Below, in pieces: positions 1 through 64,000 of a stretch of DNA of 64,000 nt (the first letter of the stretch is position 1; the number at the start of each line of letters is the position of its first letter). Source of the DNA: Daejeonella sp. JGW-45 (lineage in GTDB: Bacteria > Bacteroidota > Bacteroidia > Sphingobacteriales > Sphingobacteriaceae). Location: positions 372,001-436,000 of the forward strand of contig NZ_JARKNC010000008.1 in NCBI RefSeq assembly GCF_029360805.1, written 5' to 3'. The position numbers and the translations under genes are program-made. The notes under the pieces were generated by a model that did no database searches, was not told where the DNA came from, and saw only the letters and a program-made list of their open reading frames with translations.

Positions 1-97
1 TCATAAACCTGAGATAAACGAAAACCCGAATGAAGCCGAATAAAAAGTACCTCTATTCGTTTTAAAGGCAGGCTCAAAAGTTCGCTTTAACTAAAAA

Positions 98-235
98 CGG
101 TCCTAATGATATCATTAAGACCGCTCGCCCACCTGGGCTCGAACCTTGCGCTGTAATTAGCTAAATATCAATTATATACAAAGAACCGGAGTGTACTGGT
201 AGTTGGTTTGGTAACTGGGCCAAAACGACGGTGTA
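98..235. other. Left attachment-like site: palindrome, 21-bp core, diverged arm
   Basis: An inverted repeat (98-110 with 111-123, one mismatch) sits just left of a 21-bp core at 126-146 that is identical to 17966-17986. To the right of both cores about 100 bp are alignable but diverged (shared blocks such as CTAAATA, TACAAAGA, ACTGGGCC/TCTGGCC). Both copies thus have the order hairpin, core, related arm. I read this as one end of the island whose recombinase lies at 16437-17657. The rest of 1-420 shows nothing else I can support apart from the leader of the next gene. Confidence 0.6.
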
Positions 236-420
236 AAGGTAAGGATTTTCGGATTTGTTTCGATATTTATACTTAACTGCATCTGGAATACGACCCGGGA
301 AATTTATATTGAGTGCAAGCTTGACCAGCCGGGTTGAAAGGTCTAGGGCAGATGAGATAATTCAAACTCTCAAATAATTTCACTGCCAATTTTATCTTAC
401 TTTTAGGAAAATAAGGTTTG

Positions 421-1359
421 ATGAAGTTTTACGCAGGAGCGACTGACAATAGTTGGTTTAATTATTTAAGCAGGATATCACCTGAAGATGTCAATTTTTG
501 GCAACCCGGAGGAAATTTGGCTTTTAAATATCTTCAGCCAGGAGAACCGTTTCTGTTTAAATTAAAAAAGCCTTACCATGTTATTGGCGGGCTCGGATTC
601 TTTTCAAGTCATACTTTTCTCCCGCTTAATATGGCATGGGATGTTTTTGGAGAGAAAAATGGGTGTGGGTCCTTTAATGAGTTCAAGAGATCAATCCTAT
701 CCTATCGTACAGACAAAGAAAACTCAAACCCAACTATCGGCTGCATCGTTCTGACAAATCCAATATTTTTTAAAACCCAAGATTGGATTCCTGTAGATCA
801 ATTTATGAGCAAAACCGGCATCGTTCAGGGAAAAGGTTTTGACACCGCAGGTATAGGAAGTGAACTTTGGACCCAGATCAACAACACGCTACAAAAGTAT
901 CTCCTTTCAAATCCAGAATTCACAGAAAATCCTTTTGTTGTAAATGATTCGGATTGGCCTGGTTACGGAAAGTCGGTTTTACAGAAAGTTCGAATTGGAC
1001 AAAGTGCTTTCAGGGTCTTGGTAACAGATGCATATAGCCGACGATGTTCCATAAGCGGTGAGAAAACCTTGCCAGTTTTGGATGCAGCGCATATTAAGCC
1101 ATACAACGAACAAGGACCACATAATATTTCCAATGGCATTCTTCTTCGATCTGACATGCATAAATTGTTTGATACGGGATATATCACCATTACAAAAGAT
1201 TATAAGGTTGAAATTAGCAAAGCAATCAAAGAAGAATTTGAAAACGGGCGGGAGTACTACCAATATCATGGCAAAGAATTATTGTACCTGCCTGGAAAAG
1301 AAATTGACAGACCCAACCAACAATACATAGAATGGCATAATTCCATTTTCAGGGGTTAA
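421..1359 (+). CDS. HNH endonuclease with N-terminal PUA/EVE-like region
   Basis: The C-terminal third carries an HNH_2-type nuclease: a Cys in RRCSISG near residue 208, the core DAAHIKPYN with catalytic His near 224, and NGILLRSDMHKLFD with a His near 247. Such domains cut DNA and occur in restriction systems. The N-terminal half (FKYLQPGEPFLFKL, then PYHVIGGLGFF) resembles PUA/EVE-type modified-base readers, so a modification-dependent (type IV-like) restriction enzyme is a reasonable inference, not shown. ATG at 421 is preferred; an in-frame TTG lies at 418. It is the first gene inside the left attachment-like site, consistent with a defence island. Confidence 0.8.
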   Translation: MKFYAGATDNSWFNYLSRISPEDVNFWQPGGNLAFKYLQPGEPFLFKLKKPYHVIGGLGFFSSHTFLPLNMAWDVFGEKNGCGSFNEFKRSILSYRTDKENSNPTIGCIVLTNPIFFKTQDWIPVDQFMSKTGIVQGKGFDTAGIGSELWTQINNTLQKYLLSNPEFTENPFVVNDSDWPGYGKSVLQKVRIGQSAFRVLVTDAYSRRCSISGEKTLPVLDAAHIKPYNEQGPHNISNGILLRSDMHKLFDTGYITITKDYKVEISKAIKEEFENGREYYQYHGKELLYLPGKEIDRPNQQYIEWHNSIFRG

Positions 1360-1386
1360 ATATATCGCACCTTGGCATGCATTTCA

Positions 1387-1550
1387 TTTTAGCTTTTGAT
1401 AGAGGCAAAAAATTTGTGCAGGGCCTGGGACGGCAAGGCTTTGCAGCGAAAAAATACTACCCGAAGGCGTGGAGATTTTTTTGTTCAAACCCGGAGGGCA
1501 TGGCCTTGCCAACCGAAGAGGTATAACTTTGCCTCAGCAGAAGCCAAAAA
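1387..1550 (+). repeat. Dispersed inverted-repeat element, copy 1 (about 164 bp)
   Basis: Related copies lie at 11592-11762 and 28725-28891. The ends are complementary: the start TTTTAGCTTTTG..GAGGCAAA pairs with the end TTTGCCTC..AGAAGCCAAAA, here with some mismatches. Conserved inner blocks include AATACTACCCGAAGG and GGCCTTGCC. It fills most of the 318-bp gap between the HNH gene and the TPR-PIN gene. It may be a MITE-like element or a structured RNA. A short reading frame crosses it but is not conserved as protein. Confidence 0.65.
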
Positions 1551-1677
1551 GAAAGGGCTGGATAATTATCACTTGAATCACTGGGGTATGTGATTCTAAG
1601 AAAGAGTAGATAAGTAGCTCAGCAATCGCGTTATAACAGCTGTCAACAAATTAATAATCATAGGTTGTGAACTCATG

Positions 1678-4600
1678 CTAAATTTTCCTTCGGTTCGAAA
1701 GGGGGATTCCATGGTCGATACAGAGTTCCCAAATTGCATGTTTAACCAGCGAAATGTTGGGATCTGAAATGTAGTAATCTGATAGCCGAGAAAAACGAGA
1801 ACTTAATCCAAAGACTGTTCTGCCACTCATGAACCTCATCAATAAATAATAACATAATTCTTCAAACCGTTTAGGTGTTGGTGCCAGCTTTGTAAGTTCA
1901 GCTATGATCGTGAATGCAATTTGAAGGGAGTTTTCATCACTATGATAGCCACTTAAAATATCAACGGTCGCGGATACAGCCTGATCAATAGTATAGTTGC
2001 TTTTTTGCAGTACATGCAAGACCATGTCCTTATCAACGGTAGTATGCCGGTGACCCAACTTAATTAGCTCAACATAATACCGGTAACCGTCTTCGCTCGA
2101 AATCATATTTCTAACGACAAGTGAGCGCACAAACGGCTGAGTCCAGACACTTTTAACCTGTAATTCTTCCTCTATCAAGCCTCTCGTGGCAGTATCATCC
2201 GAAAGCATAAGGGCACCCGTTTCCAGGCTCAGTATTGCAGATTCAAAGATATCAACGCCGATCGCGTCCTTGAATTTTTGCCACTTTTTACTGTCGTATT
2301 CAAGCAGCGTTTTGCACGGTTTGATTTCGCAATTTTGACCGATCCAAGATTCAAGAGTCTTGAGGTGCTCTAACTCTCTTTGTTTTTCCTCAGCAGTAAT
2401 ATGGATCCGTATTTTTTGCCCTTTATGTACTCCGAAGCTCATGTGCTCGGTGTGCGAGGTAAGACCTTTCTCACCTACATAGTTGTAGATCAGATCAGCA
2501 GTTGTGTGCGGAATAATAAACTTAGGTGTATTCTCAGGTCGGTTTAATCCGATCTTGAACATCGTGAGCAACGCTGTAATATCTGGCACTAACAAAGACG
2601 ACGACCCGGCAACTTGAACGGCCTGATCGTATTGCACTACATTACCTAAAGCACAACGAATTCCACAGGACCGACTAAAATACTCATAGATGTTTATCGG
2701 ACTTGTTTTATTAAAAATGGCATAAGTAGACAGCGGCAGTAAATGAGCTTCGTAATTTTTTTCCTGCTTCTCCATTGCCTCATCGAATGGTTTCCGTTGG
2801 GCGAGTTGTCGGTCTATAAAATTTTCAATATCGGAAAGCTCGTTCACTTCTCCAGATATGATACCGGATTGCGCGGCGTAGATCGTGGTGTTCTGATGTA
2901 ACGCCTGTTGAAAGACGTGCGTGTACAATGGAAGTATTTGGGTGATTTGCCAACGCTCATCCTGGTTCTTGTGTAAAGCAATGCGCTTTCCAATTGTTTG
3001 GCCGTCAAGGAGTTTATAAATTGGATCCTGGAGGTTTATTTCTCCTTCATGTTTTTTCAGCTGATTTCCCGGCAGATCAAGGACCACGTAGCAGACTGTT
3101 AGTTTGCCACAAACGAGCGTGACGGCGACATTTTCTGAAACTTTTTCTGGTATAGCTGTATGTTCACGTTCATTTGGATCTGCAAGGCAATAGTTCATAA
3201 ACAGCTGGTTCGATTCAAATGATGGGTTTGCTCTTCGGTAATCGTAAAGCAGTTTGAGGCAACGGTCATGATAACCTCCACTACGCAGCAACTCAACATA
3301 GCCCCACATTTGATCCGGTCGAAAGTCAAAACGGCTCAAATCTGTGTTACAAAATTCCCTAAAAGCATTTAAATTTTTATTACGGTGAAAAAGGCCTGCG
3401 AGATTAAGCTGGGCGGACAGATCATCAGGGAAATGTTTCACAAATTCTGTCAGTATCTTCTCCGCTTGTTTGTAGTCATGATAGTGGAAATAGATCGCCA
3501 CCTCCTTAGTGGTATATTCCGGGCTCGGGCCAAAACGTTCGCGCAAATCTATGCAGACGGGCAGTGCTTTTGCTTTTTGACCAGAGCGCATCCAAGCATC
3601 GATTAACTGATAGGTTAAAAAATGATTGCGGCCGGGCTGCGTCATCGTTTCAAATAGCAATGCCGCCTCTTTCGGCTTGCCAAACTGAAGAAAATATGTC
3701 GCTGCAAAATAGCGATCCTTAATAGTTTGTTCACTCAGATGCTCTGCAATCAACGAACGCATCTGCGTTTCAACGTTTTTAGCCTCTTGGTTTCGGTTAG
3801 TCGCCCGTAGAATCTTCGCCTTGTCCGCAATTACTCCGAGACTATATGGATTCAAAAGTGCGGCTTTCTCAATATAATTGAGAGCTTCCTCATATTGTTG
3901 GTTTTCGGCATATAGAAAAGCTAACGTATTCAAAATCCTCTGCTGATCCTCCCGTAAAATATCAGGTTTATCCAGTTGCAGATGTGCAATACGTTTAGCG
4001 TCATCCATACGATTAGTCTTACCCAAAGCAAGCAGCCAAGAGGTGTGGAATTCGTACAGTTGGGGATGATCTGAACCGATCTTTGCAAACTGATCAGCTG
4101 CTTCCGCGTACCGTTGTGAGAACATGAAATTGACGCCAGCTTGCTTGGTCGCGAAATAGTTACTAGGATCTATTTCAAGCAGCTGTTTGGCAGTCTCCAA
4201 TGCGTCAGCCTGCTCGTCTAGAACCGTTTGCAACAAATTAAGTCGTTCCAACAACGGAATCTGCAACTGAAGTTGCCCGGTATTTTTGAATTTCTCCCAT
4301 TGTTGCACTAAAAGTCGCTTCGCCAGGCGCAAGTGATTTTTGTCTTCTTCACTTAGTAGTTCCAGCGTTTGAAAGTCCACATGGTCACCGACAATGACAA
4401 AACAAACGATGTTACAATAGATATCAATAAAATTATCACTATCTGTTTTAAGCTCGTATAAACGTTTCGCGTATTTAAGAGCAACCTGTGGCATTCGTTT
4501 ATTTGAAATGTTAATTAACGCAACCAATAGTTCTGGAACGTCGCGCAACTCCTGCGGCACTAGATCATCCAGGTCGCTCGGAAATTCGTTTTCGGGTAAC

Positions 4601-5517
4601 GCATAGAGCTCCAATGCCAATTTAAGCGCAGGGTGTGAGTCAGACAACTTCTCGGCCAGCGGAGCAGCTTCCCTATACCGTTTCTTAACCATATACAATC
4701 CTGCCAAACTGGAGAGATTAGCGGCATGATCAGGATTGATAGCGGCTGCTTGCTCATAATATGGTATAGCTGCATCAAAATCATTGAGCAGCATAAAGCT
4801 GTAACCGATGTTATTAAGTACTTTGAAACGAATATTGTCCGTGGTGCCTTCCCATATTCTTTCTTTAAATCCTAACAGATTCTGTTGGGCAGTTTCAATT
4901 TGGTGCGTGTCGAACGCTTTCTTTATCTGGTTTAGCTGTGCCTGATGCTCGGTGTCTATCAACTGTTCCACATCGCCTCTTAACATATAGTTTTCCAGCG
5001 GAACAGCTGCTAAGTTGTTGACACGCTCTGCCAACTCCAGCAGCAGATTATGACTTTTATCAACAGTGTCACTTATTTGTGCGGTTGCCCGCAAGCTTTC
5101 CATGTGAGATGGAGACAAATTGTCGCGGACTTGCGTTTTGTAGACATCAATAAAGTTGTCTACTAAAGGGCTGGGAACCACATTCAGATCCTTTAACGGC
5201 CCCGTTTTGATCGTCGTATGCAGGTGTTGGTCCAGCAATCGCCGGACCTCCGTCATATCGTTAGCTGGATAACCGGTGTGAAAGGCCTTCCGCACATCTT
5301 CCAGTTGGAAAATCTCGCCCCATTGATGCTCCACATCCAGCAAATAGATCGACAGGCTTTGCAGGTATGTAAAATCAAAATCATCTTCATGTATCTCAAC
5401 GCCGACATCTCGGCATATCTCATGGAAGAACAGCTTTTTCTTAATTATACCTGCACCTAAAACGGAAACCGCTGGCCAGATCTTTTCGATGAAGGGAATA
5501 AAAGGCGTAATAATCAA
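1678..5517 (-). CDS. Giant TPR protein with GreAB-C-like and C-terminal PIN-like domains
   Basis: A 1279-residue protein. Residues about 230-740 are a long helical repeat region with TPR signatures (for example AIPYYEQAAAINPDHA and EALNYIEKAALLNPYS). Around 800-860, the stretch with LLDGQTIGKRIAL followed by WQITQIL resembles the C-terminal domain of GreA/GreB elongation factors. Around 972-1115 the pattern LLVPDITALL, then an acidic middle, then LETGALMLSDD fits a PIN-type RNase. I recall TPR / GreAB-C / PIN proteins from conflict-system surveys but cannot verify that here. It is divergent from the Gabija-like pair across a 251-bp gap. Probable role: RNA-cleaving effector or sensor in phage defence (inference). 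Confidence 0.6.
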   Translation of the reverse strand: MIITPFIPFIEKIWPAVSVLGAGIIKKKLFFHEICRDVGVEIHEDDFDFTYLQSLSIYLLDVEHQWGEIFQLEDVRKAFHTGYPANDMTEVRRLLDQHLHTTIKTGPLKDLNVVPSPLVDNFIDVYKTQVRDNLSPSHMESLRATAQISDTVDKSHNLLLELAERVNNLAAVPLENYMLRGDVEQLIDTEHQAQLNQIKKAFDTHQIETAQQNLLGFKERIWEGTTDNIRFKVLNNIGYSFMLLNDFDAAIPYYEQAAAINPDHAANLSSLAGLYMVKKRYREAAPLAEKLSDSHPALKLALELYALPENEFPSDLDDLVPQELRDVPELLVALINISNKRMPQVALKYAKRLYELKTDSDNFIDIYCNIVCFVIVGDHVDFQTLELLSEEDKNHLRLAKRLLVQQWEKFKNTGQLQLQIPLLERLNLLQTVLDEQADALETAKQLLEIDPSNYFATKQAGVNFMFSQRYAEAADQFAKIGSDHPQLYEFHTSWLLALGKTNRMDDAKRIAHLQLDKPDILREDQQRILNTLAFLYAENQQYEEALNYIEKAALLNPYSLGVIADKAKILRATNRNQEAKNVETQMRSLIAEHLSEQTIKDRYFAATYFLQFGKPKEAALLFETMTQPGRNHFLTYQLIDAWMRSGQKAKALPVCIDLRERFGPSPEYTTKEVAIYFHYHDYKQAEKILTEFVKHFPDDLSAQLNLAGLFHRNKNLNAFREFCNTDLSRFDFRPDQMWGYVELLRSGGYHDRCLKLLYDYRRANPSFESNQLFMNYCLADPNEREHTAIPEKVSENVAVTLVCGKLTVCYVVLDLPGNQLKKHEGEINLQDPIYKLLDGQTIGKRIALHKNQDERWQITQILPLYTHVFQQALHQNTTIYAAQSGIISGEVNELSDIENFIDRQLAQRKPFDEAMEKQEKNYEAHLLPLSTYAIFNKTSPINIYEYFSRSCGIRCALGNVVQYDQAVQVAGSSSLLVPDITALLTMFKIGLNRPENTPKFIIPHTTADLIYNYVGEKGLTSHTEHMSFGVHKGQKIRIHITAEEKQRELEHLKTLESWIGQNCEIKPCKTLLEYDSKKWQKFKDAIGVDIFESAILSLETGALMLSDDTATRGLIEEELQVKSVWTQPFVRSLVVRNMISSEDGYRYYVELIKLGHRHTTVDKDMVLHVLQKSNYTIDQAVSATVDILSGYHSDENSLQIAFTIIAELTKLAPTPKRFEELCYYLLMRFMSGRTVFGLSSRFSRLSDYYISDPNISLVKHAIWELCIDHGIPLSNRRKI

Positions 5518-5768
5518 GGCGCTAAAACTTTTTAGTAAAGATAATTATATAGCCGGCTAATCTTTTTAGTACTTCTTCACATTAATATTAGTGTCACATG
5601 ACTACCTAAAGCACGCTACGGCAAAGAAGAAAGACGAATGATTAAGCCGTCATAATCACTGTGACCAATGCGCGCTAGCAACCGACTGATATACAAACAA
5701 GCACAAAGACTTTTAAATATTAGTAAAAGGATTTCATAAATTGCATTTACCTAACCTATTAAATCTCA

Positions 5769-7685
5769 ATGTATTTAGCCACTATTTATATTAAAAATTA
5801 CAAAGGTATTGAATCGTTAACTATCCCATTCGATCCAAATATTAATATCATCATTGGAGAAAATGGCTGTTGCAAAACAGCGGCAATAGACGCCATTAGG
5901 CTACTTTATAATTTGGGGAATCCTAAAAAAGACATTTATCTAGCTAATGATGACTTCTATATCAACAGCGCAAATGGCAAGCAAAGCAATATCATTGAGA
6001 TTAAATACTTATTTTATGGATTAACCACTACAGAGAAAGGAGCTTTATATGAATATTTAATACTCCATCCGACAGACCCAGTAAAAGATTATGCTCAAAT
6101 CACTATCCAGTACGAACGCCGTGAAAAAGGCTATCCGAAGTTTTCATATTATACAGGTGCAACCCTTGAACAGAAGGCGGATCCTGGTACTTTTGACATC
6201 TTTCAACATTACTATTTAGGGGCCTTACGCGACAGTACGACTGATCTTCTAAATATAAAAAGCAACGTCCTGGGTTCTGTGATCAAGAGATTAGTTGAAC
6301 GAAGCAACACAGAGGATGATTTCAGAAAGATTATAAAAGATGCAAATACCGAATTGCTAAAGCGCCCAGAGGTTTTGACCACGAGGCAAGGCGTAAATTT
6401 GCATTTGGATGATATTTTTAAAATATCTAAAGATAATCAGATCGGTCTACGTATAGAGGAGTCCTCAAGAATCGAAAGCATAGTCAACGTAATAAAACCA
6501 TACCTCCCGCACGATAAGAAACTCCTTGAGAATGAAGGATTTCAGCTTTATCAAAACAGCTTAGGCTTTAATAACCTCATTTATATCGCTATTATTCTCG
6601 GTGATATCAAAGAGCGACTTGTGGATAATTCGAATCAACATTTTGTTCTATTAATCGAAGAACCGGAAGCTCATTTGCACCCACAATTACAACTGAATCT
6701 TTACAATTTTTTAAAGGTAGCCAGTTCCCCAACAAATTGTCAGCTATTTATTACAACGCACTCACCAACACTGACGTCTAAGTCAGACCTTGACAATCTG
6801 ATAGTACTAAAAGGCTCTGCCGTGAATGTTGGCGATTGCTTTAAGGAACGTGCCGCGGAAAATATAATTGAGCAAATCGTCAAGAAAACAGTCCTCACCG
6901 AAAAAGACTTCTTAAGGCGAAAAATGCAACTGCAACGATATTTGGACGTTACAAAAAGCCAACTTTTCTATGCCCGCGGAATACTTTTTGTTGAAGGCAT
7001 CTCAGAAAAACTTCTAATTCGAGCCTTTGCAGAAGTCTTAGACAAGCGTATAGAGGATCATCGCTGTGAGATCGTCAGTGTTGACGGTATTTCTTTTTAT
7101 TCATTCATACACCTTTTTAATTCTACCGATCCTAATCGGAAACTCAGTTATAAAGGAGCTATTATTACTGACGATGACCGCTTATCAAAGTCCAAGAACA
7201 GTTTTAAAAATTTAACCACCCAATCTTTTAAAAACCTAACCGGCTTTCATGCAGACCTTTATAACGCAACCATTGGTAATCGGCTAGGTAATCTTCGGTC
7301 AACGCTTAGTAATCATGTTACTGATGTGAGGCTGTTTGCAGCGTTCAAAACGCTTGAATTTGAAATTGCATTAGCAAATATTCCGGGGACCAAAGTCGAA
7401 TATTTTAACAATTTTTTAGTGCAGTATATCGCAACGGTTGATTCAAAGAAATCAGCAGTAATCGACTTGTATGTAAAAAGTTTGCCCAACCCCACGCTGA
7501 GCAATGACGAGCGAGAAAAGATAGCCATTTTGTTGTGGAAATCTTTGCCATCGAAAGCTGAATTCGCACAAAACTTCTCAATTGCTTTAGATGAGGAATT
7601 TTTACAGGCGCAAGCAAGTGGGAAAACTCTCCAATTTAATGTACCGGAATACATCAAGAAAGCTATTAACCATGTAATTCAATAA
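5769..7685 (+). CDS. gajA: Gabija-like GajA: OLD-family ATPase with TOPRIM nuclease
   Basis: The N-terminus is an SMC/RecF-type ATPase: Walker A GENGCCKT at residues 30-37, a Walker B block LLIEEPEAHLHP near 295-305, and the H-loop ITTHSPT near 327-333. A TOPRIM domain follows, with FVEGISEK near 406 and IITDDDR near 464-470. This ATPase plus TOPRIM order is that of OLD nucleases; with a UvrD-like helicase immediately downstream it matches Gabija, in which GajA nicks DNA. At 638 residues it is somewhat longer than the GajA proteins I recall. Its TAA shares one base with the next ATG, so the pair is surely co-translated. A class-2 OLD plus helicase system outside Gabija is possible. Confidence 0.8.
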   Translation: MYLATIYIKNYKGIESLTIPFDPNINIIIGENGCCKTAAIDAIRLLYNLGNPKKDIYLANDDFYINSANGKQSNIIEIKYLFYGLTTTEKGALYEYLILHPTDPVKDYAQITIQYERREKGYPKFSYYTGATLEQKADPGTFDIFQHYYLGALRDSTTDLLNIKSNVLGSVIKRLVERSNTEDDFRKIIKDANTELLKRPEVLTTRQGVNLHLDDIFKISKDNQIGLRIEESSRIESIVNVIKPYLPHDKKLLENEGFQLYQNSLGFNNLIYIAIILGDIKERLVDNSNQHFVLLIEEPEAHLHPQLQLNLYNFLKVASSPTNCQLFITTHSPTLTSKSDLDNLIVLKGSAVNVGDCFKERAAENIIEQIVKKTVLTEKDFLRRKMQLQRYLDVTKSQLFYARGILFVEGISEKLLIRAFAEVLDKRIEDHRCEIVSVDGISFYSFIHLFNSTDPNRKLSYKGAIITDDDRLSKSKNSFKNLTTQSFKNLTGFHADLYNATIGNRLGNLRSTLSNHVTDVRLFAAFKTLEFEIALANIPGTKVEYFNNFLVQYIATVDSKKSAVIDLYVKSLPNPTLSNDEREKIAILLWKSLPSKAEFAQNFSIALDEEFLQAQASGKTLQFNVPEYIKKAINHVIQ

Positions 7686-9403
7686 TGCAGTTCGACATAA
7701 CCCCTGATAATAAACCTTACTTAGATGGTCGCGGAAAAATCATTTTAAACGCATGCCCAGGCAGTGGCAAAACTACTGCAATCGCTTACAAATTGGGAGC
7801 CCTAGTAAAAGAATGTGAACAAACTTATGGTCCTTATGCTGGGATTGCCTGCTTATCCTTTACAAATACAGCTACGGAAGAAATTGCAAGCAAGTTCCGA
7901 GGTTTGACCAATAGCTATTTAAGCTTTCCACACAGTGTATCCACGTTGGATAGTTTTATTAACCGATATATAACATTACCGTTTTACTATTTGATGGGGA
8001 AACCTTCAAAGCGGCCGATAATTCTTGATGTTGTTTCCTTTCTTGATGAAATGAATCTTGGTTATTTTCCGGCCAAGTCCAAACAACCCCTTGTTAGGAT
8101 ATTGCAGCCATCAAAACTGAAATTTGAATCAACTGGTGAGATCAGCTGGAACGGAAACCGTCCGAAGGCACAGACGGTTGATCTTGCTATATTCGACAAA
8201 TATGCGGCAACATTTAAGAATTGGCAACTAAACAATGGCTATTTAAATAACGATGATTCTACTTACATAGCTTTCCGGTTATTAAATAAATTTCCTTCTA
8301 TTGCCGACGATCTGGTGCAGCGATTCCCGTATTTCATTATTGATGAAGCTCAAGATACCTCGGAAATACAATACAAGATATTTGATATACTCATCGCCGC
8401 AGGGCTAACAAACATAGAGTATGTCGGCGATCCATACCAGAGCCTGTATGAGTTCAGAGAAGCACGTCCAGACCTTTTCTTGGCCCGTTTTGCCGACACA
8501 GCTAACTGGAAACCGTTACGATTAAAGGATTGTAGGCGTACGTCACAGCAAATCATAAATGCTTATAGCCTCTTCCGATCTCCAGCCGAAGTTTCGATTA
8601 TTTCATCTTGTAAGCATACTACAGATCATCGTTTAAAAGTATTGAGATATGATCCAGCGAACCTTTCCGATCTAATAAGTCGTTATGAAGCTTTAATAGA
8701 CATAACGAAAGAAAACTATATTCTGGTTCGGGGGAGCACGCATCTTGAAATGTTCGGTGCGAAATTCTCTTCTGAACAACCTTGGAAACATGGGGCAGCC
8801 AGGAGCTTAGTGGATGCTCAACAGTTCTATAATGGGGGAAATGTAAAAAGTGCTGTTGATACACTGAGAAAGTTTCTAGTTGAGATACAAGTACCTGCTG
8901 CAGATCGCAAGGAGCAATGGAATCTTCGAGAGAAAATGAAGGAAGATTTAGATGTCAATATTCAACTATTTGAGTTCTTAAGGCGAATGCCTTCAATTGA
9001 TGACACATTAGAGGCCTGGACAAAAAAAGTCGTGGATTTTATTTATAGCGAACTCAATGTCACTATCGACCTCCAGCTAAAACAGAAAGGGAAGGCATTC
9101 TACGCGTTAAACTTAAAAGCACTTCTTTATCCCGAAATAAATGTAGATTATCCAGTGACTACTATTCACAAAGTTAAGGGCATGACATTTCATTCCGTTT
9201 TATTAGTATTGAGTGAAAATAGTACGGCAGCAAACATTTCCCTTTCGGAATTTAAAAAGCCGACCGGTTTGCCTTCTGAAAAGCAACGTATGATTTACGT
9301 AGCATTATCGCGTCCTGAGGCGATGGCTTGTATCGCTGTGCCAAATACAATCGGAGAGGAAAAGGTTAAAGAATATTTGGGAAACGACATCGAATTTGCA
9401 TAG
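7685..9403 (+). CDS. gajB: Gabija-like GajB: UvrD/PcrA-type helicase
   Basis: Superfamily 1 helicase motifs appear in order: Walker A ACPGSGKTT (residues 23-31), SFTNTATEEI (about 58-67), Walker B FIIDEAQD (about 216-223), motif III-like YVGDPYQSLYEF (about 247-258), TIHKVKGMTF (near 495) and a C-terminal YVALSRPE (near 538). These are UvrD hallmarks. The 1-nt overlap with the OLD nuclease and their order fit GajB, which acts with GajA. It is larger than a minimal GajB (572 residues). The gene converges on the PD-(D/E)XK gene, leaving a 47-bp gap. Confidence 0.8.
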   Translation: MQFDITPDNKPYLDGRGKIILNACPGSGKTTAIAYKLGALVKECEQTYGPYAGIACLSFTNTATEEIASKFRGLTNSYLSFPHSVSTLDSFINRYITLPFYYLMGKPSKRPIILDVVSFLDEMNLGYFPAKSKQPLVRILQPSKLKFESTGEISWNGNRPKAQTVDLAIFDKYAATFKNWQLNNGYLNNDDSTYIAFRLLNKFPSIADDLVQRFPYFIIDEAQDTSEIQYKIFDILIAAGLTNIEYVGDPYQSLYEFREARPDLFLARFADTANWKPLRLKDCRRTSQQIINAYSLFRSPAEVSIISSCKHTTDHRLKVLRYDPANLSDLISRYEALIDITKENYILVRGSTHLEMFGAKFSSEQPWKHGAARSLVDAQQFYNGGNVKSAVDTLRKFLVEIQVPAADRKEQWNLREKMKEDLDVNIQLFEFLRRMPSIDDTLEAWTKKVVDFIYSELNVTIDLQLKQKGKAFYALNLKALLYPEINVDYPVTTIHKVKGMTFHSVLLVLSENSTAANISLSEFKKPTGLPSEKQRMIYVALSRPEAMACIAVPNTIGEEKVKEYLGNDIEFA

Positions 9404-9450
9404 CAGGCGAATTTTCAAGTGTCGGTATTAACAATATAACGATCCCCTTA

Positions 9451-11118
9451 TTATTCAGGTTTCGAATAGAACTTCTCTACAGTGGCCTTAATTTTATCAA
9501 AGTCGTTGTCTTCCAGCATTTTCAACAATCGCTGTCCATCGTAAGAAATTTCAAATTTTTTAGGTTTCAGAGCTGAATTCGATATTTTCTGTAAAAATTC
9601 GGAACCATCATCATAGTATCCTGCCGGGGTTATGAAGCTTGCCGCAAAATGAGCCCCTTCCTGTATTTCTTTCTTAAAGTACTTTTGAGCAAAAGGAAGA
9701 GTTTTTCGGAAGAACCATCTTAACGTATTCTTTGTGTTAGTATCACCAAGTGCAATGTGTGCGTGCGACGAATAGCCTTTTAATTCCACAATTACTATTT
9801 CCTTGGGGTTGGAGGACTTGATAATATAATCATATTCATAATATTCCTTTTCTTCTCCCGAACGCTTCTCCGACAAAGTTTTGCCGTGAATAATTTCAGC
9901 ATTAGGATAAAAAGTTTTCAAGACCGGATACAGTAGAAATTCAAAAAGTGTTCCTTTGAGGTCTTTTAAATTATCATCCTGACCCGCTGACTTCAAAGTT
10001 GATAAAATAGATGTTACTGTTTTTTGAATATCATCTTCATCCGGATCCATTCCGATTTGGATTTCACTGAATTTCGTTATTACCTCATGGATTCTGGTGC
10101 CGAAAATAGATGAAATATTAAATGCCAGGAAACCTAGCTTACTCAATGAATTAATGATCAATTCCGACGCATCCCTATAAATTACAATCGGCAACACCTT
10201 TCTGACAGTCGTTTTGACTGAATTAATAACGATTTGCACACGGTTGTAAAAGCCGTCTAAATCCACCTGTTCATAAGGCCTGTGTATAACGATATCGAGA
10301 GGAACGAATGTCTGCTTGTCTATTGTTGTCGCTTCAGCCCCTAGTGTTGGATTGATGCCAGTAGTTTTGGTATACGCCAGTGCGTCCCATACTAAGCTAT
10401 TTTGTTCTGCTCCAATAGACGGTGTTTTTTTATTTCTATACAAAAATTGAATATTATCGATCAGATTACTCTTTCTCAACCAGCGTAAGATATCAGGAAT
10501 AAACATACAATCAATGATCATTTTATTAAAATGGCCCGCCATTAATGCCGCCTCCTCAATATCTCCTAGCTCAACATTGGAGGTCTTCACGATAATGTAC
10601 TTTACACCATTTTCATCATTCTTCTCATAAACAAATTCCATTTTCGAAAGGACATCTACCAACTGATTTAAAGTATTAACTTTCGAAGATGTAGGTTCTT
10701 CAGGCGCAGATGTAACTTTAAGCCCTTCGTAATAGGAGATTATACCATTATTAATATCCATCGCCATCATCAATCTATAGAGCGGAGGCCGGTTCTCCTT
10801 ACATATCTGTTTAACCATTTGATAGGTTAAGACTGTACCAGGTTGTAAGTAGGCAAATTGCCCGTACCCAAAAGTTACCGGAGAAGATGATGTGATAAAG
10901 TTTTCAGCTACTGCTCTTTGAAGGATCTTGCGCGCATAATCATCCTTTACTGCAAATTCACTTTTTAACAACGTGACTAATTCTTTACCAACTAAAAAGC
11001 GTGACCTTTTAAGCAGATTGAGGATATACAATTCGTACTTGTTAGGAAGTTTTATTTTCGATAAATGTTCTTTTTGTCCCACTGCCCTTAATAATTTTAT
11101 TTCTTCTATATTTAGCAA
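9451..11118 (-). CDS. PD-(D/E)XK nuclease-like protein with N-terminal winged-helix-like part
   Basis: A 555-residue protein I cannot assign to a named family. The C-terminal part (about 395-460) has the restriction-endonuclease-fold pattern: a helix with TLFEFLLYPVLK, an acidic strand YYEYDYIIK, then IVIVELKGYSS giving the D...ExK arrangement. The N-terminal about 100 residues (LKRSRFLVGKELVTLLKSEF, then YARKILQRAV) look like a winged helix for DNA binding. It probably cuts nucleic acid in a defence setting (inference from domain and neighbours). It stands alone on the minus strand, convergent with the Gabija-like pair. Confidence 0.6.
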   Translation of the reverse strand: MLNIEEIKLLRAVGQKEHLSKIKLPNKYELYILNLLKRSRFLVGKELVTLLKSEFAVKDDYARKILQRAVAENFITSSSPVTFGYGQFAYLQPGTVLTYQMVKQICKENRPPLYRLMMAMDINNGIISYYEGLKVTSAPEEPTSSKVNTLNQLVDVLSKMEFVYEKNDENGVKYIIVKTSNVELGDIEEAALMAGHFNKMIIDCMFIPDILRWLRKSNLIDNIQFLYRNKKTPSIGAEQNSLVWDALAYTKTTGINPTLGAEATTIDKQTFVPLDIVIHRPYEQVDLDGFYNRVQIVINSVKTTVRKVLPIVIYRDASELIINSLSKLGFLAFNISSIFGTRIHEVITKFSEIQIGMDPDEDDIQKTVTSILSTLKSAGQDDNLKDLKGTLFEFLLYPVLKTFYPNAEIIHGKTLSEKRSGEEKEYYEYDYIIKSSNPKEIVIVELKGYSSHAHIALGDTNTKNTLRWFFRKTLPFAQKYFKKEIQEGAHFAASFITPAGYYDDGSEFLQKISNSALKPKKFEISYDGQRLLKMLEDNDFDKIKATVEKFYSKPE

Positions 11119-11257
11119 GCTCGAATTTTTTTTTGATTATTAAAATTGTTCTTATGTAAATATTTGATTATTAGAGCTTTAATTTTCTTAACATTTATTC
11201 ATTTTCGAAAATAGTTAAAAAGTTTGTCCAGTGGGTTCTTAAGTTACACCACCTTAC

Positions 11258-11567
11258 GCAACAAAAAGCTCGTTTCCGCGGGCTCCTAATCCTAAACTTT
11301 AATACCTTTTCCGGCTCCGCTTATTCTGCACCAGCGAATCTCCTTTCTGCTCGGCCTTATGTTTTCTGTCCAGCGAGGCCTTAGGCTTCCTGAGCTTGCG
11401 AAACGCTTTCCGACTTCTTAGCCTCCTTAATCGTGTCCCCCTTCACCGGATTCATCTTATGATCATTGATGTTCTATACTGCGGTGAGGGCGTCAATAAA
11501 GTACCGCGCCTCTTAGCCCTATCATGGAATTCAGTACCAGAGTGAATGTTTCCACCCCCAGCGAGCT
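11258..11567 (-). pseudogene. Decayed 3' fragment of the DUF3945-like conjugation-element gene
   Basis: On the minus strand this stretch aligns base for base with the end of the gene at 33928-34968 and its terminator (33895-34200): shared pieces include the GCGGGCTCC terminator arm, CCTAAACTTTAA, GCTTATTCTGCACCAGCG and CCTCCTTAATCGTGTCCC. The reading frame is broken by stops (for example TAG after the ALTAV codons) and indels. It is a relic of a conjugative-element gene inside the defence island, so related elements have recombined here. Confidence 0.85.
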
Positions 11568-11591
11568 CTGTCACCAATGGCATACTTCTCA

Positions 11592-11762
11592 TTTGGCTTT
11601 GGTAGAGGCAAAAAAAACGAGCGCGGGCCTGGCGAAGCAAGACTTTGCGGCTGGAAAATACTATCCAAAGCAAAGCGGAGGTGTAGAGATTTTCTTGCCC
11701 CAAACCCGGAGGGCTCGGCCTTGCCTGCCGCAGCGGTTTACCTTTGCGAAACAAAGCCAAAA
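11592..11762 (+). repeat. Dispersed inverted-repeat element, copy 2 (about 171 bp)
   Basis: The most diverged of three copies (others at 1387-1550 and 28725-28891). Its ends still pair: TTTGGCTTTG at the start against CAAAGCCAAA at the end, one base pair shorter than in copy 3, so both arms changed together. Conserved inner pieces are GCGGGCCTGGCGAAGCAAG, AAATACTATCC, GGAGATTTTCTTG and CCCGGAGGGCTCGGCCTTGCC. No protein reading is conserved between copies. Confidence 0.6.
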
Positions 11763-11849
11763 TGAATGAAAAAAAATGTTGGTTTAGAGACGAGACTGCG
11801 CTTTGAATTCTCATCTCATTTCTTGCTCTTAATTCCGTTTAAGATGGTC

Positions 11850-12143
11850 ATTGAAAAATCCGACTTCGGAGGATTTTTGCCATATGCAAGATTAGTTTGT
11901 GATACAAACGTACATCTTGCTGAAGCCGAAATTCGAGGCTTCTTCCCTAGGGCAAGATTCGTTTGTGCCACAAACGTACATCTTGCTGAAGCCGGAGAAT
12001 CAGGGCTTCTTCACGAAAGGCAAGATTCATTTGTGTAGCAAATGTACATCTTGCTGAAGCCGAAAAACGTGGCTTCTTCCTGAGGGACAAGAGCACTTTG
12101 TCAGACAAACTTACATCTTGCTGACCATTCAAAATAGATGGTC
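11850..12143. repeat. Tandem hairpin array, about 67-bp unit, 3 to 4 copies
   Basis: Each unit holds two hairpins. Hairpin A has outer arms GCAAGAT / ATCTTGC (11886-11920, 11952-11986, 12020-12054, and a degenerate fourth ending 12121) and an inner stem GTTTGT / ACAAAC; in the third unit both inner arms change together to ATTTG / CAAAT. Hairpin B has arms GAAGCC / GGCTTC (11922-11942, 11988-12009, 12056-12076) with variable loops. A leading hairpin (AAAAATCC / GGATTTTT, 11854-11878) and a trailing one (GACCAT / ATGGTC, 12123-12143) bracket the array. Arms are kept and loops vary, which points to selection on folding. The span from 11119 to 12238 has no credible protein gene. Confidence 0.8.
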
Positions 12144-12238
12144 TATCTTTGTTCATTTAGTATCAAAAAGAGTATTCTTACAATTGGTACATAGTTTGCT
12201 CCTATTTAAATTATTACATTTGTAATATTTGTAATAAA

Positions 12239-12529
12239 TTGAGTGTGAAAAAATTGCAAAATATTTCCCAGATACTCCCGAAGCACCTTGTATGGGATAT
12301 GGATATTGATACTCTTGATCTTAAGAAAGACAAGGATATTATTATCCCGCGGGCGCTCCTTGCCACAACTCCAGCTACTTTTTTGCATGACATAACAACT
12401 CTTGAACAGGTTTATACCAAAAGCCAAATTGTTAAAGAATTAAAGTCGACTAAAGAACGGATTAGTAACAAGGTATGCTTTCTTGTTTCTCAGCGATACC
12501 ATGTTCCGGTATTTGCACGTTTCAAATGA
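12239..12529 (+). CDS. DUF6922-like small protein, putative antitoxin-side partner
   Basis: A 96-residue protein starting at TTG 12239 or GTG 12245. The N-terminal ILPKHLVWDMDIDTLDLKKD fits the DUF6922 type (from memory), which sits ahead of AbiEii/AbiGii nucleotidyltransferase toxins in Bacteroidota. The middle (LEQVYTKSQIVKELKSTKER) looks helical and DNA-binding. Its TGA overlaps the ATG of the toxin pseudogene (ATGA at 12526-12529). Upstream is a TACATTTG promoter-like box (12215-12222) within an inverted TTAC..GTAA repeat, a possible autoregulation site. It seems intact while the partner is broken. Confidence 0.65.
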   Translation: MSVKKLQNISQILPKHLVWDMDIDTLDLKKDKDIIIPRALLATTPATFLHDITTLEQVYTKSQIVKELKSTKERISNKVCFLVSQRYHVPVFARFK

Positions 12530-13292
12530 GCTCTATTTCAGAAGCTTTAATTAACACTATTCAAGAACTTCAAGAACTATCTTCTCTTCGGCGTTTTAGT
12601 CTGGGTGGAGGAACAAATCTTGCTTTACGCTACAACCATCGTCAATCAATTGATATAGATCTATTTTGTCCCGAAATTATCGGGAAAGAAGGTTATAAAC
12701 ATATAGTAAAAGAAGTTAAAGACCTGTACGGTGAAAAGCTATTTGGTTGTGACTATCCTTGTGATGAAGATGATCAATTTATGTTCTGAGATTTTTTGTC
12801 CAGAAAGAGGAAACGGCAATAAAGGTCGAAGTCCTTCAAAACTTTAAAACACTTGAAGAGCCTGAGATTATAGATGGTATTCGTCTCTTAAGTGAAAAAG
12901 ATATCGGATTATTCAAATTGATGAGTGCTTCAAACAGAGCAAGCAATAAGGATATCTATGATCTTGATTACTTAACTGAGAATATTCAGCTTAAAGACCT
13001 TATCACTTCTCTTAAGAAAAAGCAAGAAAGCTTTAAAGAAAAGATTGACATGACCATCTTTGATCTGGACGGCGAAGAAAGTCCAGTTAATTCGCCAGAA
13101 TTACTTCTAAAATTTGACATGCGCTCGACACCAAAAACTGGCAGGCCATCGCACACTAATGATCGAATCGATATTATGCCAAATAATAAGAGTTGGTTAT
13201 TGGCTAGAAGCAGTTGGAGAAAGAAAGTCAGGAGCTTGTATGAAATTATGGGACTTGAGTTTCCCTCTGCCCAGGGATTCGATATTGAATAA
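12526..13292 (+). pseudogene. Frameshifted AbiEii/AbiGii-type nucleotidyltransferase toxin
   Basis: The first frame (from ATG 12526) encodes the nucleotidyltransferase signature LGGGTNLALRYNHR followed by SIDIDLF, giving the GG...DxD catalytic pattern. It ends at TGA 12787-12789. The protein clearly continues in another frame from 12789 (RFFVQKEETAIKVEVLQNF, then LLSEKDIGLFKLMSASNRAS and KDIYDLDYL), reaching 13292. This is a frameshift near 12785 in an AbiEii-type type IV toxin, which in intact form modifies RNA or other targets by nucleotide transfer. Likely inactive unless the shift is programmed or a sequencing error. Confidence 0.8.
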
Positions 13293-13667
13293 ATACAACA
13301 GCAGCTATCTCCCCATTCTTTGAGAAGCAAAGATCTCACTTTCATTTCACCAGTAAAGAGCTTTCACGGCATAAATTCTCCTTCGTCCGATTTATTCCAT
13401 GTTCTCTTGACAGGTTCATTCACTTAGAGGGTTGTGGCTTAACAAAGTAATGGGGTGGTGTATGAGTCTCGTTAAGAATTAAACTTCTCAAGTCTTTCCG
13501 GAGAGTTCGTGCAATTACAATTATATGTGTCCGTGTAATTACAATTAAACATGAGATACTGGTATTAGCACCTTATAATCAAGGAATATATCTGCATTTT
13601 GCATGAATTTTAAATAAGAAAACTTTCATGCTTTCGAACTAAAGGTTAGTTTTGTATTGTTTACGCA
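13293..13667. promoter_or_regulatory. Intergenic region with paired operator-like repeats and a promoter box
   Basis: No gene is visible in these 375 bases. Two near-identical 15-bp direct repeats, GTGYAATTACAATTA, lie at 13509-13523 and 13533-13547 with a 24-bp period, suggesting cooperative regulator binding. A Bacteroidota -7 type box TAGTTTTG is at 13647-13654, 13 bases before the ATG of the AbiEi-like gene. Its own N-terminal winged helix makes autoregulation plausible (inference). Confidence 0.5.
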
Positions 13668-14243
13668 ATGAAAAAGCTCGAAGAATTAAAGAAGCAACTT
13701 AAAAGAGGTCAGGTCTATCGACGGGATAGTTTACTTAAGTGGTCTAAATCAGTGGACCGGCATCTGGAAGCTCTGGTAGAAGATGGCACACTGGAGAAGC
13801 TATCTCAGGGATTGTACCATTATCCCAAATTAAGCGCCTTTGGGCAAACTCCGCCAGAAGACGATGTATTAATACGGAGCTTCCTTAAAGATAGCAGGTT
13901 CCTGCTTACTTCCTTAAGTAACTATAATAGCCTTGGAGTGGGCACTACACAGCTTTATAATGAGAGAATAGTGTACAACCATAAACGACATGGTGATTTT
14001 AAGTTGGGAAACAGAATGTATTCATTTCGGATAAAACCGCACTTTCCGGGTAAAATAACTATAGAATTTCTACTGGTAGACTTGGTAAATAATCTTGAGT
14101 TACTTGCTGAAGATCCAACGGAAGTCTTAAAGAATGTAGCTCTTAAACTGAACACCATGGATACAAAGAAATTGAAACGCCTTGTTTCCAGGTATGGAAA
14201 CGCGAAGACGAAAAGAGTATTCGATCCAATAATGGAACACTAA
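13668..14243 (+). CDS. AbiEi-like antitoxin-type protein (DUF6088 type)
   Basis: A 191-residue protein with an N-terminal winged helix (KRGQVYRRDSLLKWS, then VDRHLEALVEDGTLEKLSQG) followed by a domain with FLLTSLSNYNSLGVGTTQLYN and NHKRHGDFKLG. This matches the AbiEi / DUF6088 proteins that neutralise and repress AbiEii-type toxins. No intact toxin follows; the nearest is the frameshifted one at 12526-13292, upstream and separated by 375 bp. So it may be an orphan antitoxin or a transcription factor. Confidence 0.7.
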   Translation: MKKLEELKKQLKRGQVYRRDSLLKWSKSVDRHLEALVEDGTLEKLSQGLYHYPKLSAFGQTPPEDDVLIRSFLKDSRFLLTSLSNYNSLGVGTTQLYNERIVYNHKRHGDFKLGNRMYSFRIKPHFPGKITIEFLLVDLVNNLELLAEDPTEVLKNVALKLNTMDTKKLKRLVSRYGNAKTKRVFDPIMEH

Positions 14244-14359
14244 TTCAATCGGAACCTAGCAAATTATAAACAACTTAGAACCTATCGGCAATAAAGATAG
14301 GTACTACACTCTAAGCTTCTTTTTAAAGAAAATCATCTATCTTAGAATAAATTGACGCT

Positions 14360-14716
14360 ATGGCTAGAAAGATCAGAAAGGATATAACTGTTGGAAGCTT
14401 AGAAAAAAAACTAAAGTTAGCTCCTGGATCTATAAAAAATATAGATGGGCGTGATGCCCGCAGTGATAAAAAGTTAGAAACCCTTCAGAAGGAAGCGATA
14501 AGAGCAATAAAAAAACCTGCAGCAAGAAAGGCAACTCCTAAGCCTGCGAATGCAAAAAGCTCTTTAGCAAAACGAACCTCCACTCCCAAAAGTGCTAAAC
14601 CGTTGACTGCAGACCAAAAAACAGCAGCTCTAAGGAAAGTAAAACATAGCCCAAAGGCGACTCAGAGCATGGTGAAAAAAGTACAGACGGCAATTAAGAA
14701 AACAGGGAAGAAATAA
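14360..14716 (+). CDS. Small Lys/Ala/Pro-rich basic protein, first gene of a four-gene operon
   Basis: 118 residues, very basic and low in complexity (runs such as KKPAARKATPKPANAK and KSAKPLTADQKTAALRKVK). The C-terminal half resembles histone H1-like or disordered nucleic-acid-binding tails; the N-terminal 45 residues (ITVGSLEKKLKLAPGSIKN) may fold. No family recognised. Its TAA shares one base with the ATG of the TIR-like gene, so the two are probably translated together. It may bind nucleic acid or act as a partner of that protein (inference). Confidence 0.6.
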   Translation: MARKIRKDITVGSLEKKLKLAPGSIKNIDGRDARSDKKLETLQKEAIRAIKKPAARKATPKPANAKSSLAKRTSTPKSAKPLTADQKTAALRKVKHSPKATQSMVKKVQTAIKKTGKK

Positions 14717-15345
14717 TGGCACAACCTGCTAATTACCTAAACAATGTTTTCATTAATTGTCCCTTTGATCCTCCTTACCATCCGATGTTTGAAGCGATCG
14801 TTTTTGCCATTCACGACTGCGGTTTTATAGCACGATGTGCAAGAGAGGAAGATGATGGTGGAGATGTTAGATTTCAGAAACTAATCCGCATTATTGACAA
14901 TTGCAAATATGGCATACATGACCTTTCGAAAGCGGACCTTGACGCCGGTTCAGGACTCGCCAGATTTAACATGCCTTTAGAACTTGGACTTTTTATGGGG
15001 GCTCAACGCTATTCAACGAAAGGGCACCATAACAAAGACAAAAAGTTGTTAGTATTAGATCAGGAGAAATATCGTTACCAAGTCTTTATTTCTGACCTGG
15101 CTGGGACTGATATCTCCAGCCATGAGAATTCGATCGAGGTCTTAATAAACAAAGTCCGCGATTTTCTTTTCAATAACTCAAGACGTAAAAGCATCCCTAG
15201 TGGCACATACATCTATGATAGATTTAATACTTTTATTGCCGCTCTCCCGGATTACTGTGCAAATTTGCATTGGGATAGAAATAACCTTTCATTCATTGCT
15301 TATGCAATATGCGTAAGTGAATGGATGGAAATCAACCCAATTTAA
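14716..15345 (+). CDS. TIR-like / nucleotide-binding-fold protein of unknown family
   Basis: 209 residues. The N-terminus NVFINCPFDPPYHPMFEAI looks like the first strand and helix of a TIR-like or flavodoxin-type fold. The pattern continues with IIDNCKYGIHDLSKADL, then RFNMPLELGLFMGAQRY (a Glu-containing MPxELG motif as in TIR-like NADases), and KKLLVLDQEKYRYQVFISDLAGTDI. I remember many Bacteroidota and proteobacterial proteins with these motifs but no firm function. A nucleotide or NAD binding or cleaving effector is an inference. Second gene of the 14360-16101 operon. Confidence 0.55.
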   Translation: MAQPANYLNNVFINCPFDPPYHPMFEAIVFAIHDCGFIARCAREEDDGGDVRFQKLIRIIDNCKYGIHDLSKADLDAGSGLARFNMPLELGLFMGAQRYSTKGHHNKDKKLLVLDQEKYRYQVFISDLAGTDISSHENSIEVLINKVRDFLFNNSRRKSIPSGTYIYDRFNTFIAALPDYCANLHWDRNNLSFIAYAICVSEWMEINPI

Positions 15346-15348
15346 GAT

Positions 15349-15705
15349 ATGAATATGTCCTATCAAATATTCGGGGACTTACCCCCTACAACCTTATCAA
15401 CGGACGAGCTCAGAAAACTTATGGTTTCTGTGTTTGCAGCAAACCCAGGCAGCTATTATTTTACCAGTTTCATAAATCACCTTTCGTCAATTATAGTTAA
15501 GGAGGGAAATGGTTTTAATGCGGCGCCTAATACTACATATACAGGCACAGTATGCCAGACAGATCAAACGAGGATTTGTGAGATCATCTGGGATATGATT
15601 ATTGATCGTCATCTTACGATTGGTGGGAATGGTCATTATGAATGGCCGAATTTCTCTGTCACTGAAAGAGGTAAAATATATTTTGCGAATGCTAATAAAA
15701 AATAA
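15349..15705 (+). CDS. Unknown protein, possible winged-helix fold
   Basis: 118 residues starting 3 bases after the TIR-like gene (ATG 15349, a second ATG at 15355). Predicted order is helix, helix, strand pair: TLSTDELRKLMVSVF, YYFTSFINHLSSIIVKEG, then RICEIIWDMIIDRHLTIGG and YEWPNFSVTERGKIYF. The helix plus C-terminal hairpin pattern resembles a winged helix but no family is recognised. Tight spacing implies one transcript with its neighbours. Confidence 0.6.
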   Translation: MNMSYQIFGDLPPTTLSTDELRKLMVSVFAANPGSYYFTSFINHLSSIIVKEGNGFNAAPNTTYTGTVCQTDQTRICEIIWDMIIDRHLTIGGNGHYEWPNFSVTERGKIYFANANKK

Positions 15706-15735
15706 CCAATTAAAATTCCACCCATATAATCATCA

Positions 15736-16101
15736 ATGCTTATGGAAATAACGATCAGCAGATGGCGCTTAGAACCCAGAACTTCTGCAGATGTAAGAAT
15801 ATTGACCTTCTTATTTACCACCGATGCTCCTGAGGTACCGGAGCAAATTGCCAAGATAGTTTTAAGCGGATCTTTGATGACAGAACTCGGAGATTATTTA
15901 AATGAACAGTACGAGACAGAGGCTTTTGTTTTGCAACTAGCAAAATTAGCGGCAGCCCTGTTAAAAAGAGAGCTGGAAATAAACCCAGAGGCAATTTATA
16001 ATCCAGATCTAAAATTCGGCTATATAACTGATAATTTTCCTTTTGGAGGGGTGGAAATCCCTGACATTGACACGCTACAGAACTGGAAATTTACCATTTA
16101 G
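15736..16101 (+). CDS. Unknown protein, last gene of the TIR-like operon
   Basis: 121 residues from ATG 15736 (alternative ATG 15742). Contains strands (EITISRWRLE, RILTFLFTTD) and a helical middle (QIAKIVLSGSLMTELGDYLNEQ, FVLQLAKLAAALLKRELE); no catalytic motif seen and no family recognised. It lies 30 bp after the previous gene and converges with a small minus-strand gene. Its job can only be guessed from the operon: a companion of the TIR-like protein. Confidence 0.55.
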   Translation: MLMEITISRWRLEPRTSADVRILTFLFTTDAPEVPEQIAKIVLSGSLMTELGDYLNEQYETEAFVLQLAKLAAALLKRELEINPEAIYNPDLKFGYITDNFPFGGVEIPDIDTLQNWKFTI

Positions 16102-16141
16102 TATGGTTTGATTCTTCTGAGCATTCATGTTTAAATATTGC

Positions 16142-16318
16142 TTACTTTTCAAAAACCTTCAGATCTTCATCAGACCAGACAGAAATATTAGCAAGCTTCC
16201 TTCTAACCTCTGAGATATTCTTTTTCTTTCCTGGTTCTATAATTACTCCAAGCTCTTTTAGGATCTGTTTTACCTGTGAGCTTTTTTCTTCCGGAATATC
16301 GATGGTTAACCTTTCCAC
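16142..16318 (-). CDS. Small antitoxin-like protein (58 aa), no partner visible
   Basis: A GTG-started frame encodes MERLTIDIPEEKSSQVKQIL, then ELGVIIEPGKKK and a C-terminal NISVWSDEDLKVFEK, ending TAA. The strand-helix start and the acidic VWSDEDL tail match small Bacteroidota proteins found as antitoxins ahead of PIN-type (VapC) toxins, as I recall them. In this orientation a toxin would lie at lower coordinates, where instead the 15736-16101 gene converges, so the toxin has been lost or replaced. It occupies the middle of the gap 16102-16436, which holds nothing else I can support. Confidence 0.6.
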   Translation of the reverse strand: MERLTIDIPEEKSSQVKQILKELGVIIEPGKKKNISEVRRKLANISVWSDEDLKVFEK

Positions 16319-16436
16319 ATCTCAAATTTACGAATAGCTTGGGACAAACAACTACTCTGTAGATACGAAACAGAAGATTTCCAGACTAAGCAGTCATTTT
16401 ACGGTGTCACCTACTGTGTCATTATTCTGCAGTCAG

Positions 16437-17657
16437 TCACGCCAACCTCTTCCTCAAGGCCGCCATATCCTCACTAATCTTCTTCTCCAGCACCTTAGCA
16501 TAAATCTGAGTCGTTGCAATCTTGGTGTGCCCCAGCATCTTACTCACCGTCTCAATAGGTACCCCATTAGAAAGCGTAACCGTAGTCGCAAACGTATGTC
16601 TCGCCAAATGGAAGGTGATATTCTTTGTTATCCCGCATATAGAAGCGATTTCTTTCAGGTACGCATTAACCTTCTGATTGGAGATCACCGGAAAAACCGT
16701 GTTGGTTACTGCCGCTCTTGGGTTCCCTTTATACTTCTTTAAGATTTCTACTGCTTTGGGAAGAAGCGGCGTGTTAACCGGAATATCCGTTTTCTGCCGG
16801 CAGGTACGCACCCACATTTCTCCATCAGAAGCTTCTACAATATTATCATGCTTCAAATTGATAACATCCACATAAGTAAGGCCGGTATAACAACAGAATA
16901 CAAAGAGATCCCGGATCATATCAATCCGGTCAATCTCAAAAACCTTGCTTTCCATAGTAGCCAGTTCCTTTTCCGACAGATGCTCCCGGTTTACTTTAAG
17001 GATTTTAAGTTTGTAATTGACAAATGGGTCTTTGGAAATCCATTCCAGTTGGATAGCCAGGTGAACCATTTTTTTCATGCGGATAATATGTTTCATTACC
17101 CCATTATTATTCATCGGCTTCTGGTGATCTAACGGCTTGTGATTCCGAAGGAATGTTTCAAAATCGTAAATGAATTTATAATCCAGTTCGTCGAGATATA
17201 AATCGGCAGATTTGAATTGCATTTGAATGAACTTAACCAGGTACCGCTGGGTTACGTAATAATGTTTAAGCGTGCTCCACTTCAGTGTACTGGCAGCGGT
17301 TTCGTTATGGTACTCAAAGAGACTGCTTAGGGTATGAACTTCTTCTGCCGTTCCCAAAAAAGCATCCTTGATGGCATCAGCATTAACAACTCTGCCCCTT
17401 AAACTTAGTTGCTGGTAGCAGGTGCCGATGGCCATCCGAACTTCATGCAAGTAGTAATTAATACTTTTAAATTCTTCCCGATTGCCCTTTAACGTCCCTT
17501 TGACGTTATCCCAGCTTTTAACTTCTACCAACTGTTTCAATGCGATATAACAGCGCTTCCTGTTAACCGTAACGCATGCATAAACTGGTGCTTTTCCATC
17601 TCTTACTTTATCAGCTCTGATAGTGAAATGGATTCCGAATGACTGTGATGTTCTCAT
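16437..17657 (-). CDS. int: Tyrosine recombinase (CTnDOT-type integrase)
   Basis: 406 residues with an N-terminal arm-binding domain, a SAM-like core-binding domain (about 105-200) and a C-terminal catalytic domain. Catalytic signatures: HLARH with His350 and Arg353, LGH with His377, and Tyr386 in TTQIYAKV. The usual first Arg is not in place: the box reads YTGLTYVDVINL, as in IntDOT-like enzymes known to lack Arg I. Its upstream side faces arm-like repeats and the right core (17966-17986), the usual layout for an integrase beside its attachment site. It probably integrates and excises the 126-17986 island. Confidence 0.92.
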   Translation of the reverse strand: MRTSQSFGIHFTIRADKVRDGKAPVYACVTVNRKRCYIALKQLVEVKSWDNVKGTLKGNREEFKSINYYLHEVRMAIGTCYQQLSLRGRVVNADAIKDAFLGTAEEVHTLSSLFEYHNETAASTLKWSTLKHYYVTQRYLVKFIQMQFKSADLYLDELDYKFIYDFETFLRNHKPLDHQKPMNNNGVMKHIIRMKKMVHLAIQLEWISKDPFVNYKLKILKVNREHLSEKELATMESKVFEIDRIDMIRDLFVFCCYTGLTYVDVINLKHDNIVEASDGEMWVRTCRQKTDIPVNTPLLPKAVEILKKYKGNPRAAVTNTVFPVISNQKVNAYLKEIASICGITKNITFHLARHTFATTVTLSNGVPIETVSKMLGHTKIATTQIYAKVLEKKISEDMAALRKRLA

Positions 17658-17715
17658 AAAATTGCTTTTTTAGCTTAAATTCATACAATACATCCCGTTT
17701 TTTGGATCAATTACA

Positions 17716-17820
17716 GGTAACACAGAGGTAACACAAACAGCTTGAAAACAAGGCCATTTTAGTTAACTTTTTAGGCCGTAAATAAAAGACATTCAATTAC
17801 TTACAGCGTTTTGTGTTACC
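17716..17820. other. Arm-type repeat cluster upstream of the integrase
   Basis: The 9-mer GGTAACACA occurs at 17716-17724 and 17727-17735 in direct orientation and as TGTGTTACC at 17812-17820. Further 10-bp doublets follow at 17871-17890 (ATTGATATGA / ATTGATATAG) and 17940-17959 (GAACTAGTAT / GAACTAGTGT). Short repeats between an integrase gene and its core site are typical of arm-type recombinase or excision-factor sites. Function is inferred. Confidence 0.5.
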
Positions 17821-17905
17821 TCAAAGGTAAAACTAAAAACAGGTAGTCGGATTGGTAACCAGAATGGTAGATTGATATGAATTGATATAGACTAAAAGAA
17901 AGCAA

Positions 17906-18080
17906 AAAACCCTGTAAATCAGACTGTTTACAGGGTTTTGAACTAGTATGAACTAGTGTTTCGTGCGCCCACCTGGGCTCGAACCTATTTCTATATTCTA
18001 CTAAATACCAATAACTTACAAAGAGCACCAGATAGAAGGTATCTGGTTAGGTATCTGGCCTAAATGACAATACAAAGTTA
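17906..18080. other. Right attachment-like site: hairpin, 21-bp core, diverged arm
   Basis: A 13-bp perfect stem (17906-17918 with 17927-17939, loop of 8) precedes a 21-bp core at 17966-17986 identical to 126-146. The sequence after the core is related to 147-235, so on the right side another element of the same family begins rather than unrelated chromosome. The hairpin could also serve as a terminator. Within 17658-18185 I find no gene. Confidence 0.65.
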
Positions 18081-18185
18081 CGGGTAAAACGTCGCACAAC
18101 AAAAAAATACGATCTTTATTTGTGATACCATTGGCGAACATCAAATCCTATAAATTACGGAAAAGACTTTCTTGTCGAAAATACT

Positions 18186-19412
18186 ATGATTAACTCCAGA
18201 GGCCTATTATATCCGGCATTGCATAAATTTCATAGCGCCCTAAGCTGTTTAGAGAAATTCGAAAAAGGGACTAACTTTTTCGACAATATCGGTTACTTGG
18301 ATAATTTTTTTTCAGAATACAGAAATATCACCTTTGTCCTGCAAAAATCATTAGCACATAGCGATTTCACCTCTACATATGAGAAATTGCGAGATCAACA
18401 CCTCGTCAATAATGTGGGTAAATGGTTCATCGAAAAGCGTAACGAAGTACTTAAACAGCAACCATTTGATCTTGAAAAAAGGATTGTAATCAGTATTTAT
18501 GCTGGCCAGGGTGCTGTAATTCTGCCCGAATTAGTCTTTACAATTGATAATGATGTAGAATTTTCGACGATTGTTGATTCCCTGAAGGCAACCCTTTTGG
18601 GTCTTAACCAATTGGAGGTGATGTTTTCGGCGGAGTTTTTCTTTTATGAGCATGGTCACGGTCAAGATCTCTATGATAATTTCATTTCCGGTATAGATCA
18701 AATGAAACTCTTTCTGTTAGACATGAAAAAGGCCATTAATGAGGAATGTAAATTGTCTGATGCACTCGAAAGCAAAATTGAAAAGATGACTTTTTACCAT
18801 GTGCCTAAAGACATGCTTTTTGTGGATGACTACATGTTTTATACTAAGAAAAAACGCTTTGAAAAAGCTTCACGGATGGCTATGTGGGCTGGTCCACGTC
18901 AGTCTAGAGTTCCGATTGAAAACCTAAATAAATATTACCCTGACGGAGACGTATTCAACAAATTTGAAATTATGCATTTGATGTTTTTTCAATGGCAAAA
19001 AACATTATTACCGACTTGCCTAATTGTATATAGCAATGATACTTTTGAATTAAACAGCTTTGGGTTCTCGATCAAAACCACAGTTTACAGGAAGTTTAAT
19101 GAGATTGCGAAACGCATTGAGTCCGATAATATAATAAGCGTCCTCTTCGTAACTGAAATGTATACTTATAACATACAGGACATAAAGAATCTAGACAGCC
19201 GTGAAAGGGTCAAACATGCAAAAAATGAGATATTAGCATTCTATATGATCGATAACCAATTAGGAATGAAATCTCATGGATTTGACACAAAACTAATCGA
19301 TGATTTCAAATATATCGCTTCCGTAATGTTTGCAGAACCAAGTGAACCTGAATTACCACGATTTATGAATCCAGTTATAAAGGAATTTGCACGTTTGAGA
19401 GCCAAGTCTTAG
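18186..19412 (+). CDS. Unknown 408-aa protein
   Basis: No family recognised. The N-terminal about 110 residues are helical (HKFHSALSCLEKFEKG, then YRNITFVLQKSLAHSDFTST) and loosely resemble HEPN-like helical bundles, but the R-x4-6-H motif is not clear. The middle has strands and an acidic helix region, and the rest is mixed alpha/beta with no visible catalytic pattern; no signal peptide or membrane segment. It stands alone, first gene after the right attachment-like site, convergent with the arsenic operon, so it is probably cargo of the second element. Confidence 0.6.
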   Translation: MINSRGLLYPALHKFHSALSCLEKFEKGTNFFDNIGYLDNFFSEYRNITFVLQKSLAHSDFTSTYEKLRDQHLVNNVGKWFIEKRNEVLKQQPFDLEKRIVISIYAGQGAVILPELVFTIDNDVEFSTIVDSLKATLLGLNQLEVMFSAEFFFYEHGHGQDLYDNFISGIDQMKLFLLDMKKAINEECKLSDALESKIEKMTFYHVPKDMLFVDDYMFYTKKKRFEKASRMAMWAGPRQSRVPIENLNKYYPDGDVFNKFEIMHLMFFQWQKTLLPTCLIVYSNDTFELNSFGFSIKTTVYRKFNEIAKRIESDNIISVLFVTEMYTYNIQDIKNLDSRERVKHAKNEILAFYMIDNQLGMKSHGFDTKLIDDFKYIASVMFAEPSEPELPRFMNPVIKEFARLRAKS

Positions 19413-19464
19413 CGAAGTCAAAATTGCAGATCTTCGGTCTAACGAATTTAGTCTGGGCGCAAAA

Positions 19465-20148
19465 TCAATATCCTTTCCTAAGTCGATCCGCCAAATCACG
19501 TGGCAATAGGCTGTCCTCAATCGCCATTGCCGCCTTGCCTACGTCATATTCAAATCGTATAAATTCTACCCCTATCTCGGCTTCCTGCGGTGTTGGGATC
19601 GTTAATACAACATAACATCCGCGAGGGTCTCCATCTTTAGGCTTGCCTACCGAACCAATATTTATGACATGCCGTTTACCATTGTCAATTACCCGATAGT
19701 ACGGCTTATGGGAGTGTCCGACACAGAGAATAGTTGCTTCGCCCATCAATTCCATAACATATTCTTCTGCCGTATCTTCCAGCACATATTCATCTACCTT
19801 CTGAGGACTTCCATGTGCTAATAGCACTTTACCAATTGATTTAAATTGCAGCTCGATAATAGCGGGTAGCGATAGCAAATAATCCCGGTTAGACCGTGTA
19901 ACTAAAGTGTAGGCGTAATTCTTTTCATCGCATGCGTCCAGATCAGCCAGCTTCAAATCATGATTTCCTGCAAGTGTGGAAATGCCGCGTTTTCGTACCT
20001 CATCAATTATTTCGTTCGGCCAAATATGGTAGCCGATCAGATCACCAAGGCAATATACCGCGTCTGCCTTTCTTGCATCAAGGTCTGCGAGGAATGCCTC
20101 GAAAGCCGGTAAATTGGCATGTATGTCGGAAAATAGCGCAATCTTCAT
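19465..20148 (-). CDS. Calcineurin-like metallophosphoesterase (YfcE type)
   Basis: Starting at [16 protein letters not shown] (ATG 20148), the protein shows the metallophosphoesterase set: SDIHAN (D and H metal ligands), [23 protein letters not shown] and VGHSHKPYY. These bind two metals in phosphodiesterases or phosphatases of the YfcE group. Its ATG overlaps the stop of acr3 by ATGA, so it is translated with the arsenic operon, an uncommon last member. It may hydrolyse an arsenic-modified or stress nucleotide, but the substrate is unknown. Confidence 0.85.
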
Positions 20149-21221
20149 TGTGAAACAGGTTTGGAATAATACTTTTTTCGAAGCCAAAATGCTACGTTGA
20201 CCAGGGCAATTAACGCAGGGACTTCTACTAGAGGACCGATCACACCCGCAAACGCCTGACCTGAATTGATCCCGAACACACCGATTGCTACAGCAATAGC
20301 CAACTCGAAGTTATTACCAGTGGCAGTGAATGCGATGGAAGCACTGCGCGAATAGTCTGCTCCAAACCCTTTCCCGATAAAGAAGCTGATCAGGAACATA
20401 AACGCGAAATAGATCACCAGCGGAATAGCGATTCGTACCACATCCATCGGGATCTGCACGATCAATTCGCCTTTCAGACTAAACATGATTACGATGGTAA
20501 ACAACAAAGCAATAAGTGTGATTGGCGAGATCAGCGGAACGAACTTTGTTTGGAACCATTCAATACCTTTTAAACGGATCAAGCTATAGCGACTGATAAT
20601 CCCTAATGCAAACGGTATTCCAAGGTAAATTCCCACGCTTTCGGCAATTTGCCCAATGCTGATATTTACTTCCAAGCCGTTCATTCCCAATAACGGTGGA
20701 ATAACCGTGATAAACAGCCATGCATAGACGCTGTAAAGCAAAACCTGAAAAATGCTGTTTAAAGCAATCAAACCGGCGGCATACTCGCGGTTGCCTTCGG
20801 CCAATTCGTTCCAAACCACTACCATTGCGATACATCGGGCAAGACCGATGAGGATCAAGCCTACCATATAATCCGGGTAATCACGCAAAAACGTAACTGC
20901 AAGAATAAACATGATAATCGGACCAATTATCCAATTCAGGATGAGCGAGGCCGTCAAGACTTTGGTATCACTGAAAACCTCGCCCATGTTTTCATATTTT
21001 ACTTTTGCCAGCGGTGGATACATCATCAGGATCAGACCGATTGCCAACGGAATGTTCGTTGTTCCACTTGAAAAAGAGTTTATAAAGCCAGAAGATGATG
21101 GAATAAGATACCCTATAGCAACACCGAGTGCCATTGCCAAAAAGATCCACAGGGTTAAATAGCGGTCGAGAAAACCGAGTTTCTTTCGCTCCACGACCGG
21201 AGCGCAGTTGGTAGCCGACAT
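20145..21221 (-). CDS. acr3: ACR3-type arsenite efflux permease
   Basis: 358 residues with about ten hydrophobic segments, beginning with [19 protein letters not shown]-like sequence typical of ACR3 (BART superfamily). Motifs seen: [17 protein letters not shown], the Cys-containing [17 protein letters not shown] with the thiolate implicated in As(III) transport, and [17 protein letters not shown]. It exports arsenite produced by the ArsC encoded just upstream (5-bp gap). Inner membrane protein. Confidence 0.95.
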
Positions 21222-21226
21222 TCTGG

Positions 21227-21646
21227 TTAATCTTTTAGGTAAGTTTTTACGAAGTCTGCTGAATACACTTTGATCAGGTCGCGCACCCGCCTGAACTCGT
21301 TCATCACTTCCTCGTCTGTTCCATTCGCTTTTGCCGGATCAGGGAAGTTCTGATGGAAGCGTTTTACGTTTCCGGGAAAGAACGGACAAGCTTCGTTTGC
21401 GTTATCGCAAACGGTGATCACATAGTCGAAAGGGATATCAAGGTATTCATCTACGTGGTTGGACGTATGGGCCGAAATATCAATATGATCTTCAGCCATT
21501 ATCTGGATCGCTTTAGGGTTCACACCATGTGTTTCTATGCCTGCGCTGTAAATTTTGACTTGATCCCCGGCAAAGTGCTGTAAATAACCATGTGCGATCT
21601 GGCTCCGGCAACTATTGCCAGTACAGAGTACTAAAATGTTCTTCAT
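21227..21646 (-). CDS. arsC: Thioredoxin-type arsenate reductase ArsC
   Basis: From ATG 21646 ([15 protein letters not shown]) the protein carries the low-molecular-weight phosphatase P-loop CTGNSCRS and the later [16 protein letters not shown] block, supplying the two further Cys of thioredoxin-coupled ArsC. It reduces arsenate to arsenite in the cytoplasm for export by the next gene's ACR3. The start at 21646 overlaps the arsN2-like stop by ATGA, which settles it against an upstream in-frame ATG at 21691. About 139 residues, normal for the family. Confidence 0.95.
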
Positions 21647-22074
21647 AATGGGTTTAAGGTTTTCTTCATCACGGTAGCCGATTGCGGACAAACGTGGCTA
21701 AATTCAGACGACTGCTGTACTTCTTCTGGCACTTCGTTCCTGGTGATTCTTAGATAAGCTCTACGATCGAAATATTCAGGCGCTGTTTCAGTAAGAAGGT
21801 AAATTTCTTTTAACCCCTTTGAACTGGCGTGACTCTCGATATTTCGGATTAACTGATCTGCAATTCCCTGACCACGAAATTCGGGGTGAACGACGAGTGA
21901 ACGTAGCAGCGCGAAATCTCCATAGGTTTCAAGCCCTACCACACCGGCAAGCTGATCATTCGTTCTTGCGATCAGAAAGCTATTCAACATTTCCGGCAAA
22001 TCCTCAACAGGTAGCTTTTGGGAAGCGAGCAGAGCAACTATACTTTCTCTATCTGATGCTTGTTCTATCTTCAT
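21643..22074 (-). CDS. arsN2: ArsN2-like GNAT acetyltransferase
   Basis: 143 residues with the GNAT acetyl-CoA loop HPEFRGQGIADQLI and the C-terminal blocks EYFDRRAYLRITRNEVP and EFSHVCPQSATVMKK that I associate with ArsN2 of arsenic operons. ArsN-type enzymes acetylate organoarsenicals or related toxins such as arsinothricin; the substrate here is inferred from family and position. It sits between the Cys-rich gene and arsC with a 4-bp overlap, so it is co-translated. Confidence 0.8.
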   Translation of the reverse strand: MKIEQASDRESIVALLASQKLPVEDLPEMLNSFLIARTNDQLAGVVGLETYGDFALLRSLVVHPEFRGQGIADQLIRNIESHASSKGLKEIYLLTETAPEYFDRRAYLRITRNEVPEEVQQSSEFSHVCPQSATVMKKTLNPL

Positions 22075-22080
22075 AACAGA

Positions 22081-22641
22081 TTAGCAGCAGCCTCCGCCGG
22101 GTGTGCAACAATCAGTGGCCACCGCCAGATTCTTCATTTCAACCTTTGGTTTTTCAGTTGGAGCGCAACATTCCTCGCCACTATTTGTGGTACCACAGCT
22201 TCCACCACGATTAATTGCTTTGCATTGTGTAAAATCAGGTTGAAGGTCCACAATCAGATTCTCGCCATTTATGCTAATCGTTCCGGGAAACATCTGGCGT
22301 GTGTCGAACTGGGAATTACCGAACTCAATCTTTACTGTGGCGGTTGGATTAAGCGGCAACGCCGTTTCCACGATTTCTACAATTGAAAGCGCTTTACGTA
22401 CTTTCATTGCCCGCTCTTGTTGTTTTTCACCCGGTTCCCACAGTTGCACGATGATCTCCGTCCAGCTATTTTTAACGCCGCCGCAATCTACCGAAGTAAT
22501 GGGTGCTTGTTTAATTTCGGTAATGTGGTACGATGCATCTACCCATTTATTTTCAGCGTACTGAAATTGGAGATCTAAATCAGGGTTTGCCACCAACTGT
22601 TCTTTGAAGGCTTTCCAGTTCATTGTTTGTGTAGTGTCCAT
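22081..22641 (-). CDS. DUF6428-like protein with Cys-rich C-terminus
   Basis: 186 residues. The first about 130 form a beta-rich domain (LDLQFQYAENKWVDASYHIT, TEIIVQLWEPG, TVKIEFGNSQFD) typical of DUF6428 proteins that I recall from Bacteroidota ars operons. The tail is rich in thiols: GGSCGTTNSGEECC, then DCCTPGGGCC. Such vicinal cysteines suggest binding of As(III) as a chaperone or sink for the pump (inference). An ArsR-like palindrome lies directly upstream at 22651-22666. Confidence 0.7.
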   Translation of the reverse strand: MDTTQTMNWKAFKEQLVANPDLDLQFQYAENKWVDASYHITEIKQAPITSVDCGGVKNSWTEIIVQLWEPGEKQQERAMKVRKALSIVEIVETALPLNPTATVKIEFGNSQFDTRQMFPGTISINGENLIVDLQPDFTQCKAINRGGSCGTTNSGEECCAPTEKPKVEMKNLAVATDCCTPGGGCC

Positions 22642-22650
22642 AGCTTTATG

Positions 22651-22666
22651 ATTGTAATATTGCGAT
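22651..22666. promoter_or_regulatory. ArsR operator-like palindrome, copy 2
   Basis: ATTGTAATATTGCGAT, matching (as reverse complement, one base different) the palindrome before arsR at 23021-23036. It sits 10 bases before the ATG of the Cys-rich gene, so the operon may have an internal ArsR-controlled promoter. Confidence 0.55.
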
Positions 22667-22684
22667 AGTTTAATTCAATTTTTT

Positions 22685-23014
22685 TTAACAACAGCCTGTC
22701 GGCCCTTTATATCCAGTAACAAAGTCTCCGAAATTCTCGATCAGCATTTTCCAGGCTTTAGGTTCGATACAATAACAAACGCTCACGCCTTCAATCGTTC
22801 CTTGAATCAACCCGGCACTTTTCAGTTCCTTTAAATGCTGAGAGATAGTTGCTTGTGCCAGCCCAAGTTCACCTACCAAGTCGCCGCAAATGCAGGTATT
22901 GGCAATCATGATTCGCTGCAAGATTGCAATCCTTGCCGGATGTGCCAACGCTTTCAGCATCGTAGCAAGCTTATTTTGCTCTTCTGTGAAGATTTCGGTT
23001 TTGGTAGTTCCCAT
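22685..23014 (-). CDS. arsR: ArsR-family arsenite-responsive repressor
   Basis: 109 residues with the ArsR/SmtB winged helix: LKALAHPARIAILQRI, then LGLAQATISQHLKELKSAGLI as recognition helix. As(III)-binding cysteines are plausible in NTCICGDLV near the start of the DNA-binding region, and the C-terminus ends GPTGCC. It leads the minus-strand ars operon and faces the MerC-like gene across 73 bp, so it can control both directions. A palindrome at 23021-23036 lies 6 bp from its start. Confidence 0.92.
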   Translation of the reverse strand: MGTTKTEIFTEEQNKLATMLKALAHPARIAILQRIMIANTCICGDLVGELGLAQATISQHLKELKSAGLIQGTIEGVSVCYCIEPKAWKMLIENFGDFVTGYKGPTGCC

Positions 23015-23020
23015 AATTCC

Positions 23021-23036
23021 ATCGCAATATTACGAT
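23021..23036. promoter_or_regulatory. ArsR operator-like palindrome, copy 1
   Basis: ATCGCAATATTACGAT is a 16-bp palindrome with one mismatched pair, placed in the divergent region between arsR (start 23014) and the MerC-like gene (start 23088). Position and symmetry fit an ArsR dimer site; a matching copy is at 22651-22666. Confidence 0.65.
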
Positions 23037-23087
23037 TATTTTGTAGTATCGACAAATAAGTAGAAAAAAAGATCGAAATTTGCGTGA

Positions 23088-23693
23088 ATGAAATTGACAC
23101 ATAGCATAGATAAATTGGGCACAACCGGCCTATTTTTAACGGCGATCCTATCACCATGCTGCTTTCCTATCTTTGCATTTGGTGCATCGCTGTTCGGTTT
23201 TGGAAGTGCCGAACTATTTGGAGGTTGGACTATGTGGATCTTTCAGGCAATGATCATAGTGTCAATTGCAGGTCTTATCGTCTCCTATTTCCAGCACAAG
23301 TACCTGTATCCACTGCTTATTGCGATACCCAGCGCAGCCCTGATCTTTTATGGCTATCATTTTGACCTTAGCGACTATTACCAGTACATGATCTACATAG
23401 GTATGGTAGGCATGTTAGCTGCAACCTGGGTAAATTACAAGAAGAATAAGGGTAATAATCATCGGGGAAATGCGGACGATCCAACTAGTGCAGTTGAGCT
23501 CACCTCTACAATTACCTGCCCGGATTGCGGGTTTAAAAAAACTGAAACGATGGCTACCGATTCCTGCCAATATTTTTATAAGTGCACTAATTGTGAAGCG
23601 GTATTGAAACCTCAAAAAGGTGATTGCTGCGTATTTTGTAGTTATGGCACAGTGAAATGCCCCCCAATACAGCAAAACACGTCCTGTTGCTAA
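23088..23693 (+). CDS. MerC-like membrane protein with Cys-rich GDCC tail
   Basis: 201 residues. The first about 115 make four membrane helices with SPCCFPIFAFG in the first, the paired Cys of MerC-type metal uptake or transport proteins. The cytosolic tail has a zinc-ribbon-like CPDCGFKKTE..YKCTNC pair and then GDCCVFCSYGTVKCPP, a motif I know from Bacteroidota metal-resistance proteins; it ends SCC. A role in handling thiophilic metals (arsenic, mercury) with the divergent ars operon is inferred. It is probably co-regulated by ArsR. Confidence 0.75.
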   Translation: MKLTHSIDKLGTTGLFLTAILSPCCFPIFAFGASLFGFGSAELFGGWTMWIFQAMIIVSIAGLIVSYFQHKYLYPLLIAIPSAALIFYGYHFDLSDYYQYMIYIGMVGMLAATWVNYKKNKGNNHRGNADDPTSAVELTSTITCPDCGFKKTETMATDSCQYFYKCTNCEAVLKPQKGDCCVFCSYGTVKCPPIQQNTSCC

Positions 23694-23710
23694 TTACAAG
23701 TTGAACGCCA

Positions 23711-24121
23711 ATGAGACTCAAAAAAACCATTCCGGCCTTACCCGTTGTAAGCATTGAAGACGCAATTGCTTTTTACGAATCGAAAATGGCTTTTAAGGCC
23801 CGCCACAAAGAGCAGTATTTTGCCATCCTCATTAGGGATGAAGTAGAGATTCACTTATGGGCATCTTGTGACAAAAGCTGGAAGTTTACCGGGTTGCTGC
23901 GATTGTTCAAACCTATTTGGAGCGGAGCAGAAAGCTTTTTAGCTGGTACTGCAAGTTGTCGTATTGAGGTGGAAGGCATTGATGAATTATACCAACATTA
24001 CAAACAGGCAGATGTATTGCATAACAAACAGACTATTGTTGAAACACAGCACTGGGGTCAACGAGATTTTGCTACTGTTGATTTATACGGTAATCTCCTG
24101 ACGTTTTATGAAAATTCTTAA
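23711..24121 (+). CDS. VOC-family (bleomycin-resistance/glyoxalase type) protein
   Basis: 136 residues with the paired beta-alpha-beta-beta-beta pattern of vicinal-oxygen-chelate proteins: ALPVVSIEDAIAFYES at the start, EVEIHLW in the first half, and DFATVDLYGNLLTFYEN as the closing strand pair with its Glu. Sequence is closest to bleomycin-binding proteins. It follows the MerC-like gene by 17 bp, probably in one transcript, and overlaps the end of the convergent HEPN gene by 4 bp. Substrate unknown. Confidence 0.8.
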   Translation: MRLKKTIPALPVVSIEDAIAFYESKMAFKARHKEQYFAILIRDEVEIHLWASCDKSWKFTGLLRLFKPIWSGAESFLAGTASCRIEVEGIDELYQHYKQADVLHNKQTIVETQHWGQRDFATVDLYGNLLTFYENS

Positions 24122-25527
24122 AATGCTGTCCTTTGTTTAAAAATCTGCTTTGCCATGTCCAGCAGCTTTGATACTCGACTTAGAATTTCGGGTAAATCAT
24201 TCTGGGGAATCAGGTAATTGGTATTGTATCGGGCATCTAAGTACGCATCCTCCAATACCTTTAACAACCGCTCTTCCTCCTCCGTATCAGCAGGAAAGAT
24301 GTCGTTTAGCTGTGGAGCCAGCCGCCTGTTAAGCTTTTTTAACGACTTAATCGAATGTGTACGACGCTCTATACCATACAGTGAAAGCGCCACCGCTCGA
24401 AACGTCAGCTCCGTGGCCTGCTGGAGCATAAACATTGCCATAGCGGAATCATTGCTTTCTGCATACTTTTCGGCGCCTGTGTAAAAGCTATGTGCTTTTG
24501 CCATCCCCGCCTCAAACTCCCGCCGGGCTTTGTCAACCACTGCCGCAAACTTTTCCGTTGGCAGATCCGGTATTTTTGCAGAAGTATTTTGGAAGATTAA
24601 GTTTTCCTTTAAACATACCAGCGAATAGTAGATGTGCCCATCGTTCAGCGCTTGTTGGATGGCAGATGCTTTGTGTAACGAACAACTTAACCCACCGTCC
24701 TTCGCCGTAATCAGCTCCACCACAGGCTCAAGCTCTTGAAAAGGCGTCCCATTGTTGTCCGGCAGTACAATTAACAAATCCCGATAGGTAGCAGCCGTTT
24801 CTTGCAAAACTTTAGGGTGGGTAACCTGAAAAATCATTTCCGGTTCAAGGGATGCTACGATCAGGTCAACGATTGGAGATGACTCCGATGCCTTATTGAG
24901 TTTCTTGAAAGTACTCGGAATCTTATCATCTCGCTCGTAAATTAGGTATATCGCCTCAATCAAGGATTCTAAAAAGTCATAGTGGCCAAGTCCAATGCCT
25001 TCCCCTGTCGCTTCACAAATGCTTGTTTTACTTAAAGCGTATTCCATCAATTGCGTCAATATTTCTGACCATTCCTCAAAGCTGTGGGCATTGAAAAAGC
25101 GTTTTATGGCAAGCAATGGCTCTTCGGTTTCTTCAAGTGTTAATCTGCGGACCTTCCCCTTATACGTTTCCTCTATTTCTCCGAGGTTCCGCATGTAGAC
25201 GCGATCTGCCAGCGCTTGTTCCTCGCTAAACGGCGCGAAATCATCCAGCTCCAGATCGGCCTGGATGGCTTCGGCGGCATCAAGCAACGCCCTTGCGGCA
25301 GTCATAACGTCCATTAAATGTTCCTTGATCGAAAGAACGATCGAAGGGTTGCCTAGAAAGGACCACGGTGCTGAATCAGTCGCGGACTTGAACCACAGCC
25401 ACAGTTTCATGCGCATATATTTCAAATTAGTAGCATTGAATATTTGAGCAATGATCTCCCGAGCAGTTTTTAGCTTCTCGTTGTAAACCAGTTCTATTGC
25501 CTCATCCGGCAGTTGATTGTTTTCCAT
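24118..25527 (-). CDS. HEPN-domain protein
   Basis: 469 residues from ATG 25527. The C-terminal about 130 form a HEPN domain: FYTGAEKYAESNDSAMAMFM, LQQATELTFRAVALSLYGIE, SIKSLKKLNRRL and the closing LEDAYLDARYNTNYL typical of HEPN. The larger N-terminal part is helical (SFEEWSEILTQLMEYALS, LESLIEAIYLIYE) without a recognised family. Many conjugative elements of this phylum carry such a gene next to an XRE regulator, as here (divergent at 25644). It could be RNase-like or a nucleotide-binding accessory. Confidence 0.75.
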   Translation of the reverse strand: MENNQLPDEAIELVYNEKLKTAREIIAQIFNATNLKYMRMKLWLWFKSATDSAPWSFLGNPSIVLSIKEHLMDVMTAARALLDAAEAIQADLELDDFAPFSEEQALADRVYMRNLGEIEETYKGKVRRLTLEETEEPLLAIKRFFNAHSFEEWSEILTQLMEYALSKTSICEATGEGIGLGHYDFLESLIEAIYLIYERDDKIPSTFKKLNKASESSPIVDLIVASLEPEMIFQVTHPKVLQETAATYRDLLIVLPDNNGTPFQELEPVVELITAKDGGLSCSLHKASAIQQALNDGHIYYSLVCLKENLIFQNTSAKIPDLPTEKFAAVVDKARREFEAGMAKAHSFYTGAEKYAESNDSAMAMFMLQQATELTFRAVALSLYGIERRTHSIKSLKKLNRRLAPQLNDIFPADTEEEERLLKVLEDAYLDARYNTNYLIPQNDLPEILSRVSKLLDMAKQIFKQRTAF

Positions 25528-25643
25528 ACATTCTTGTTTTTTAGCAAATGACGGATGCATTAGTGCCGTACCGAACCGGTTTTGTTGGTAACTAACTGGT
25601 GCCCCCCTGTTTTCTACGGGCATTAATTTTTTTATCTTTGAGT

Positions 25644-26063
25644 ATGGAAACAGCTACTAAACCTCTCAGCAATCATATCGGCAGGAAGATTAGCCGCGTT
25701 CGCGAACTTCGGGGAATGAAACAAGAAGCACTTGCGCTGGAAATCGGTGTAAGCCAGCAGACTATTTCAGAGATTGAAAGAAGCGAAACGGTAAAAGATG
25801 AGACTTTAGAGAAAGTAGCTAAAGCATTAGGAGTCTCCGTTGAAGGCATCAAGAATTTCAATGAGGAAGCCGTTCTCAACATCATTTCGAATACCTTTAC
25901 AAGTAACGATACTTCAACGTTGAACGCCATCAATTTTCAGCCAAACTTTAATCCGATTGAGAAGATCGTTCAGCTCTATGATGAGAAAATAGCATTACTT
26001 GAACGCTTACTGCAAAGCGAGCGCGAAAAGGTTGAGCTTCTGAAGAACTCAAAGGGCGAGTAA
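25644..26063 (+). CDS. XRE-family HTH regulator with C-terminal coiled coil
   Basis: 139 residues from ATG 25644. Helix-turn-helix: KISRVRELRGMKQEALALEI, then SQQTISEIERSE and LEKVAKALGVSVEGIKNF. The C-terminal IVQLYDEKIALLERLLQSE is a likely coiled coil for dimerisation. A TATCTTTG box (25633-25640) ends only 3 bases before the ATG, which would give an almost leaderless transcript. Divergent from the HEPN gene, whose promoter it may control. Confidence 0.88.
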   Translation: METATKPLSNHIGRKISRVRELRGMKQEALALEIGVSQQTISEIERSETVKDETLEKVAKALGVSVEGIKNFNEEAVLNIISNTFTSNDTSTLNAINFQPNFNPIEKIVQLYDEKIALLERLLQSEREKVELLKNSKGE

Positions 26064-26531
26064 TTACATCAGCCCTTCATCAGCAAATGACAAGTAACCT
26101 TCACTTGTCAGGATGATATGTTCTAATACAGTAATATCTAAAAATGTACCAGCGGCGGCAATCTTTTGTGTCAACGCAATATCTGCGTGACTGGGCTTGA
26201 GGTTCCCTGATGGATGATTATGTGCCAGTATGATGGAACTAGCTGCTGCTTTTAATGCGGCTCCAAAAATCACTTTAGGATCTGCAACCGTACCCGACAA
26301 GCCGCCGGTTGAAATGTCCAAGATCCCCAATACACGGTTCGCCCGGTTCAATAAGATAATTTTAAATTGTTCAACAAATTCAATCTTATTTAGATCCCAA
26401 TTATTACTAAGCAGTTCATAAACGTCTTTTGAACAGTCGATTTTCGGGCGTTGTGATGGTTTAATGACAGGTTTGTAAGTGATCTGAATTTCTGTAACCT
26501 GGCTCATTGGAGTTTTTTCTAGCGTTTCCAT
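26064..26531 (-). CDS. RadC-like JAB/MPN domain protein
   Basis: From ATG 26531, 155 residues. The JAMM metal motif is complete: ILAHNHPSGNLKPSHADIAL (H-x-H...S...D). Upstream strands LNRANRVLGILDISTGGLSG fit RadC-type proteins, which are frequent in conjugative elements and phages. Biochemical role unsettled; often linked to DNA processing. It abuts the XRE gene tail to tail (stop at 26064). Confidence 0.88.
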   Translation of the reverse strand: METLEKTPMSQVTEIQITYKPVIKPSQRPKIDCSKDVYELLSNNWDLNKIEFVEQFKIILLNRANRVLGILDISTGGLSGTVADPKVIFGAALKAAASSIILAHNHPSGNLKPSHADIALTQKIAAAGTFLDITVLEHIILTSEGYLSFADEGLM

Positions 26532-26750
26532 AATGTTCTTGATTAAAGTGAAAGAATGAATTATGGTGCCTGCCAGGCTGCGGGCGATCGAGCCCAAAAA
26601 GCAAAGGAATAAATGGCCCGGAGGATGAGCCCAGCGCGTTTATGCCGGAAGTTTTTGGGCGCCCAGATGCCCGTCGGCCTAACTTTGTGCCTAAATTGAT
26701 GATTGAGAGAATGATCGCTAGTTAAAATCTTGCCGGCTATAAAAATGATC

Positions 26751-26816
26751 AGCGCCCGTGCCCGTAAGGGTCGGGCGCTTCCCGCGATCTAAAACCCGCG
26801 GACTTACATCCGCGGG
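26751..26816 (-). terminator. Two tandem hairpin terminators after the DUF932 gene
   Basis: On the minus strand, CCCGCGG / CCGCGGG arms (26795-26801, 26810-26816) are followed by a T run, 19 bp after the DUF932 stop: a rho-independent terminator. A second nested hairpin (26751-26758 with 26772-26779, inner CCC/GGG) comes next. Confidence 0.75.
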
Positions 26817-26835
26817 AAAATAGCGATTCCTATTT

Positions 26836-27936
26836 TTAACAGTTGAAGTTTATCGACCTAGTTCCCGCATTAGCTGAGAAAAGGCTACCGGTGCCGATGC
26901 GCTCAAATTCTGAACATAGCCTAAATGCATTTTGTGACTTAGTAAGTCCGTTACCAAAAAGAATGGATTTAACTTTAGTCTCCTCGTCTTGATAGTTCTT
27001 TACATTTTGAAAATATCCAGTCACAGCATTATACGCTCCAAACAATGTTCCTCTTGTGGTCTCAGTCTGTTGCGTGTTATTAGTGAACGCATATTCGCAA
27101 ATGTCCTGGCAAAGGTTTTTAAAGTAGCTCGAATATTGATCTTCATTACCATTCAAAACATTTTGCAATACCTCCTTAGATGGCGCCATTGCTTGCTGAA
27201 CCAATTTCAAAACCGCTTGATCTGTAATACGAACCTTTGACCAACGGTTAAAAATCCCGTCGAGTTCGGTCGTAAGGCTGTTGGAAATACCCATGATTTT
27301 ATGAGCCTCTTTCAACTTATCCTGTGCGCTAGCGGTATGGCGGATTTTAATAACGTTCGTCATGTTACCCAAAGCAGCATTTAATGTATTGTTACAAACA
27401 ATACGGATTGGTGTAAACGCTGCCGTTATACTTCCAAACCCATCATGAGAAGTTGTAAGAAATAAATATTTCTCAATTAAATCGTCAGAACCTACCCGAA
27501 TGTATCCCGGCAACTTCGCAGTAATAAAAATCTTTTCCCCTTTCCCCAATGCCCCGGCCGTTTCATATAATATTCCCTCTTGTCCCCCAACGATTGTATC
27601 AAAAAATGAAAATGCACTGGTATTCTGAATAACTTCATAATCGTTTCCTACCACACCTAGCACCTGTTCGGTGTCGGTGCGCACGGTAGCATAATAATCC
27701 GGCACGTCGATTTCCGGAATGATAATATCAGTTTCGGGGTCGGCGTGGTGGTTTTCCGTATCGTAAGTAAATAATGGCCGTTTCTCGACGGTGTAATCAA
27801 GTCCAGCGTATTTAATGGCTTCGGCGCTACTAGGATATTCTGATACAATTTGTCCTAATCCGTGCCATGCTTTTTCTTTGACAGAAAAGAAACTATGCTT
27901 TCCGGTCTTTTCGTTGAAATTTATTAGATGTGCCAT
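26836..27936 (-). CDS. DUF932 protein (phage/plasmid-like, TIGR03299 type)
   Basis: 366 residues with the DUF932 pattern: KAWHGLGQIV near the start, TVRTDTEQVLGVVGNDYEVI, then KLPGYIRVGSDDLIEKYLFL, DGFGSITAAFTPIRIVCNNT and the C-terminal YLFGNGL-like segment. Such proteins recur in conjugative elements, plasmids and phages, with unknown biochemical role. It overlaps by 44 bp the small frame 27893-28069 lying ahead of it. Confidence 0.85.
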   Translation of the reverse strand: MAHLINFNEKTGKHSFFSVKEKAWHGLGQIVSEYPSSAEAIKYAGLDYTVEKRPLFTYDTENHHADPETDIIIPEIDVPDYYATVRTDTEQVLGVVGNDYEVIQNTSAFSFFDTIVGGQEGILYETAGALGKGEKIFITAKLPGYIRVGSDDLIEKYLFLTTSHDGFGSITAAFTPIRIVCNNTLNAALGNMTNVIKIRHTASAQDKLKEAHKIMGISNSLTTELDGIFNRWSKVRITDQAVLKLVQQAMAPSKEVLQNVLNGNEDQYSSYFKNLCQDICEYAFTNNTQQTETTRGTLFGAYNAVTGYFQNVKNYQDEETKVKSILFGNGLTKSQNAFRLCSEFERIGTGSLFSANAGTRSINFNC

Positions 27937-28069
27937 AATTCCAAAATTGATAGGTGTTTAAAAACTCGTTAAAATCGATGCTAAACCGCTCAGGGTATTC
28001 TCTCGATAGTTGTTCGGTATAACCCTCCCAAAACACCAGGTCGGTTATCTCAATAAATAATTCGATCAT
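27893..28069 (-). CDS. Small conserved-looking protein (58 aa) overlapping the DUF932 gene
   Basis: ATG 28069 opens MIELFIEITDLVFWEGYTEQ, continuing LSREYPERFSIDFNEFLNTY and stopping at TAG 27893, 44 bases inside the DUF932 frame. The composition (acidic, aromatic, one strong helix) looks like a real protein, and it fills an otherwise empty slot between 28114 and 27936. No family recognised; probably part of the accessory operon of the conjugative element. Confidence 0.5.
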   Translation of the reverse strand: MIELFIEITDLVFWEGYTEQLSREYPERFSIDFNEFLNTYQFWNYGTSNKFQRKDRKA

Positions 28070-28114
28070 CTTTAAGGATTAAATATTGCCCCTGCACTTG
28101 GCAGGGGCAAAGAG

Positions 28115-28669
28115 CTACGCATGTGGAAATACAATGTTGGCTTCGATGTCTTGCAATTTTTCAATGCAAGCATCATAAATGAATTGTGATACCATGCGGA
28201 TAAGTCCGGCAGTATTGGTGGTGAACTGCTTGCCTTTATCGTCGGTAATAGTCAGCTTGCAACCCTGAAAATGATTGCTTTCCAACTCGTCGCCACCTTC
28301 AATAAGCGAAATTTCAAAGGCTTCGAGTTGTCCGATTCGGTTCAATAAATTATCCCGTTGAATACTACGGCGGTGCAAATCATGAACAACCTTTAATGTT
28401 GCTTCCAAATTAAGCGCCGGCACAATTGCTTTTGCTTCCTGCTTTGCTTCTGCTTGTGGTTGTTCGGTGGCTCTCTGTTGGGTATTTTCCGGTTTTACCT
28501 CAACTTTTGTTTGCTCCGGCTTCCCAACATTTTCAGTTCCTTCAACCTTCTTTTCCTCCGCTTTGGCTGTGGGTAGAGCCCCGTTACTTTTTACTTCTGC
28601 TGCATTTGCACTGTTTCCTTTTGCCTGTGCGCCTGGCACATTTGGGCGGTTTTTGATTTTTGTTTCCAT
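28115..28669 (-). CDS. Conserved conjugative-element protein with disordered N-terminus
   Basis: 184 residues. The first about 80 are low-complexity (Ala, Glu, Lys, Gln, Pro-rich). The C-terminal about 100 residues fold: LEATLKVVHDLHRRSIQRDN, RIGQLEAFEISLIE, a beta pair CKLTITDDKGKQFTTNT and helix LIRMVSQFIYDACIEKL. I recognise it as a frequent hypothetical of Bacteroidota conjugative elements but not by name. It lies upstream of the small and DUF932 genes on the same strand. Confidence 0.65.
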   Translation of the reverse strand: METKIKNRPNVPGAQAKGNSANAAEVKSNGALPTAKAEEKKVEGTENVGKPEQTKVEVKPENTQQRATEQPQAEAKQEAKAIVPALNLEATLKVVHDLHRRSIQRDNLLNRIGQLEAFEISLIEGGDELESNHFQGCKLTITDDKGKQFTTNTAGLIRMVSQFIYDACIEKLQDIEANIVFPHA

Positions 28670-28724
28670 GTTACTGGTTTTTTAGTGATTAAAAATTTGT
28701 TAAAAAGCCATTTGGCAGAAACCA

Positions 28725-28891
28725 CTTTTGGCTTTTGATAGAGGCAAAAAATTTGAGCGGGGGCCTGGGAAGGCAAGGCTTTGCGGCGAAAAAATACTAC
28801 CCGAAGGCGTGGAGATTTTTTTGTTCAAACCCAGAGGGCTCGGCCTTGCCGACCGAAGAGGTATAACTTTGCCTCAGCAAAAGCCAAAAAG
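28725..28891 (+). repeat. Dispersed inverted-repeat element, copy 3 (about 167 bp)
   Basis: The best preserved copy. Ends pair over about 20 bases: CTTTTGGCTTTTG..GAGGCAAA (28725-28748) against TTTGCCTC..CAAAAGCCAAAAAG (28869-28891). It lies between the 28115-28669 gene and the RT gene. The remainder of the gene-free stretch 28670-29131 has a small hairpin (CTTAAT / ATTAAG, 29041-29060) and a repeated GAATTAAG, near the 3' end of the RT gene, but nothing else I can support. Confidence 0.7.
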
Positions 28892-29131
28892 GACAGGGCT
28901 GGGTACTGATGCTAAAGCATTTTTCAAACCCTCGTTATACAAAAAGAAATGGGGGTGATAAAGGACAACTTTTACCAGTTAAACACGATTATTTGTTCAC
29001 CCGTTTTTTGAAAGAATTAAGATAGGCTGGGACCGAGCAGCTTAATCCTTGCACATTAAGGCAAAATAGAATAGAATTAAGTTCTGTGGCGATCGTTGTA
29101 CCTTACCCACTTTCGCTTTTTATGAATACGC

Positions 29132-30805
29132 TTAGATAAATGGCAAGTCTTCCCCTTCATCAGAAAATGGGGATCTTGCTTTGACAGGAGAAATGGCTTC
29201 AAAAACACTTTCCGGTTCTTCTTCCTCAGCTTCAGCCTCATCATCGCTAATAAACTCTCCAATAGACAATGAGGCAGACGTAACTCTTACCTTTGTCAAA
29301 TCTAGTTGCCTTTCCGGCTTATAGAATTGTACATCATTATCTTTAAGCATCTTAAAAAACGGATCTTTAGATATATAGTCGACGGGTGTAGTAAGCCATC
29401 CTTTTTGTTTAGCTTCATAAGCCAATAACCAATTCTCACTATATAAACTCTCTGCAGAGAGAAGAGATTCCCATTCACTGGTATCTAAACCGGCAGGTAT
29501 TAACCCAGATTGCTGAAGATCAAGAACAACTAAGACTACGACTGAATTATTTGTTTTAGAGAGCTGGGTTGCAACATTTTCTGAAATTGTAATTGATAAA
29601 GACTTAAGAATCCAAAGCCCCCATGATACTTCAAAATCATTATTTAAAGATAAATGGAACAAAATAAACTCTTCTAAAGCGCTATTTATAATAGTTTCAT
29701 TTAAGGGATAGCCCTTGCTATCGTAACTAATCAATGTTTGCGCTATATATGGAAGGATTTTAGGCTCGATAATAAGGGAATTCAGTAAAAGTGATTGCAG
29801 GATGCTCCAATTTTTGATGTGAAAAATTGTAGCCCTCAATTTCGACATAGCGTACGTTAATACTAAGTCGTCTGGGAAGTTCTTAGCGTAAGAAAATGTC
29901 TTATCAAAAAAAGATATTATGTCTTTTCTTTGAGCGCGCCAATCATTCCGAAATCGAAATTCCCTTAAGTTATTAAACCATTCACTTTCTATTACTTCGG
30001 GCAACTCTACAATCCTCTCCTTGCTCTGATTTAATTCAAGCTCAAATTCCTTCAGCGTTCGTTGTATGACAGCACGAGCGATCTCAAGATCGCCCAGGTT
30101 TTTAAAATACAAGAAATAGTCATCGATTATCCGAATACCTGTTAAATACTTTAATACACTATCCAACTCAACATCTATCGCAGAAAGGATGATTTCTGAT
30201 ACTATCCGACTGGAATCCGGTCCAATAGGAATTCCAACTGTTTGTCCGTCTTGTATTTTCCTGCTATCCTCGTCCAGTGCATTTCCTAATAAGGCCAATC
30301 GGTCTCTTTTGGCTTTGGATATAACTTTTGTGTGTAGTGCCCAGGGGATACTGTGAGTATAGATTGAATTATAGCAGCGAGAGATATCGATTCTTAAAAG
30401 GAATCTATATCCTGTAGAACGAATTATTCTCTCTTTGATATATAGATCAAAACTAGGTTTAACCAGAGCTCGTAAAGTATCTTTTTTTACTCTAAGTTTT
30501 GAAACTGAAATTTTAGATTTATTACAATGATCAACAATAGATATCCAGTCATTTACAATTGTATTTGAAAGCCTTATGTAATGAAGTGGGTGTGGAATAG
30601 CTAAGTTTCGACGATATCCTTTAATTTTAGGAGTTGAAAATGGAAGAAGCTTTGTAATTAGTTTCTTTTTACGCTTTTCTACCGGATCAAAAGCATCTAA
30701 GTTTAAGATGACCTCATCAACAACAATTAATAAGTCATCACTTGTGAAAGGAGGCAAAATCTCTTCCGGAAAATATCCCTTTTTAATTAAATCATTTATT
30801 TCCAT
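29132..30805 (-). CDS. Reverse transcriptase, third gene of a SIR2-HerA-RT operon
   Basis: 557 residues. RT motifs are clear: motif A FLLRIDISRCYNSIY with Asp140, motif B GQTVGIPIGPDSSRIVSE (GIPIGP 191-196), motif C GIRIIDDYFLYF with Asp228 and Asp229 (IDD in place of the common ADD). This variant is typical of the Abi-like and defence-associated RT branches rather than group II intron maturases. About 300 residues after the palm are helical with no recognised domain, ending in an acidic tail (DDEAEAEEEEPE). No HNH, maturase or integrase domain. It begins 10 bp after the HerA stop, so one transcript is expected. Confidence 0.88.
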   Translation of the reverse strand: MEINDLIKKGYFPEEILPPFTSDDLLIVVDEVILNLDAFDPVEKRKKKLITKLLPFSTPKIKGYRRNLAIPHPLHYIRLSNTIVNDWISIVDHCNKSKISVSKLRVKKDTLRALVKPSFDLYIKERIIRSTGYRFLLRIDISRCYNSIYTHSIPWALHTKVISKAKRDRLALLGNALDEDSRKIQDGQTVGIPIGPDSSRIVSEIILSAIDVELDSVLKYLTGIRIIDDYFLYFKNLGDLEIARAVIQRTLKEFELELNQSKERIVELPEVIESEWFNNLREFRFRNDWRAQRKDIISFFDKTFSYAKNFPDDLVLTYAMSKLRATIFHIKNWSILQSLLLNSLIIEPKILPYIAQTLISYDSKGYPLNETIINSALEEFILFHLSLNNDFEVSWGLWILKSLSITISENVATQLSKTNNSVVVLVVLDLQQSGLIPAGLDTSEWESLLSAESLYSENWLLAYEAKQKGWLTTPVDYISKDPFFKMLKDNDVQFYKPERQLDLTKVRVTSASLSIGEFISDDEAEAEEEEPESVFEAISPVKARSPFSDEGEDLPFI

Positions 30806-30815
30806 CAGGTAGAGC

Positions 30816-32570
30816 CTAAAATTGCGGAGTTTTAGAATTTGGCTCGATGCTAGGCCGATTCACCTTCAAAATCACAGGCATAGGAAAGTCAACTCCCATT
30901 AAAATTGCTTCTCCTTCACCCAATATTGGTAAAAATGATAATGAGTTTCTGCTTGCAGACGAACACGCATTCTCAATCGCTTCCTTGTCATAAGGATTTA
31001 TTAGCCGGTGGACGATAAACGTCCCCATTTGACTCAGTGTGCCAGCGGGAATATCTCTAGGCATTTGGGTTGCCAAGCATAAAAACAATCCATACTTTCT
31101 GCATTCTTTGGCTATTTGATCGAAAGCACTCAAACGGGTCAATTCAAAATACTCATCCTTGACATATTTATTTAAATACTGGTGTGCTTCATCAATAAAT
31201 AAAACTAAAGGCTTAGTCTTGAATTTACCAGATCGCGAAGTCATTAGCAAATATTTACCTATAGCATTGGCTAAAATCTCTCTGATTTGGAAGTCGAATC
31301 CAACTGATTCGAATCCTATCCTAAAAAGACAATCGTCGCTGTCTATAAACTTGTTTATATTTTTTATAAGTTCATTATTGTCTGATTTATCTTTGTTCAT
31401 CCCAAAAATTTTATCAAAACTTTGGTTATGAAGCAGACTATTAGCCCGTAATATTAAGCTTATGCAGTTATTTAAATGGGTATCTTGCTTACCTCCCCAT
31501 GCCAAATTTTCATTATCCCAAACACATTCTGCTGTAATTTGATCGGATAACTGCCTGATATCAAAATCAGCCAAATCACCTTCGATAACGCTGATAAATC
31601 TTCTATAAATACGATTGTATGGTCGCTTTTTTTCTCCTGATTTCTTTATTATACCATTGTGAACTTTAATTTCTTCATAGTTCCCATCGCTAATTTTAAT
31701 ACTAAAAGAACCTGATTCTAATTGCTTAATATTATCATCATCAACGTTCTTTCTTAAAACATCAAGTATTTTTAATGATTTTATTGCATCAAGCAGTTTT
31801 GGCGCCTGAACTTGGCCACTTGGTCTAAGTAATACGAAAATATCTTCGATGCTAAGATTGGAATAATGGAAAAAGTTATTCTCCCCGATTATTGAGCTTT
31901 CTGCAATTTTCTCTTTGCCATCGAATGAAGCATATTCACCCGTAGCATCTATTAAAATGGCTTTTCCGTTGTGCCTAATAGTTTCCTCTAAACACTTACT
32001 GAGGGTCCAGCTTTTACCACCTCCGGTTGTTCCAACGATTGCACAATGACGTCCAAATAGCGCTTGTTGCGCCACCTCTATCGAGGTTGTATTATCAGAT
32101 GTTAATTTGCCGAAATCAAATAAGGGAGCATTTGCAGCGCTATCCTCTTTTAATCCAAATCTCTTAAAATAGGTTTGGATAAATTCGGATGTACAAACGA
32201 ATACCTTTGAACCAATATTCGGGTAACAGCTTAAGCCCTTATTTACCTTTTCAACATTAAAGTAGTCGAACGAAAGCAGGATTTCGATTTTACCCGCTGG
32301 ATGAAAGTCTTTTCGCTGAAAATCGTTTTCATTTAACACCAACCGTTCCTTTTCAGGAAGGGATAACTCCAATATTTTTCCGAGAAAGCCATGATTTTCC
32401 CCTTCAATCGTAACATAATTACCTACTAACCCCGCATTAAATTCCTCTCCGGAAAAAATAAATTTATTAAGTAGCACAGAAGAGGGGAAATGAACCCTGA
32501 CGAAGTCAGGAAAGACCTGGCTGATATAGCCAATAAAATAATTATGGTCAAAAGGCTTTCTAAAGTCCAT
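30816..32570 (-). CDS. herA: HerA-like (FtsK/HerA fold) ATPase
   Basis: 584 residues from ATG 32570, which overlaps the SIR2 stop by 11 nt. The HerA pattern is complete: an N-terminal HAS-barrel-like region (VTIEGENHGFLGKILELSL), Walker A IVGTTGGGKSWT near 178-188, KAILIDATGEYASF, Walker B LVLFIDEAHQYL near 455, a sensor region LFLCLATQMPRDIP and FIVHRLINPYDKEAI. HerA hexamers are DNA translocases; paired with SIR2 they form a known anti-phage complex. The partner here is upstream. Confidence 0.9.
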   Translation of the reverse strand: MDFRKPFDHNYFIGYISQVFPDFVRVHFPSSVLLNKFIFSGEEFNAGLVGNYVTIEGENHGFLGKILELSLPEKERLVLNENDFQRKDFHPAGKIEILLSFDYFNVEKVNKGLSCYPNIGSKVFVCTSEFIQTYFKRFGLKEDSAANAPLFDFGKLTSDNTTSIEVAQQALFGRHCAIVGTTGGGKSWTLSKCLEETIRHNGKAILIDATGEYASFDGKEKIAESSIIGENNFFHYSNLSIEDIFVLLRPSGQVQAPKLLDAIKSLKILDVLRKNVDDDNIKQLESGSFSIKISDGNYEEIKVHNGIIKKSGEKKRPYNRIYRRFISVIEGDLADFDIRQLSDQITAECVWDNENLAWGGKQDTHLNNCISLILRANSLLHNQSFDKIFGMNKDKSDNNELIKNINKFIDSDDCLFRIGFESVGFDFQIREILANAIGKYLLMTSRSGKFKTKPLVLFIDEAHQYLNKYVKDEYFELTRLSAFDQIAKECRKYGLFLCLATQMPRDIPAGTLSQMGTFIVHRLINPYDKEAIENACSSASRNSLSFLPILGEGEAILMGVDFPMPVILKVNRPSIEPNSKTPQF

Positions 32571-33798
32571 TTTTAGCAGGTGCCGGATTAAACGCTTCAG
32601 TATATACTTTGGAAGTAGGATAGTTCTGAGCGAAATCTTTAAATTCCTCAGCAACTATAGTAACATTAAATTGCTTATTTGCCTTGTCGATAAACCACTG
32701 CATTTCTTCTGAATCTCGTATCGACCGGTTTACAATTAGCACTCTGAAACTTGGATTTTGGCTGACGGCTTCCTTAATGGCCGTTACAATATGTTTATCA
32801 TTTAAGCTAAATCCCACACAGATCAATAATACATTGTCCTTCCGCAGGTTATGCTGAAACCTTGACATCATTTCAAAAAACGGTTGATCATATGAGTTTT
32901 CATATTTACTATCCTTAGGATAGATCATCAAAGGGGTTTCGGTTAAATCATTTATAACGATCCTTTCCTCGTTTGTTAGCTCCCAATTAATAGAACCGTG
33001 TGGTTTGTATAAATGAAAAACCTTTGGTACAAAGCTCTCTTCTTCCTTAATCCTGCTTTTTTCCCGGTACACTATATCATAATCGAAATTTCTTCCGCTT
33101 AAGGTTCTTGGCGACGAAAATGAAAACCCATCAATGACAGTAAAGTTGCCTTTAACTGCGGCCTGTTCAAATAAAGTGTCATAGTTGAGTGTGAACACTT
33201 TTACTCGGGGGTCTTTGAGCTTTCGATTGGTAATCTTATTTAAGAAAGATTCGTGCGGAGAGTCATCCTGCAAATCTATTTTGCAATTAGTGCAAATCTC
33301 CTTCTCACATATTTTAATGGTATCTGTTATATCAAAGTCTGTCTCAACAAAGCTTTTGGCAGTACTTGCTCTAGAAAGCAGCCTTTCTAAATCTTTGTCC
33401 GCATCAGTAAGATTCGCAAATACTGTATCTTCCGGAATGAATTTTACAGCTTTACAAAACTTCTCGAGTACCGGGCTAGTTAACTTTGCTTCTACCTTCT
33501 CCCACAACTCTTTCATAGTTTTACCTCCCCAACCTACGGATGATCCAGCACCGGTCAACACAATCAAATTTTCGAAATGAGATTTTAAGAAGGATGAGTA
33601 AGCTGCACGTTTTAGCTTATCTGCAAATGCAATTTTTTCTTCGTTAGTCGCTGGAGCTTCATCAACAAACTCGTAAGGTAACCCATTAACCAGAATAGTC
33701 GATTGTACAATATCATCATGATCTTTAGTCACCTCGATAGAAATTTCCTGTTGTGCAGAAATAAAAAACTTTGTTACTATTTTATCTGGTACAGGCAT
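32560..33798 (-). CDS. SIR2-family NADase-like protein
   Basis: 412 residues. The SIR2 signature runs LIVLTGAGSSVGWGGKTMKE (about 77-96), the catalytic-type block FTLNYDTLFEQA (about 201-212) and KPHGSINWEL with its His near 265, then LLICVGFSLNDKHI and VLIVNRS of the Rossmann C-terminus. The N-terminal about 70 residues may be a small beta domain. Defence SIR2 proteins deplete NAD+ on infection; partnered with HerA the pair is a recognised anti-phage system. First gene of the operon, followed by HerA and the RT. Confidence 0.9.
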   Translation of the reverse strand: MPVPDKIVTKFFISAQQEISIEVTKDHDDIVQSTILVNGLPYEFVDEAPATNEEKIAFADKLKRAAYSSFLKSHFENLIVLTGAGSSVGWGGKTMKELWEKVEAKLTSPVLEKFCKAVKFIPEDTVFANLTDADKDLERLLSRASTAKSFVETDFDITDTIKICEKEICTNCKIDLQDDSPHESFLNKITNRKLKDPRVKVFTLNYDTLFEQAAVKGNFTVIDGFSFSSPRTLSGRNFDYDIVYREKSRIKEEESFVPKVFHLYKPHGSINWELTNEERIVINDLTETPLMIYPKDSKYENSYDQPFFEMMSRFQHNLRKDNVLLICVGFSLNDKHIVTAIKEAVSQNPSFRVLIVNRSIRDSEEMQWFIDKANKQFNVTIVAEEFKDFAQNYPTSKVYTEAFNPAPAKNGL

Positions 33799-33894
33799 AA
33801 GTTTTAATTGATTTCTCTAATTTACTATTAAAGTATATGATTCTCTTACGCACAAGATATTTTTCAAAGCCCGGGTATGTTATGCTTCGAAGCG

Positions 33895-33920
33895 CAAAAA
33901 AGCCCGCTTTTCGCGGGCTC
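33895..33920 (-). terminator. Rho-independent terminator of the tra-side operon
   Basis: On the minus strand, GAGCCCGCG / CGGGCTT arms with loop AAAAG are followed by a T run, 8 bp after the stop of the 33928-34968 gene. A recognisable decayed copy lies at 11258-11290. It ends the tra operon before the SIR2-HerA-RT cassette, which therefore needs its own promoter in 33799-33890. Confidence 0.8.
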
Positions 33921-33927
33921 CCCAATC

Positions 33928-34968
33928 CTAAACTTTAACACCTTTCTTTTTGCTCCGCTTATTCTGCACCAGCGGATCTTCTTTCTGGTCGGCGTTCTGT
34001 TTTCTGTCCACCGACGCCTTCGGCTCCTGACCTTGCGAAACACTCTCCGACTTCTTAACCTCCTTAATCGTGTCCCGCTTAACCGGATTCATCTTGTGAT
34101 CGTACACATTCACATTCTTATACTGCGGTGACGCCTCTATGAAATATCGCGCTTCCTTGCCGCCATCACGAACCACAGTCACAGATTGTACATTGCCTCG
34201 CTCCAGCGAGCGCATCAGGTCGACCTTCTGATTCGGATCCGCAAGTTCTTTGATCGTAAAACCATCCAGCGCCTTCTCCAGGTCATAGCCGTACTTTTCA
34301 CCGAACTGCTTGATCTTATGATTACCCGAATCAGTTTTGGTGTCAAAATCCAGCTTTATCCACGCTTTGTATTTAACCTGCTCCTGCGTCTTCAGCTCTT
34401 TATGAACGGCACGGCCTTCCAGCAGGTTAAACGCCTCCTTCGCCGTAATAGACGAGCCGTTGTTCACGTAGAAGGTTTGGGATTTGTCTAGCGACGCGTC
34501 GCTATGCTTCAACGAAGCATCATACCGGTTAATAAAGTACATATCCGTAGTATCGGATTTACGCAGGTGCAGGGTATAGTCCATGCGGTTATTGAAATGC
34601 GGGATCTCGGTTTGAAGCTGAAATTCTTTCAGGCCTTTCTGGATACCTGACGCTAAATCCTTGTTTAGCGTCTCGCCGAAGCCAAAGTTCTTTAGCTGCG
34701 ATTGTAAAAACTCAACATTTTGTGTATTCATAGCTTTATTGTTTAATTGATTAATAATATCCGGGATGTATTGGTACGTCATCCGGTCATAGTCTGACGT
34801 GTTGTCGTGGGCAAACTGGGCCGCATCAAACCGGTCGCTGAAAGTGTGTAGCTGATCAGCGCTCGTTATCGGCATACACTCTTCATAGGCTACCCATTGC
34901 TTACCCTGATCGGCCTTGCTTTTTAATAGTTTGCCTATTTCAGTCTGTATATCTTTCTGCAATTTCAT
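33928..34968 (-). CDS. DUF3945/DUF4099-like conjugative-element protein
   Basis: 346 residues. The middle and C-terminal parts fit DUF3945-type repeats of Bacteroidota conjugative elements: AFNLLEGRAVHKELKTQEQV, KAWIKLDFDTKTDSGNHKI, YGYDLEKALDGFTIKELADP and MRSLERGNVQSVT. The C-terminus is basic and Gln-rich (QNKRSKKKG). Function unknown, probably in transfer or mobile-DNA processing. Last gene of the tra operon; a broken copy of its 3' end is at 11258-11567. Confidence 0.75.
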   Translation of the reverse strand: MKLQKDIQTEIGKLLKSKADQGKQWVAYEECMPITSADQLHTFSDRFDAAQFAHDNTSDYDRMTYQYIPDIINQLNNKAMNTQNVEFLQSQLKNFGFGETLNKDLASGIQKGLKEFQLQTEIPHFNNRMDYTLHLRKSDTTDMYFINRYDASLKHSDASLDKSQTFYVNNGSSITAKEAFNLLEGRAVHKELKTQEQVKYKAWIKLDFDTKTDSGNHKIKQFGEKYGYDLEKALDGFTIKELADPNQKVDLMRSLERGNVQSVTVVRDGGKEARYFIEASPQYKNVNVYDHKMNPVKRDTIKEVKKSESVSQGQEPKASVDRKQNADQKEDPLVQNKRSKKKGVKV

Positions 34969-34973
34969 GATCG

Positions 34974-35519
34974 CTATCTTACAGTTCGTGCATCTTCGAT
35001 ATCGGAGCGCGATACCTCTAAGCTCATGTGGCGAGCGCCGTCTTTCTCATACAATTCGATGAAAAGGGCTTTATCATCCGGCAGGGTGAACTTGTTCAAT
35101 CGGAAGATTTTCATTAGGCGACCCGCCGGTGCTATAGAGGCGGATTCTTGTCCGAAAACCGCATCGGGATAAACTTCTTCTTCCTGGGTGACCGTTCGCT
35201 TTGCTGCTTTAAGATCGCGGATGTAAAAGCGAATGAAGTCGATGTCGTAAGGAATGGACGACCGATTACTTAGCCGGAGCTTAAAGTAAAAGCTCCCTTC
35301 GTTAATGAGTACGTTGTTCAATTCGGCCTTAGTGTTTCCTTCCTTGTCTCTGGCGAGGCGGGAAAATTTCAGGTCGGCGATTGTGCTGGGTACCTTCGCC
35401 GATTGTACAACTTTCGGGTCATTAGGCTCGTTAGCCGGGTGGCCGTAGCTTGCGCCCTGCGCAAATGCACGCCCTGCCAATAGCAGAATGAGCAGCGTAA
35501 TTAAATGATACGTTTTCAT
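34974..35519 (-). CDS. traN: Short TraN-like protein (DUF4138)
   Basis: 181 residues with a signal peptide (LITLLILLLAGRAFAQ). The rest matches the DUF4138 beta domain of TraN: LNNVLINEGSFYFKLRLSNR, IPYDIDFIRFYIRDLKAAKR, PAGRLMKIFRLNKFTLPDDK. TraN is a periplasmic/outer-membrane part of the mating channel. The usual protein is nearer 300 residues, so this is a short form, perhaps lacking the N-terminal segment. It follows traM by 10 bp. Confidence 0.8.
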   Translation of the reverse strand: MKTYHLITLLILLLAGRAFAQGASYGHPANEPNDPKVVQSAKVPSTIADLKFSRLARDKEGNTKAELNNVLINEGSFYFKLRLSNRSSIPYDIDFIRFYIRDLKAAKRTVTQEEEVYPDAVFGQESASIAPAGRLMKIFRLNKFTLPDDKALFIELYEKDGARHMSLEVSRSDIEDARTVR

Positions 35520-35529
35520 AATGGATAGA

Positions 35530-36669
35530 TTAGTTGTTCCGTTGGTTATTGTCGCGAAGCAGGAGTTTGTATCCCGCCTTTACCTTCACACGTACTTGTT
35601 TGGCTTTCTTACTGAACAGCCCCTTTGCAGCCTGAATACCGGCACCGGCCACTTGTGCAGAAACCGACGGATCCATGGATAAAACCTGCAAGCTTTGAAT
35701 GGCCTCTTCCGTTCCGCTTTTGATGGCATCGCGTGTTATAGCACCGGGTATGTATAGCCCTTCGAGCCCGTCTAAGTCATAGGCTGATAATGCCACCGGC
35801 AAAATCGCATTCCGATAGCGCAGGGTAGCTATATTGATTTTCAGTCTTTCGCCCTCAACGGCTGCGATGCCGAACAGGAATTCATTTTTAGGGATCAGTC
35901 TTCCTGCAACGTAAATGCTGTCAGAAAGCCGCAATTTTATGACGGAGCCTGATACAATATCTTGGTCTTGATGAATGACGGCATTGACGGCGTTTCCGGC
36001 AACGCTCTCCAGCGTGTTCTGATTACTGGCACCCTGTGTGGCTTGCTGGACCGCGAATACCTGCCCTTTACTCTTTGCGGAAGTTAATTTTAACCGCTCT
36101 TTAGCAAGACCGGGGTTCTGAATATCCATGATTTTTTCGAGTACTGCGTTGAGCTGCTTCATCTCTGGGTCATCCCCGCCGGTCTGGATAGATTGCATGA
36201 GGCTTTCAAGCCGGTTAACATCACCCGAAATGGAAGAACTTCTCGACACATTGCGCGAGGGTGAAGATGTTGGCGCTTGTGGTCGGTTGATCTCTTGTTG
36301 CAGCAAAGCAAGGCGCTGCCTGATCTCTGCTTCCTGTTGATCGGCGGGATTGCTTGTCAAAGCATCGAAGCCTGGCTGTGACGAATATTCTCCGACTGAA
36401 TCCCCCCAGCTCGAATTGTTTAGTTCCTTAAGCGACGCCTCGTAGGCGCTAAGCTTATCATCTTTTTCGTTCCCGGTGAATTTGGCTTCTGGTAGTGCAG
36501 TGTTGATCCCACGAGTTTCTAGACTCGCACCGTGCTCGGCATTTCTTGTCTGACCACCGCCCAGCGCCCAAAACGCCATGGTTAAAAACGGAGTGATCAA
36601 AAGAGGAAGAACCAATAGGAATTTTCGATGCCTTAAATAGGCTTGTGAATGAATCGTTTTCATAGTCAT
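35530..36669 (-). CDS. traM: TraM, VirB10-like conjugation protein
   Basis: About 379 residues. A basic N-terminus and one membrane helix (FLLVLPLLITPFLTMAFWAL) lead into a Pro/Ser/Gln-rich spacer with coiled-coil tendency (ADQQEAEIRQRLALLQQEI) and a C-terminal TraM domain (SGSVIKLRLSDSIYVAGRLI, NEFLFGIAAVEGERLKINIA, YDLDGLEGLYIPG, KVKAGYKLLLRD), equivalent to VirB10 barrels. It links inner and outer membrane parts of the mating apparatus. ATG 36669 is chosen over 36663, both close to the end of the preceding gene. Confidence 0.88.
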   Translation of the reverse strand: MTMKTIHSQAYLRHRKFLLVLPLLITPFLTMAFWALGGGQTRNAEHGASLETRGINTALPEAKFTGNEKDDKLSAYEASLKELNNSSWGDSVGEYSSQPGFDALTSNPADQQEAEIRQRLALLQQEINRPQAPTSSPSRNVSRSSSISGDVNRLESLMQSIQTGGDDPEMKQLNAVLEKIMDIQNPGLAKERLKLTSAKSKGQVFAVQQATQGASNQNTLESVAGNAVNAVIHQDQDIVSGSVIKLRLSDSIYVAGRLIPKNEFLFGIAAVEGERLKINIATLRYRNAILPVALSAYDLDGLEGLYIPGAITRDAIKSGTEEAIQSLQVLSMDPSVSAQVAGAGIQAAKGLFSKKAKQVRVKVKAGYKLLLRDNNQRNN

Positions 36670-36674
36670 ATTTG

Positions 36675-36905
36675 TTAAGTGAAAAAAAGCGATGTCACGA
36701 TCAGGTATATGCAAGTGCCGCCACCAAGAAGACAGACCAGAAACAGCCAGAATTTAAGCTGCTGTGCAGGCAGGCTATTGATCGTTGTATTCATTTTCAT
36801 TGCAAGACGCCGCTGCCAATGCACGAGGGAATAGGATATCCGCATGGCTAGTTTCTCCTGCCCGCTCGTAAGCTTTACTGATGTCTTCATGCTTCGGAAA
36901 ATCAT
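36675..36905 (-). CDS. traL: Small single-span protein in the TraL position
   Basis: 76 residues with one hydrophobic helix near the C-terminus (LKFWLFLVCLLGGGTCIYLI) preceded by SLPAQQ, the layout of the small TraL (DUF3989-type) protein between TraK and TraM in CTnDOT-like operons. Start ATG 36905 overlaps the traK stop by ATGA. Identity rests mainly on size and position. Confidence 0.6.
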   Translation of the reverse strand: MIFRSMKTSVKLTSGQEKLAMRISYSLVHWQRRLAMKMNTTINSLPAQQLKFWLFLVCLLGGGTCIYLIVTSLFFT

Positions 36906-37525
36906 GGTCTTGCGTTTTGGAGGGTGGTATCCCGGTTAGTGATAATTTCCCACCGTTCGATCAAAAAACCGTGGGGGTTGTTGTCTGAGCGACTTACGTT
37001 TCGCAGTGTTCCTTCAGTTATCAGGTTCCTGCTGGTCGTGGAAGTAGCGCGGATGAGTTTTTGCATCGCGTAGCAACGGAACTGATATGGGTATTCATCC
37101 ATATTCAATGCGACGCTGTCTACCACTATTTCCTGGCTGATGTTCGCAGAGATCAGGTTCGTATAGTATCCTCCTTCTTTAAGGTTGTCGTATTGAGCCT
37201 TAATTGATTGATCGCCGAGGTAGAGTGCCTTCGAGATATTTGTCTGAATGACTTTATCGTCCGGATCGAGCGTGAAGAAAAACTGGTGGAATGTGCGAAC
37301 GTGATCACGTGCTTCAACCGGAATGTTGTCTTTCCTGCCGGAAGCGAAAGCCTCCAGCGCTTTTCCGCCTGCTAAAATGTATACACGGTCCTGCGCCACT
37401 TGTACTGCCTGGTAACTTTTAATTAGTGCGAAGCCTGAGATTAGCACGCAGGCCAGAATGAGCAAAAAGCTGAACAGGCGGATATGCTTAAATGCTTTGT
37501 CGATATTTCTTAATTGGCTGAACAT
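36902..37525 (-). CDS. traK: TraK, VirB8-like conjugation protein
   Basis: From ATG 37525 (MFSQLRNIDKAFKHIRLFSF) about 207 residues: a membrane helix (LLILACVLISGFALIKSY) and a periplasmic NTF2-like domain (LAGGKALEAFASGRKDNIPV, DHVRTFHQFFFTLDPDD, LYLGDQSIKAQYDNL). This is TraK, the VirB8 equivalent that assembles the channel. An upstream in-frame ATG exists at 37654 but lies inside traJ and is not favoured. Confidence 0.9.
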   Translation of the reverse strand: MFSQLRNIDKAFKHIRLFSFLLILACVLISGFALIKSYQAVQVAQDRVYILAGGKALEAFASGRKDNIPVEARDHVRTFHQFFFTLDPDDKVIQTNISKALYLGDQSIKAQYDNLKEGGYYTNLISANISQEIVVDSVALNMDEYPYQFRCYAMQKLIRATSTTSRNLITEGTLRNVSRSDNNPHGFLIERWEIITNRDTTLQNARP

Positions 37526-37541
37526 ATTAGTAGAATTTAGA

Positions 37542-38750
37542 TTAGTTGCCGCTGAGGCGATTTTTATGATAGTCGTTCGTGCTGCCGTTTGCGAAGTATC
37601 CGTCTGATACGGAACGTTCGGCCATTCCCTGGCTAGTAGTGGATCGGCCTCCAAAAACGTCTTGCGCCATTCCGGTTGCAGTTCCTGTGATTGTTTGTGT
37701 ACTGCTGGACACCAGGGTGTTCACCTTTTGCAGCAACGCATTGCCGCCTCCAGCGTGAACGATGTAGTTTGCCACGCTCGGAACGGTGAAATAGCCGACA
37801 ATGCCGATCACCAGGAAAATGAGATATGCCGTATCCGTGGAACTAAAAAAGGTATCTCCTGACGATTGGACCTGAGAAATGTCCAGCTTGAGCATATTCT
37901 CCTGCACCTTGCCTATAATGCTTCCAAAGATGTTGGAGACCGGCAGCCATAAAAAAATGTTAATGTAGCGGCCTAACCAAACCGTTAGCGTATGCTGAAA
38001 GCCATCAAAAACAGCAAAACCAAATACAAGCGGGCCCAATATGGCCAGTACGATCAGGTAGAATGTCCGGATGGTGTTAATGCAAAGCGATGCTGCCTGG
38101 AAAAGAATCTCTAATACTTCGCTCATCCACTCTTTTATCGAGTTTCGGAAATTGTACGACGCCTTGGCCATTGCGAACTTCATGTCGTTGCCAACGCTCT
38201 CGAACATTCCCTCATCGTCGCCGGTGGGATCATCAGGATGCGTATATTTGTACCATTTATCGCGGTCGCCGCTGCCGTCGGTTCCTACATACATCTGCCA
38301 GGCATCTGACTTCTTAATGGCCTCTTCTTTCTTTTTTAAAAGTGTAGCGATTGCTTTGTTAGAGTCCTTAACCATTCCACCTGTTGCGGTGACTGTTGGC
38401 TGAAGCACCCCGTTTATTAAGGAAAGTACCGCAGGAAACATCAGTACAGCCAAACCTAGGGCGAACGGGCGAAGCAGCGGATAAAAGTCGATTGGTTCAG
38501 CGGCGGCGATCTGGCGCCAAACCCTTGAGGCGATATACCACAGGGCAGCGAATCCTGCTATCCCACGTCCAACACCGATCAAGCGGGAACATAACGGGAT
38601 CATTTCCTGGTATACCCGATCCAGTTCCGCCTGCAATCCGTGGATGCTTCCGCCCAGGTTTTGCGCCTGTAAAAGGGTTGGAAATAAAAGTAATGGGATA
38701 ATAAGGCCCCCTTTCCCCCGCGGACGGAGGTCATTTTTTTTTATTTTCAT
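37542..38750 (-). CDS. traJ: TraJ, VirB6-like polytopic protein
   Basis: 402 residues, about six to seven membrane segments (RGIAGFAALWYIASRVW, LRPFALGLAVLMFPAVLSLI, FYLIVLAILGPLVFGFAVFD, YLIFLVIGIVGYFTVPSV) with a large loop between the second and third and a C-terminal tail rich in Ser/Thr/Gly. This is TraJ of Bacteroidota conjugation systems, the VirB6-like inner-membrane channel part. It lies directly downstream of three TraI-like genes. Confidence 0.9.
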   Translation of the reverse strand: MKIKKNDLRPRGKGGLIIPLLLFPTLLQAQNLGGSIHGLQAELDRVYQEMIPLCSRLIGVGRGIAGFAALWYIASRVWRQIAAAEPIDFYPLLRPFALGLAVLMFPAVLSLINGVLQPTVTATGGMVKDSNKAIATLLKKKEEAIKKSDAWQMYVGTDGSGDRDKWYKYTHPDDPTGDDEGMFESVGNDMKFAMAKASYNFRNSIKEWMSEVLEILFQAASLCINTIRTFYLIVLAILGPLVFGFAVFDGFQHTLTVWLGRYINIFLWLPVSNIFGSIIGKVQENMLKLDISQVQSSGDTFFSSTDTAYLIFLVIGIVGYFTVPSVANYIVHAGGGNALLQKVNTLVSSSTQTITGTATGMAQDVFGGRSTTSQGMAERSVSDGYFANGSTNDYHKNRLSGN

Positions 38751-38761
38751 GGCTTTGGGAT

Positions 38762-39391
38762 TTAGTAAAGAGATTCTACCCGTTCTATGCTTCGCCGCTC
38801 TTTATCACGCTGGATTGCGAGGATGATATTACGTTTGTTGAAGTCACGCAGAAAGCTGAGCTTGTCCTGCATACTGTCGAAGATCCGGTCGATGGACTGC
38901 AGCCGTTCATCGTCGCTCATCCGGAGGTCAGAAGAGCTGACCACGGTAGTGAGCTCGTCTAAGTTCTGTAGACTTTCTTTCGTCAGGCGGCTGTACACTT
39001 TCCCGAGGTAATCCAGTTCTGTCGGGCCAAAACTCCCCGACTCACGGAATCGATTATAAGCGCTCTTGTATTCGGTAAGCAGCTGTTTTTGAAGAACGAT
39101 GATATCAGCGACCCTTCTGTATTTCTTAACCGCGGGGCTGGCTTTCATCATACCGTCGAGAAAGACTTCATGCAGATTGAAGTTGCCTTCTGAAATATCC
39201 TTTACAGCATTATAGCCTTTACTTACAACCTGGTACCCCTTTTTCATGTCCGTCAGGATATTTTTTAGCTGCGTTAGTTTTTCGGCATTCAGCAAAAGCT
39301 GCTCGATTTCATTCGATTGACCTAAGCTTGGAGATAAGTAAGCGATCATCAGAAAACTGGTTAGCCATGCTCGTTTATTTGTCGTTTTCAT
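38762..39391 (-). CDS. TraI-like (VirB5-type) secreted helical protein, third paralogue
   Basis: 209 residues with a signal peptide (AWLTSFLMIAYLSPSLGQ) and a long helical body (LLLNAEKLTQLKNILTDMKK, GYQVVSKGYNAVKDISEGNF, LDGMMKASPAVKKYRRVAD, LDYLGKVYSRLTKESLQNLD, SDDERLQSIDRIFDSMQ). It is clearly related to the next two genes upstream, which share GYxxxxxGxxxVxxIxxGxF and SPAVKxxxxxxDII-type blocks. TraI/VirB5-like proteins form pilus-tip or periplasmic parts. It overlaps the preceding gene by 17 bp. Confidence 0.75.
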   Translation of the reverse strand: MKTTNKRAWLTSFLMIAYLSPSLGQSNEIEQLLLNAEKLTQLKNILTDMKKGYQVVSKGYNAVKDISEGNFNLHEVFLDGMMKASPAVKKYRRVADIIVLQKQLLTEYKSAYNRFRESGSFGPTELDYLGKVYSRLTKESLQNLDELTTVVSSSDLRMSDDERLQSIDRIFDSMQDKLSFLRDFNKRNIILAIQRDKERRSIERVESLY

Positions 39392-40040
39392 AAGCTTGAT
39401 TTAACTGGTAGATAGACTTTTGTTCTTTTATCCGGTTGGCTCCAAGCATCCTAACATCGGCGGCGAAAGATCCACTGAACTGGTAAGTGCTTAAAACATT
39501 GGTGTGAAGACTATTGAGCCGGGCAATCCGTTCTTCGTCTTCCATTTGGTATGCCGATGGGGTCGTCAGGGAGATGAGATCGTCAAGATACCCTTCGAGG
39601 TCATTTACCACCCGCCGCTTTACTTCTGAAACATATTCAAGATCGTTCGGCTGGAGTCCTTTCGTTTTGCGCAGATTCGAGAACGTTGCTAAAACCTCGA
39701 TCTGCATTACCAGTATCTCGGAGAGCTTTGCGTTTCGTTTCACGGCCGGACTTATTGCTTTCCGGGAGCCAAGAAAATCTCGATGCAGGGTAAACTCACC
39801 ATCAGTGATGCTACGGATGGTACCGATCCCATCGCGAGCTACGGTATACCCCCTTTTCAGGTACCCGGAATATACTTTCAGCGCGGCTAGTTGCTCAACA
39901 AGGTATCGCCTTTGCGTTTTCTTCTGATTGAAAATTTCGCCAGCCGTTTGTGCTACAGCGATATTGGAAGCTACCAGGACAAGCAGAAACATAAAGTATG
40001 GTAAAGTTCTCAGGCAACGCTTTTTAATTTTCGATTCCAT
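39375..40040 (-). CDS. TraI-like (VirB5-type) secreted helical protein, second paralogue
   Basis: 221 residues; signal peptide (PYFMFLLVLVASNIAVAQ) then helices QRRYLVEQLAALKVYSGYLK, RGYTVARDGIGTIRSITDGE, SRKAISPAVKRNAKLSEILV, LEYVSEVKRRVVNDLEGYLD. Same block order as its neighbours 38762-39391 and 40024-40704, showing a tandem triplication that diverged. It overlaps both neighbours by 17 bp, so translation is coupled. Confidence 0.75.
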   Translation of the reverse strand: MESKIKKRCLRTLPYFMFLLVLVASNIAVAQTAGEIFNQKKTQRRYLVEQLAALKVYSGYLKRGYTVARDGIGTIRSITDGEFTLHRDFLGSRKAISPAVKRNAKLSEILVMQIEVLATFSNLRKTKGLQPNDLEYVSEVKRRVVNDLEGYLDDLISLTTPSAYQMEDEERIARLNSLHTNVLSTYQFSGSFAADVRMLGANRIKEQKSIYQLNQAYENDK

Positions 40041-40704
40041 AAAACCTCCTCGTTTGTTGAATGTCCCGCTCAGATTTAGCCCTTGTAAGGCTAAGCATGA
40101 TATTTTGATTATTGAATTGCCTCAGGTCGCTGTAGTTCTCGTCAATCCGGTCGGCAGCAGCATTGATCAGCTCCAGGCGCTTTGCGTCACTCATCTGTGT
40201 ATTAAAGGAGTTGACAATAAGCAATATTTGGTCGAGGTTCTTTACGCTAGCAGTTAAGATGCCGGAGTAAACCTTCTCCATGTAGTCCAATTCACCTGGT
40301 TTGAAGTGCTGGTCTTTACGAAAAAGGTTGTAAGCATGCCGGTATTCCTCTACGAGTGCCCCTTGCTTTTTTGTGATGTCCCTGATCCGCTGGTAATAAG
40401 AAATAGCCGCTTTTACTTTCCAAAGCTCCTCGTAGTACTCCCGGTATAGTTCTCGCTGTTTTTCGGTCCAGCCGGCGATTTCAGTGAGTTTCAGCTTGGA
40501 TAACTCATTTTCGAGAACCTTTTGGGCGTTCTGAAGCCAGATCGTTTCATTCTGCATCCGCTGTATCTTCAAGTCGACGGCTTTGATCGCTTTTTTTACC
40601 CCCGCGCGGATCACTTCAAGTATTCCGACTTGTGCGTTCGCCCGCTGTAGCGGAGAAAAGACTGTTAAAGCGGCCAGAACGACTATTATTTTTATGCTTT
40701 TCAT
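40024..40704 (-). CDS. TraI-like (VirB5-type) secreted helical protein, first paralogue
   Basis: From ATG 40704 (MKSIKIIVVLAALTVFSPLQ signal region, AxA-type cleavage near ANAQ), about 226 residues. Helical body with QNAQKVLENELSKLKLTEIA, WTEKQRELYREYYEELWKVK, YYQRIRDITKKQGALVEEYR and LDYMEKVYSGILTASVKNLD. An earlier in-frame ATG at 40764 would lie inside the lipoprotein gene and precede the signal peptide, so 40704 is preferred. First of three tandem paralogues. Confidence 0.75.
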   Translation of the reverse strand: MKSIKIIVVLAALTVFSPLQRANAQVGILEVIRAGVKKAIKAVDLKIQRMQNETIWLQNAQKVLENELSKLKLTEIAGWTEKQRELYREYYEELWKVKAAISYYQRIRDITKKQGALVEEYRHAYNLFRKDQHFKPGELDYMEKVYSGILTASVKNLDQILLIVNSFNTQMSDAKRLELINAAADRIDENYSDLRQFNNQNIMLSLTRAKSERDIQQTRRFYGIEN

Positions 40705-40714
40705 AAGTAGGCGA

Positions 40715-41080
40715 TTAAGGGAGTCTTCTGTATTCTGATGATTCCATCCGAAGTACGCTATCACCGTCTTTCATGGTGATGATTCTTCCGCGCTTGCTTT
40801 CCCGTAGTTGCTGACTTTGGGGATTATAAGTTGCGGTAAGCTCTTCGTGGCGCTGTTCCTTGGGCAGCAACTTTCCTTCACGTATTTTCTGATAACCCGT
40901 TGTTCGCGTAATGCTGTACGAGTTTTCGTTAATCTCACGTATTTCAAGCGTATCGTCGGCAATACTGTATTCGCCTTCGGCGTGTTTCACATAAGTCCCG
41001 CTGAACTCAGGCTTGTTGTCGTTGCCCCTGCAGGCGCAGAATAGGGAAACGACCATTAGGGCAATCATTTTCTGTTTCAT
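40715..41080 (-). CDS. Small lipoprotein of the tra operon
   Basis: 121 residues. The N-terminus MIALMVVSLFCACRG ends in a lipobox-like CAC, so an outer-membrane lipoprotein is likely. The mature part is a small beta-rich domain (FSGTYVKHAEGEYSIADDTL, SYSITRTTGYQKIREG) similar to small lipoproteins between traG and traI in other elements of this type. Function unknown; ends 11 bp before the first TraI-like gene. Confidence 0.7.
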   Translation of the reverse strand: MKQKMIALMVVSLFCACRGNDNKPEFSGTYVKHAEGEYSIADDTLEIREINENSYSITRTTGYQKIREGKLLPKEQRHEELTATYNPQSQQLRESKRGRIITMKDGDSVLRMESSEYRRLP

Positions 41081-41082
41081 AA

Positions 41083-43560
41083 CTATGCTGATTTTTGGTT
41101 AAGTTCACTAGCGAGCGCCGCTATGCCACGCTCTATACCGCCATGCTTGCGGGCATATTCATGCACCTTGGCTTTCTCCGACGATTCCGTAGTATAGGCG
41201 AGGTATTCCTCGGTACTTACTTCCGTCCTGTACACTTTTGAGACCTGACCTCCCAAGCTGATAAATACTTCCTTATACTTTCGCCTGGGATCATTGGCTT
41301 TATTCATAGATAAAATGAGGGCCTTTTCTTTATCGCTCAATCCAAGCAGTTCCTGCACCATGTCGAACTTGATCTGGTATTTCGATTGGTCGAGCAGGAT
41401 CTTACAATCGGAATTGTTAATGATCGCTTGCTTGATGATCGGCGAGCTGATAATGTCTTCGATGTCCTGTGTAACCACGATGGCTTCCCCGAAATGCTTC
41501 CGAACGGTCTTGAAAAGGTACTTGATGTATTCCGCCATACCGTCGCGTGCTATCGCTTTCCAGGCTTCTTCGATCAGGATGGTTTTTCGAACGTCTTTTG
41601 GCAGCTTTCTCATTTTGGAGATGAATGTCTCCATGATGATCAGCGTGACGACCGGGAAAAGGATGGGATGATCTTTTATGTTATCCAGTTCAAATACAAT
41701 GAAACGCTGGTTCAGCAGATCAAGATTCTTATCTGCATTCAGCAGATAGTCGAACTCGCCGCCTTGATAGTAAGGGCCCAGTACATAAAGCAGGTTATCG
41801 AGATCAAAGTCCTTTTCCTTCACTTTGTCTTTCCGGACAACTTCCAGAAATGGGCCGCCCAGGTATTCGTAAAAAGAATTAAAGCATGGAAATATTTCGC
41901 AGTCGGCGTTAAGCAGCTCATAGTAGCCCTGAATGGCGTTGGAGAGCGCTACATATTCGGAACGGCCAAATGACTCATCCTCCTTTTTCCAAAGGGCAAG
42001 GATCAACGTTTTAAGGCTTTCCTTTTTCTCGGTGTCGAGGATGTCGCCTTGGGCGATATGAAAAGGATTGAAGCAGATCGGGCTTTGTTCATCGTAAGTA
42101 AAGTAATAGCCCTTAGAGATATCGCAAAGACCTTTGTATGAATGCCCGACATCTACGATCACAATATGAGCCCCCTGCTCAAAGTAGCTCCGCTCCATGT
42201 GGTTAGTGAAAAACGATTTTCCGCTTCCAGATGGACCGAGTATAAACTTGTTTCGATTGGTCGTAATTCCTTGCCGGATTGGCTCGTCTGATATATCTAC
42301 GTGAACAGGATGGCCTGTGAGCCGGTCGCCGAGGCGTATTCCTATGGGAGATATACTGGAACGGTAGTTCGTTTCGACATTCAAGAAACAGCAAGCCTGT
42401 TCTAGAAACGTGTCGAACGTATCGTTCATCGGGAAATCGGCTGCGTTGCCAGGGAGACCTGCCCACCAGATTTGAGCAGCACCATCAGTTTCTTGCTTCG
42501 GACTTGCGTCAAGCTGCGCCATTGCAGATGAAACGCGGTTACGAACTTCTTTACGATTATCCGCATCATCCGTCCAGGCAAGTACGTTAAAGTGCGCTTT
42601 CACCGGTAACCGTGCCTGGCTGATCGCTTCATTCAGGAATTCCTGTGTTGCGTCACGTGCAATCGCATTTTCGCGAGAGTATGCGGAAAGTGATTGAAGC
42701 CGCAGGCGTTTTGCTTCAAGCCGCTTCATCGTCCGGCTAGCATCACCAATAAAGATATACTGGTTGAAAATGTGATTGCAATCCAGCAGCAACCCAAGTG
42801 GTGAAGAAAATCCGGTACTGAACTTAGTCCGGTCGGTTGAGTATTTATCATAGTTGACGCGGGATCCACATAACGCCGGAAGTTCTTCGGTGTTCCCAAG
42901 CGTAAACAACTGGCAATGCTCGCTTCCGATCCTGATTTCGTCCGCCAAATGGATGTCGCGAATCGCAGCTTTCTCGTTAGGGCCCAGCAGGAAGCAATAT
43001 TTTTCCAGAATGCCAGGCTGTTTTGTAGTTCCGGACAACTCATCGTCAGTTAACCGTTCCAGTTTGGCCAGGCCGCTGTCATTCAATACGCGTTCGAATT
43101 GTCCGCACTTGTCCAGAAAACTGTTTAAGAAACCTACATTAAGGGAATCAGGTGGCACTACGCTCTTTCGGAAAAGCCCGGTGAACGCTGAACTTGCCGG
43201 CTTTCGTGCCTCCTGCTTTCTCGTAAGAAAAATATAGCACCGATGGTTCAGGAAAGCCCGTTCGTTAAAAAATCTTTCGCTCGACCTCGACAGAAAGGTC
43301 GCTGCATTTTTTTCAAATGCAGCTGCGTGCTGGTCCGCCACAAACCAGTCCTGCTTATGCAGAATAGAATGAGGCGGCAATAAACGGATAGCTTTCAACA
43401 TCGTCTGGTGAAAGGCTTCGTACTCGGAATCTGACAGCGTAAAGATTTCGGGCAGTGTAACTTCGTACCCAATCGTAATGTCGCCCTGCACAGAAAGCAT
43501 ACAATCATGCTCTATGGCATGAATGGGCAACAACTTTTCAAGATTGATCTTTGCAGCCAT
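41083..43560 (-). CDS. traG: TraG, VirB4-family conjugation ATPase
   Basis: 825 residues. C-terminal ATPase: Walker A FILGPSGSGKSFF near 440-450, VIVDVGHSYKGL after it, Walker B TILIEEAWKAIA near 655, and VVTQDIEDII of the final sensor. The N-terminal half is the VirB4/TraG domain (IHAIEHDCMLSVQGDITIGYE at start). It energises assembly of the type IV secretion channel at the inner membrane. Starts 1 bp after the traF stop; full length. Confidence 0.93.
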   Translation of the reverse strand: MAAKINLEKLLPIHAIEHDCMLSVQGDITIGYEVTLPEIFTLSDSEYEAFHQTMLKAIRLLPPHSILHKQDWFVADQHAAAFEKNAATFLSRSSERFFNERAFLNHRCYIFLTRKQEARKPASSAFTGLFRKSVVPPDSLNVGFLNSFLDKCGQFERVLNDSGLAKLERLTDDELSGTTKQPGILEKYCFLLGPNEKAAIRDIHLADEIRIGSEHCQLFTLGNTEELPALCGSRVNYDKYSTDRTKFSTGFSSPLGLLLDCNHIFNQYIFIGDASRTMKRLEAKRLRLQSLSAYSRENAIARDATQEFLNEAISQARLPVKAHFNVLAWTDDADNRKEVRNRVSSAMAQLDASPKQETDGAAQIWWAGLPGNAADFPMNDTFDTFLEQACCFLNVETNYRSSISPIGIRLGDRLTGHPVHVDISDEPIRQGITTNRNKFILGPSGSGKSFFTNHMERSYFEQGAHIVIVDVGHSYKGLCDISKGYYFTYDEQSPICFNPFHIAQGDILDTEKKESLKTLILALWKKEDESFGRSEYVALSNAIQGYYELLNADCEIFPCFNSFYEYLGGPFLEVVRKDKVKEKDFDLDNLLYVLGPYYQGGEFDYLLNADKNLDLLNQRFIVFELDNIKDHPILFPVVTLIIMETFISKMRKLPKDVRKTILIEEAWKAIARDGMAEYIKYLFKTVRKHFGEAIVVTQDIEDIISSPIIKQAIINNSDCKILLDQSKYQIKFDMVQELLGLSDKEKALILSMNKANDPRRKYKEVFISLGGQVSKVYRTEVSTEEYLAYTTESSEKAKVHEYARKHGGIERGIAALASELNQKSA

Positions 43561-43561
43561 G

Positions 43562-43882
43562 TCATTTGCGTTTTAAATCAGTGAATATTCTGCGTGAGCT
43601 TACCCGCAAGTATTGTGGTATGGCTGATTTAGCGGCTTTTTTCATTAATCCGTGCTCACCATATTTATGGCTTAGCCGATAAACCTGAGTGAAGAGGATG
43701 AACCCTGATCCACCTATAAGGAACAGGCACAGGTACAGGGACACGCCAATTAGGTAAAGTACCGCGAAGGCAATCAGCAGGAAAACCAGACCAATTGCGA
43801 GGTATGCAATGTATTGCGCCTTCAATCCCTTGAATTCAAGGGGCTTATTGATACCCTTATTGATATAGTATACCGACGCCAT
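43562..43882 (-). CDS. traF: TraF (DUF4133), VirB3-like
   Basis: 106 residues: VYYINKGINKPLEFKGLKAQ at the start is the DUF4133 signature, followed by two membrane helices (YLAIGLVFLLIAFAVLYLIG, LYLCLFLIGGSGFILFTQV) and a basic tail. Small inner-membrane protein always next to TraG and TraE in these systems, as here (1-bp gaps). Confidence 0.92.
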   Translation of the reverse strand: MASVYYINKGINKPLEFKGLKAQYIAYLAIGLVFLLIAFAVLYLIGVSLYLCLFLIGGSGFILFTQVYRLSHKYGEHGLMKKAAKSAIPQYLRVSSRRIFTDLKRK

Positions 43883-43883
43883 G

Positions 43884-44225
43884 TTAAATTCCGAAAAAGG
43901 ATTGAAGAACAGTAGCTACGACCACTAAAAAGATACAGCTGCCGAACCAGGCGCTCGCAACCTTAGGAGTGTCGGGCTCGCCGCCATTCCATTTTTGATA
44001 CACCTTAATTGCTCCAATCAGTCCTACTACCGCACCGATAGCATACATCAGATTGGTGCCGGTTTCGAAATAACTTTTGACTTTGTTAGTAGCTTCATTT
44101 ATCCCGGCATTTCCATCCTGGGCCATTAAAGGCACGGTAATTAGTATAAAGGCGATTGACTGTATACCACGAATACTTAGTTCGAATACTCGCTGCTTCA
44201 TTTTATCAAATCTTTGGTTTTTCAT
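43884..44225 (-). CDS. traE: TraE (DUF4134), VirB2-like pilin-size protein
   Basis: 113 residues with a leader helix ending MAQDG, then GINEATNKVKSYFETGTNLM and two membrane helices (YAIGAVVGLIGAIKVYQKW, FGSCIFLVVVATVLQSFFG). DUF4134, the TraE protein, resembles VirB2 pilins in size and topology. Upstream of traF by 1 bp. Confidence 0.92.
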   Translation of the reverse strand: MKNQRFDKMKQRVFELSIRGIQSIAFILITVPLMAQDGNAGINEATNKVKSYFETGTNLMYAIGAVVGLIGAIKVYQKWNGGEPDTPKVASAWFGSCIFLVVVATVLQSFFGI

Positions 44226-44248
44226 AACTCTTTATCTTAAGGTGAATA

Positions 44249-44719
44249 CTAAGCAGCTTTTTGCCAGGCCGCTTCGATCTCGGCCTGATCAACGGTAAAG
44301 GAAAGGGCATGTGCGTTTTCCAAAACCTGCTCGATCAAAGAGAACCGATCAATTTCAGTTCCTGCGTACCTTGAAAAAATCAGGCTTAGGAGTGAAAGAA
44401 ATTCATCTTTTTGGTCGAGTCCCTTAAAGGCATTGATCAGCCCCCGCATTTCGTTTATCAGTTCGTCCTGTGCAGTTGGCTCTCCATCGGGGAACTGAAG
44501 ATCTTCTGCGTTAAGGGACGACTCGCCCGGTTCAGGTTTTATACTACCAATCACTTCACCACCGAACTTGGGGACTGTTGTTGCGGGGAAGGCGGGCTTT
44601 GGGTGGACAAACGCTAGCAATTCTCCCCGGTAGTATTTAACCAGCACAATGCCATAATAAGCAAGACCGATAATCACGACGGCCGCAAAATATTGCGGCC
44701 AGGAAATAAAGGATAACAT
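44249..44719 (-). CDS. Single-span conjugative-element protein ahead of traE
   Basis: From ATG 44719 (MLSFISWPQYFAAVVIIGLA) about 156 residues: one N-terminal membrane helix, a Pro-rich linker, then a cytosolic helical domain (ELINEMRGLINAFKGLDQKD, FLSLLSLIFSRYAGTEI, AEIEAAWQKAA). No named family recalled with confidence; it occupies the TraD-like slot before traE. Upstream in-frame ATG at 44797 is less likely because it would precede the membrane helix by 26 residues. Confidence 0.6.
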   Translation of the reverse strand: MLSFISWPQYFAAVVIIGLAYYGIVLVKYYRGELLAFVHPKPAFPATTVPKFGGEVIGSIKPEPGESSLNAEDLQFPDGEPTAQDELINEMRGLINAFKGLDQKDEFLSLLSLIFSRYAGTEIDRFSLIEQVLENAHALSFTVDQAEIEAAWQKAA

Positions 44720-44829
44720 AGCTTTGATTCTTAAACTGCCGCTCCATTGCTGCAGTTGCTGGGACAAAATTGAGCCGAACATTAATCTTTTATTCATGCC
44801 TCGTTACCGAGGGCTGAAAAGTTTTTCTT

Positions 44830-45705
44830 TTAATATTGGTTAAATCGTCTCGGACCACTACTTGTCGGTTTTGCTTCCTCGCGATCCTCCATACGACGGA
44901 TCAGCGCCGCGGTCATCTTATCCATGAATATGGTCCGATTGTTCTTCCGGTTGCACATATCAGTATACTTATGGTAGTAGTTACCGAGATCAACCTGAAA
45001 AGCCTTCTCAAACCAAATTACAAAGTTCTTCACGTCGGCATTGCCGTTGTTAAGCACACCGGTGGCAATTAATGAGTAAATGAGTTCTACGGCATCCGTT
45101 TTACTGGATGTCCACCGGAAGGGAATATCGACCGGACTTTCACTGCTCACAACACTGCCATTTAGCTTCGCCAACTCGTGACTTAGATAATCCTGGTACC
45201 GCTCATTGGCAATAACTTTTGAAAGCTTGTAGTCGTGGCTAGTATTATAGGTGCCGTCCCGTTCGCAATCATCCAGTTCACCGCAGATACGAAAGGGGCC
45301 GCGTGTGAAGTATAGTTCGTCCAGGTGGGTGGCATCTGAACGATAATACTGGTAGAATGCATTGTTATGGTCGAAAAAGCGTTTGAGCCCCGACAGTTCG
45401 GCAGCAATATACTCCCGCTGCGCGTCATCACTGCCGATAGGCCGCTGAAGCATAAAATTATATACGCTGATGAAATAGATGTACTTGCTGTAAAATTTCG
45501 GTTTGATGGTTTTGAAGAAGAAAGCCTCTTCTTCGATGTCGGTAAAGCCGGATTCAATGACGTGTTGCCTAAGATTTCTCAGAGTTTCCTGAACTACCGC
45601 TAGGATCTCCGCAAACTTCTTCGTGCTGTTTTCATGTTTTAAGCCTATGATCTCTATGTCCTGTTCCAGACCCGCATAAAGCTTATCGGTAAATTCGATT
45701 AACAT
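44830..45705 (-). CDS. rteC: RteC-like excision/transfer regulator
   Basis: 291 residues. The C-terminal block WTSSKTDAVELIYSLIATGV, then NNGNADVKNFVIWFEKAFQV, LGNYYHKYTDMCNRK and RTIFMDKMTAALIRRMED is the RteC signature; the N-terminus is helical. In CTnDOT, RteC activates the excision genes and so switches the element into transfer. It heads the tra operon; no rteA/rteB pair is visible next to it. Confidence 0.9.
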   Translation of the reverse strand: MLIEFTDKLYAGLEQDIEIIGLKHENSTKKFAEILAVVQETLRNLRQHVIESGFTDIEEEAFFFKTIKPKFYSKYIYFISVYNFMLQRPIGSDDAQREYIAAELSGLKRFFDHNNAFYQYYRSDATHLDELYFTRGPFRICGELDDCERDGTYNTSHDYKLSKVIANERYQDYLSHELAKLNGSVVSSESPVDIPFRWTSSKTDAVELIYSLIATGVLNNGNADVKNFVIWFEKAFQVDLGNYYHKYTDMCNRKNNRTIFMDKMTAALIRRMEDREEAKPTSSGPRRFNQY

Positions 45706-45928
45706 ATACAGAAGTTAAGAAATCCTGCCTTGCCTGTTAACTGGCCACAACTACATCACTTCAGGCAGGAACAAGTAGATAATCTCCCATAGGCGGTAAC
45801 TTATTACAGAGGCAAAGTTCGGGAGAATATAGGCGCATGTAAATACGCAAAATCAACTAAATCGCTCGAAATGAGGTACGTAAAAAGACGTATTTTGCCT
45901 TAAAACAGATGAAAAAGGGGTACGAATC

Positions 45929-46855
45929 TTATGAATTTAGTTGATCGAGCTTATGTAAGAGCTCAACCTTATTGGACGACTTGGTCTTCTCGAAGGCATT
46001 CTGAACGTGCGTGGAAACCGTCCTTTCGGATATAAATAATTTGTTGGCAATTTCTTTGTACTTCAATCCTTGACGGATAAATTGGATAATTTCTACCTCG
46101 CGGTTTGTTAGCTGGTATAGCTGGACGTTTTTATCGAACACATAAGGTTGCGTCACTGACGAACTCAGTTCGAGGAACTGTTCATACTCTTCCCTCGCCT
46201 TCTTTATGGACCGGGTAATGAATATTACCGTAATGATCACAAATCCACCATTAGTCATAATGACCTCCGCGAGCTGTCCTACGCGAAAATAAGCGAATAT
46301 GGTTAGTGTTGCCCAGGGAAGTAGTGCACAATAAACGGCGGTCATTTCAAGAAAGTTTATTTTGCCGCGATCTTCAGTATACTTCAACTTTATCGCCCTT
46401 AATATGGCCCATAATAGTATAAACGAATAGAAAAATGGAATTATAATGCCATACTTGATGGCCCAGTCCAAATTACCATTGATAGAATAGGCAATGACGA
46501 AGAATATAATATAGGGGGCGATTAAGAAGAGTGGCACGCCGTATAAGGCGTGGAAGCGCAGTCTTTTAAGGTTAAATCCTTTGTAAAAGTAATATGGAAA
46601 GTACGCAGCGGCAAAAAATCCACTTCCATAGGCAATGATGTTCTGAGTAATAATCGGAATATTAAGTTTTGGATCAGGGAAAAGTCCACCGGTTATATTA
46701 TAAATGATAAGAAGAAAAAGTAGAATCAAGTACCATTTTCTGCTCTCATCCTGAGGTCTGGACAGATAATAAATCAGCTGGTAAAAGAACATTATGATTT
46801 CGAGCAAAGCGAAAACAAATGTCACAATGTGCATTTCTGTACCGAATACCAGCAT
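45929..46855 (-). CDS. Membrane-anchored LuxR-type regulator
   Basis: 308 residues. About seven hydrophobic segments fill the first 215 residues (IVTFVFALLEIIMFFYQLIY, WYLILLFLLIIYNITGGLF, YGVPLFLIAPYIIFFVIAYS). The C-terminal GerE domain is clear: QLYQLTNREVEIIQFIRQGL, YKEIANKLFISERTVSTHV. Such seven-helix LuxR proteins are common in Bacteroidota, sensing an unknown membrane signal. It may control the neighbouring metal cargo or the acetyltransferase (22-bp gap, same strand). Confidence 0.85.
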   Translation of the reverse strand: MLVFGTEMHIVTFVFALLEIIMFFYQLIYYLSRPQDESRKWYLILLFLLIIYNITGGLFPDPKLNIPIITQNIIAYGSGFFAAAYFPYYFYKGFNLKRLRFHALYGVPLFLIAPYIIFFVIAYSINGNLDWAIKYGIIIPFFYSFILLWAILRAIKLKYTEDRGKINFLEMTAVYCALLPWATLTIFAYFRVGQLAEVIMTNGGFVIITVIFITRSIKKAREEYEQFLELSSSVTQPYVFDKNVQLYQLTNREVEIIQFIRQGLKYKEIANKLFISERTVSTHVQNAFEKTKSSNKVELLHKLDQLNS

Positions 46856-46877
46856 GTTTATACAAGATAGGTTTAAT

Positions 46878-47480
46878 TTATTTTGTGGCTACTTCTCGTT
46901 TAAGAAAGAACAACTTATACCCTAGATCAAGTTCATTGTATATATCAAACCCAAATTTCTTATACCAGGGTAAATTTTTGAGAGTTGAGGTTTCAAGGAA
47001 AATTTGTCTTTTTTTACGACTGCTATCTTCGATTATTTCATTAAGTAGCTTGGTGCCAGCTCCTGTATTTTGATATTTCGGATCTACACCAATGAACCAC
47101 AGGTAATACATTAACTCTTTTGGCTGAAGGTTTTTTATTTTTTCTTCCCTTGATAAGGCTTTCTGGATGTTACTTATTCCAACAGATGAGAGTATCAATT
47201 TCACATCCAATAAAATCGATTTAAAGCTTGTCCTTTTTTGATCCGGGAATAACACCAGTGCACAGGCCTTTTTATCGTCTGACAAAAAAACTTCACCAAA
47301 AGCATAGCACACTTCAAACGAATAATCCATTAAAGCCTTGATTCTTTTAGATCTATTTTGATCCTGTTGTACGATATAATTGACGCTCTGGTTATCATCA
47401 AAAGATTGGGCGAGAATATCCACCACTAGAGCTTTATCACTATAGGTTGCTTTCATCATAGCATAGGTTAGATTCTTCAT
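46878..47480 (-). CDS. GNAT-family N-acetyltransferase
   Basis: 200 residues with GNAT motif A FIGVDPKYQNTGAGTKLLNE (Q-x-x-G-x-G acetyl-CoA loop) and motif B FLETSTLKNLPWYKKFGFDI. The front part is helical. Substrate unknown. Lies upstream of and in line with the LuxR-type gene, and is divergent from the metal efflux operon. Confidence 0.85.
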   Translation of the reverse strand: MKNLTYAMMKATYSDKALVVDILAQSFDDNQSVNYIVQQDQNRSKRIKALMDYSFEVCYAFGEVFLSDDKKACALVLFPDQKRTSFKSILLDVKLILSSVGISNIQKALSREEKIKNLQPKELMYYLWFIGVDPKYQNTGAGTKLLNEIIEDSSRKKRQIFLETSTLKNLPWYKKFGFDIYNELDLGYKLFFLKREVATK

Positions 47481-47571
47481 AAAACGTTATTTTACAGCAA
47501 TTTGTTTCATTAATAGGAGTCAAATATCAGATGCGCTCGTGGATAATAAAAACTTTGTACCTTTGTGCCGC

Positions 47572-47883
47572 ATGAAGTATATCACCTTTATATTAGCCCT
47601 TATAGTCGTTGCTGCGAGCATTGCTCCATGCCTGGACGTAGAAGCAGCTTCATTGAGTGATATTAAAACAGAACTTATAAGTTCTGATACAAATCAGCAC
47701 CAGGCTGTCGGCGACATATGCAGTCCTTTCTGTACGTGTTCTTGCTGTGTGACCTCTGCTGATGTATTTAGTTGTGTATATAAATTACATACTATTGCAA
47801 AAATTCCCATGGATATGCCTGTGTTTAATCAAAACATGATGAAAAATTCAGGTATTTCCTTCTGGCAACCTCCCAAAGTTTAA
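47572..47883 (+). CDS. Small exported Cys-rich protein (DUF6660-like)
   Basis: From ATG 47572 (MKYITFILALIVVAASIAPC), 103 residues with a signal peptide and the cluster CSPFCTCSCCVT, a likely periplasmic metal site. A TACCTTTG box at 47558-47565 lies 6 bp before this ATG and supports it over an upstream ATG at 47539. Small proteins like this (DUF6660 as I recall) precede CusA pumps in Bacteroidota; the role may be a metal chaperone or sensor (inference). Confidence 0.65.
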   Translation: MKYITFILALIVVAASIAPCLDVEAASLSDIKTELISSDTNQHQAVGDICSPFCTCSCCVTSADVFSCVYKLHTIAKIPMDMPVFNQNMMKNSGISFWQPPKV

Positions 47884-47948
47884 GTAAAACACTATTCAGG
47901 TTATCTCCTGAAGCATAAGCATCCTCGTTTTACTTAAAATCATTTTTC

Positions 47949-50900
47949 ATGTTAGACAGAATTATACGGTTTAGTATCCGTAATAAACTTGTCATTGGCG
48001 TGTTTACCCTTGCCCTAATTGTTTGGGGAATTTGGAGTGCTACACAATTGCCGGTCGACGCCTTACCTGATATTACCAATAATCAGGTACAAATCCTTAC
48101 AAAGGCACCCACTTTAGCTGCTCAGGAAGTGGAACAATTTATTACCTACCCAGTTGAAAAGTCAATGGGTAATCTACCAAATCTCACTGAGATGCGTTCA
48201 TTCTCACGCTTCGGGATAAGCGTAATTACGCTGGTGTTTGACGAGCCCACAAATATCTATTTCGCACGTCAGCTCATAGCCGAGAAACTAAATGAAGTTC
48301 AGGAGAGCATACCCGCTAATTTAGGAAAACCGGAAATGGCACCAGTAACTACTGGCTTAGGTGAAATCTACCAATATATGATTCATCCTAAAAAAGGCAG
48401 TGAAGATAAGTATACAGCTATGGATCTTCGGACCCTTCAGGATTGGATCGTCTCGCGTCAATTATATGGTATTCCTGGAGTCGCTGAAATAACAGGCTTT
48501 GGGGGTATAACCAAACAATATGAGGTTGCCATTGATCCTGCCCGATTAAAGGCGTTCAATATTTCCGTTCCTGACATTTTCAACGCTCTTGAAAAAAATA
48601 ATCAAAACACAGGAGGAGCCTATATCGATAAAAAACCGAATGCCTATTTTATTAGAGGTGTCGGACTGATGACTTCTATGGCAGACATCGAAAATACGGT
48701 AGTTAAACGATCTGTAAACGGCATCCCGGTGCTGATTAAAAATGTGGCTTCTGTACAGTTGGGATCGCCACCGCGATACGGCGCTCTTACTTATAATGGA
48801 GAAAAGGAAGTCGTAGGTGGTATCGTATTGATGACAAAGGGAGCTAACAGCGCCGAAGTTGCCGGAAGAGTAAAGGATCGGATGATCACGATTCAGAAAT
48901 CACTTCCTGCTGATATAATTGTGGAGCCGTTCCTTGACAGGACGAACTTAATAGACAGGGCAATCTCAACTGTAGAAAGAAATCTAATTGAGGGAGCGTT
49001 GATTGTGATTTTTGTTCTGGTACTTTTCCTTGGTAACTGGAGAGCAGGGTTTGTTGTTGCCTCTGCCATACCTCTTTCCCTACTTTTTGCGCTTGCCATG
49101 ATGAATCTTTTTGGCATTTCAGCCAACCTGATGTCATTAGGGGCTATCGACTTTGGATTAATCGTCGATGGAGCAGTTATTATAGTGGAAGCAACGATGC
49201 TCCATCTGGCCCTTAAGAAAAGTAGCGGCAGGTTTACTCAGCAGGAAATGGACGAAGAGGTTTATCAATCCGCATCAAAAATCCGAAATAGTGCAGCTTT
49301 TGGAGAGATAATTATCCTCATTGTCTATATACCTATCCTCACGCTTACAGGAGTCGAAGGAAAAATGTTCAGGCCTATGGCTCAGACTGTAGGATTTGCG
49401 ATTCTTGGGGCATTGATCTTGTCCCTGACTTATATTCCAATGATGTCGGCATTATTTCTATCAAAAAACGCGACCCATAAAAGGAATATATCTGAGCGGA
49501 TGATGGATTTTTTCCATTCTAAATACGAGCCTGTTTTGAAAGCGGCTATTCGACTCAAGTATGTAGTTATTGGGGCGGCTTTAGCCTTGATGTTAATTAC
49601 TATTGTGATATTCAGCCGAATGGGCGGCGAGTTTATTCCGCAGTTGGAAGAGGGTGATTATGCGATAGAATTTGTTCTTCCTCAGGGAACTTCGCTTTCT
49701 CAAACCACCGAAACGGTTTTGAAAGCTGAAAAAATGCTCCTTAAATATCCGGAAGTTAAAATGGTCGTGGGTAAAACAGGGAGCGCTGATGTGGCGACCG
49801 ATCCAATGCCTCCCGAAGCGACCGATCTGATGGTGATTTTGAACGATAAAAAGGAATGGACCACCACAGATGATTTCTATGAGCTGGCTGAAATGATGGG
49901 TGAAACGCTTGCAGATATTCCTGGTGTCATTGCAGAACCAAGTCAGCCAATACAGATGCGTTTTAATGAACTGATGACAGGTATTCGCCAGGATGTCGCA
50001 GTGAAAATTTTCGGAGAGAATTTAGATACGTTAAATTCCCTGGCTACCGAGGTAGCCAATGCAATAAGACCAATTGAAGGGATTACGCAACCCCAGGTTG
50101 AACGGGCAAGTGGTTTGCCTCAAATTACTATCCGCTATGACCGTGCCCGAATGGCTGGTTATGGTATGAATATCGAAGATGTCAATCAAATCATCAGTAC
50201 TGCCTTTGCGGGTGGTGTGGCCGGAGCAATTTACGAGAATGAAAGGCGATTTGACCTGGTAGTAAGGCTGGACAGCACATACCGTAACTCTATTGAAAAC
50301 GTTAGCGACCTATTTATTCCTACTCCCGATGGAAATCAGGTTCCGTTATCGCAAGTAGCAACAGTTGCTTATGAAACCGGGCCTGCACAAATTAGCCGTG
50401 AAGATGGTCGAAGAACTATGGCTGTAAGCTTTAATGTGAATGACCGCGACGTCGAAAGTGTAGTGGAGGATGTCCAGTCCACATTGGATGCCAAAGTGAA
50501 ACTACCTCCCGGATATTACTTCACTTATGGAGGTACATTCGAAAATCTGCAGAAAGCTTCCAAACGCTTAATGATTGCTGTACCCGGCGCTCTTCTGTTA
50601 ATTTTCATCCTGCTCTATTTTACATTCAAATCTTTTAAGCAGGCTGCCCTAGTATTTACAGCTATCCCAATGTCCGCTATTGGAGGAGTTTTTGCGTTAC
50701 TAATTCGGGGAATGCCTTTTAGTATTTCTGCCGGAGTTGGATTTATTGCGCTCTTTGGAGTAGCAGTACTTAATGGTATTGTGTTGATAGGTACTTTTAA
50801 TCAACTTGCTAAAGAAGGGATAACTAATATTAGAGACCGGATATTTCTTGGAACTAAAGAACGGTTAAGACCTGTATTAATGACAGCTACTGTAGCCTCC

Positions 50901-52283
50901 CTGGGTTTCTTACCCATGGCCTTATCCTCAAGTGCCGGAGCCGAAGTCCAAAAGCCACTTGCAACCGTGGTGATCGGTGGATTGATTACTGCTACAATTC
51001 TAACATTGATTTTATTACCTCTTTTATATATGATATTTAACAAGCCGCGTTCCAATCGTAAAAAAGTATTGCCAAAAGCATTCGTAGTGATGGCGCTTAT
51101 GTTAGGAAGTCAGATCGCTGAAGCTCAAAGTCAGAACCCTTCTACTCCTATCTCCCTTGATGCAGCCTATAGTATGGCAATACAAAATAACCTCCAGCTT
51201 AAGGGCTCGGGAATTCAACTTGAACAAAGCCGCACTATGGCTAAAACAGGATTTGATATTCCCCGGACAGGACTGTTTGTTGAAAATGAGGACCTATCGC
51301 CGCTTGACTCAAAGGGAGTTTTAAAGATTGGGCTGAGTCAGAGCATTGATTGGCCTGGATTATATTCTGCCAGGAAAGACCTTCTAAAACAGCAGGTGAC
51401 TTCGGTAGAACTAGCCGGGCAGATAAAAGCAGCCGAGATTAAAAGAGATCTTGAAAAGATCTATTACAACTTGTGGTACTTACAGAATAAGCAGCAACTC
51501 TGGAGGAGATTAGACAGTCTTTATTCTTCTTTTGCTGATGCCGCTGTTCTCAGAGTGCGGACTGGAGAAAGTGCAGGTCTTGACAGCATTTCAGCACAGG
51601 CCAAATCAAAGGAAACGAAACTCCAGTTGAAAATACTTGACAGAGATATCCAAACCGGACAGGAACAATTAAAAAGGCTTCTAAACACTGATAAGGCATA
51701 TCTTCCTGAATCGACTGTATTACCGAAGATCAACATCATTAGTAATACCACCGATTTTACCGAGCATCCTGAAATCAAATGGCAGCAAAATAACGTGGCT
51801 CTTGCAGATGCTGAAATACAGCTAAGCAAGCAGAAAGGAATGCCATCTTTTGAAGGGCGATTCTTTTCACAGCGTCTTTATGGGGTTAGCCCAGGGTTCT
51901 CCGGCTTTTCGGTTAGCATGGGTATTCCAGTTTTTGGCAGAAGCATTTATAAGAATACCATTAAGGCGGCTGAATTAGAAAAAGATTATCAGCAATCAGT
52001 AACAGACTATAGTATTTTATCAATTAACTCAGCATACCTGCAAGCAATGCAACAATTGGAGAAAAACAATGAGCTGATAAACTATTATCAACAGACCGGT
52101 CTGACTCAAGCTGAAGCTATCATTAAGGCCGCCAACCTGTCTTATCGATCCGGAGAAATCAGTTTTTCTGAACTTTCACAATTCCTGACCCAGGCGATCG
52201 ATATCCAAAGAAACTACCTGGACGTGCTGAATGACTATAACCAATCAGCCATACAACTGAACTATTTTATAAAACGAAATTAA
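47949..52283 (+). CDS. cusA: CusA/CzcA-type RND metal pump fused to a TolC-like domain
   Basis: 1444 residues. Residues 1 to about 1030 are a heavy-metal RND transporter: IRFSIRNKLVIGVFTLALIV at the start, the gap-filled LPVDALPDITNNQVQI, GAIDFGLIVDGAVIIVEATM with the proton-relay Asp in TM4, and LRPVLMTATVASLGFLPMAL. From about 1040 a signal-like stretch (FVVMALMLGSQIAEAQ) leads into a TolC-family outer-membrane domain (ISLDAAYSMAIQNNLQLKGS, LEKIYYNLWYLQNKQQLW, AEAIIKAANLSYRSGEISFS). The fusion joins inner pump and outer channel in one chain, a form seen in Bacteroidota. The adaptor follows 8 bp later. Confidence 0.92.
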   Translation: MLDRIIRFSIRNKLVIGVFTLALIVWGIWSATQLPVDALPDITNNQVQILTKAPTLAAQEVEQFITYPVEKSMGNLPNLTEMRSFSRFGISVITLVFDEPTNIYFARQLIAEKLNEVQESIPANLGKPEMAPVTTGLGEIYQYMIHPKKGSEDKYTAMDLRTLQDWIVSRQLYGIPGVAEITGFGGITKQYEVAIDPARLKAFNISVPDIFNALEKNNQNTGGAYIDKKPNAYFIRGVGLMTSMADIENTVVKRSVNGIPVLIKNVASVQLGSPPRYGALTYNGEKEVVGGIVLMTKGANSAEVAGRVKDRMITIQKSLPADIIVEPFLDRTNLIDRAISTVERNLIEGALIVIFVLVLFLGNWRAGFVVASAIPLSLLFALAMMNLFGISANLMSLGAIDFGLIVDGAVIIVEATMLHLALKKSSGRFTQQEMDEEVYQSASKIRNSAAFGEIIILIVYIPILTLTGVEGKMFRPMAQTVGFAILGALILSLTYIPMMSALFLSKNATHKRNISERMMDFFHSKYEPVLKAAIRLKYVVIGAALALMLITIVIFSRMGGEFIPQLEEGDYAIEFVLPQGTSLSQTTETVLKAEKMLLKYPEVKMVVGKTGSADVATDPMPPEATDLMVILNDKKEWTTTDDFYELAEMMGETLADIPGVIAEPSQPIQMRFNELMTGIRQDVAVKIFGENLDTLNSLATEVANAIRPIEGITQPQVERASGLPQITIRYDRARMAGYGMNIEDVNQIISTAFAGGVAGAIYENERRFDLVVRLDSTYRNSIENVSDLFIPTPDGNQVPLSQVATVAYETGPAQISREDGRRTMAVSFNVNDRDVESVVEDVQSTLDAKVKLPPGYYFTYGGTFENLQKASKRLMIAVPGALLLIFILLYFTFKSFKQAALVFTAIPMSAIGGVFALLIRGMPFSISAGVGFIALFGVAVLNGIVLIGTFNQLAKEGITNIRDRIFLGTKERLRPVLMTATVASLGFLPMALSSSAGAEVQKPLATVVIGGLITATILTLILLPLLYMIFNKPRSNRKKVLPKAFVVMALMLGSQIAEAQSQNPSTPISLDAAYSMAIQNNLQLKGSGIQLEQSRTMAKTGFDIPRTGLFVENEDLSPLDSKGVLKIGLSQSIDWPGLYSARKDLLKQQVTSVELAGQIKAAEIKRDLEKIYYNLWYLQNKQQLWRRLDSLYSSFADAAVLRVRTGESAGLDSISAQAKSKETKLQLKILDRDIQTGQEQLKRLLNTDKAYLPESTVLPKINIISNTTDFTEHPEIKWQQNNVALADAEIQLSKQKGMPSFEGRFFSQRLYGVSPGFSGFSVSMGIPVFGRSIYKNTIKAAELEKDYQQSVTDYSILSINSAYLQAMQQLEKNNELINYYQQTGLTQAEAIIKAANLSYRSGEISFSELSQFLTQAIDIQRNYLDVLNDYNQSAIQLNYFIKRN

Positions 52284-52291
52284 ACGAAACG

Positions 52292-53500
52292 ATGAAACCA
52301 TACGTGATATTTTTAAGTCTTGCCTTATTCGCAGCTTCCTGCGGCAGCCCCGCAGTAGTTACGGAAGAAGGAGAAGAGCATGAGGAGAGCGAAAGCTCCA
52401 TAGTGTCCATTACCCAGCCACAAATAGAAACTGCTGATATAATCATCGGCAGTGTAGAAATGAAGAATCTAAAAACTTCTATTAAAGCCAATGGAACGCT
52501 GACAGTTCCTAATCAAAATAAGGCTTTGGTAACTTCTGTAAGTAATGGAGTAATTAAGACACTCCTAGTTCAACCCGGCACCTATGTAAATCAGGGCCAG
52601 ACTATAGCAACCATCATTAATCCCGATGCCGCTCTAATACAGCAACAGCTCCAGGCCACTAATGCACAAATAAAGCTTTCTGAATTGGAGTATGCCCGTC
52701 AGAAGGAACTGGTGAGCGGCAATGCCGCGCCATTGAAGAATGTTCAGCGGGTTGAAGCGGAGCTGGCCACACTACGGTCAACTAAAAACTCACTTCAAAA
52801 ACAACTCGCCGCACTAGGGATTTCAGCAACGCAGGTTAACAGGGGTAATATCGTCACTACTATTGCAGTACGAGCACCAATAAGCGGAACCATCAGTGAA
52901 GTTTCTGCCCAAATCGGATCGAATGTGGACGCTTCTACTCCAATTGCTCAAATCGTAAACAACTCAAGATTACACCTTGATCTGTTTGTTTATGAAAAGG
53001 ATCTGCCAAGACTCAGTGCAAACCAGACAATACATTTTACACTAACTAATAATCCAGGTAAAGAGTACGATGCTGATATCTACTCTATAGGTACAGCTTT
53101 TGCTAATGAGACGAAAACAATTCCGGTACATGCGGTTGTAAAAGGGGATAAAACAGGTTTGATAGAAGGGATGAATATTACTGCTGTGATCAGCGTGGGT
53201 GCAGCGGTGGTGAGTGCGGTACCGTCATCTGCTATTGTAAGCTCTGGAGGACAGGACTTTATTTTTATAGTAACCGATCAAAAGCCTGAAGAGCATGCAG
53301 ATGGTGAGGAAAAGAAAAGTGACAAGCCTGACGCTGGTGAGCCAGAATTGTATTTCGAAAGAGTACCGGTTCAAAAAGGCGTGTCTGATATTGGATATAC
53401 TGAGATCATTCCTGTTAAAGAATTACCTAAGAATGCTAAAATAGTAACTAAGGGAGCCTTTTTTATCTTGGCCAAAATGACAAATACGGGGCACCACTAG
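52292..53500 (+). CDS. cusB: CusB/CzcB-type periplasmic adaptor lipoprotein
   Basis: 402 residues. Lipoprotein signal (FLSLALFAASCGSPA), an acidic His/Glu segment, then the adaptor core: LTVPNQNKALVTSVSNGVIK, VQPGTYVNQGQTIATIINP and VRAPISGTISEVSAQIGSNV lipoyl halves around a coiled hairpin (YARQKELVSGNAAPLKNVQR). A further acidic His-containing insertion (DQKPEEHADGEEKKSD) may bind metal. Partner of the pump encoded upstream. Confidence 0.93.
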   Translation: MKPYVIFLSLALFAASCGSPAVVTEEGEEHEESESSIVSITQPQIETADIIIGSVEMKNLKTSIKANGTLTVPNQNKALVTSVSNGVIKTLLVQPGTYVNQGQTIATIINPDAALIQQQLQATNAQIKLSELEYARQKELVSGNAAPLKNVQRVEAELATLRSTKNSLQKQLAALGISATQVNRGNIVTTIAVRAPISGTISEVSAQIGSNVDASTPIAQIVNNSRLHLDLFVYEKDLPRLSANQTIHFTLTNNPGKEYDADIYSIGTAFANETKTIPVHAVVKGDKTGLIEGMNITAVISVGAAVVSAVPSSAIVSSGGQDFIFIVTDQKPEEHADGEEKKSDKPDAGEPELYFERVPVQKGVSDIGYTEIIPVKELPKNAKIVTKGAFFILAKMTNTGHH

Positions 53501-53581
53501 TGGCAGCTAATTTGCCCTTGTTAATAATGAACTATGTGAAAATCATTCCAACCCCATATTTTAAACACTTATATATTATTC

Positions 53582-55555
53582 ATGAAAACAACTAAAAGAC
53601 ACACGGAATGCTGTAGCACTGATGACGAGAAAAAGATAGACGATTCTAAGGATGAATTAGTCGAACACTCAGACGGGGATGGTCACGAGCACGGCGTTGA
53701 GAAAACTGGTTGGAGATCTCACTGGGATCTATTACTTTCTCTGGTAATACTTATTTTCATGTTAACCCTGGAATATGGGTTTGATATTGTATTCAACAAC
53801 GCGATCAATTTAATCGTCTACGGTCTGGCTTATTTACTTGCCGGCTGGAAGGTCCTGGACCTTGCTTTCAGAAAGCTGAAACGCTTTGATATTTTCAACG
53901 AGTTCTTTCTGATGAGCGTGGCAACAATAGGTGCCTTTCTGATTGGTGAGTATAGCGAGGGTGTTGCAGTTATGGTATTTTATGCCATTGGCGAATGGTT
54001 CCAGGACTCGGCTGTTAACCGTGCGAAGCGGAGTATAAAAGCATTGCTGGATGTTCGGCCGGATGAGGTAACTGTTATAAGGGACGGCGTTGAACAGCGT
54101 GTTGATCCAGCAACCGTAGCGTTGAACGAAACGATTCAAATAAAGCCAGGCGAAAAAGTAGCCCTGGATGGACAGTTGATTTCAGAAAATGCATCTTTTA
54201 ATACTGCAGCCCTCACGGGCGAGAGCAAGCCCGATACAAAATATGCTAAAGAGCCGATACTTGCGGGAATGATCAATCTTAATACCGTCGCGGAAGTTAA
54301 AGTTACGGCATTGTTCAGAGACAGCAAACTAAGTAAGATCCTTGAAATGGTTCAGGATGCTACGGCCCGAAAGTCGCAGACCCAATTATTTATCTCAAAA
54401 TTTGCAAAAGTTTACACTCCCATAGTGTTTTTCCTGGCCGTGCTGGTGTGCTTTCTGCCTTATTTTTTTGTGGACGATTATGATTTTAACACCTGGTTCT
54501 ATAGGTCACTTGTCTTTCTTGTGATCAGCTGTCCATGTGCACTGGTGGTATCAATCCCTCTGGGATATTTTGGAGGAATCGGACTCGCTTCCAGGAACGG
54601 TATTTTATTTAAAGGAGGAAATTTTCTCGACGTAATGACTAAAATTAACGCCGTGGTGATGGATAAGACGGGCACCTTAACCAAAGGTGTTTTTAAAGTT
54701 CAGGAAGTTGTTTCTAAAGATATAGCGGAAAAGGAACTGGTAAGGTTCGCGGCTATTCTTGAGAAAAATTCAACCCATCCGGTAGCTAAGGCAGTGGTGG
54801 ACTATGCCGGGGAAACAGGCAGCACAAAAGCCGAAAAGGTAGAAGAGATAGCTGGCCATGGTTTAAAAGGAATGATTGATGGGAAAGATATTCTTGCCGG
54901 TAACCTTAAGCTTTTAAGGAAATTTTCAATCAGCTTCCCGGCCGAAGTGGAGAAGGTTGTGGACACAATTGTTGTCATTGCAATAGACAAAGCTTACGCT
55001 GGGTATATTACCATAGCAGACGAAATTAAAGAAGATGCAGCCCAGGCAATAAAGGACATGCATAATCTCAACATTAAAACGGTTATGTTATCCGGGGATA
55101 AACAAAGCGTGGTCGACCAGGTTGCAAAAAAGCTGGGTATTGACGAGGCTTTTGGGGATTTGCTTCCGGAAGGAAAAGTAGAAAGGGTTCAGACCTTAAA
55201 AGATGGAGGCTTTCGCCTGGCATTTGTAGGAGATGGGGTAAATGATGCTCCCGTAGTTGCTTTAGCTGATGCAGGTATTGCTATGGGTGGCTTGGGGAGT
55301 GACGCTACAATTGAAACTGCTGATGTGGTGATACAAAATGACCACCCTTCAAAAATTGTTTCAGCAATCCTCATCGGAAAAATAACCAGAAACGTAGTAT
55401 GGCAGAATATTATTCTGGCTATGGTAGTTAAGGTTATTGTATTAGGGCTAGGCGCAGGTGGTGTCGCGACGCTATGGGAGGCAGTGATCGCGGATGTAGG
55501 AGTGGCCCTGCTTGCTATAGTAAATGCTGTCCGAATTCAAAAAATGCAACTATAG
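53582..55555 (+). CDS. P1B-type ATPase, Zn/Cd/Pb exporter type
   Basis: 657 residues. The N-terminus is Cys/His-rich (ECCSTDD, HSDGDGHEHG) without a full HMA domain. Core motifs: AALTGESKP actuator, SCPCALVVS metal site near 315, DKTGTLTKG phosphorylation near 360, a THPVAKAV N-domain motif, and GDGVNDAPVVALADAGIAMG near 550. The CPC site with these flanks fits Zn/Cd/Pb exporters (ZntA/CadA). Follows the adaptor in the same direction. Confidence 0.92.
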   Translation: MKTTKRHTECCSTDDEKKIDDSKDELVEHSDGDGHEHGVEKTGWRSHWDLLLSLVILIFMLTLEYGFDIVFNNAINLIVYGLAYLLAGWKVLDLAFRKLKRFDIFNEFFLMSVATIGAFLIGEYSEGVAVMVFYAIGEWFQDSAVNRAKRSIKALLDVRPDEVTVIRDGVEQRVDPATVALNETIQIKPGEKVALDGQLISENASFNTAALTGESKPDTKYAKEPILAGMINLNTVAEVKVTALFRDSKLSKILEMVQDATARKSQTQLFISKFAKVYTPIVFFLAVLVCFLPYFFVDDYDFNTWFYRSLVFLVISCPCALVVSIPLGYFGGIGLASRNGILFKGGNFLDVMTKINAVVMDKTGTLTKGVFKVQEVVSKDIAEKELVRFAAILEKNSTHPVAKAVVDYAGETGSTKAEKVEEIAGHGLKGMIDGKDILAGNLKLLRKFSISFPAEVEKVVDTIVVIAIDKAYAGYITIADEIKEDAAQAIKDMHNLNIKTVMLSGDKQSVVDQVAKKLGIDEAFGDLLPEGKVERVQTLKDGGFRLAFVGDGVNDAPVVALADAGIAMGGLGSDATIETADVVIQNDHPSKIVSAILIGKITRNVVWQNIILAMVVKVIVLGLGAGGVATLWEAVIADVGVALLAIVNAVRIQKMQL

Positions 55556-55635
55556 TGCGGTATGGCAAAATTGGCAAAATTTAAAGGCAAGTCAGTAAAA
55601 AACAGATTTGTAAAAAGCTAAAAAGCGCGCTTTGG

Positions 55636-55740
55636 ATGAAAACGATTAGAATAGTATTCTTAATATTATTATGCGGGTTAGTTTTGTTAGCGATTATCGC
55701 AAAATTCGATCACACTCTGATCCATTGGCGAACTGATTAA
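55636..55740 (+). CDS. Possible 34-aa single-span membrane peptide
   Basis: ATG 55636 encodes MKTIRIVFLILLCGLVLLAI followed by IAKFDHTLIHWRTD and TAA: a single hydrophobic helix with a short hydrophilic tail, in the space after the P-type ATPase. The composition suits a small membrane peptide. Kept at low confidence because of its size. Confidence 0.3.
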   Translation: MKTIRIVFLILLCGLVLLAIIAKFDHTLIHWRTD

Positions 55741-55768
55741 CAAGCCCTAACTCATTCTAAAAAATGAA

Positions 55769-56371
55769 TCACTCCTCTATAACTAATATACTGTTCACAA
55801 ATTTGCTGCTCACCACGATCTCCTTTTCATTCTTTAATTGCAACGTATAACTATTGTCGTACTCTTCGATTGATTTGACTCTGATAGGATCACCGAGGGC
55901 AAATTCAATCTTGTTCAAGTAAGAAAGAAAAGATGATGAATGATCTATTACCCCAAAAAACTTTGCCTGTTTACCTACAGGTAAGTTCGATAAAGGCCTT
56001 GCTTTAGATTTCGCGAACTCACCGTTTACGTTGGGTATCGGATCTCCATGCGGATCGGCATTTGGATGGCCTAAATACTTGTCAAGACGATTTACCAGAT
56101 CTTCGCTTTGTATATGTTCCATTTGTTCAGCCATATCATGTACCTCATCCCATCCAAAGCCAAGATTATTGACAAGAAAAACCTTCCATATCCGATGGCT
56201 TCGGATAATGCTGATAGCTATCTTCTTACCCTTACCGGTAAGTTTAAAGCCTTTTGATTTTTCGTAGGTAATCAGTTTTTTTTGGGTCATCTTTTTAAGC
56301 ATATCCGTCACGGTTTCTGAATGGATGGATAATGCCTTCGCCAGATCTGAATTTATTACAGTATCCCCTAA
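55769..56371 (-). pseudogene. DtxR/MntR-family metal regulator lacking its N-terminus
   Basis: The frame reads NSDLAKALSIHSETVTDMLK (about 56355-56297), then KKLITYEKSKGFKLTGKGKK, the metal and dimer region SHRIWKVFLVNNLGFGWDEV, AEQMEHIQSEDLVNRLDKYL, GHPNADPHGDPIP and a C-terminal SH3-like domain (PVGKQAKFFGVIDHSSSFLS). The first part of the winged helix is missing: upstream of GDTVINSDL the frame runs into TAA near 56372-56376 and no start codon is present except GTG 56311 inside the recognition helix. The regulator is therefore truncated at its 5' end, abutting a truncated porin gene on the other strand. Expression from GTG 56311 would give a 180-aa protein unlikely to bind DNA normally. 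Confidence 0.75.
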
Positions 56372-56377
56372 GCGCCT

Positions 56378-56908
56378 TTATTAACCGGAAAAGTAGCCCT
56401 ACGAAACACCAAGATTGGTGAATTAGGCTTATCCTATATGGGGGGCATTTATAATAAATTTCAGGATGACGGACTCGTTCTTGATGAAAAAAGGCGCTTG
56501 AATGTGTTCGCAATAGATTTCAATACCGTTATACCCAAGTTAAACACGTTTATAAATGTCGATGTTCCGGCCACGTACACCGAGCAGTTTGGAAGTAAGC
56601 AGCAGGGCGGCTTTATTGATATCGTGCAGCCTTTAATAAAGAAACCCTTGTTCGGCTTTGAACGTGCCGTTTTGAACGCGGCTATCAGAATGGAATACGT
56701 CGACTGGAACAAAGGAAATTTTAGCTCCACGGGGGGCAACATTTAAGATCATATTTATTCAATAGTTCCGGTGGTGAGCTTCAGGCCGACCCCTCAAACT
56801 GTTATCAGGTTAAATTACCGCTATAATTGGCAAACAGATCTGTTGGGGAATCCAGCGTCTAAGTTAGCAGGAACCCAGTTCGGAATTTCAACTTATTTTC
56901 TGAATTAA
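56378..56908 (+). pseudogene. Truncated outer-membrane porin-like gene with internal stop
   Basis: In one frame: LLTGKVALRNTKIGELGLSY, then MGGIYNKFQDDGLVLDEKRR, GFIDIVQPLIKKPLFGFERA, AAIRMEYVDWNKGNFSSTGG, a TAA at 56744-56746, and without frame change DHIYSIVPVVSFRPTPQTVI, LNYRYNWQTDLLGNPASKLA ending in FGISTYFLN and TAA 56906. Alternating strands with aromatic ends suit an outer-membrane beta-barrel C-terminus. The 5' part is missing and one codon (likely AAA) became a stop. Confidence 0.8.
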
Positions 56909-56964
56909 AAAAAACAAGAACAAAAACAGTTGCTATCTGTATTCCTTTATATGCATAGTTAGGT

Positions 56965-57396
56965 ATGAAAAAAAGCGCAGCAATATTTATGGCAGCATTT
57001 TACCTGTTATTAATAACAGGTGGGTATGCGTGCATTATAAGCTGCGGTTCCAACGATTTAATGGAGTTTGTGACATCAAATGATTCTTCTAATGACCATA
57101 GCCATAATGGTAAAGAGAAGCACAGCGAAGCTAAAAGTGAAAAACATTGTGATGGCGATGAAGATTGCTCATGCTGTAAGAAACATGGAAACTATTCTGT
57201 AAAAGAAAACATTAAGCCTGATACTAATTTCCAGATTCTTGAATTACCTGCCATAGCCATTAATTATAGATTTGGGACTTTTTCTACTATCTATTCTTTC
57301 CAACCAACTGCAAATGAATGGCCTAAAAATCATGCACCTCCACCACCTGGTACTTCAGCACCCATTTTTATAAAACTACATTCTCTCCTGATCTGA
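56965..57396 (+). CDS. Small exported His/Cys-rich protein
   Basis: 143 residues: signal segment (AAIFMAAFYLLLITGGYACI), a His/Cys/acidic middle (NDHSHNGKEKHSEAKSEKHC, then DEDCSCCKKHG) and a C-terminus with HAPPPPGTSAPIFIKLHSLL. The same plan appears in the last gene of the window (63360). A periplasmic metal-binding chaperone or sensor is inferred. Alone upstream of the copper cluster. Confidence 0.6.
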   Translation: MKKSAAIFMAAFYLLLITGGYACIISCGSNDLMEFVTSNDSSNDHSHNGKEKHSEAKSEKHCDGDEDCSCCKKHGNYSVKENIKPDTNFQILELPAIAINYRFGTFSTIYSFQPTANEWPKNHAPPPPGTSAPIFIKLHSLLI

Positions 57397-57569
57397 TTCC
57401 TTTAGAGCTAACCTTAAGGTTATACCATTAATTTCTATGGTTTTGCCTTGCATTTTCTATTTATGGTTAGCCTCCCCTTTTCCTTTTCAGAATTACCGTA
57501 AGGGACAGCTTTTTCATTAAGCTTTTCCGAATATTTAAACCCATTTAATAACTATTAATCAATACAACT

Positions 57570-58235
57570 ATGAAAATTAGCACCTTCTGTATAGGAACAC
57601 TTGCGCTTGCATTAAGCTTTTCAGCATGTCAGAATAATGCTTCAAAATCAGACAATTCGTCTATGGACATGTCAGATAGCAGCCACATGAATATGGACAG
57701 AACAGCTACCAGTTCAGGAATTATGGGAGCTATGGATAAAATGATGAAAGACATGCATCAAATGGAAATGACAGGAAATGCAGACTACGATCTTATATCT
57801 ATGCTTAAATCTCATCACCAGGGAGCTATAGACATGGCTAAAATTGAATTAGAATCAGGCACTGAACCCAAGCTCAAGCAAATAGCTCAAAATATAGTAG
57901 ATAAACAGTCCAAAGAGATTCAGATGCTTGACGACATGCTAAAAAGTGCTGATAAATCGAAAAAGGACTACGAACCATCTGACAAGAACAGTGGATTAGG
58001 GAAGGACATGGACGCCAATATGATGAAAATGATGGAGATGGATCATGGTACGCCAGGTTCTCTAGACCATGAGTTCGCCAGTATGATGATTAAGCATCAC
58101 AAGGATGGAATTGATATGGATAACATTATCGTCAAGCATTCAAAAATGGCCGAATTCAAATCCATGGCGCAAAAAATGATTGATGATCAAACAAAAGAAA
58201 TTGCCGAATTGGAAACAGCAATGAGCCAACACTGA
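57570..58235 (+). CDS. DUF305 lipoprotein with two repeats
   Basis: 221 residues. Lipobox in LALALSFSACQ, a Met/His-rich linker (MDMSDSSHMNMD), and two DUF305 four-helix units: YDLISMLKSHHQGAIDMAKI ... QIAQNIVDKQSKEIQMLDDM and HEFASMMIKHHKDGIDMDNI ... MAQKMIDDQTKEIAELETAM. DUF305 proteins are linked to copper and other metals; HH plus Met positions may bind Cu. First gene of the copper cluster 57570-63139. Confidence 0.88.
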   Translation: MKISTFCIGTLALALSFSACQNNASKSDNSSMDMSDSSHMNMDRTATSSGIMGAMDKMMKDMHQMEMTGNADYDLISMLKSHHQGAIDMAKIELESGTEPKLKQIAQNIVDKQSKEIQMLDDMLKSADKSKKDYEPSDKNSGLGKDMDANMMKMMEMDHGTPGSLDHEFASMMIKHHKDGIDMDNIIVKHSKMAEFKSMAQKMIDDQTKEIAELETAMSQH

Positions 58236-58267
58236 GTGATTTAATTCCACTATTTAAAGCTTCGACC

Positions 58268-59260
58268 ATGTTTAGTGACTTTCCCAACTTACATCCCCTG
58301 GTAGTTCATTTCCCTATTGTGTTAATACTTTTAAGTGTTGTACTACAGGGTATACTGCTGTTTAAAGACTATTACCAAATAAAATGGGTAACACTTGCAG
58401 TCATGGGAGGAGCTTTTTTAGGTTCCGTTTTCGCAAGCTACGTATTCCATGCTCATATAGGAGAGCTAAACCCCAATGCTACTAGAATCTTTGAGCGGCA
58501 TGAGCAATTTGCTTTTTATACCGTGTGGATGTCTGGATTAACCTTTCTACTACAAGGAATAGGACTGTTCTATAAATTAAATCAGCGATCATTTGGAGCT
58601 TTAGTATTTGTAGCTGCTTTAGCCTCCGCGATTTTGGTTTCCGTAACAGGACATCAGGGTGCTCAATTAGTTTATGTAGAAGGAGTTGGGCCGCAAGGCA
58701 AGAATCTAATGAAATTGCATTCCCATTCTGAAGGTATGGAAGATAGTCATGAAGGTATGGATATGAATTCTGGTGATACTACAAAAGGGATGAAAAATAT
58801 GGATCATCATGGCAATATGAAGATGGATTCTGGAAATACCATGCCCGGCATGGATCATTCTAAAATGGATATGCCTGCTGGCAATAATAGTATGAAAGGC
58901 ATGGATCACTCTAAAATGAACATGCCAAATAATAGAATCACTAACGAAGGAATGGAAGGGATGGATCATTCCAAAATGAATATGCCAAACAATAAAACCC
59001 CTAATAAAGGGATGGAAGGAATGGATCATTCTAAAATGGACATGCCATCCAATAAGACAGATATGTCTGGAATGGACCATTCTAAAATAAATATGCCTAA
59101 CAGCACCACTAATAAAGGGATGGAAAGTATGGATCATTCTAAAATGGATATGGGTAGCGGTATGAAAGGTATGGGGCAGATGAAATATGACTACCTGATT
59201 GATCCAACGAAACCTTATGATAATAATCCTGCCAGGGAGCAAACTAAGCCGAAGCAATAG
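58268..59260 (+). CDS. DUF2231-like membrane protein with six MDHSK Met/His repeats
   Basis: 330 residues. Residues 1 to about 140 carry four membrane helices, beginning FPNLHPLVVHFPIVLILLSV with the two His typical of DUF2231. The remainder is extracytoplasmic and repetitive: six MDHSK units, each followed by M/I-D/N-M and a spacer (NNK, SNK and the like). Such Met/His repeats bind copper in PcoA/CopA-type proteins. It is probably a copper buffer or delivery protein tied to the oxidase 27 bp downstream (inference). Confidence 0.85.
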   Translation: MFSDFPNLHPLVVHFPIVLILLSVVLQGILLFKDYYQIKWVTLAVMGGAFLGSVFASYVFHAHIGELNPNATRIFERHEQFAFYTVWMSGLTFLLQGIGLFYKLNQRSFGALVFVAALASAILVSVTGHQGAQLVYVEGVGPQGKNLMKLHSHSEGMEDSHEGMDMNSGDTTKGMKNMDHHGNMKMDSGNTMPGMDHSKMDMPAGNNSMKGMDHSKMNMPNNRITNEGMEGMDHSKMNMPNNKTPNKGMEGMDHSKMDMPSNKTDMSGMDHSKINMPNSTTNKGMESMDHSKMDMGSGMKGMGQMKYDYLIDPTKPYDNNPAREQTKPKQ

Positions 59261-59286
59261 ATACTGGAAATATTAATAAGCTATAA

Positions 59287-61569
59287 ATGAAAAAGATTCC
59301 TATTTACATATTGTTGCTTTTACCCTTCGGGATAAATACTCTTTTTGCCCAGGGTAAAGTAGCAAATCCTGCTTCACCGTATAAAGGTAAGAGGGTTGTA
59401 TATGATTTAACTGTTGCGGATACCATGGTAAATTTTACTGGCAAGCACCGGATGGCTATTGCTGTAAATGGTTCTATACCCGCACCAACGCTAAACTTTA
59501 CTCAGGGTGATACAGCTGTGATTAGGGTTCATAATAAAATGAAACATGAGACTTCTGTCCATTGGCATGGAATCCTTTTGCCTAATCGTGAAGATGGAGT
59601 TCCTTATTTAACTACCGCTCCTATTAAACCCGGAACCACTTACACTTTTACTTTCCCCCTTATCCAAAGCGGAACTTATTGGTATCACTCACATACGATG
59701 CTTCAGGAGCAATCAGGACTGTATGGGTCAATTGTTATTAAACGCCCTGATGAACCTCCTATGAAGGATTATGTGCTGTTATTATCTGACTGGACGGATG
59801 AAAACCCGCATCAGGTACTTAGATACCTTAAGCGGGGTGCCGAATGGTATACCATTCGCAAAGGCGCCTTGCAGAGTTACGGTGAAGCAATTGCGGCTGG
59901 CTACTTTAAAGATAAAGTAAAGCAGGAATGGCAGCGGATGACGCCTATGGATGTTGCCGATGTCTACTACGATAAATTCCTGATAAATGGAAAAGAGAAG
60001 ACTTACATTAAAGATGTAAAGCCAGGAGAAATCATAAAACTTCGAATAATCAATGGATCTTCATCTACTTACTTCACCACTCAATTTGCCGGAGGTCCCA
60101 TGCAGGTAGCTTCTGCTGATGGTATAAATGTAAAGCCCTTAATGGTAGATAAAATCGAGTTGGGTACAGCTGAAACTTATGATGTTATTATAAAAATTCC
60201 GGAGAGTGGTGCATATGAATTTCGTGCTACATCCTGGGATATAACTGGCCACGGTTCGGTTTTTATTGGTAATGGCATTGAAGTAAAAGCACCCGATTTA
60301 CCCAGGCTGAATTATTTCGCTATGATGCGGGAAATGAATCAAATGATGAGCAACATGGATATGAGCGGGGGAGGCATGGATATGGGTAATATGCATGGTA
60401 TGCCAAGCATGAATATGGGCGGTAAAGCCGATTCTACAAAAAAGACATCACCCATGAATCATGAGGGGATGAACATGGAAAATCAAAATAATAACGACCC
60501 TAAGCCACAAGCAATGAATCATGGCGATATGAAGATGGATTCGGAAGGTAATATGCCTGGCATGTTCATGCCGCCAATGAATGGAACTGATGTGGTTCTA
60601 AACTATAATATGCTGAGCAGCATCAATCCATCAGTCCTAGATTCTACTAAGCAATTCAGGGAAGTAAAGCTCACCCTTACTGGGAATATGCTTCGTTATA
60701 TCTGGTCTTTCGACAATAAAACTCTTTCACAGTCAGATAACATCCTTATACGGAAAGGAGAAAACGTACGCTTTGTATTAACCAATACTACCATGATGCG
60801 CCATCCAATGCACCTACATGGTCACTTTTTCAGGTTTGTAAATGCTAATGGAGCTTATTCACCCATGAAGCATACGTTTGATATAAAACCTATGGAGACA
60901 GTAACCATAGAATTTTATGCAAATGAAGAGAAAGATTGGTTTTTCCATTGCCACAACTTGTATCATATGATGAGTGGTATGGCCAGAATAGTCAGTTACG
61001 AGGGGAGTGAGAAAAATGAATTTGCCCGGAATGGGAATAAAGAACTGAAAAGAGAAGACACCAAACTATATTCCTGGCTTGACCTTTCCGCACATTCACA
61101 AGCCGCATTTGCTAACTATACGCTTTCAGGCAATAGAAGTGCTTTGGAGATAGAAGCCCGAGCGACCTACAAAGGTGATTTCGAAATTGAAAACCATTTT
61201 TTGAGATATATAGGAGAACAACAATACTTCGCTCCTTTTATAGGATATGACTTTAGGAGGAATAAAAATCTGGGAGGCTTTTCAAATCCTAATTCAAAAG
61301 ATGATCGAAGTGTTTTTGATGCTGGCTTTTATTACCTGCTTCCGATGTTGGTCAGGTCTGAATGGCGTGTTGACCACACAGGAAAACTCAGACTCCAATT
61401 GGAACGGGAAGATCTTCCGCTTAGCAATAATTTTTTTGCAGACTTAAGAGTAAATACCGATAAAGAATACGCAATAGGGTTTCGATATATGTTCAGCCGC
61501 TATCTGTCCCTGAGCACGAATTATGACAGTGATTATAAATGGGGTGCAGGACTGACCTTAGTTTATTAA
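59287..61569 (+). CDS. copA: Multicopper oxidase (CopA type) with C-terminal barrel-like extension
   Basis: 760 residues. Signal peptide, then cupredoxin copper sites: TSVHWHGILLPN near 90, TYWYHSHTM near 135, MRHPMHLHGHFFRF near 503-516 and DWFFHCHNLYHMMSGM near 550-565 with the T1 Cys and Met. A Met/His-rich loop (about 350-430, with NMDMSGGGMDMGNMHGM) sits between the second and third domains. After the oxidase, about 180 residues of alternating strands end in AGLTLVY, like the barrel of CopB-type outer-membrane proteins, so this may be a CopA-CopB-like fusion. It oxidises Cu(I) in the periplasm. Confidence 0.9.
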   Translation: MKKIPIYILLLLPFGINTLFAQGKVANPASPYKGKRVVYDLTVADTMVNFTGKHRMAIAVNGSIPAPTLNFTQGDTAVIRVHNKMKHETSVHWHGILLPNREDGVPYLTTAPIKPGTTYTFTFPLIQSGTYWYHSHTMLQEQSGLYGSIVIKRPDEPPMKDYVLLLSDWTDENPHQVLRYLKRGAEWYTIRKGALQSYGEAIAAGYFKDKVKQEWQRMTPMDVADVYYDKFLINGKEKTYIKDVKPGEIIKLRIINGSSSTYFTTQFAGGPMQVASADGINVKPLMVDKIELGTAETYDVIIKIPESGAYEFRATSWDITGHGSVFIGNGIEVKAPDLPRLNYFAMMREMNQMMSNMDMSGGGMDMGNMHGMPSMNMGGKADSTKKTSPMNHEGMNMENQNNNDPKPQAMNHGDMKMDSEGNMPGMFMPPMNGTDVVLNYNMLSSINPSVLDSTKQFREVKLTLTGNMLRYIWSFDNKTLSQSDNILIRKGENVRFVLTNTTMMRHPMHLHGHFFRFVNANGAYSPMKHTFDIKPMETVTIEFYANEEKDWFFHCHNLYHMMSGMARIVSYEGSEKNEFARNGNKELKREDTKLYSWLDLSAHSQAAFANYTLSGNRSALEIEARATYKGDFEIENHFLRYIGEQQYFAPFIGYDFRRNKNLGGFSNPNSKDDRSVFDAGFYYLLPMLVRSEWRVDHTGKLRLQLEREDLPLSNNFFADLRVNTDKEYAIGFRYMFSRYLSLSTNYDSDYKWGAGLTLVY

Positions 61570-61614
61570 CGCTAAAACTCGAATACATTAATTAACAACT
61601 TAAAAGTCGAATCT

Positions 61615-62232
61615 ATGAAAACTACAATTAAAACACTTGCAATGGCAGGATTACTCCTGTTTACCCAGGCCTGCAGCAAAGACAACGATGACCTGATCAA
61701 AATTCAGAAGCATGACCAGAATTTGATGATGGGGATTATGCACGCCATGATGGCAAAAATGATGGTTATGCCAATGAGCAAAGACCCGGATGATGATTTT
61801 GCTATGATGATGAAAATGCATCATCAGGGAGCCATTGACATGTCTAATGCCGAATTGAAAGACGGAGACGATGCTAAAATGAAAGAAATGGCACAAAAAA
61901 TCATAGCCGCTCAACAAGCTGAAATCGTACAGTTGGATGCTTTTCTAGCTGTTCATAATCCGCATATGATGTCCATGGAATTTAATGAACAAATGATGAA
62001 GGAAATGGGAAAAAACGAAAAACAGGCTGACCTGCAAATTATCAATGGTGATATTGACCACGATTTTGCGATGCTAATGATTGGGCATCATCATGCTGCT
62101 ATCGAAAATTCCCGTTTGGAATTAATATACGGCCATGATGCAAGTATGAAAGCTATGGCACAAAAAATTATTGATGCACAGCAGGCAGAAATAAAAGAGT
62201 TACAAGAATGGCTGTTGTCAGACGGTAAATAA
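61615..62232 (+). CDS. DUF305 lipoprotein, second member
   Basis: 205 residues: lipoprotein signal (AGLLLFTQACS), two DUF305 units (DDDFAMMMKMHHQGAIDMSN ... MAQKIIAAQQAEIVQLDAFL and DHDFAMLMIGHHHAAIENSR ... MAQKIIDAQQAEIKELQEWL) and many Met. Paralogue of 57570-58235, placed after the oxidase in the same direction. Confidence 0.88.
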   Translation: MKTTIKTLAMAGLLLFTQACSKDNDDLIKIQKHDQNLMMGIMHAMMAKMMVMPMSKDPDDDFAMMMKMHHQGAIDMSNAELKDGDDAKMKEMAQKIIAAQQAEIVQLDAFLAVHNPHMMSMEFNEQMMKEMGKNEKQADLQIINGDIDHDFAMLMIGHHHAAIENSRLELIYGHDASMKAMAQKIIDAQQAEIKELQEWLLSDGK

Positions 62233-62263
62233 TCATATCAATTCACCTATAAAACAATTAATT

Positions 62264-62608
62264 ATGTCACATCAACAATTTAAAGACTGTATTGATGCTT
62301 GTGTAGCATGTGCAGTAGCTTGTAGCCATTGTGCTACCGAATGTCTTAAAGAAGACGATGTTAAAATGATGGCTCGCTGTATCCAACTGGATCTGGAATG
62401 CGCCTCAATTTGCAGGTCAGCAGCAGAGCTGATGAGTTTGGGAAGTGAATATAGTCACCATTTATGCCGTGTTTGCGCTGATGTTTGTAACGCATGTGCT
62501 GACGAATGTGAAAAACATGCTTCAATGGGTATGGAACACTGCCGTGAGTGTGCTGAAGCTTGCCGCAGATGTGCTGAAGCATGTGAGCAAATGGCTACCG
62601 CTGTTTGA
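62264..62608 (+). CDS. csp: Csp-like Cys-rich four-helix copper storage protein
   Basis: 114 residues with about 19 cysteines spaced i, i+3/i+4 along four helices (CIDACVACAVACSHCATEC, RCIQLDLECASIC, LCRVCADVCNACADEC, HCRECAEACRRCAEAC). This is the pattern of four-helix-bundle copper storage proteins, which hold many Cu(I) ions inside the bundle. No signal peptide, so cytosolic. It fits the copper cluster around it. Confidence 0.9.
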   Translation: MSHQQFKDCIDACVACAVACSHCATECLKEDDVKMMARCIQLDLECASICRSAAELMSLGSEYSHHLCRVCADVCNACADECEKHASMGMEHCRECAEACRRCAEACEQMATAV

Positions 62609-62680
62609 TTTAATTATTAACAGTAGCTATCTGTTACATACCAACGGATAGCTACTTTTTGAAACTTTTAATTTAAAAAA

Positions 62681-63139
62681 ATGAACAACAACAACAACAA
62701 CAATTATCGGACGTTTTTTATTATGATATTGGCCTCGTTTTTTATAATGTATGCAGTTATGTACTTGAATGTTGATAGTATTAATCATATTTATTTAAAT
62801 ACAACCCGTCTCTATATGACGTTAATGATGGTAGCTCTAATGTCATTGTTGATGTTAGCTTTAATGAGGATGATGTATCAAAATAAAAAGTCAAACTTAA
62901 TTATAGTCTTTTCAAGTATCACCATATTTTTTCTGGCTCTAACAGGTGTTAGAACGCAAACGCCCATTGGTGACGTCCAATATATGAAAGGAATGATACC
63001 ACATCACTCCATAGCTATTATGACCAGCAAAAACGCCAATCTAAAAGATCCTGAAGTTAAACAGCTGGCGCAGGAGATCATTACAGCGCAAGAAAAAGAG
63101 ATAGCTCAGATGAAAAGGATAATAGCACGAATGAAATAA
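62681..63139 (+). CDS. Membrane-anchored DUF305 protein
   Basis: 152 residues. Starts with an Asn run, then three hydrophobic segments (TFFIMILASFFIMYAVMYL, LYMTLMMVALMSLLMLALM, LIIVFSSITIFFLALTGV) and one DUF305 unit (VQYMKGMIPHHSIAIMTSKN ... LAQEIITAQEKEIAQMKRII). It anchors a DUF305 domain in the membrane, unlike the two lipoprotein forms upstream. Confidence 0.85.
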   Translation: MNNNNNNNYRTFFIMILASFFIMYAVMYLNVDSINHIYLNTTRLYMTLMMVALMSLLMLALMRMMYQNKKSNLIIVFSSITIFFLALTGVRTQTPIGDVQYMKGMIPHHSIAIMTSKNANLKDPEVKQLAQEIITAQEKEIAQMKRIIARMK

Positions 63140-63338
63140 TTATACTCGTTCGTACTATTTAATGCATACATCAGGCAACAGGTGGTGATTTTGGATAAAA
63201 AACTCTAAACCAATGATTCCCACCTCAAGGAACGATTTTAAATGGTGGATAGCTAACATACAAACTCAATCAGGAGCCACAGAGAGATATCATTTCAGGC
63301 CAGTATTAAGCTTAAGTTGGACGTTAAAAGTTAAAGTG

Positions 63339-63348
63339 ACTATATTTG
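63339..63348 (+). promoter_or_regulatory. TAnnTTTG promoter box before the last gene
   Basis: TATATTTG at 63341-63348, with a TTGG about 20 bp upstream (63317-63320), matches the Bacteroidota sigma-70 -33/-7 pattern. It lies 11 bp before ATG 63360 and supports that start over an earlier in-frame ATG at 63213. Confidence 0.65.
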
Positions 63349-63359
63349 TTCAGATAAAT

Positions 63360-63845
63360 ATGAAATCTAAAGCATTATTTCTACTGGTAATTTTTCTGCT
63401 AAACACTTTAGTGGGTTTTGCCTGTGCTTTACAGATTGAATATAAATCTCAGGGGAGCAAGTCGGAAGAGCATGTCCACGATCATTCATCACACGCCCAT
63501 GATTCTGCTTCCTCTGCTGATATAGCACATAACCATGGTTCTCATAAACATTCTGGCAACCGTGAAACCGCTCATAAAAAGCCTGAACTTAATCACTCTC
63601 AATCTGGTTCAGCTGAGGACGGTTCTTGTTGCCAGGATGAAGTTCGCAAATTTTATTCTTTAGATAAAATCGCACCACAATCCGGAAAAATAATCGCAAA
63701 ACCTCCTGTTTTAGATATTACCGGATTTTATTACACTCCACTTGCTGTTTTACCTATAAAAAAGGGGTTTGATAAATATTTAGATAATCGACAGCGACCT
63801 CCTACAAATGATATCCGAATTGCAATTCAAAGTTTTCAAATCTGA
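63360..63845 (+). CDS. Small exported His-rich protein
   Basis: From ATG 63360 (MKSKALFLLVIFLLNTLVGF) about 161 residues: signal peptide, a His-rich middle (HVHDHSSHAHDSASSADIAH, then HNHGSHKHSGNRETAHKKPE), GSCCQDEVRKFYSLDKIAP, and a C-terminus RQRPPTNDIRIAIQSFQI. Layout and ending match 56965-57396, so the two are one family. It probably leads another metal operon beyond the window. The last 155 bases show nothing further. Confidence 0.65.
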   Translation: MKSKALFLLVIFLLNTLVGFACALQIEYKSQGSKSEEHVHDHSSHAHDSASSADIAHNHGSHKHSGNRETAHKKPELNHSQSGSAEDGSCCQDEVRKFYSLDKIAPQSGKIIAKPPVLDITGFYYTPLAVLPIKKGFDKYLDNRQRPPTNDIRIAIQSFQI

Positions 63846-64000
63846 TCAATCTTCTCATATAAAGTGAGGTTGAATACGTTTTGCCTGAATATTAGAGACT
63901 TTCAGAATTAGTCACTCTTTTACAGTCAACTATTCAGCTTGCTTGACTTGCCAGTCTCTAATGCCTTATTAGCGGCAACGGTTCTAATAATAAGGTATCG

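Follow-up and report, generated by a model that had tools for sequence, protein, structure and literature searches.

Do a SIR2 protein, a HerA-type ATPase and a reverse transcriptase (RT), encoded one behind another on a mobile element, make up one immune system or two? The question is raised by the window, by which we mean the whole 64,000-nucleotide stretch of Daejeonella sp. JGW-45 DNA that was analysed. Each of the machines concerned is known, and what is unusual is their union in one apparent operon, with a parallel in a distant branch. On the minus strand the genes run head to tail from SIR2 (32560..33798; ATG at 33798, stop at 32560; 412 aa) through HerA (30816..32570; ATG at 32570, stop at 30816; 584 aa; the longest ORF reported by the ORF tool starts at a TTG, 32654) to the RT (29132..30805; ATG at 30805, stop at 29132; 557 aa). 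The SIR2 and HerA genes overlap by 11 nt, and a 10-bp gap separates the HerA stop from the RT start. Coordinates derived afresh reproduce this layout as the preliminary description gave it, and the motifs it quoted for the three proteins are present in the translated ORFs. The gene identities hold as well, with Pfam matches to SIR2_2 (3.9e-12) in SIR2, DUF87 (5.5e-18) and HerA_C (2.8e-10) in HerA, and RVT_1 (3.4e-9) in the RT, and with PADLOC matches to PDLC04075 (272 bits) for SIR2 and PDLC04103 (612 bits) for HerA. The layout suggests that the three genes are co-transcribed.

By homology, the first two genes are a Nezha-type pair and a predicted NADase. SIR2 and HerA match solved SIR2 and HerA chains, and the NYD and HGS residues of SIR2 align in register with solved SIR2-HerA chains; NYD and a histidine form the NAD+ pocket common to DSR2 and SIR2-HerA, according to a passage of PMC11263360. 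HerA is a predicted hexameric DNA-motor ATPase, and its GTTGGGKS Walker motif and DEAH motif are invariant in seven aligned relatives. Both proteins fall below the NCBIfam equivalog cut-offs (SIR2_antiphage, 105 bits with a cut-off of 500; HerA_antiphage, 135 with a cut-off of 800), so the window pair is a distant member of its kind. SIR2-HerA by itself restricts phages through NAD+ loss, as stated in part of PMC11559045.

PADLOC alone is ambiguous about the RT: Drt4 PDLC02177 (601 bits) and Drt6 PDLC03748 (587 bits) score nearly alike, and the Drt4-labelled models 02177 and 02179 also score the DRT6-type clade highly. Against the NCBIfam Drt4 equivalog the RT scores 247 bits, short of the cut-off of 450. 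The preliminary description had proposed comparing the RT with the classified groups of defence RTs; phmmer, Foldseek and a phylogenetic tree together point to a DRT6-type (UG12-type) enzyme. A phmmer search against PDB chains gives E-values of 2.1e-94 for 9wy8 and no better than 9.3e-24 for UG15/DRT4 chains, and a structure predicted with AlphaFold2 (mean pLDDT 81.8, from a 12-row alignment) has the same "hexameric DRT6" 9wy8 as its best Foldseek match (TM 0.95 on target, 35% identity; DRT4 0.81), so that the nearest solved relative in both sequence and modelled fold is DRT6, ahead of DRT4, AbiK and Abi-P2. In a tree of 40 RTs, in which L118 and L173 form long branches, the window RT lies inside a 20-row DRT6-type clade (98/96, midpoint root), apart from the DRT4-type rows and together with L171, which PADLOC scores best as Drt6. 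The catalytic aspartates D140, D228 and D229 are invariant in alignments of 8 and of 12 rows. An RT domain is followed by a helical C-terminal domain and a disordered acidic tail (residues 506-557) ending in GEDLPFI, which we take to resemble the tip of SSB. We make no claim of SSB mimicry, because the acidic tails of several other DRT6-type rows end differently. The window RT does not stand alone, being placed 10 bp behind HerA, and other DRT6-type rows are found in operons too (L036, L171); this is a matter of genomic context and not of enzyme identity.

What such an enzyme makes is described in the portions of recent reviews that concern it. DRT4 and DRT6 are presented as single-gene systems (PMC13213688); DRT4 synthesizes random ssDNA free of any template, and the phage protein ORF55 protects this ssDNA and also activates DRT6, the product of which is less resolved (PMC13213688, PMC13314766). 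A preprint attributes template-independent synthesis, sometimes protein-primed, to the Class 1 systems studied to date, in the part that deals with them (PMC13174585). An Rfam search of 28600-34200 at E up to 1 returned zero matches. Given this null and the single-gene descriptions of DRT4 and DRT6, a templating noncoding RNA is not expected, and we consider such a candidate unlikely.

The cassette sits among conjugative-transposon genes, with TraM and DUF4138 on one side and DUF932 and RadC on the other; these neighbours, and the layout, uphold the earlier view of the three genes as operon-like cargo. GC content is even across them (37.4, 36.4 and 35.5%) and below both flanks (47.1% and 42.5%), which is consistent with their joint arrival as one cargo without proving it. 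A terminator had been placed at 33895-33920, between the tra gene and SIR2. There is indeed a terminator-like hairpin with a T run on the minus strand at about 33897-33923 (MFE -18 kcal/mol), but it beats shuffled sequence only modestly (z -1.42; 15 of 200 shuffles fold equally well), and it is absent from the output of a terminator scan. Sigma-70-like sites number 17, with 17.1 in shuffles, and thus speak neither for nor against promoters. Imperfect 20-nt direct repeats (16/20 identical) at 28919..28938 and 33859..33878 bracket the cassette and may be due to chance. As for an empty site, the window flanks compared with the collected loci matched only the window's own locus, and the copies of the tra gene that one protein search of its own genome turned up were all distant or broken. 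The window also carries a separate Gabija pair.

Is the union conserved? We ran HMMs built from four alignments over fetched loci and counted from both sides, in a locus sample that is not random. HerA is present in 2 of 40 loci with DRT4/DRT6-type RTs, namely the window and L037, a locus from the same family. Conversely, 1 of 32 other loci with a HerA of these branches has an RT, again L037, the DNA 3' of HerA extending for 1.2 to 8.3 kb (less than 1.5 kb in L186, L187 and L094). Of these 32, 31 have SIR2 next to HerA; the exception is L190, where the contig ends within HerA. An earlier scan of 55 loci with an RT, drawn from viral contigs and genomes, had found SIR2 or HerA in none of them; this set overlaps the 40 and includes other RT groups. 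The count of 40 leaves aside RTs that were weak or of another group (L004, L038, L041-L045, L126-L130, L132-L153, L159-L169, L176, L211, L221, L222, L228), fragmentary or broken (L039; L040, in two pieces in genome G175; L120; L217), repeated on the same contig (L212-L215, L218-L220) or near-copies (L172, L177, L178), as well as 13 further genomes with weak matches; the count of 32 leaves aside the fragments L089 and L090 and short duplicate loci. On viral contigs there is one relative of the window-type HerA (L170), without an RT, and none of the L037-type HerA. An RT search of phage records at 1e-30 gave no match. The L037-type HerA occurs in 3 of 161 genomes of the order, all already in the set, and among several hundred plasmid matches 13 regions were inspected.

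The nearest kin tell the same story. SIR2-HerA is absent beside the closest relatives of the RT, L001 (66% identity; a fragment of 349 aa) and L035 (51%). The closest SIR2-HerA pair is found in genome G347 (HerA 85%, SIR2 72%, with a stop within the SIR2 gene), where homology to the window ends at the HerA stop codon and an unrelated 253-aa gene follows 12 bp on, so the third slot is variable. The gene after HerA varies between loci: 253 aa in L076, 407 aa in L077, DUF6602 in L233, a putative methyltransferase in L232 and a PDC-M62A-like ATPase in L085. Both machines are thus usually found apart and their union is rare; the window's branch gives no support for a conserved three-gene system. 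No publication on SIR2, HerA and an RT as a joint system was found in a literature search, the UG/Abi survey of Mestre et al. 2022 lying outside its coverage.

L037 (genome G174), however, repeats the window's gene order with tight spacing and distant members: SIR2 (350 aa), HerA (579 aa) and RT (504 aa), with gaps of 2 bp between SIR2 and HerA and 20 bp between HerA and RT when the longest ORFs are used (SIR2 and RT from TTG). Identity to the window proteins is 23% for SIR2, 26% for HerA and 29% for the RT; the best PADLOC models (SIR2 PDLC04087, HerA PDLC04105, Drt4 PDLC02178) differ from those of the window, and a KAP NTPase gene follows the operon. In the RT tree the two enzymes fall in separate clades with good support, and the closest relatives of each are RTs that lack SIR2-HerA: the window RT groups with L001 and then L035, that of L037 with L226 and then L155 (which has only 0.9 kb of upstream sequence, with another gene there). 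The simplest count is therefore two gains; one ancient gain followed by many losses is a less simple but possible alternative. A third union is hinted at by the UG12 RT AGA07305.1, listed with a YjgR domain neighbour in Table 1 of PMC8934634; a PDB title describes YjgR as a HerA-like helicase, and that paper names neither HerA nor SIR2. By the refuting condition set in the preliminary description, the idea of the three genes as one system fails in the window's branch, where close kin of the RT and of HerA lack the union; a distant operon repeats it. Chance adjacency, which the preliminary description had tied to RT kin without SIR2-HerA and SIR2-HerA kin without an RT, has both patterns behind it, and pure chance is nevertheless not established because of L037.

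A wider pattern may be emerging around these RTs. An upstream ORF is in reach at 36 of the 40 RT loci, and at 5 of the 36 a same-strand ORF lies within 30 bp: HerA in the window and in L037, GajB in L171, a 704-aa protein in L174 (no Pfam or PADLOC match) and an 84-aa ORF in L002 (no Pfam match). In three of the five (window, L037, L171) this neighbour thus encodes the motor of a defence pair already known; the other 31 loci have no same-strand ORF nearer than 39 bp. In L171, on a Rhizobiaceae plasmid, a DRT6 RT lies 15 bp behind GajB, and the order AAA/TOPRIM gene, helicase gene, RT recurs in all four annotated Rhizobiaceae plasmid regions inspected, in one of which (L172) an IS4 transposase splits the first gene; PADLOC, run on L171 only, scores GajA at 610 and GajB at 584 bits. 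The L171 RT recurs at 98.7-100% identity in 6 records and so represents one event in one recent lineage. Its tree sister, L210, has instead an 89-aa ORF 112 bp upstream, and GajA and GajB queries found no match in the other 39 RT loci. In L036, cut upstream by the contig end, only 2 bp separate a DRT6-type RT from a PDC-M62A-type ATPase downstream of it; next come an HNH protein and a SIR2-like one that scores below the Pfam cut-off. A relative of the ATPase comes after SIR2-HerA in L085. With small numbers and a non-random sample, we regard the placement of RTs behind motor genes as a lead and not as an enrichment.

How, then, should the cassette be read? We think that a CTnDOT-like conjugative element probably carries it as a defence stack, two known anti-phage machines in one transcription unit acting in parallel. 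What we infer of their activities, triggers and parallel action runs as follows. SIR2-HerA would be built on a hexamer of HerA and would deplete NAD+ upon infection; the RT would form a hexamer and make ssDNA without a nucleic-acid template, and by analogy with DRT4 (DRT6 chemistry being less resolved) this ssDNA might turn toxic once a phage DNA-binding protein shields it. The RT, descended from an ancestor of the solo type, would have joined the pair downstream of HerA, common transcription would set the dosage of both machines together, and they would most likely respond in parallel to different phage cues. Against this, two distant unions in the same order and a Gabija-RT union exceed what a plain stack needs. 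A division of labour would account for them, with the RT sensing infection or making a signal and SIR2-HerA acting as effector, though we consider this unlikely. In such a scheme, for which our expectation is equally restrained, infection would let the RT's ssDNA persist, and HerA would load on it or dock the RT hexamer, leading to NAD+ cleavage by SIR2. The independent L037 operon, the repeated placement of RTs behind DNA motors (three of the five close upstream neighbours) and the YjgR-type neighbour listed for the UG12 RT AGA07305.1 (PMC8934634) all favour it, and the gating polymer earlier suggested for the cassette fits the random, template-free ssDNA that the reviews ascribe to DRT4 (PMC13213688, PMC13314766). 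However, the union is rare from both sides, with the nearest RT kin lacking SIR2-HerA; a related complex, DUF4297-HerA, cuts dsDNA but leaves ssDNA uncut (PMC11291478; reviewed in PMC12198126); and SIR2-HerA defends without any RT (PMC11559045, in part).

A broader version of the same thought is that DRT4/DRT6-type RTs are portable DNA-signal modules, mostly solo and repeatedly plugged behind DNA-motor pairs (SIR2-HerA twice, Gabija once), whose protein-made ssDNA would feed or license the motor as a second messenger that fires a NADase or a nuclease; we hold this to be rather improbable. For Gabija, a model cited in the part of PMC10681800 dealing with this point has GajB detect DNA termini, and the same part reports that the GajA:GajB complex unwound no substrate and bound no DNA without ATP. 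We give still less credence to two defence modules having come to lie side by side in a cargo hotspot without selection for togetherness. The differing genes behind HerA and the presence of Gabija in the same window are what that would predict, but two unions in one order with HerA-RT gaps of 10 and 20 bp, when 31 of 36 RT loci lack so close a same-strand ORF, and the even GC over the three genes weigh against it.

A mobile element has thus paired two defence machines that are usually apart, and a similar union arose at least one more time, which makes a working link between them worth testing. The window and L037 unions and the Gabija version offer natural test objects that are ready to hand. 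If the cassette is only a stack, it shows conjugative elements bundling abortive-infection systems. If the RT product does drive HerA, both the purpose of DRT6 DNA and the trigger of the SIR2-HerA NADase would be explained, and DNA polymers would become a class of immune signal.

Set beside the systems that it most resembles, the cassette combines familiar parts in an unfamiliar way. Like Nezha, it has SIR2 followed by HerA in overlapping genes, with the NAD-pocket residues and HerA motifs, but it is far from the named equivalogs and has an RT as third gene. In sequence, predicted fold and combination of RT and helical C-terminal domains the RT resembles DRT6 (9wy8), which is described as a single-gene system, whereas here it comes third after SIR2-HerA. 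The L037 operon has the same three kinds of gene in the same order and differs in its DRT4-type RT, its separate SIR2-HerA branch, its PADLOC models and the KAP NTPase gene behind it. The GajA-GajB-RT cassette of L171 and its kin likewise has a DRT6 RT after a defence pair whose second gene encodes a motor, that pair being Gabija instead of SIR2-HerA.

The three-gene SIR2-HerA-RT cassette is flanked by the two copies of a 20-nt imperfect direct repeat (positions 28919-28938 and 33859-33878 of the window, matching at 16 of 20 positions), which may have arisen by chance or may be the trace of an insertion. The DRT6-type RT carries an acidic tail (residues 506-557, window 29132-29290) that ends in GEDLPFI and is modelled with low confidence, that is, as disordered. 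Several other DRT6-type RTs also have acidic tails, with endings that differ from GEDLPFI.

Apart from this cassette, the window holds a separate Gabija pair on the plus strand, composed of GajA (5769-7685; PADLOC model PDLC00083, 807 bits) and GajB (7685-9403; PDLC00138, 345 bits). On Rhizobiaceae plasmids, a DRT6 RT stands directly behind such a pair: in an Agrobacterium plasmid (locus L171, 3087-8668), GajA-GajB is followed by the RT after a gap of 15 bp, and the same GajA-GajB-RT cassette is found in L172, L177 and L178, with an IS4 transposase interrupting its first gene in L172. Near-identical copies of the L171-type RT occur in six plasmid records.

Other RTs keep other company. A Pseudoalteromonas plasmid (L174, 4839-8590) pairs a DRT4-type RT with a 704-aa gene that overlaps it by 4 nt; the 704-aa gene has no matches in Pfam or PADLOC, and by eye the start of its protein reads like a GHKL-type ATPase. 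In genome G189, the genes of one tight run at a contig end (L036, 126-6078) encode, in order, a DRT6-type RT, an ATPase of the PDC-M62A type, an HNH protein and a protein that weakly resembles SIR2.

SIR2-HerA likewise occurs with other third genes. In the closest relative of the window's pair (L076, 4868-8621, genome G347), an internal stop cuts the SIR2 ORF short, and a 253-aa gene 12 bp past HerA occupies the slot held in the window by the RT. In L085 (4522-8336), SIR2-HerA is followed by a PDC-M62A-like ATPase, a relative of the one adjoining the RT in L036, hinting at module shuffling.
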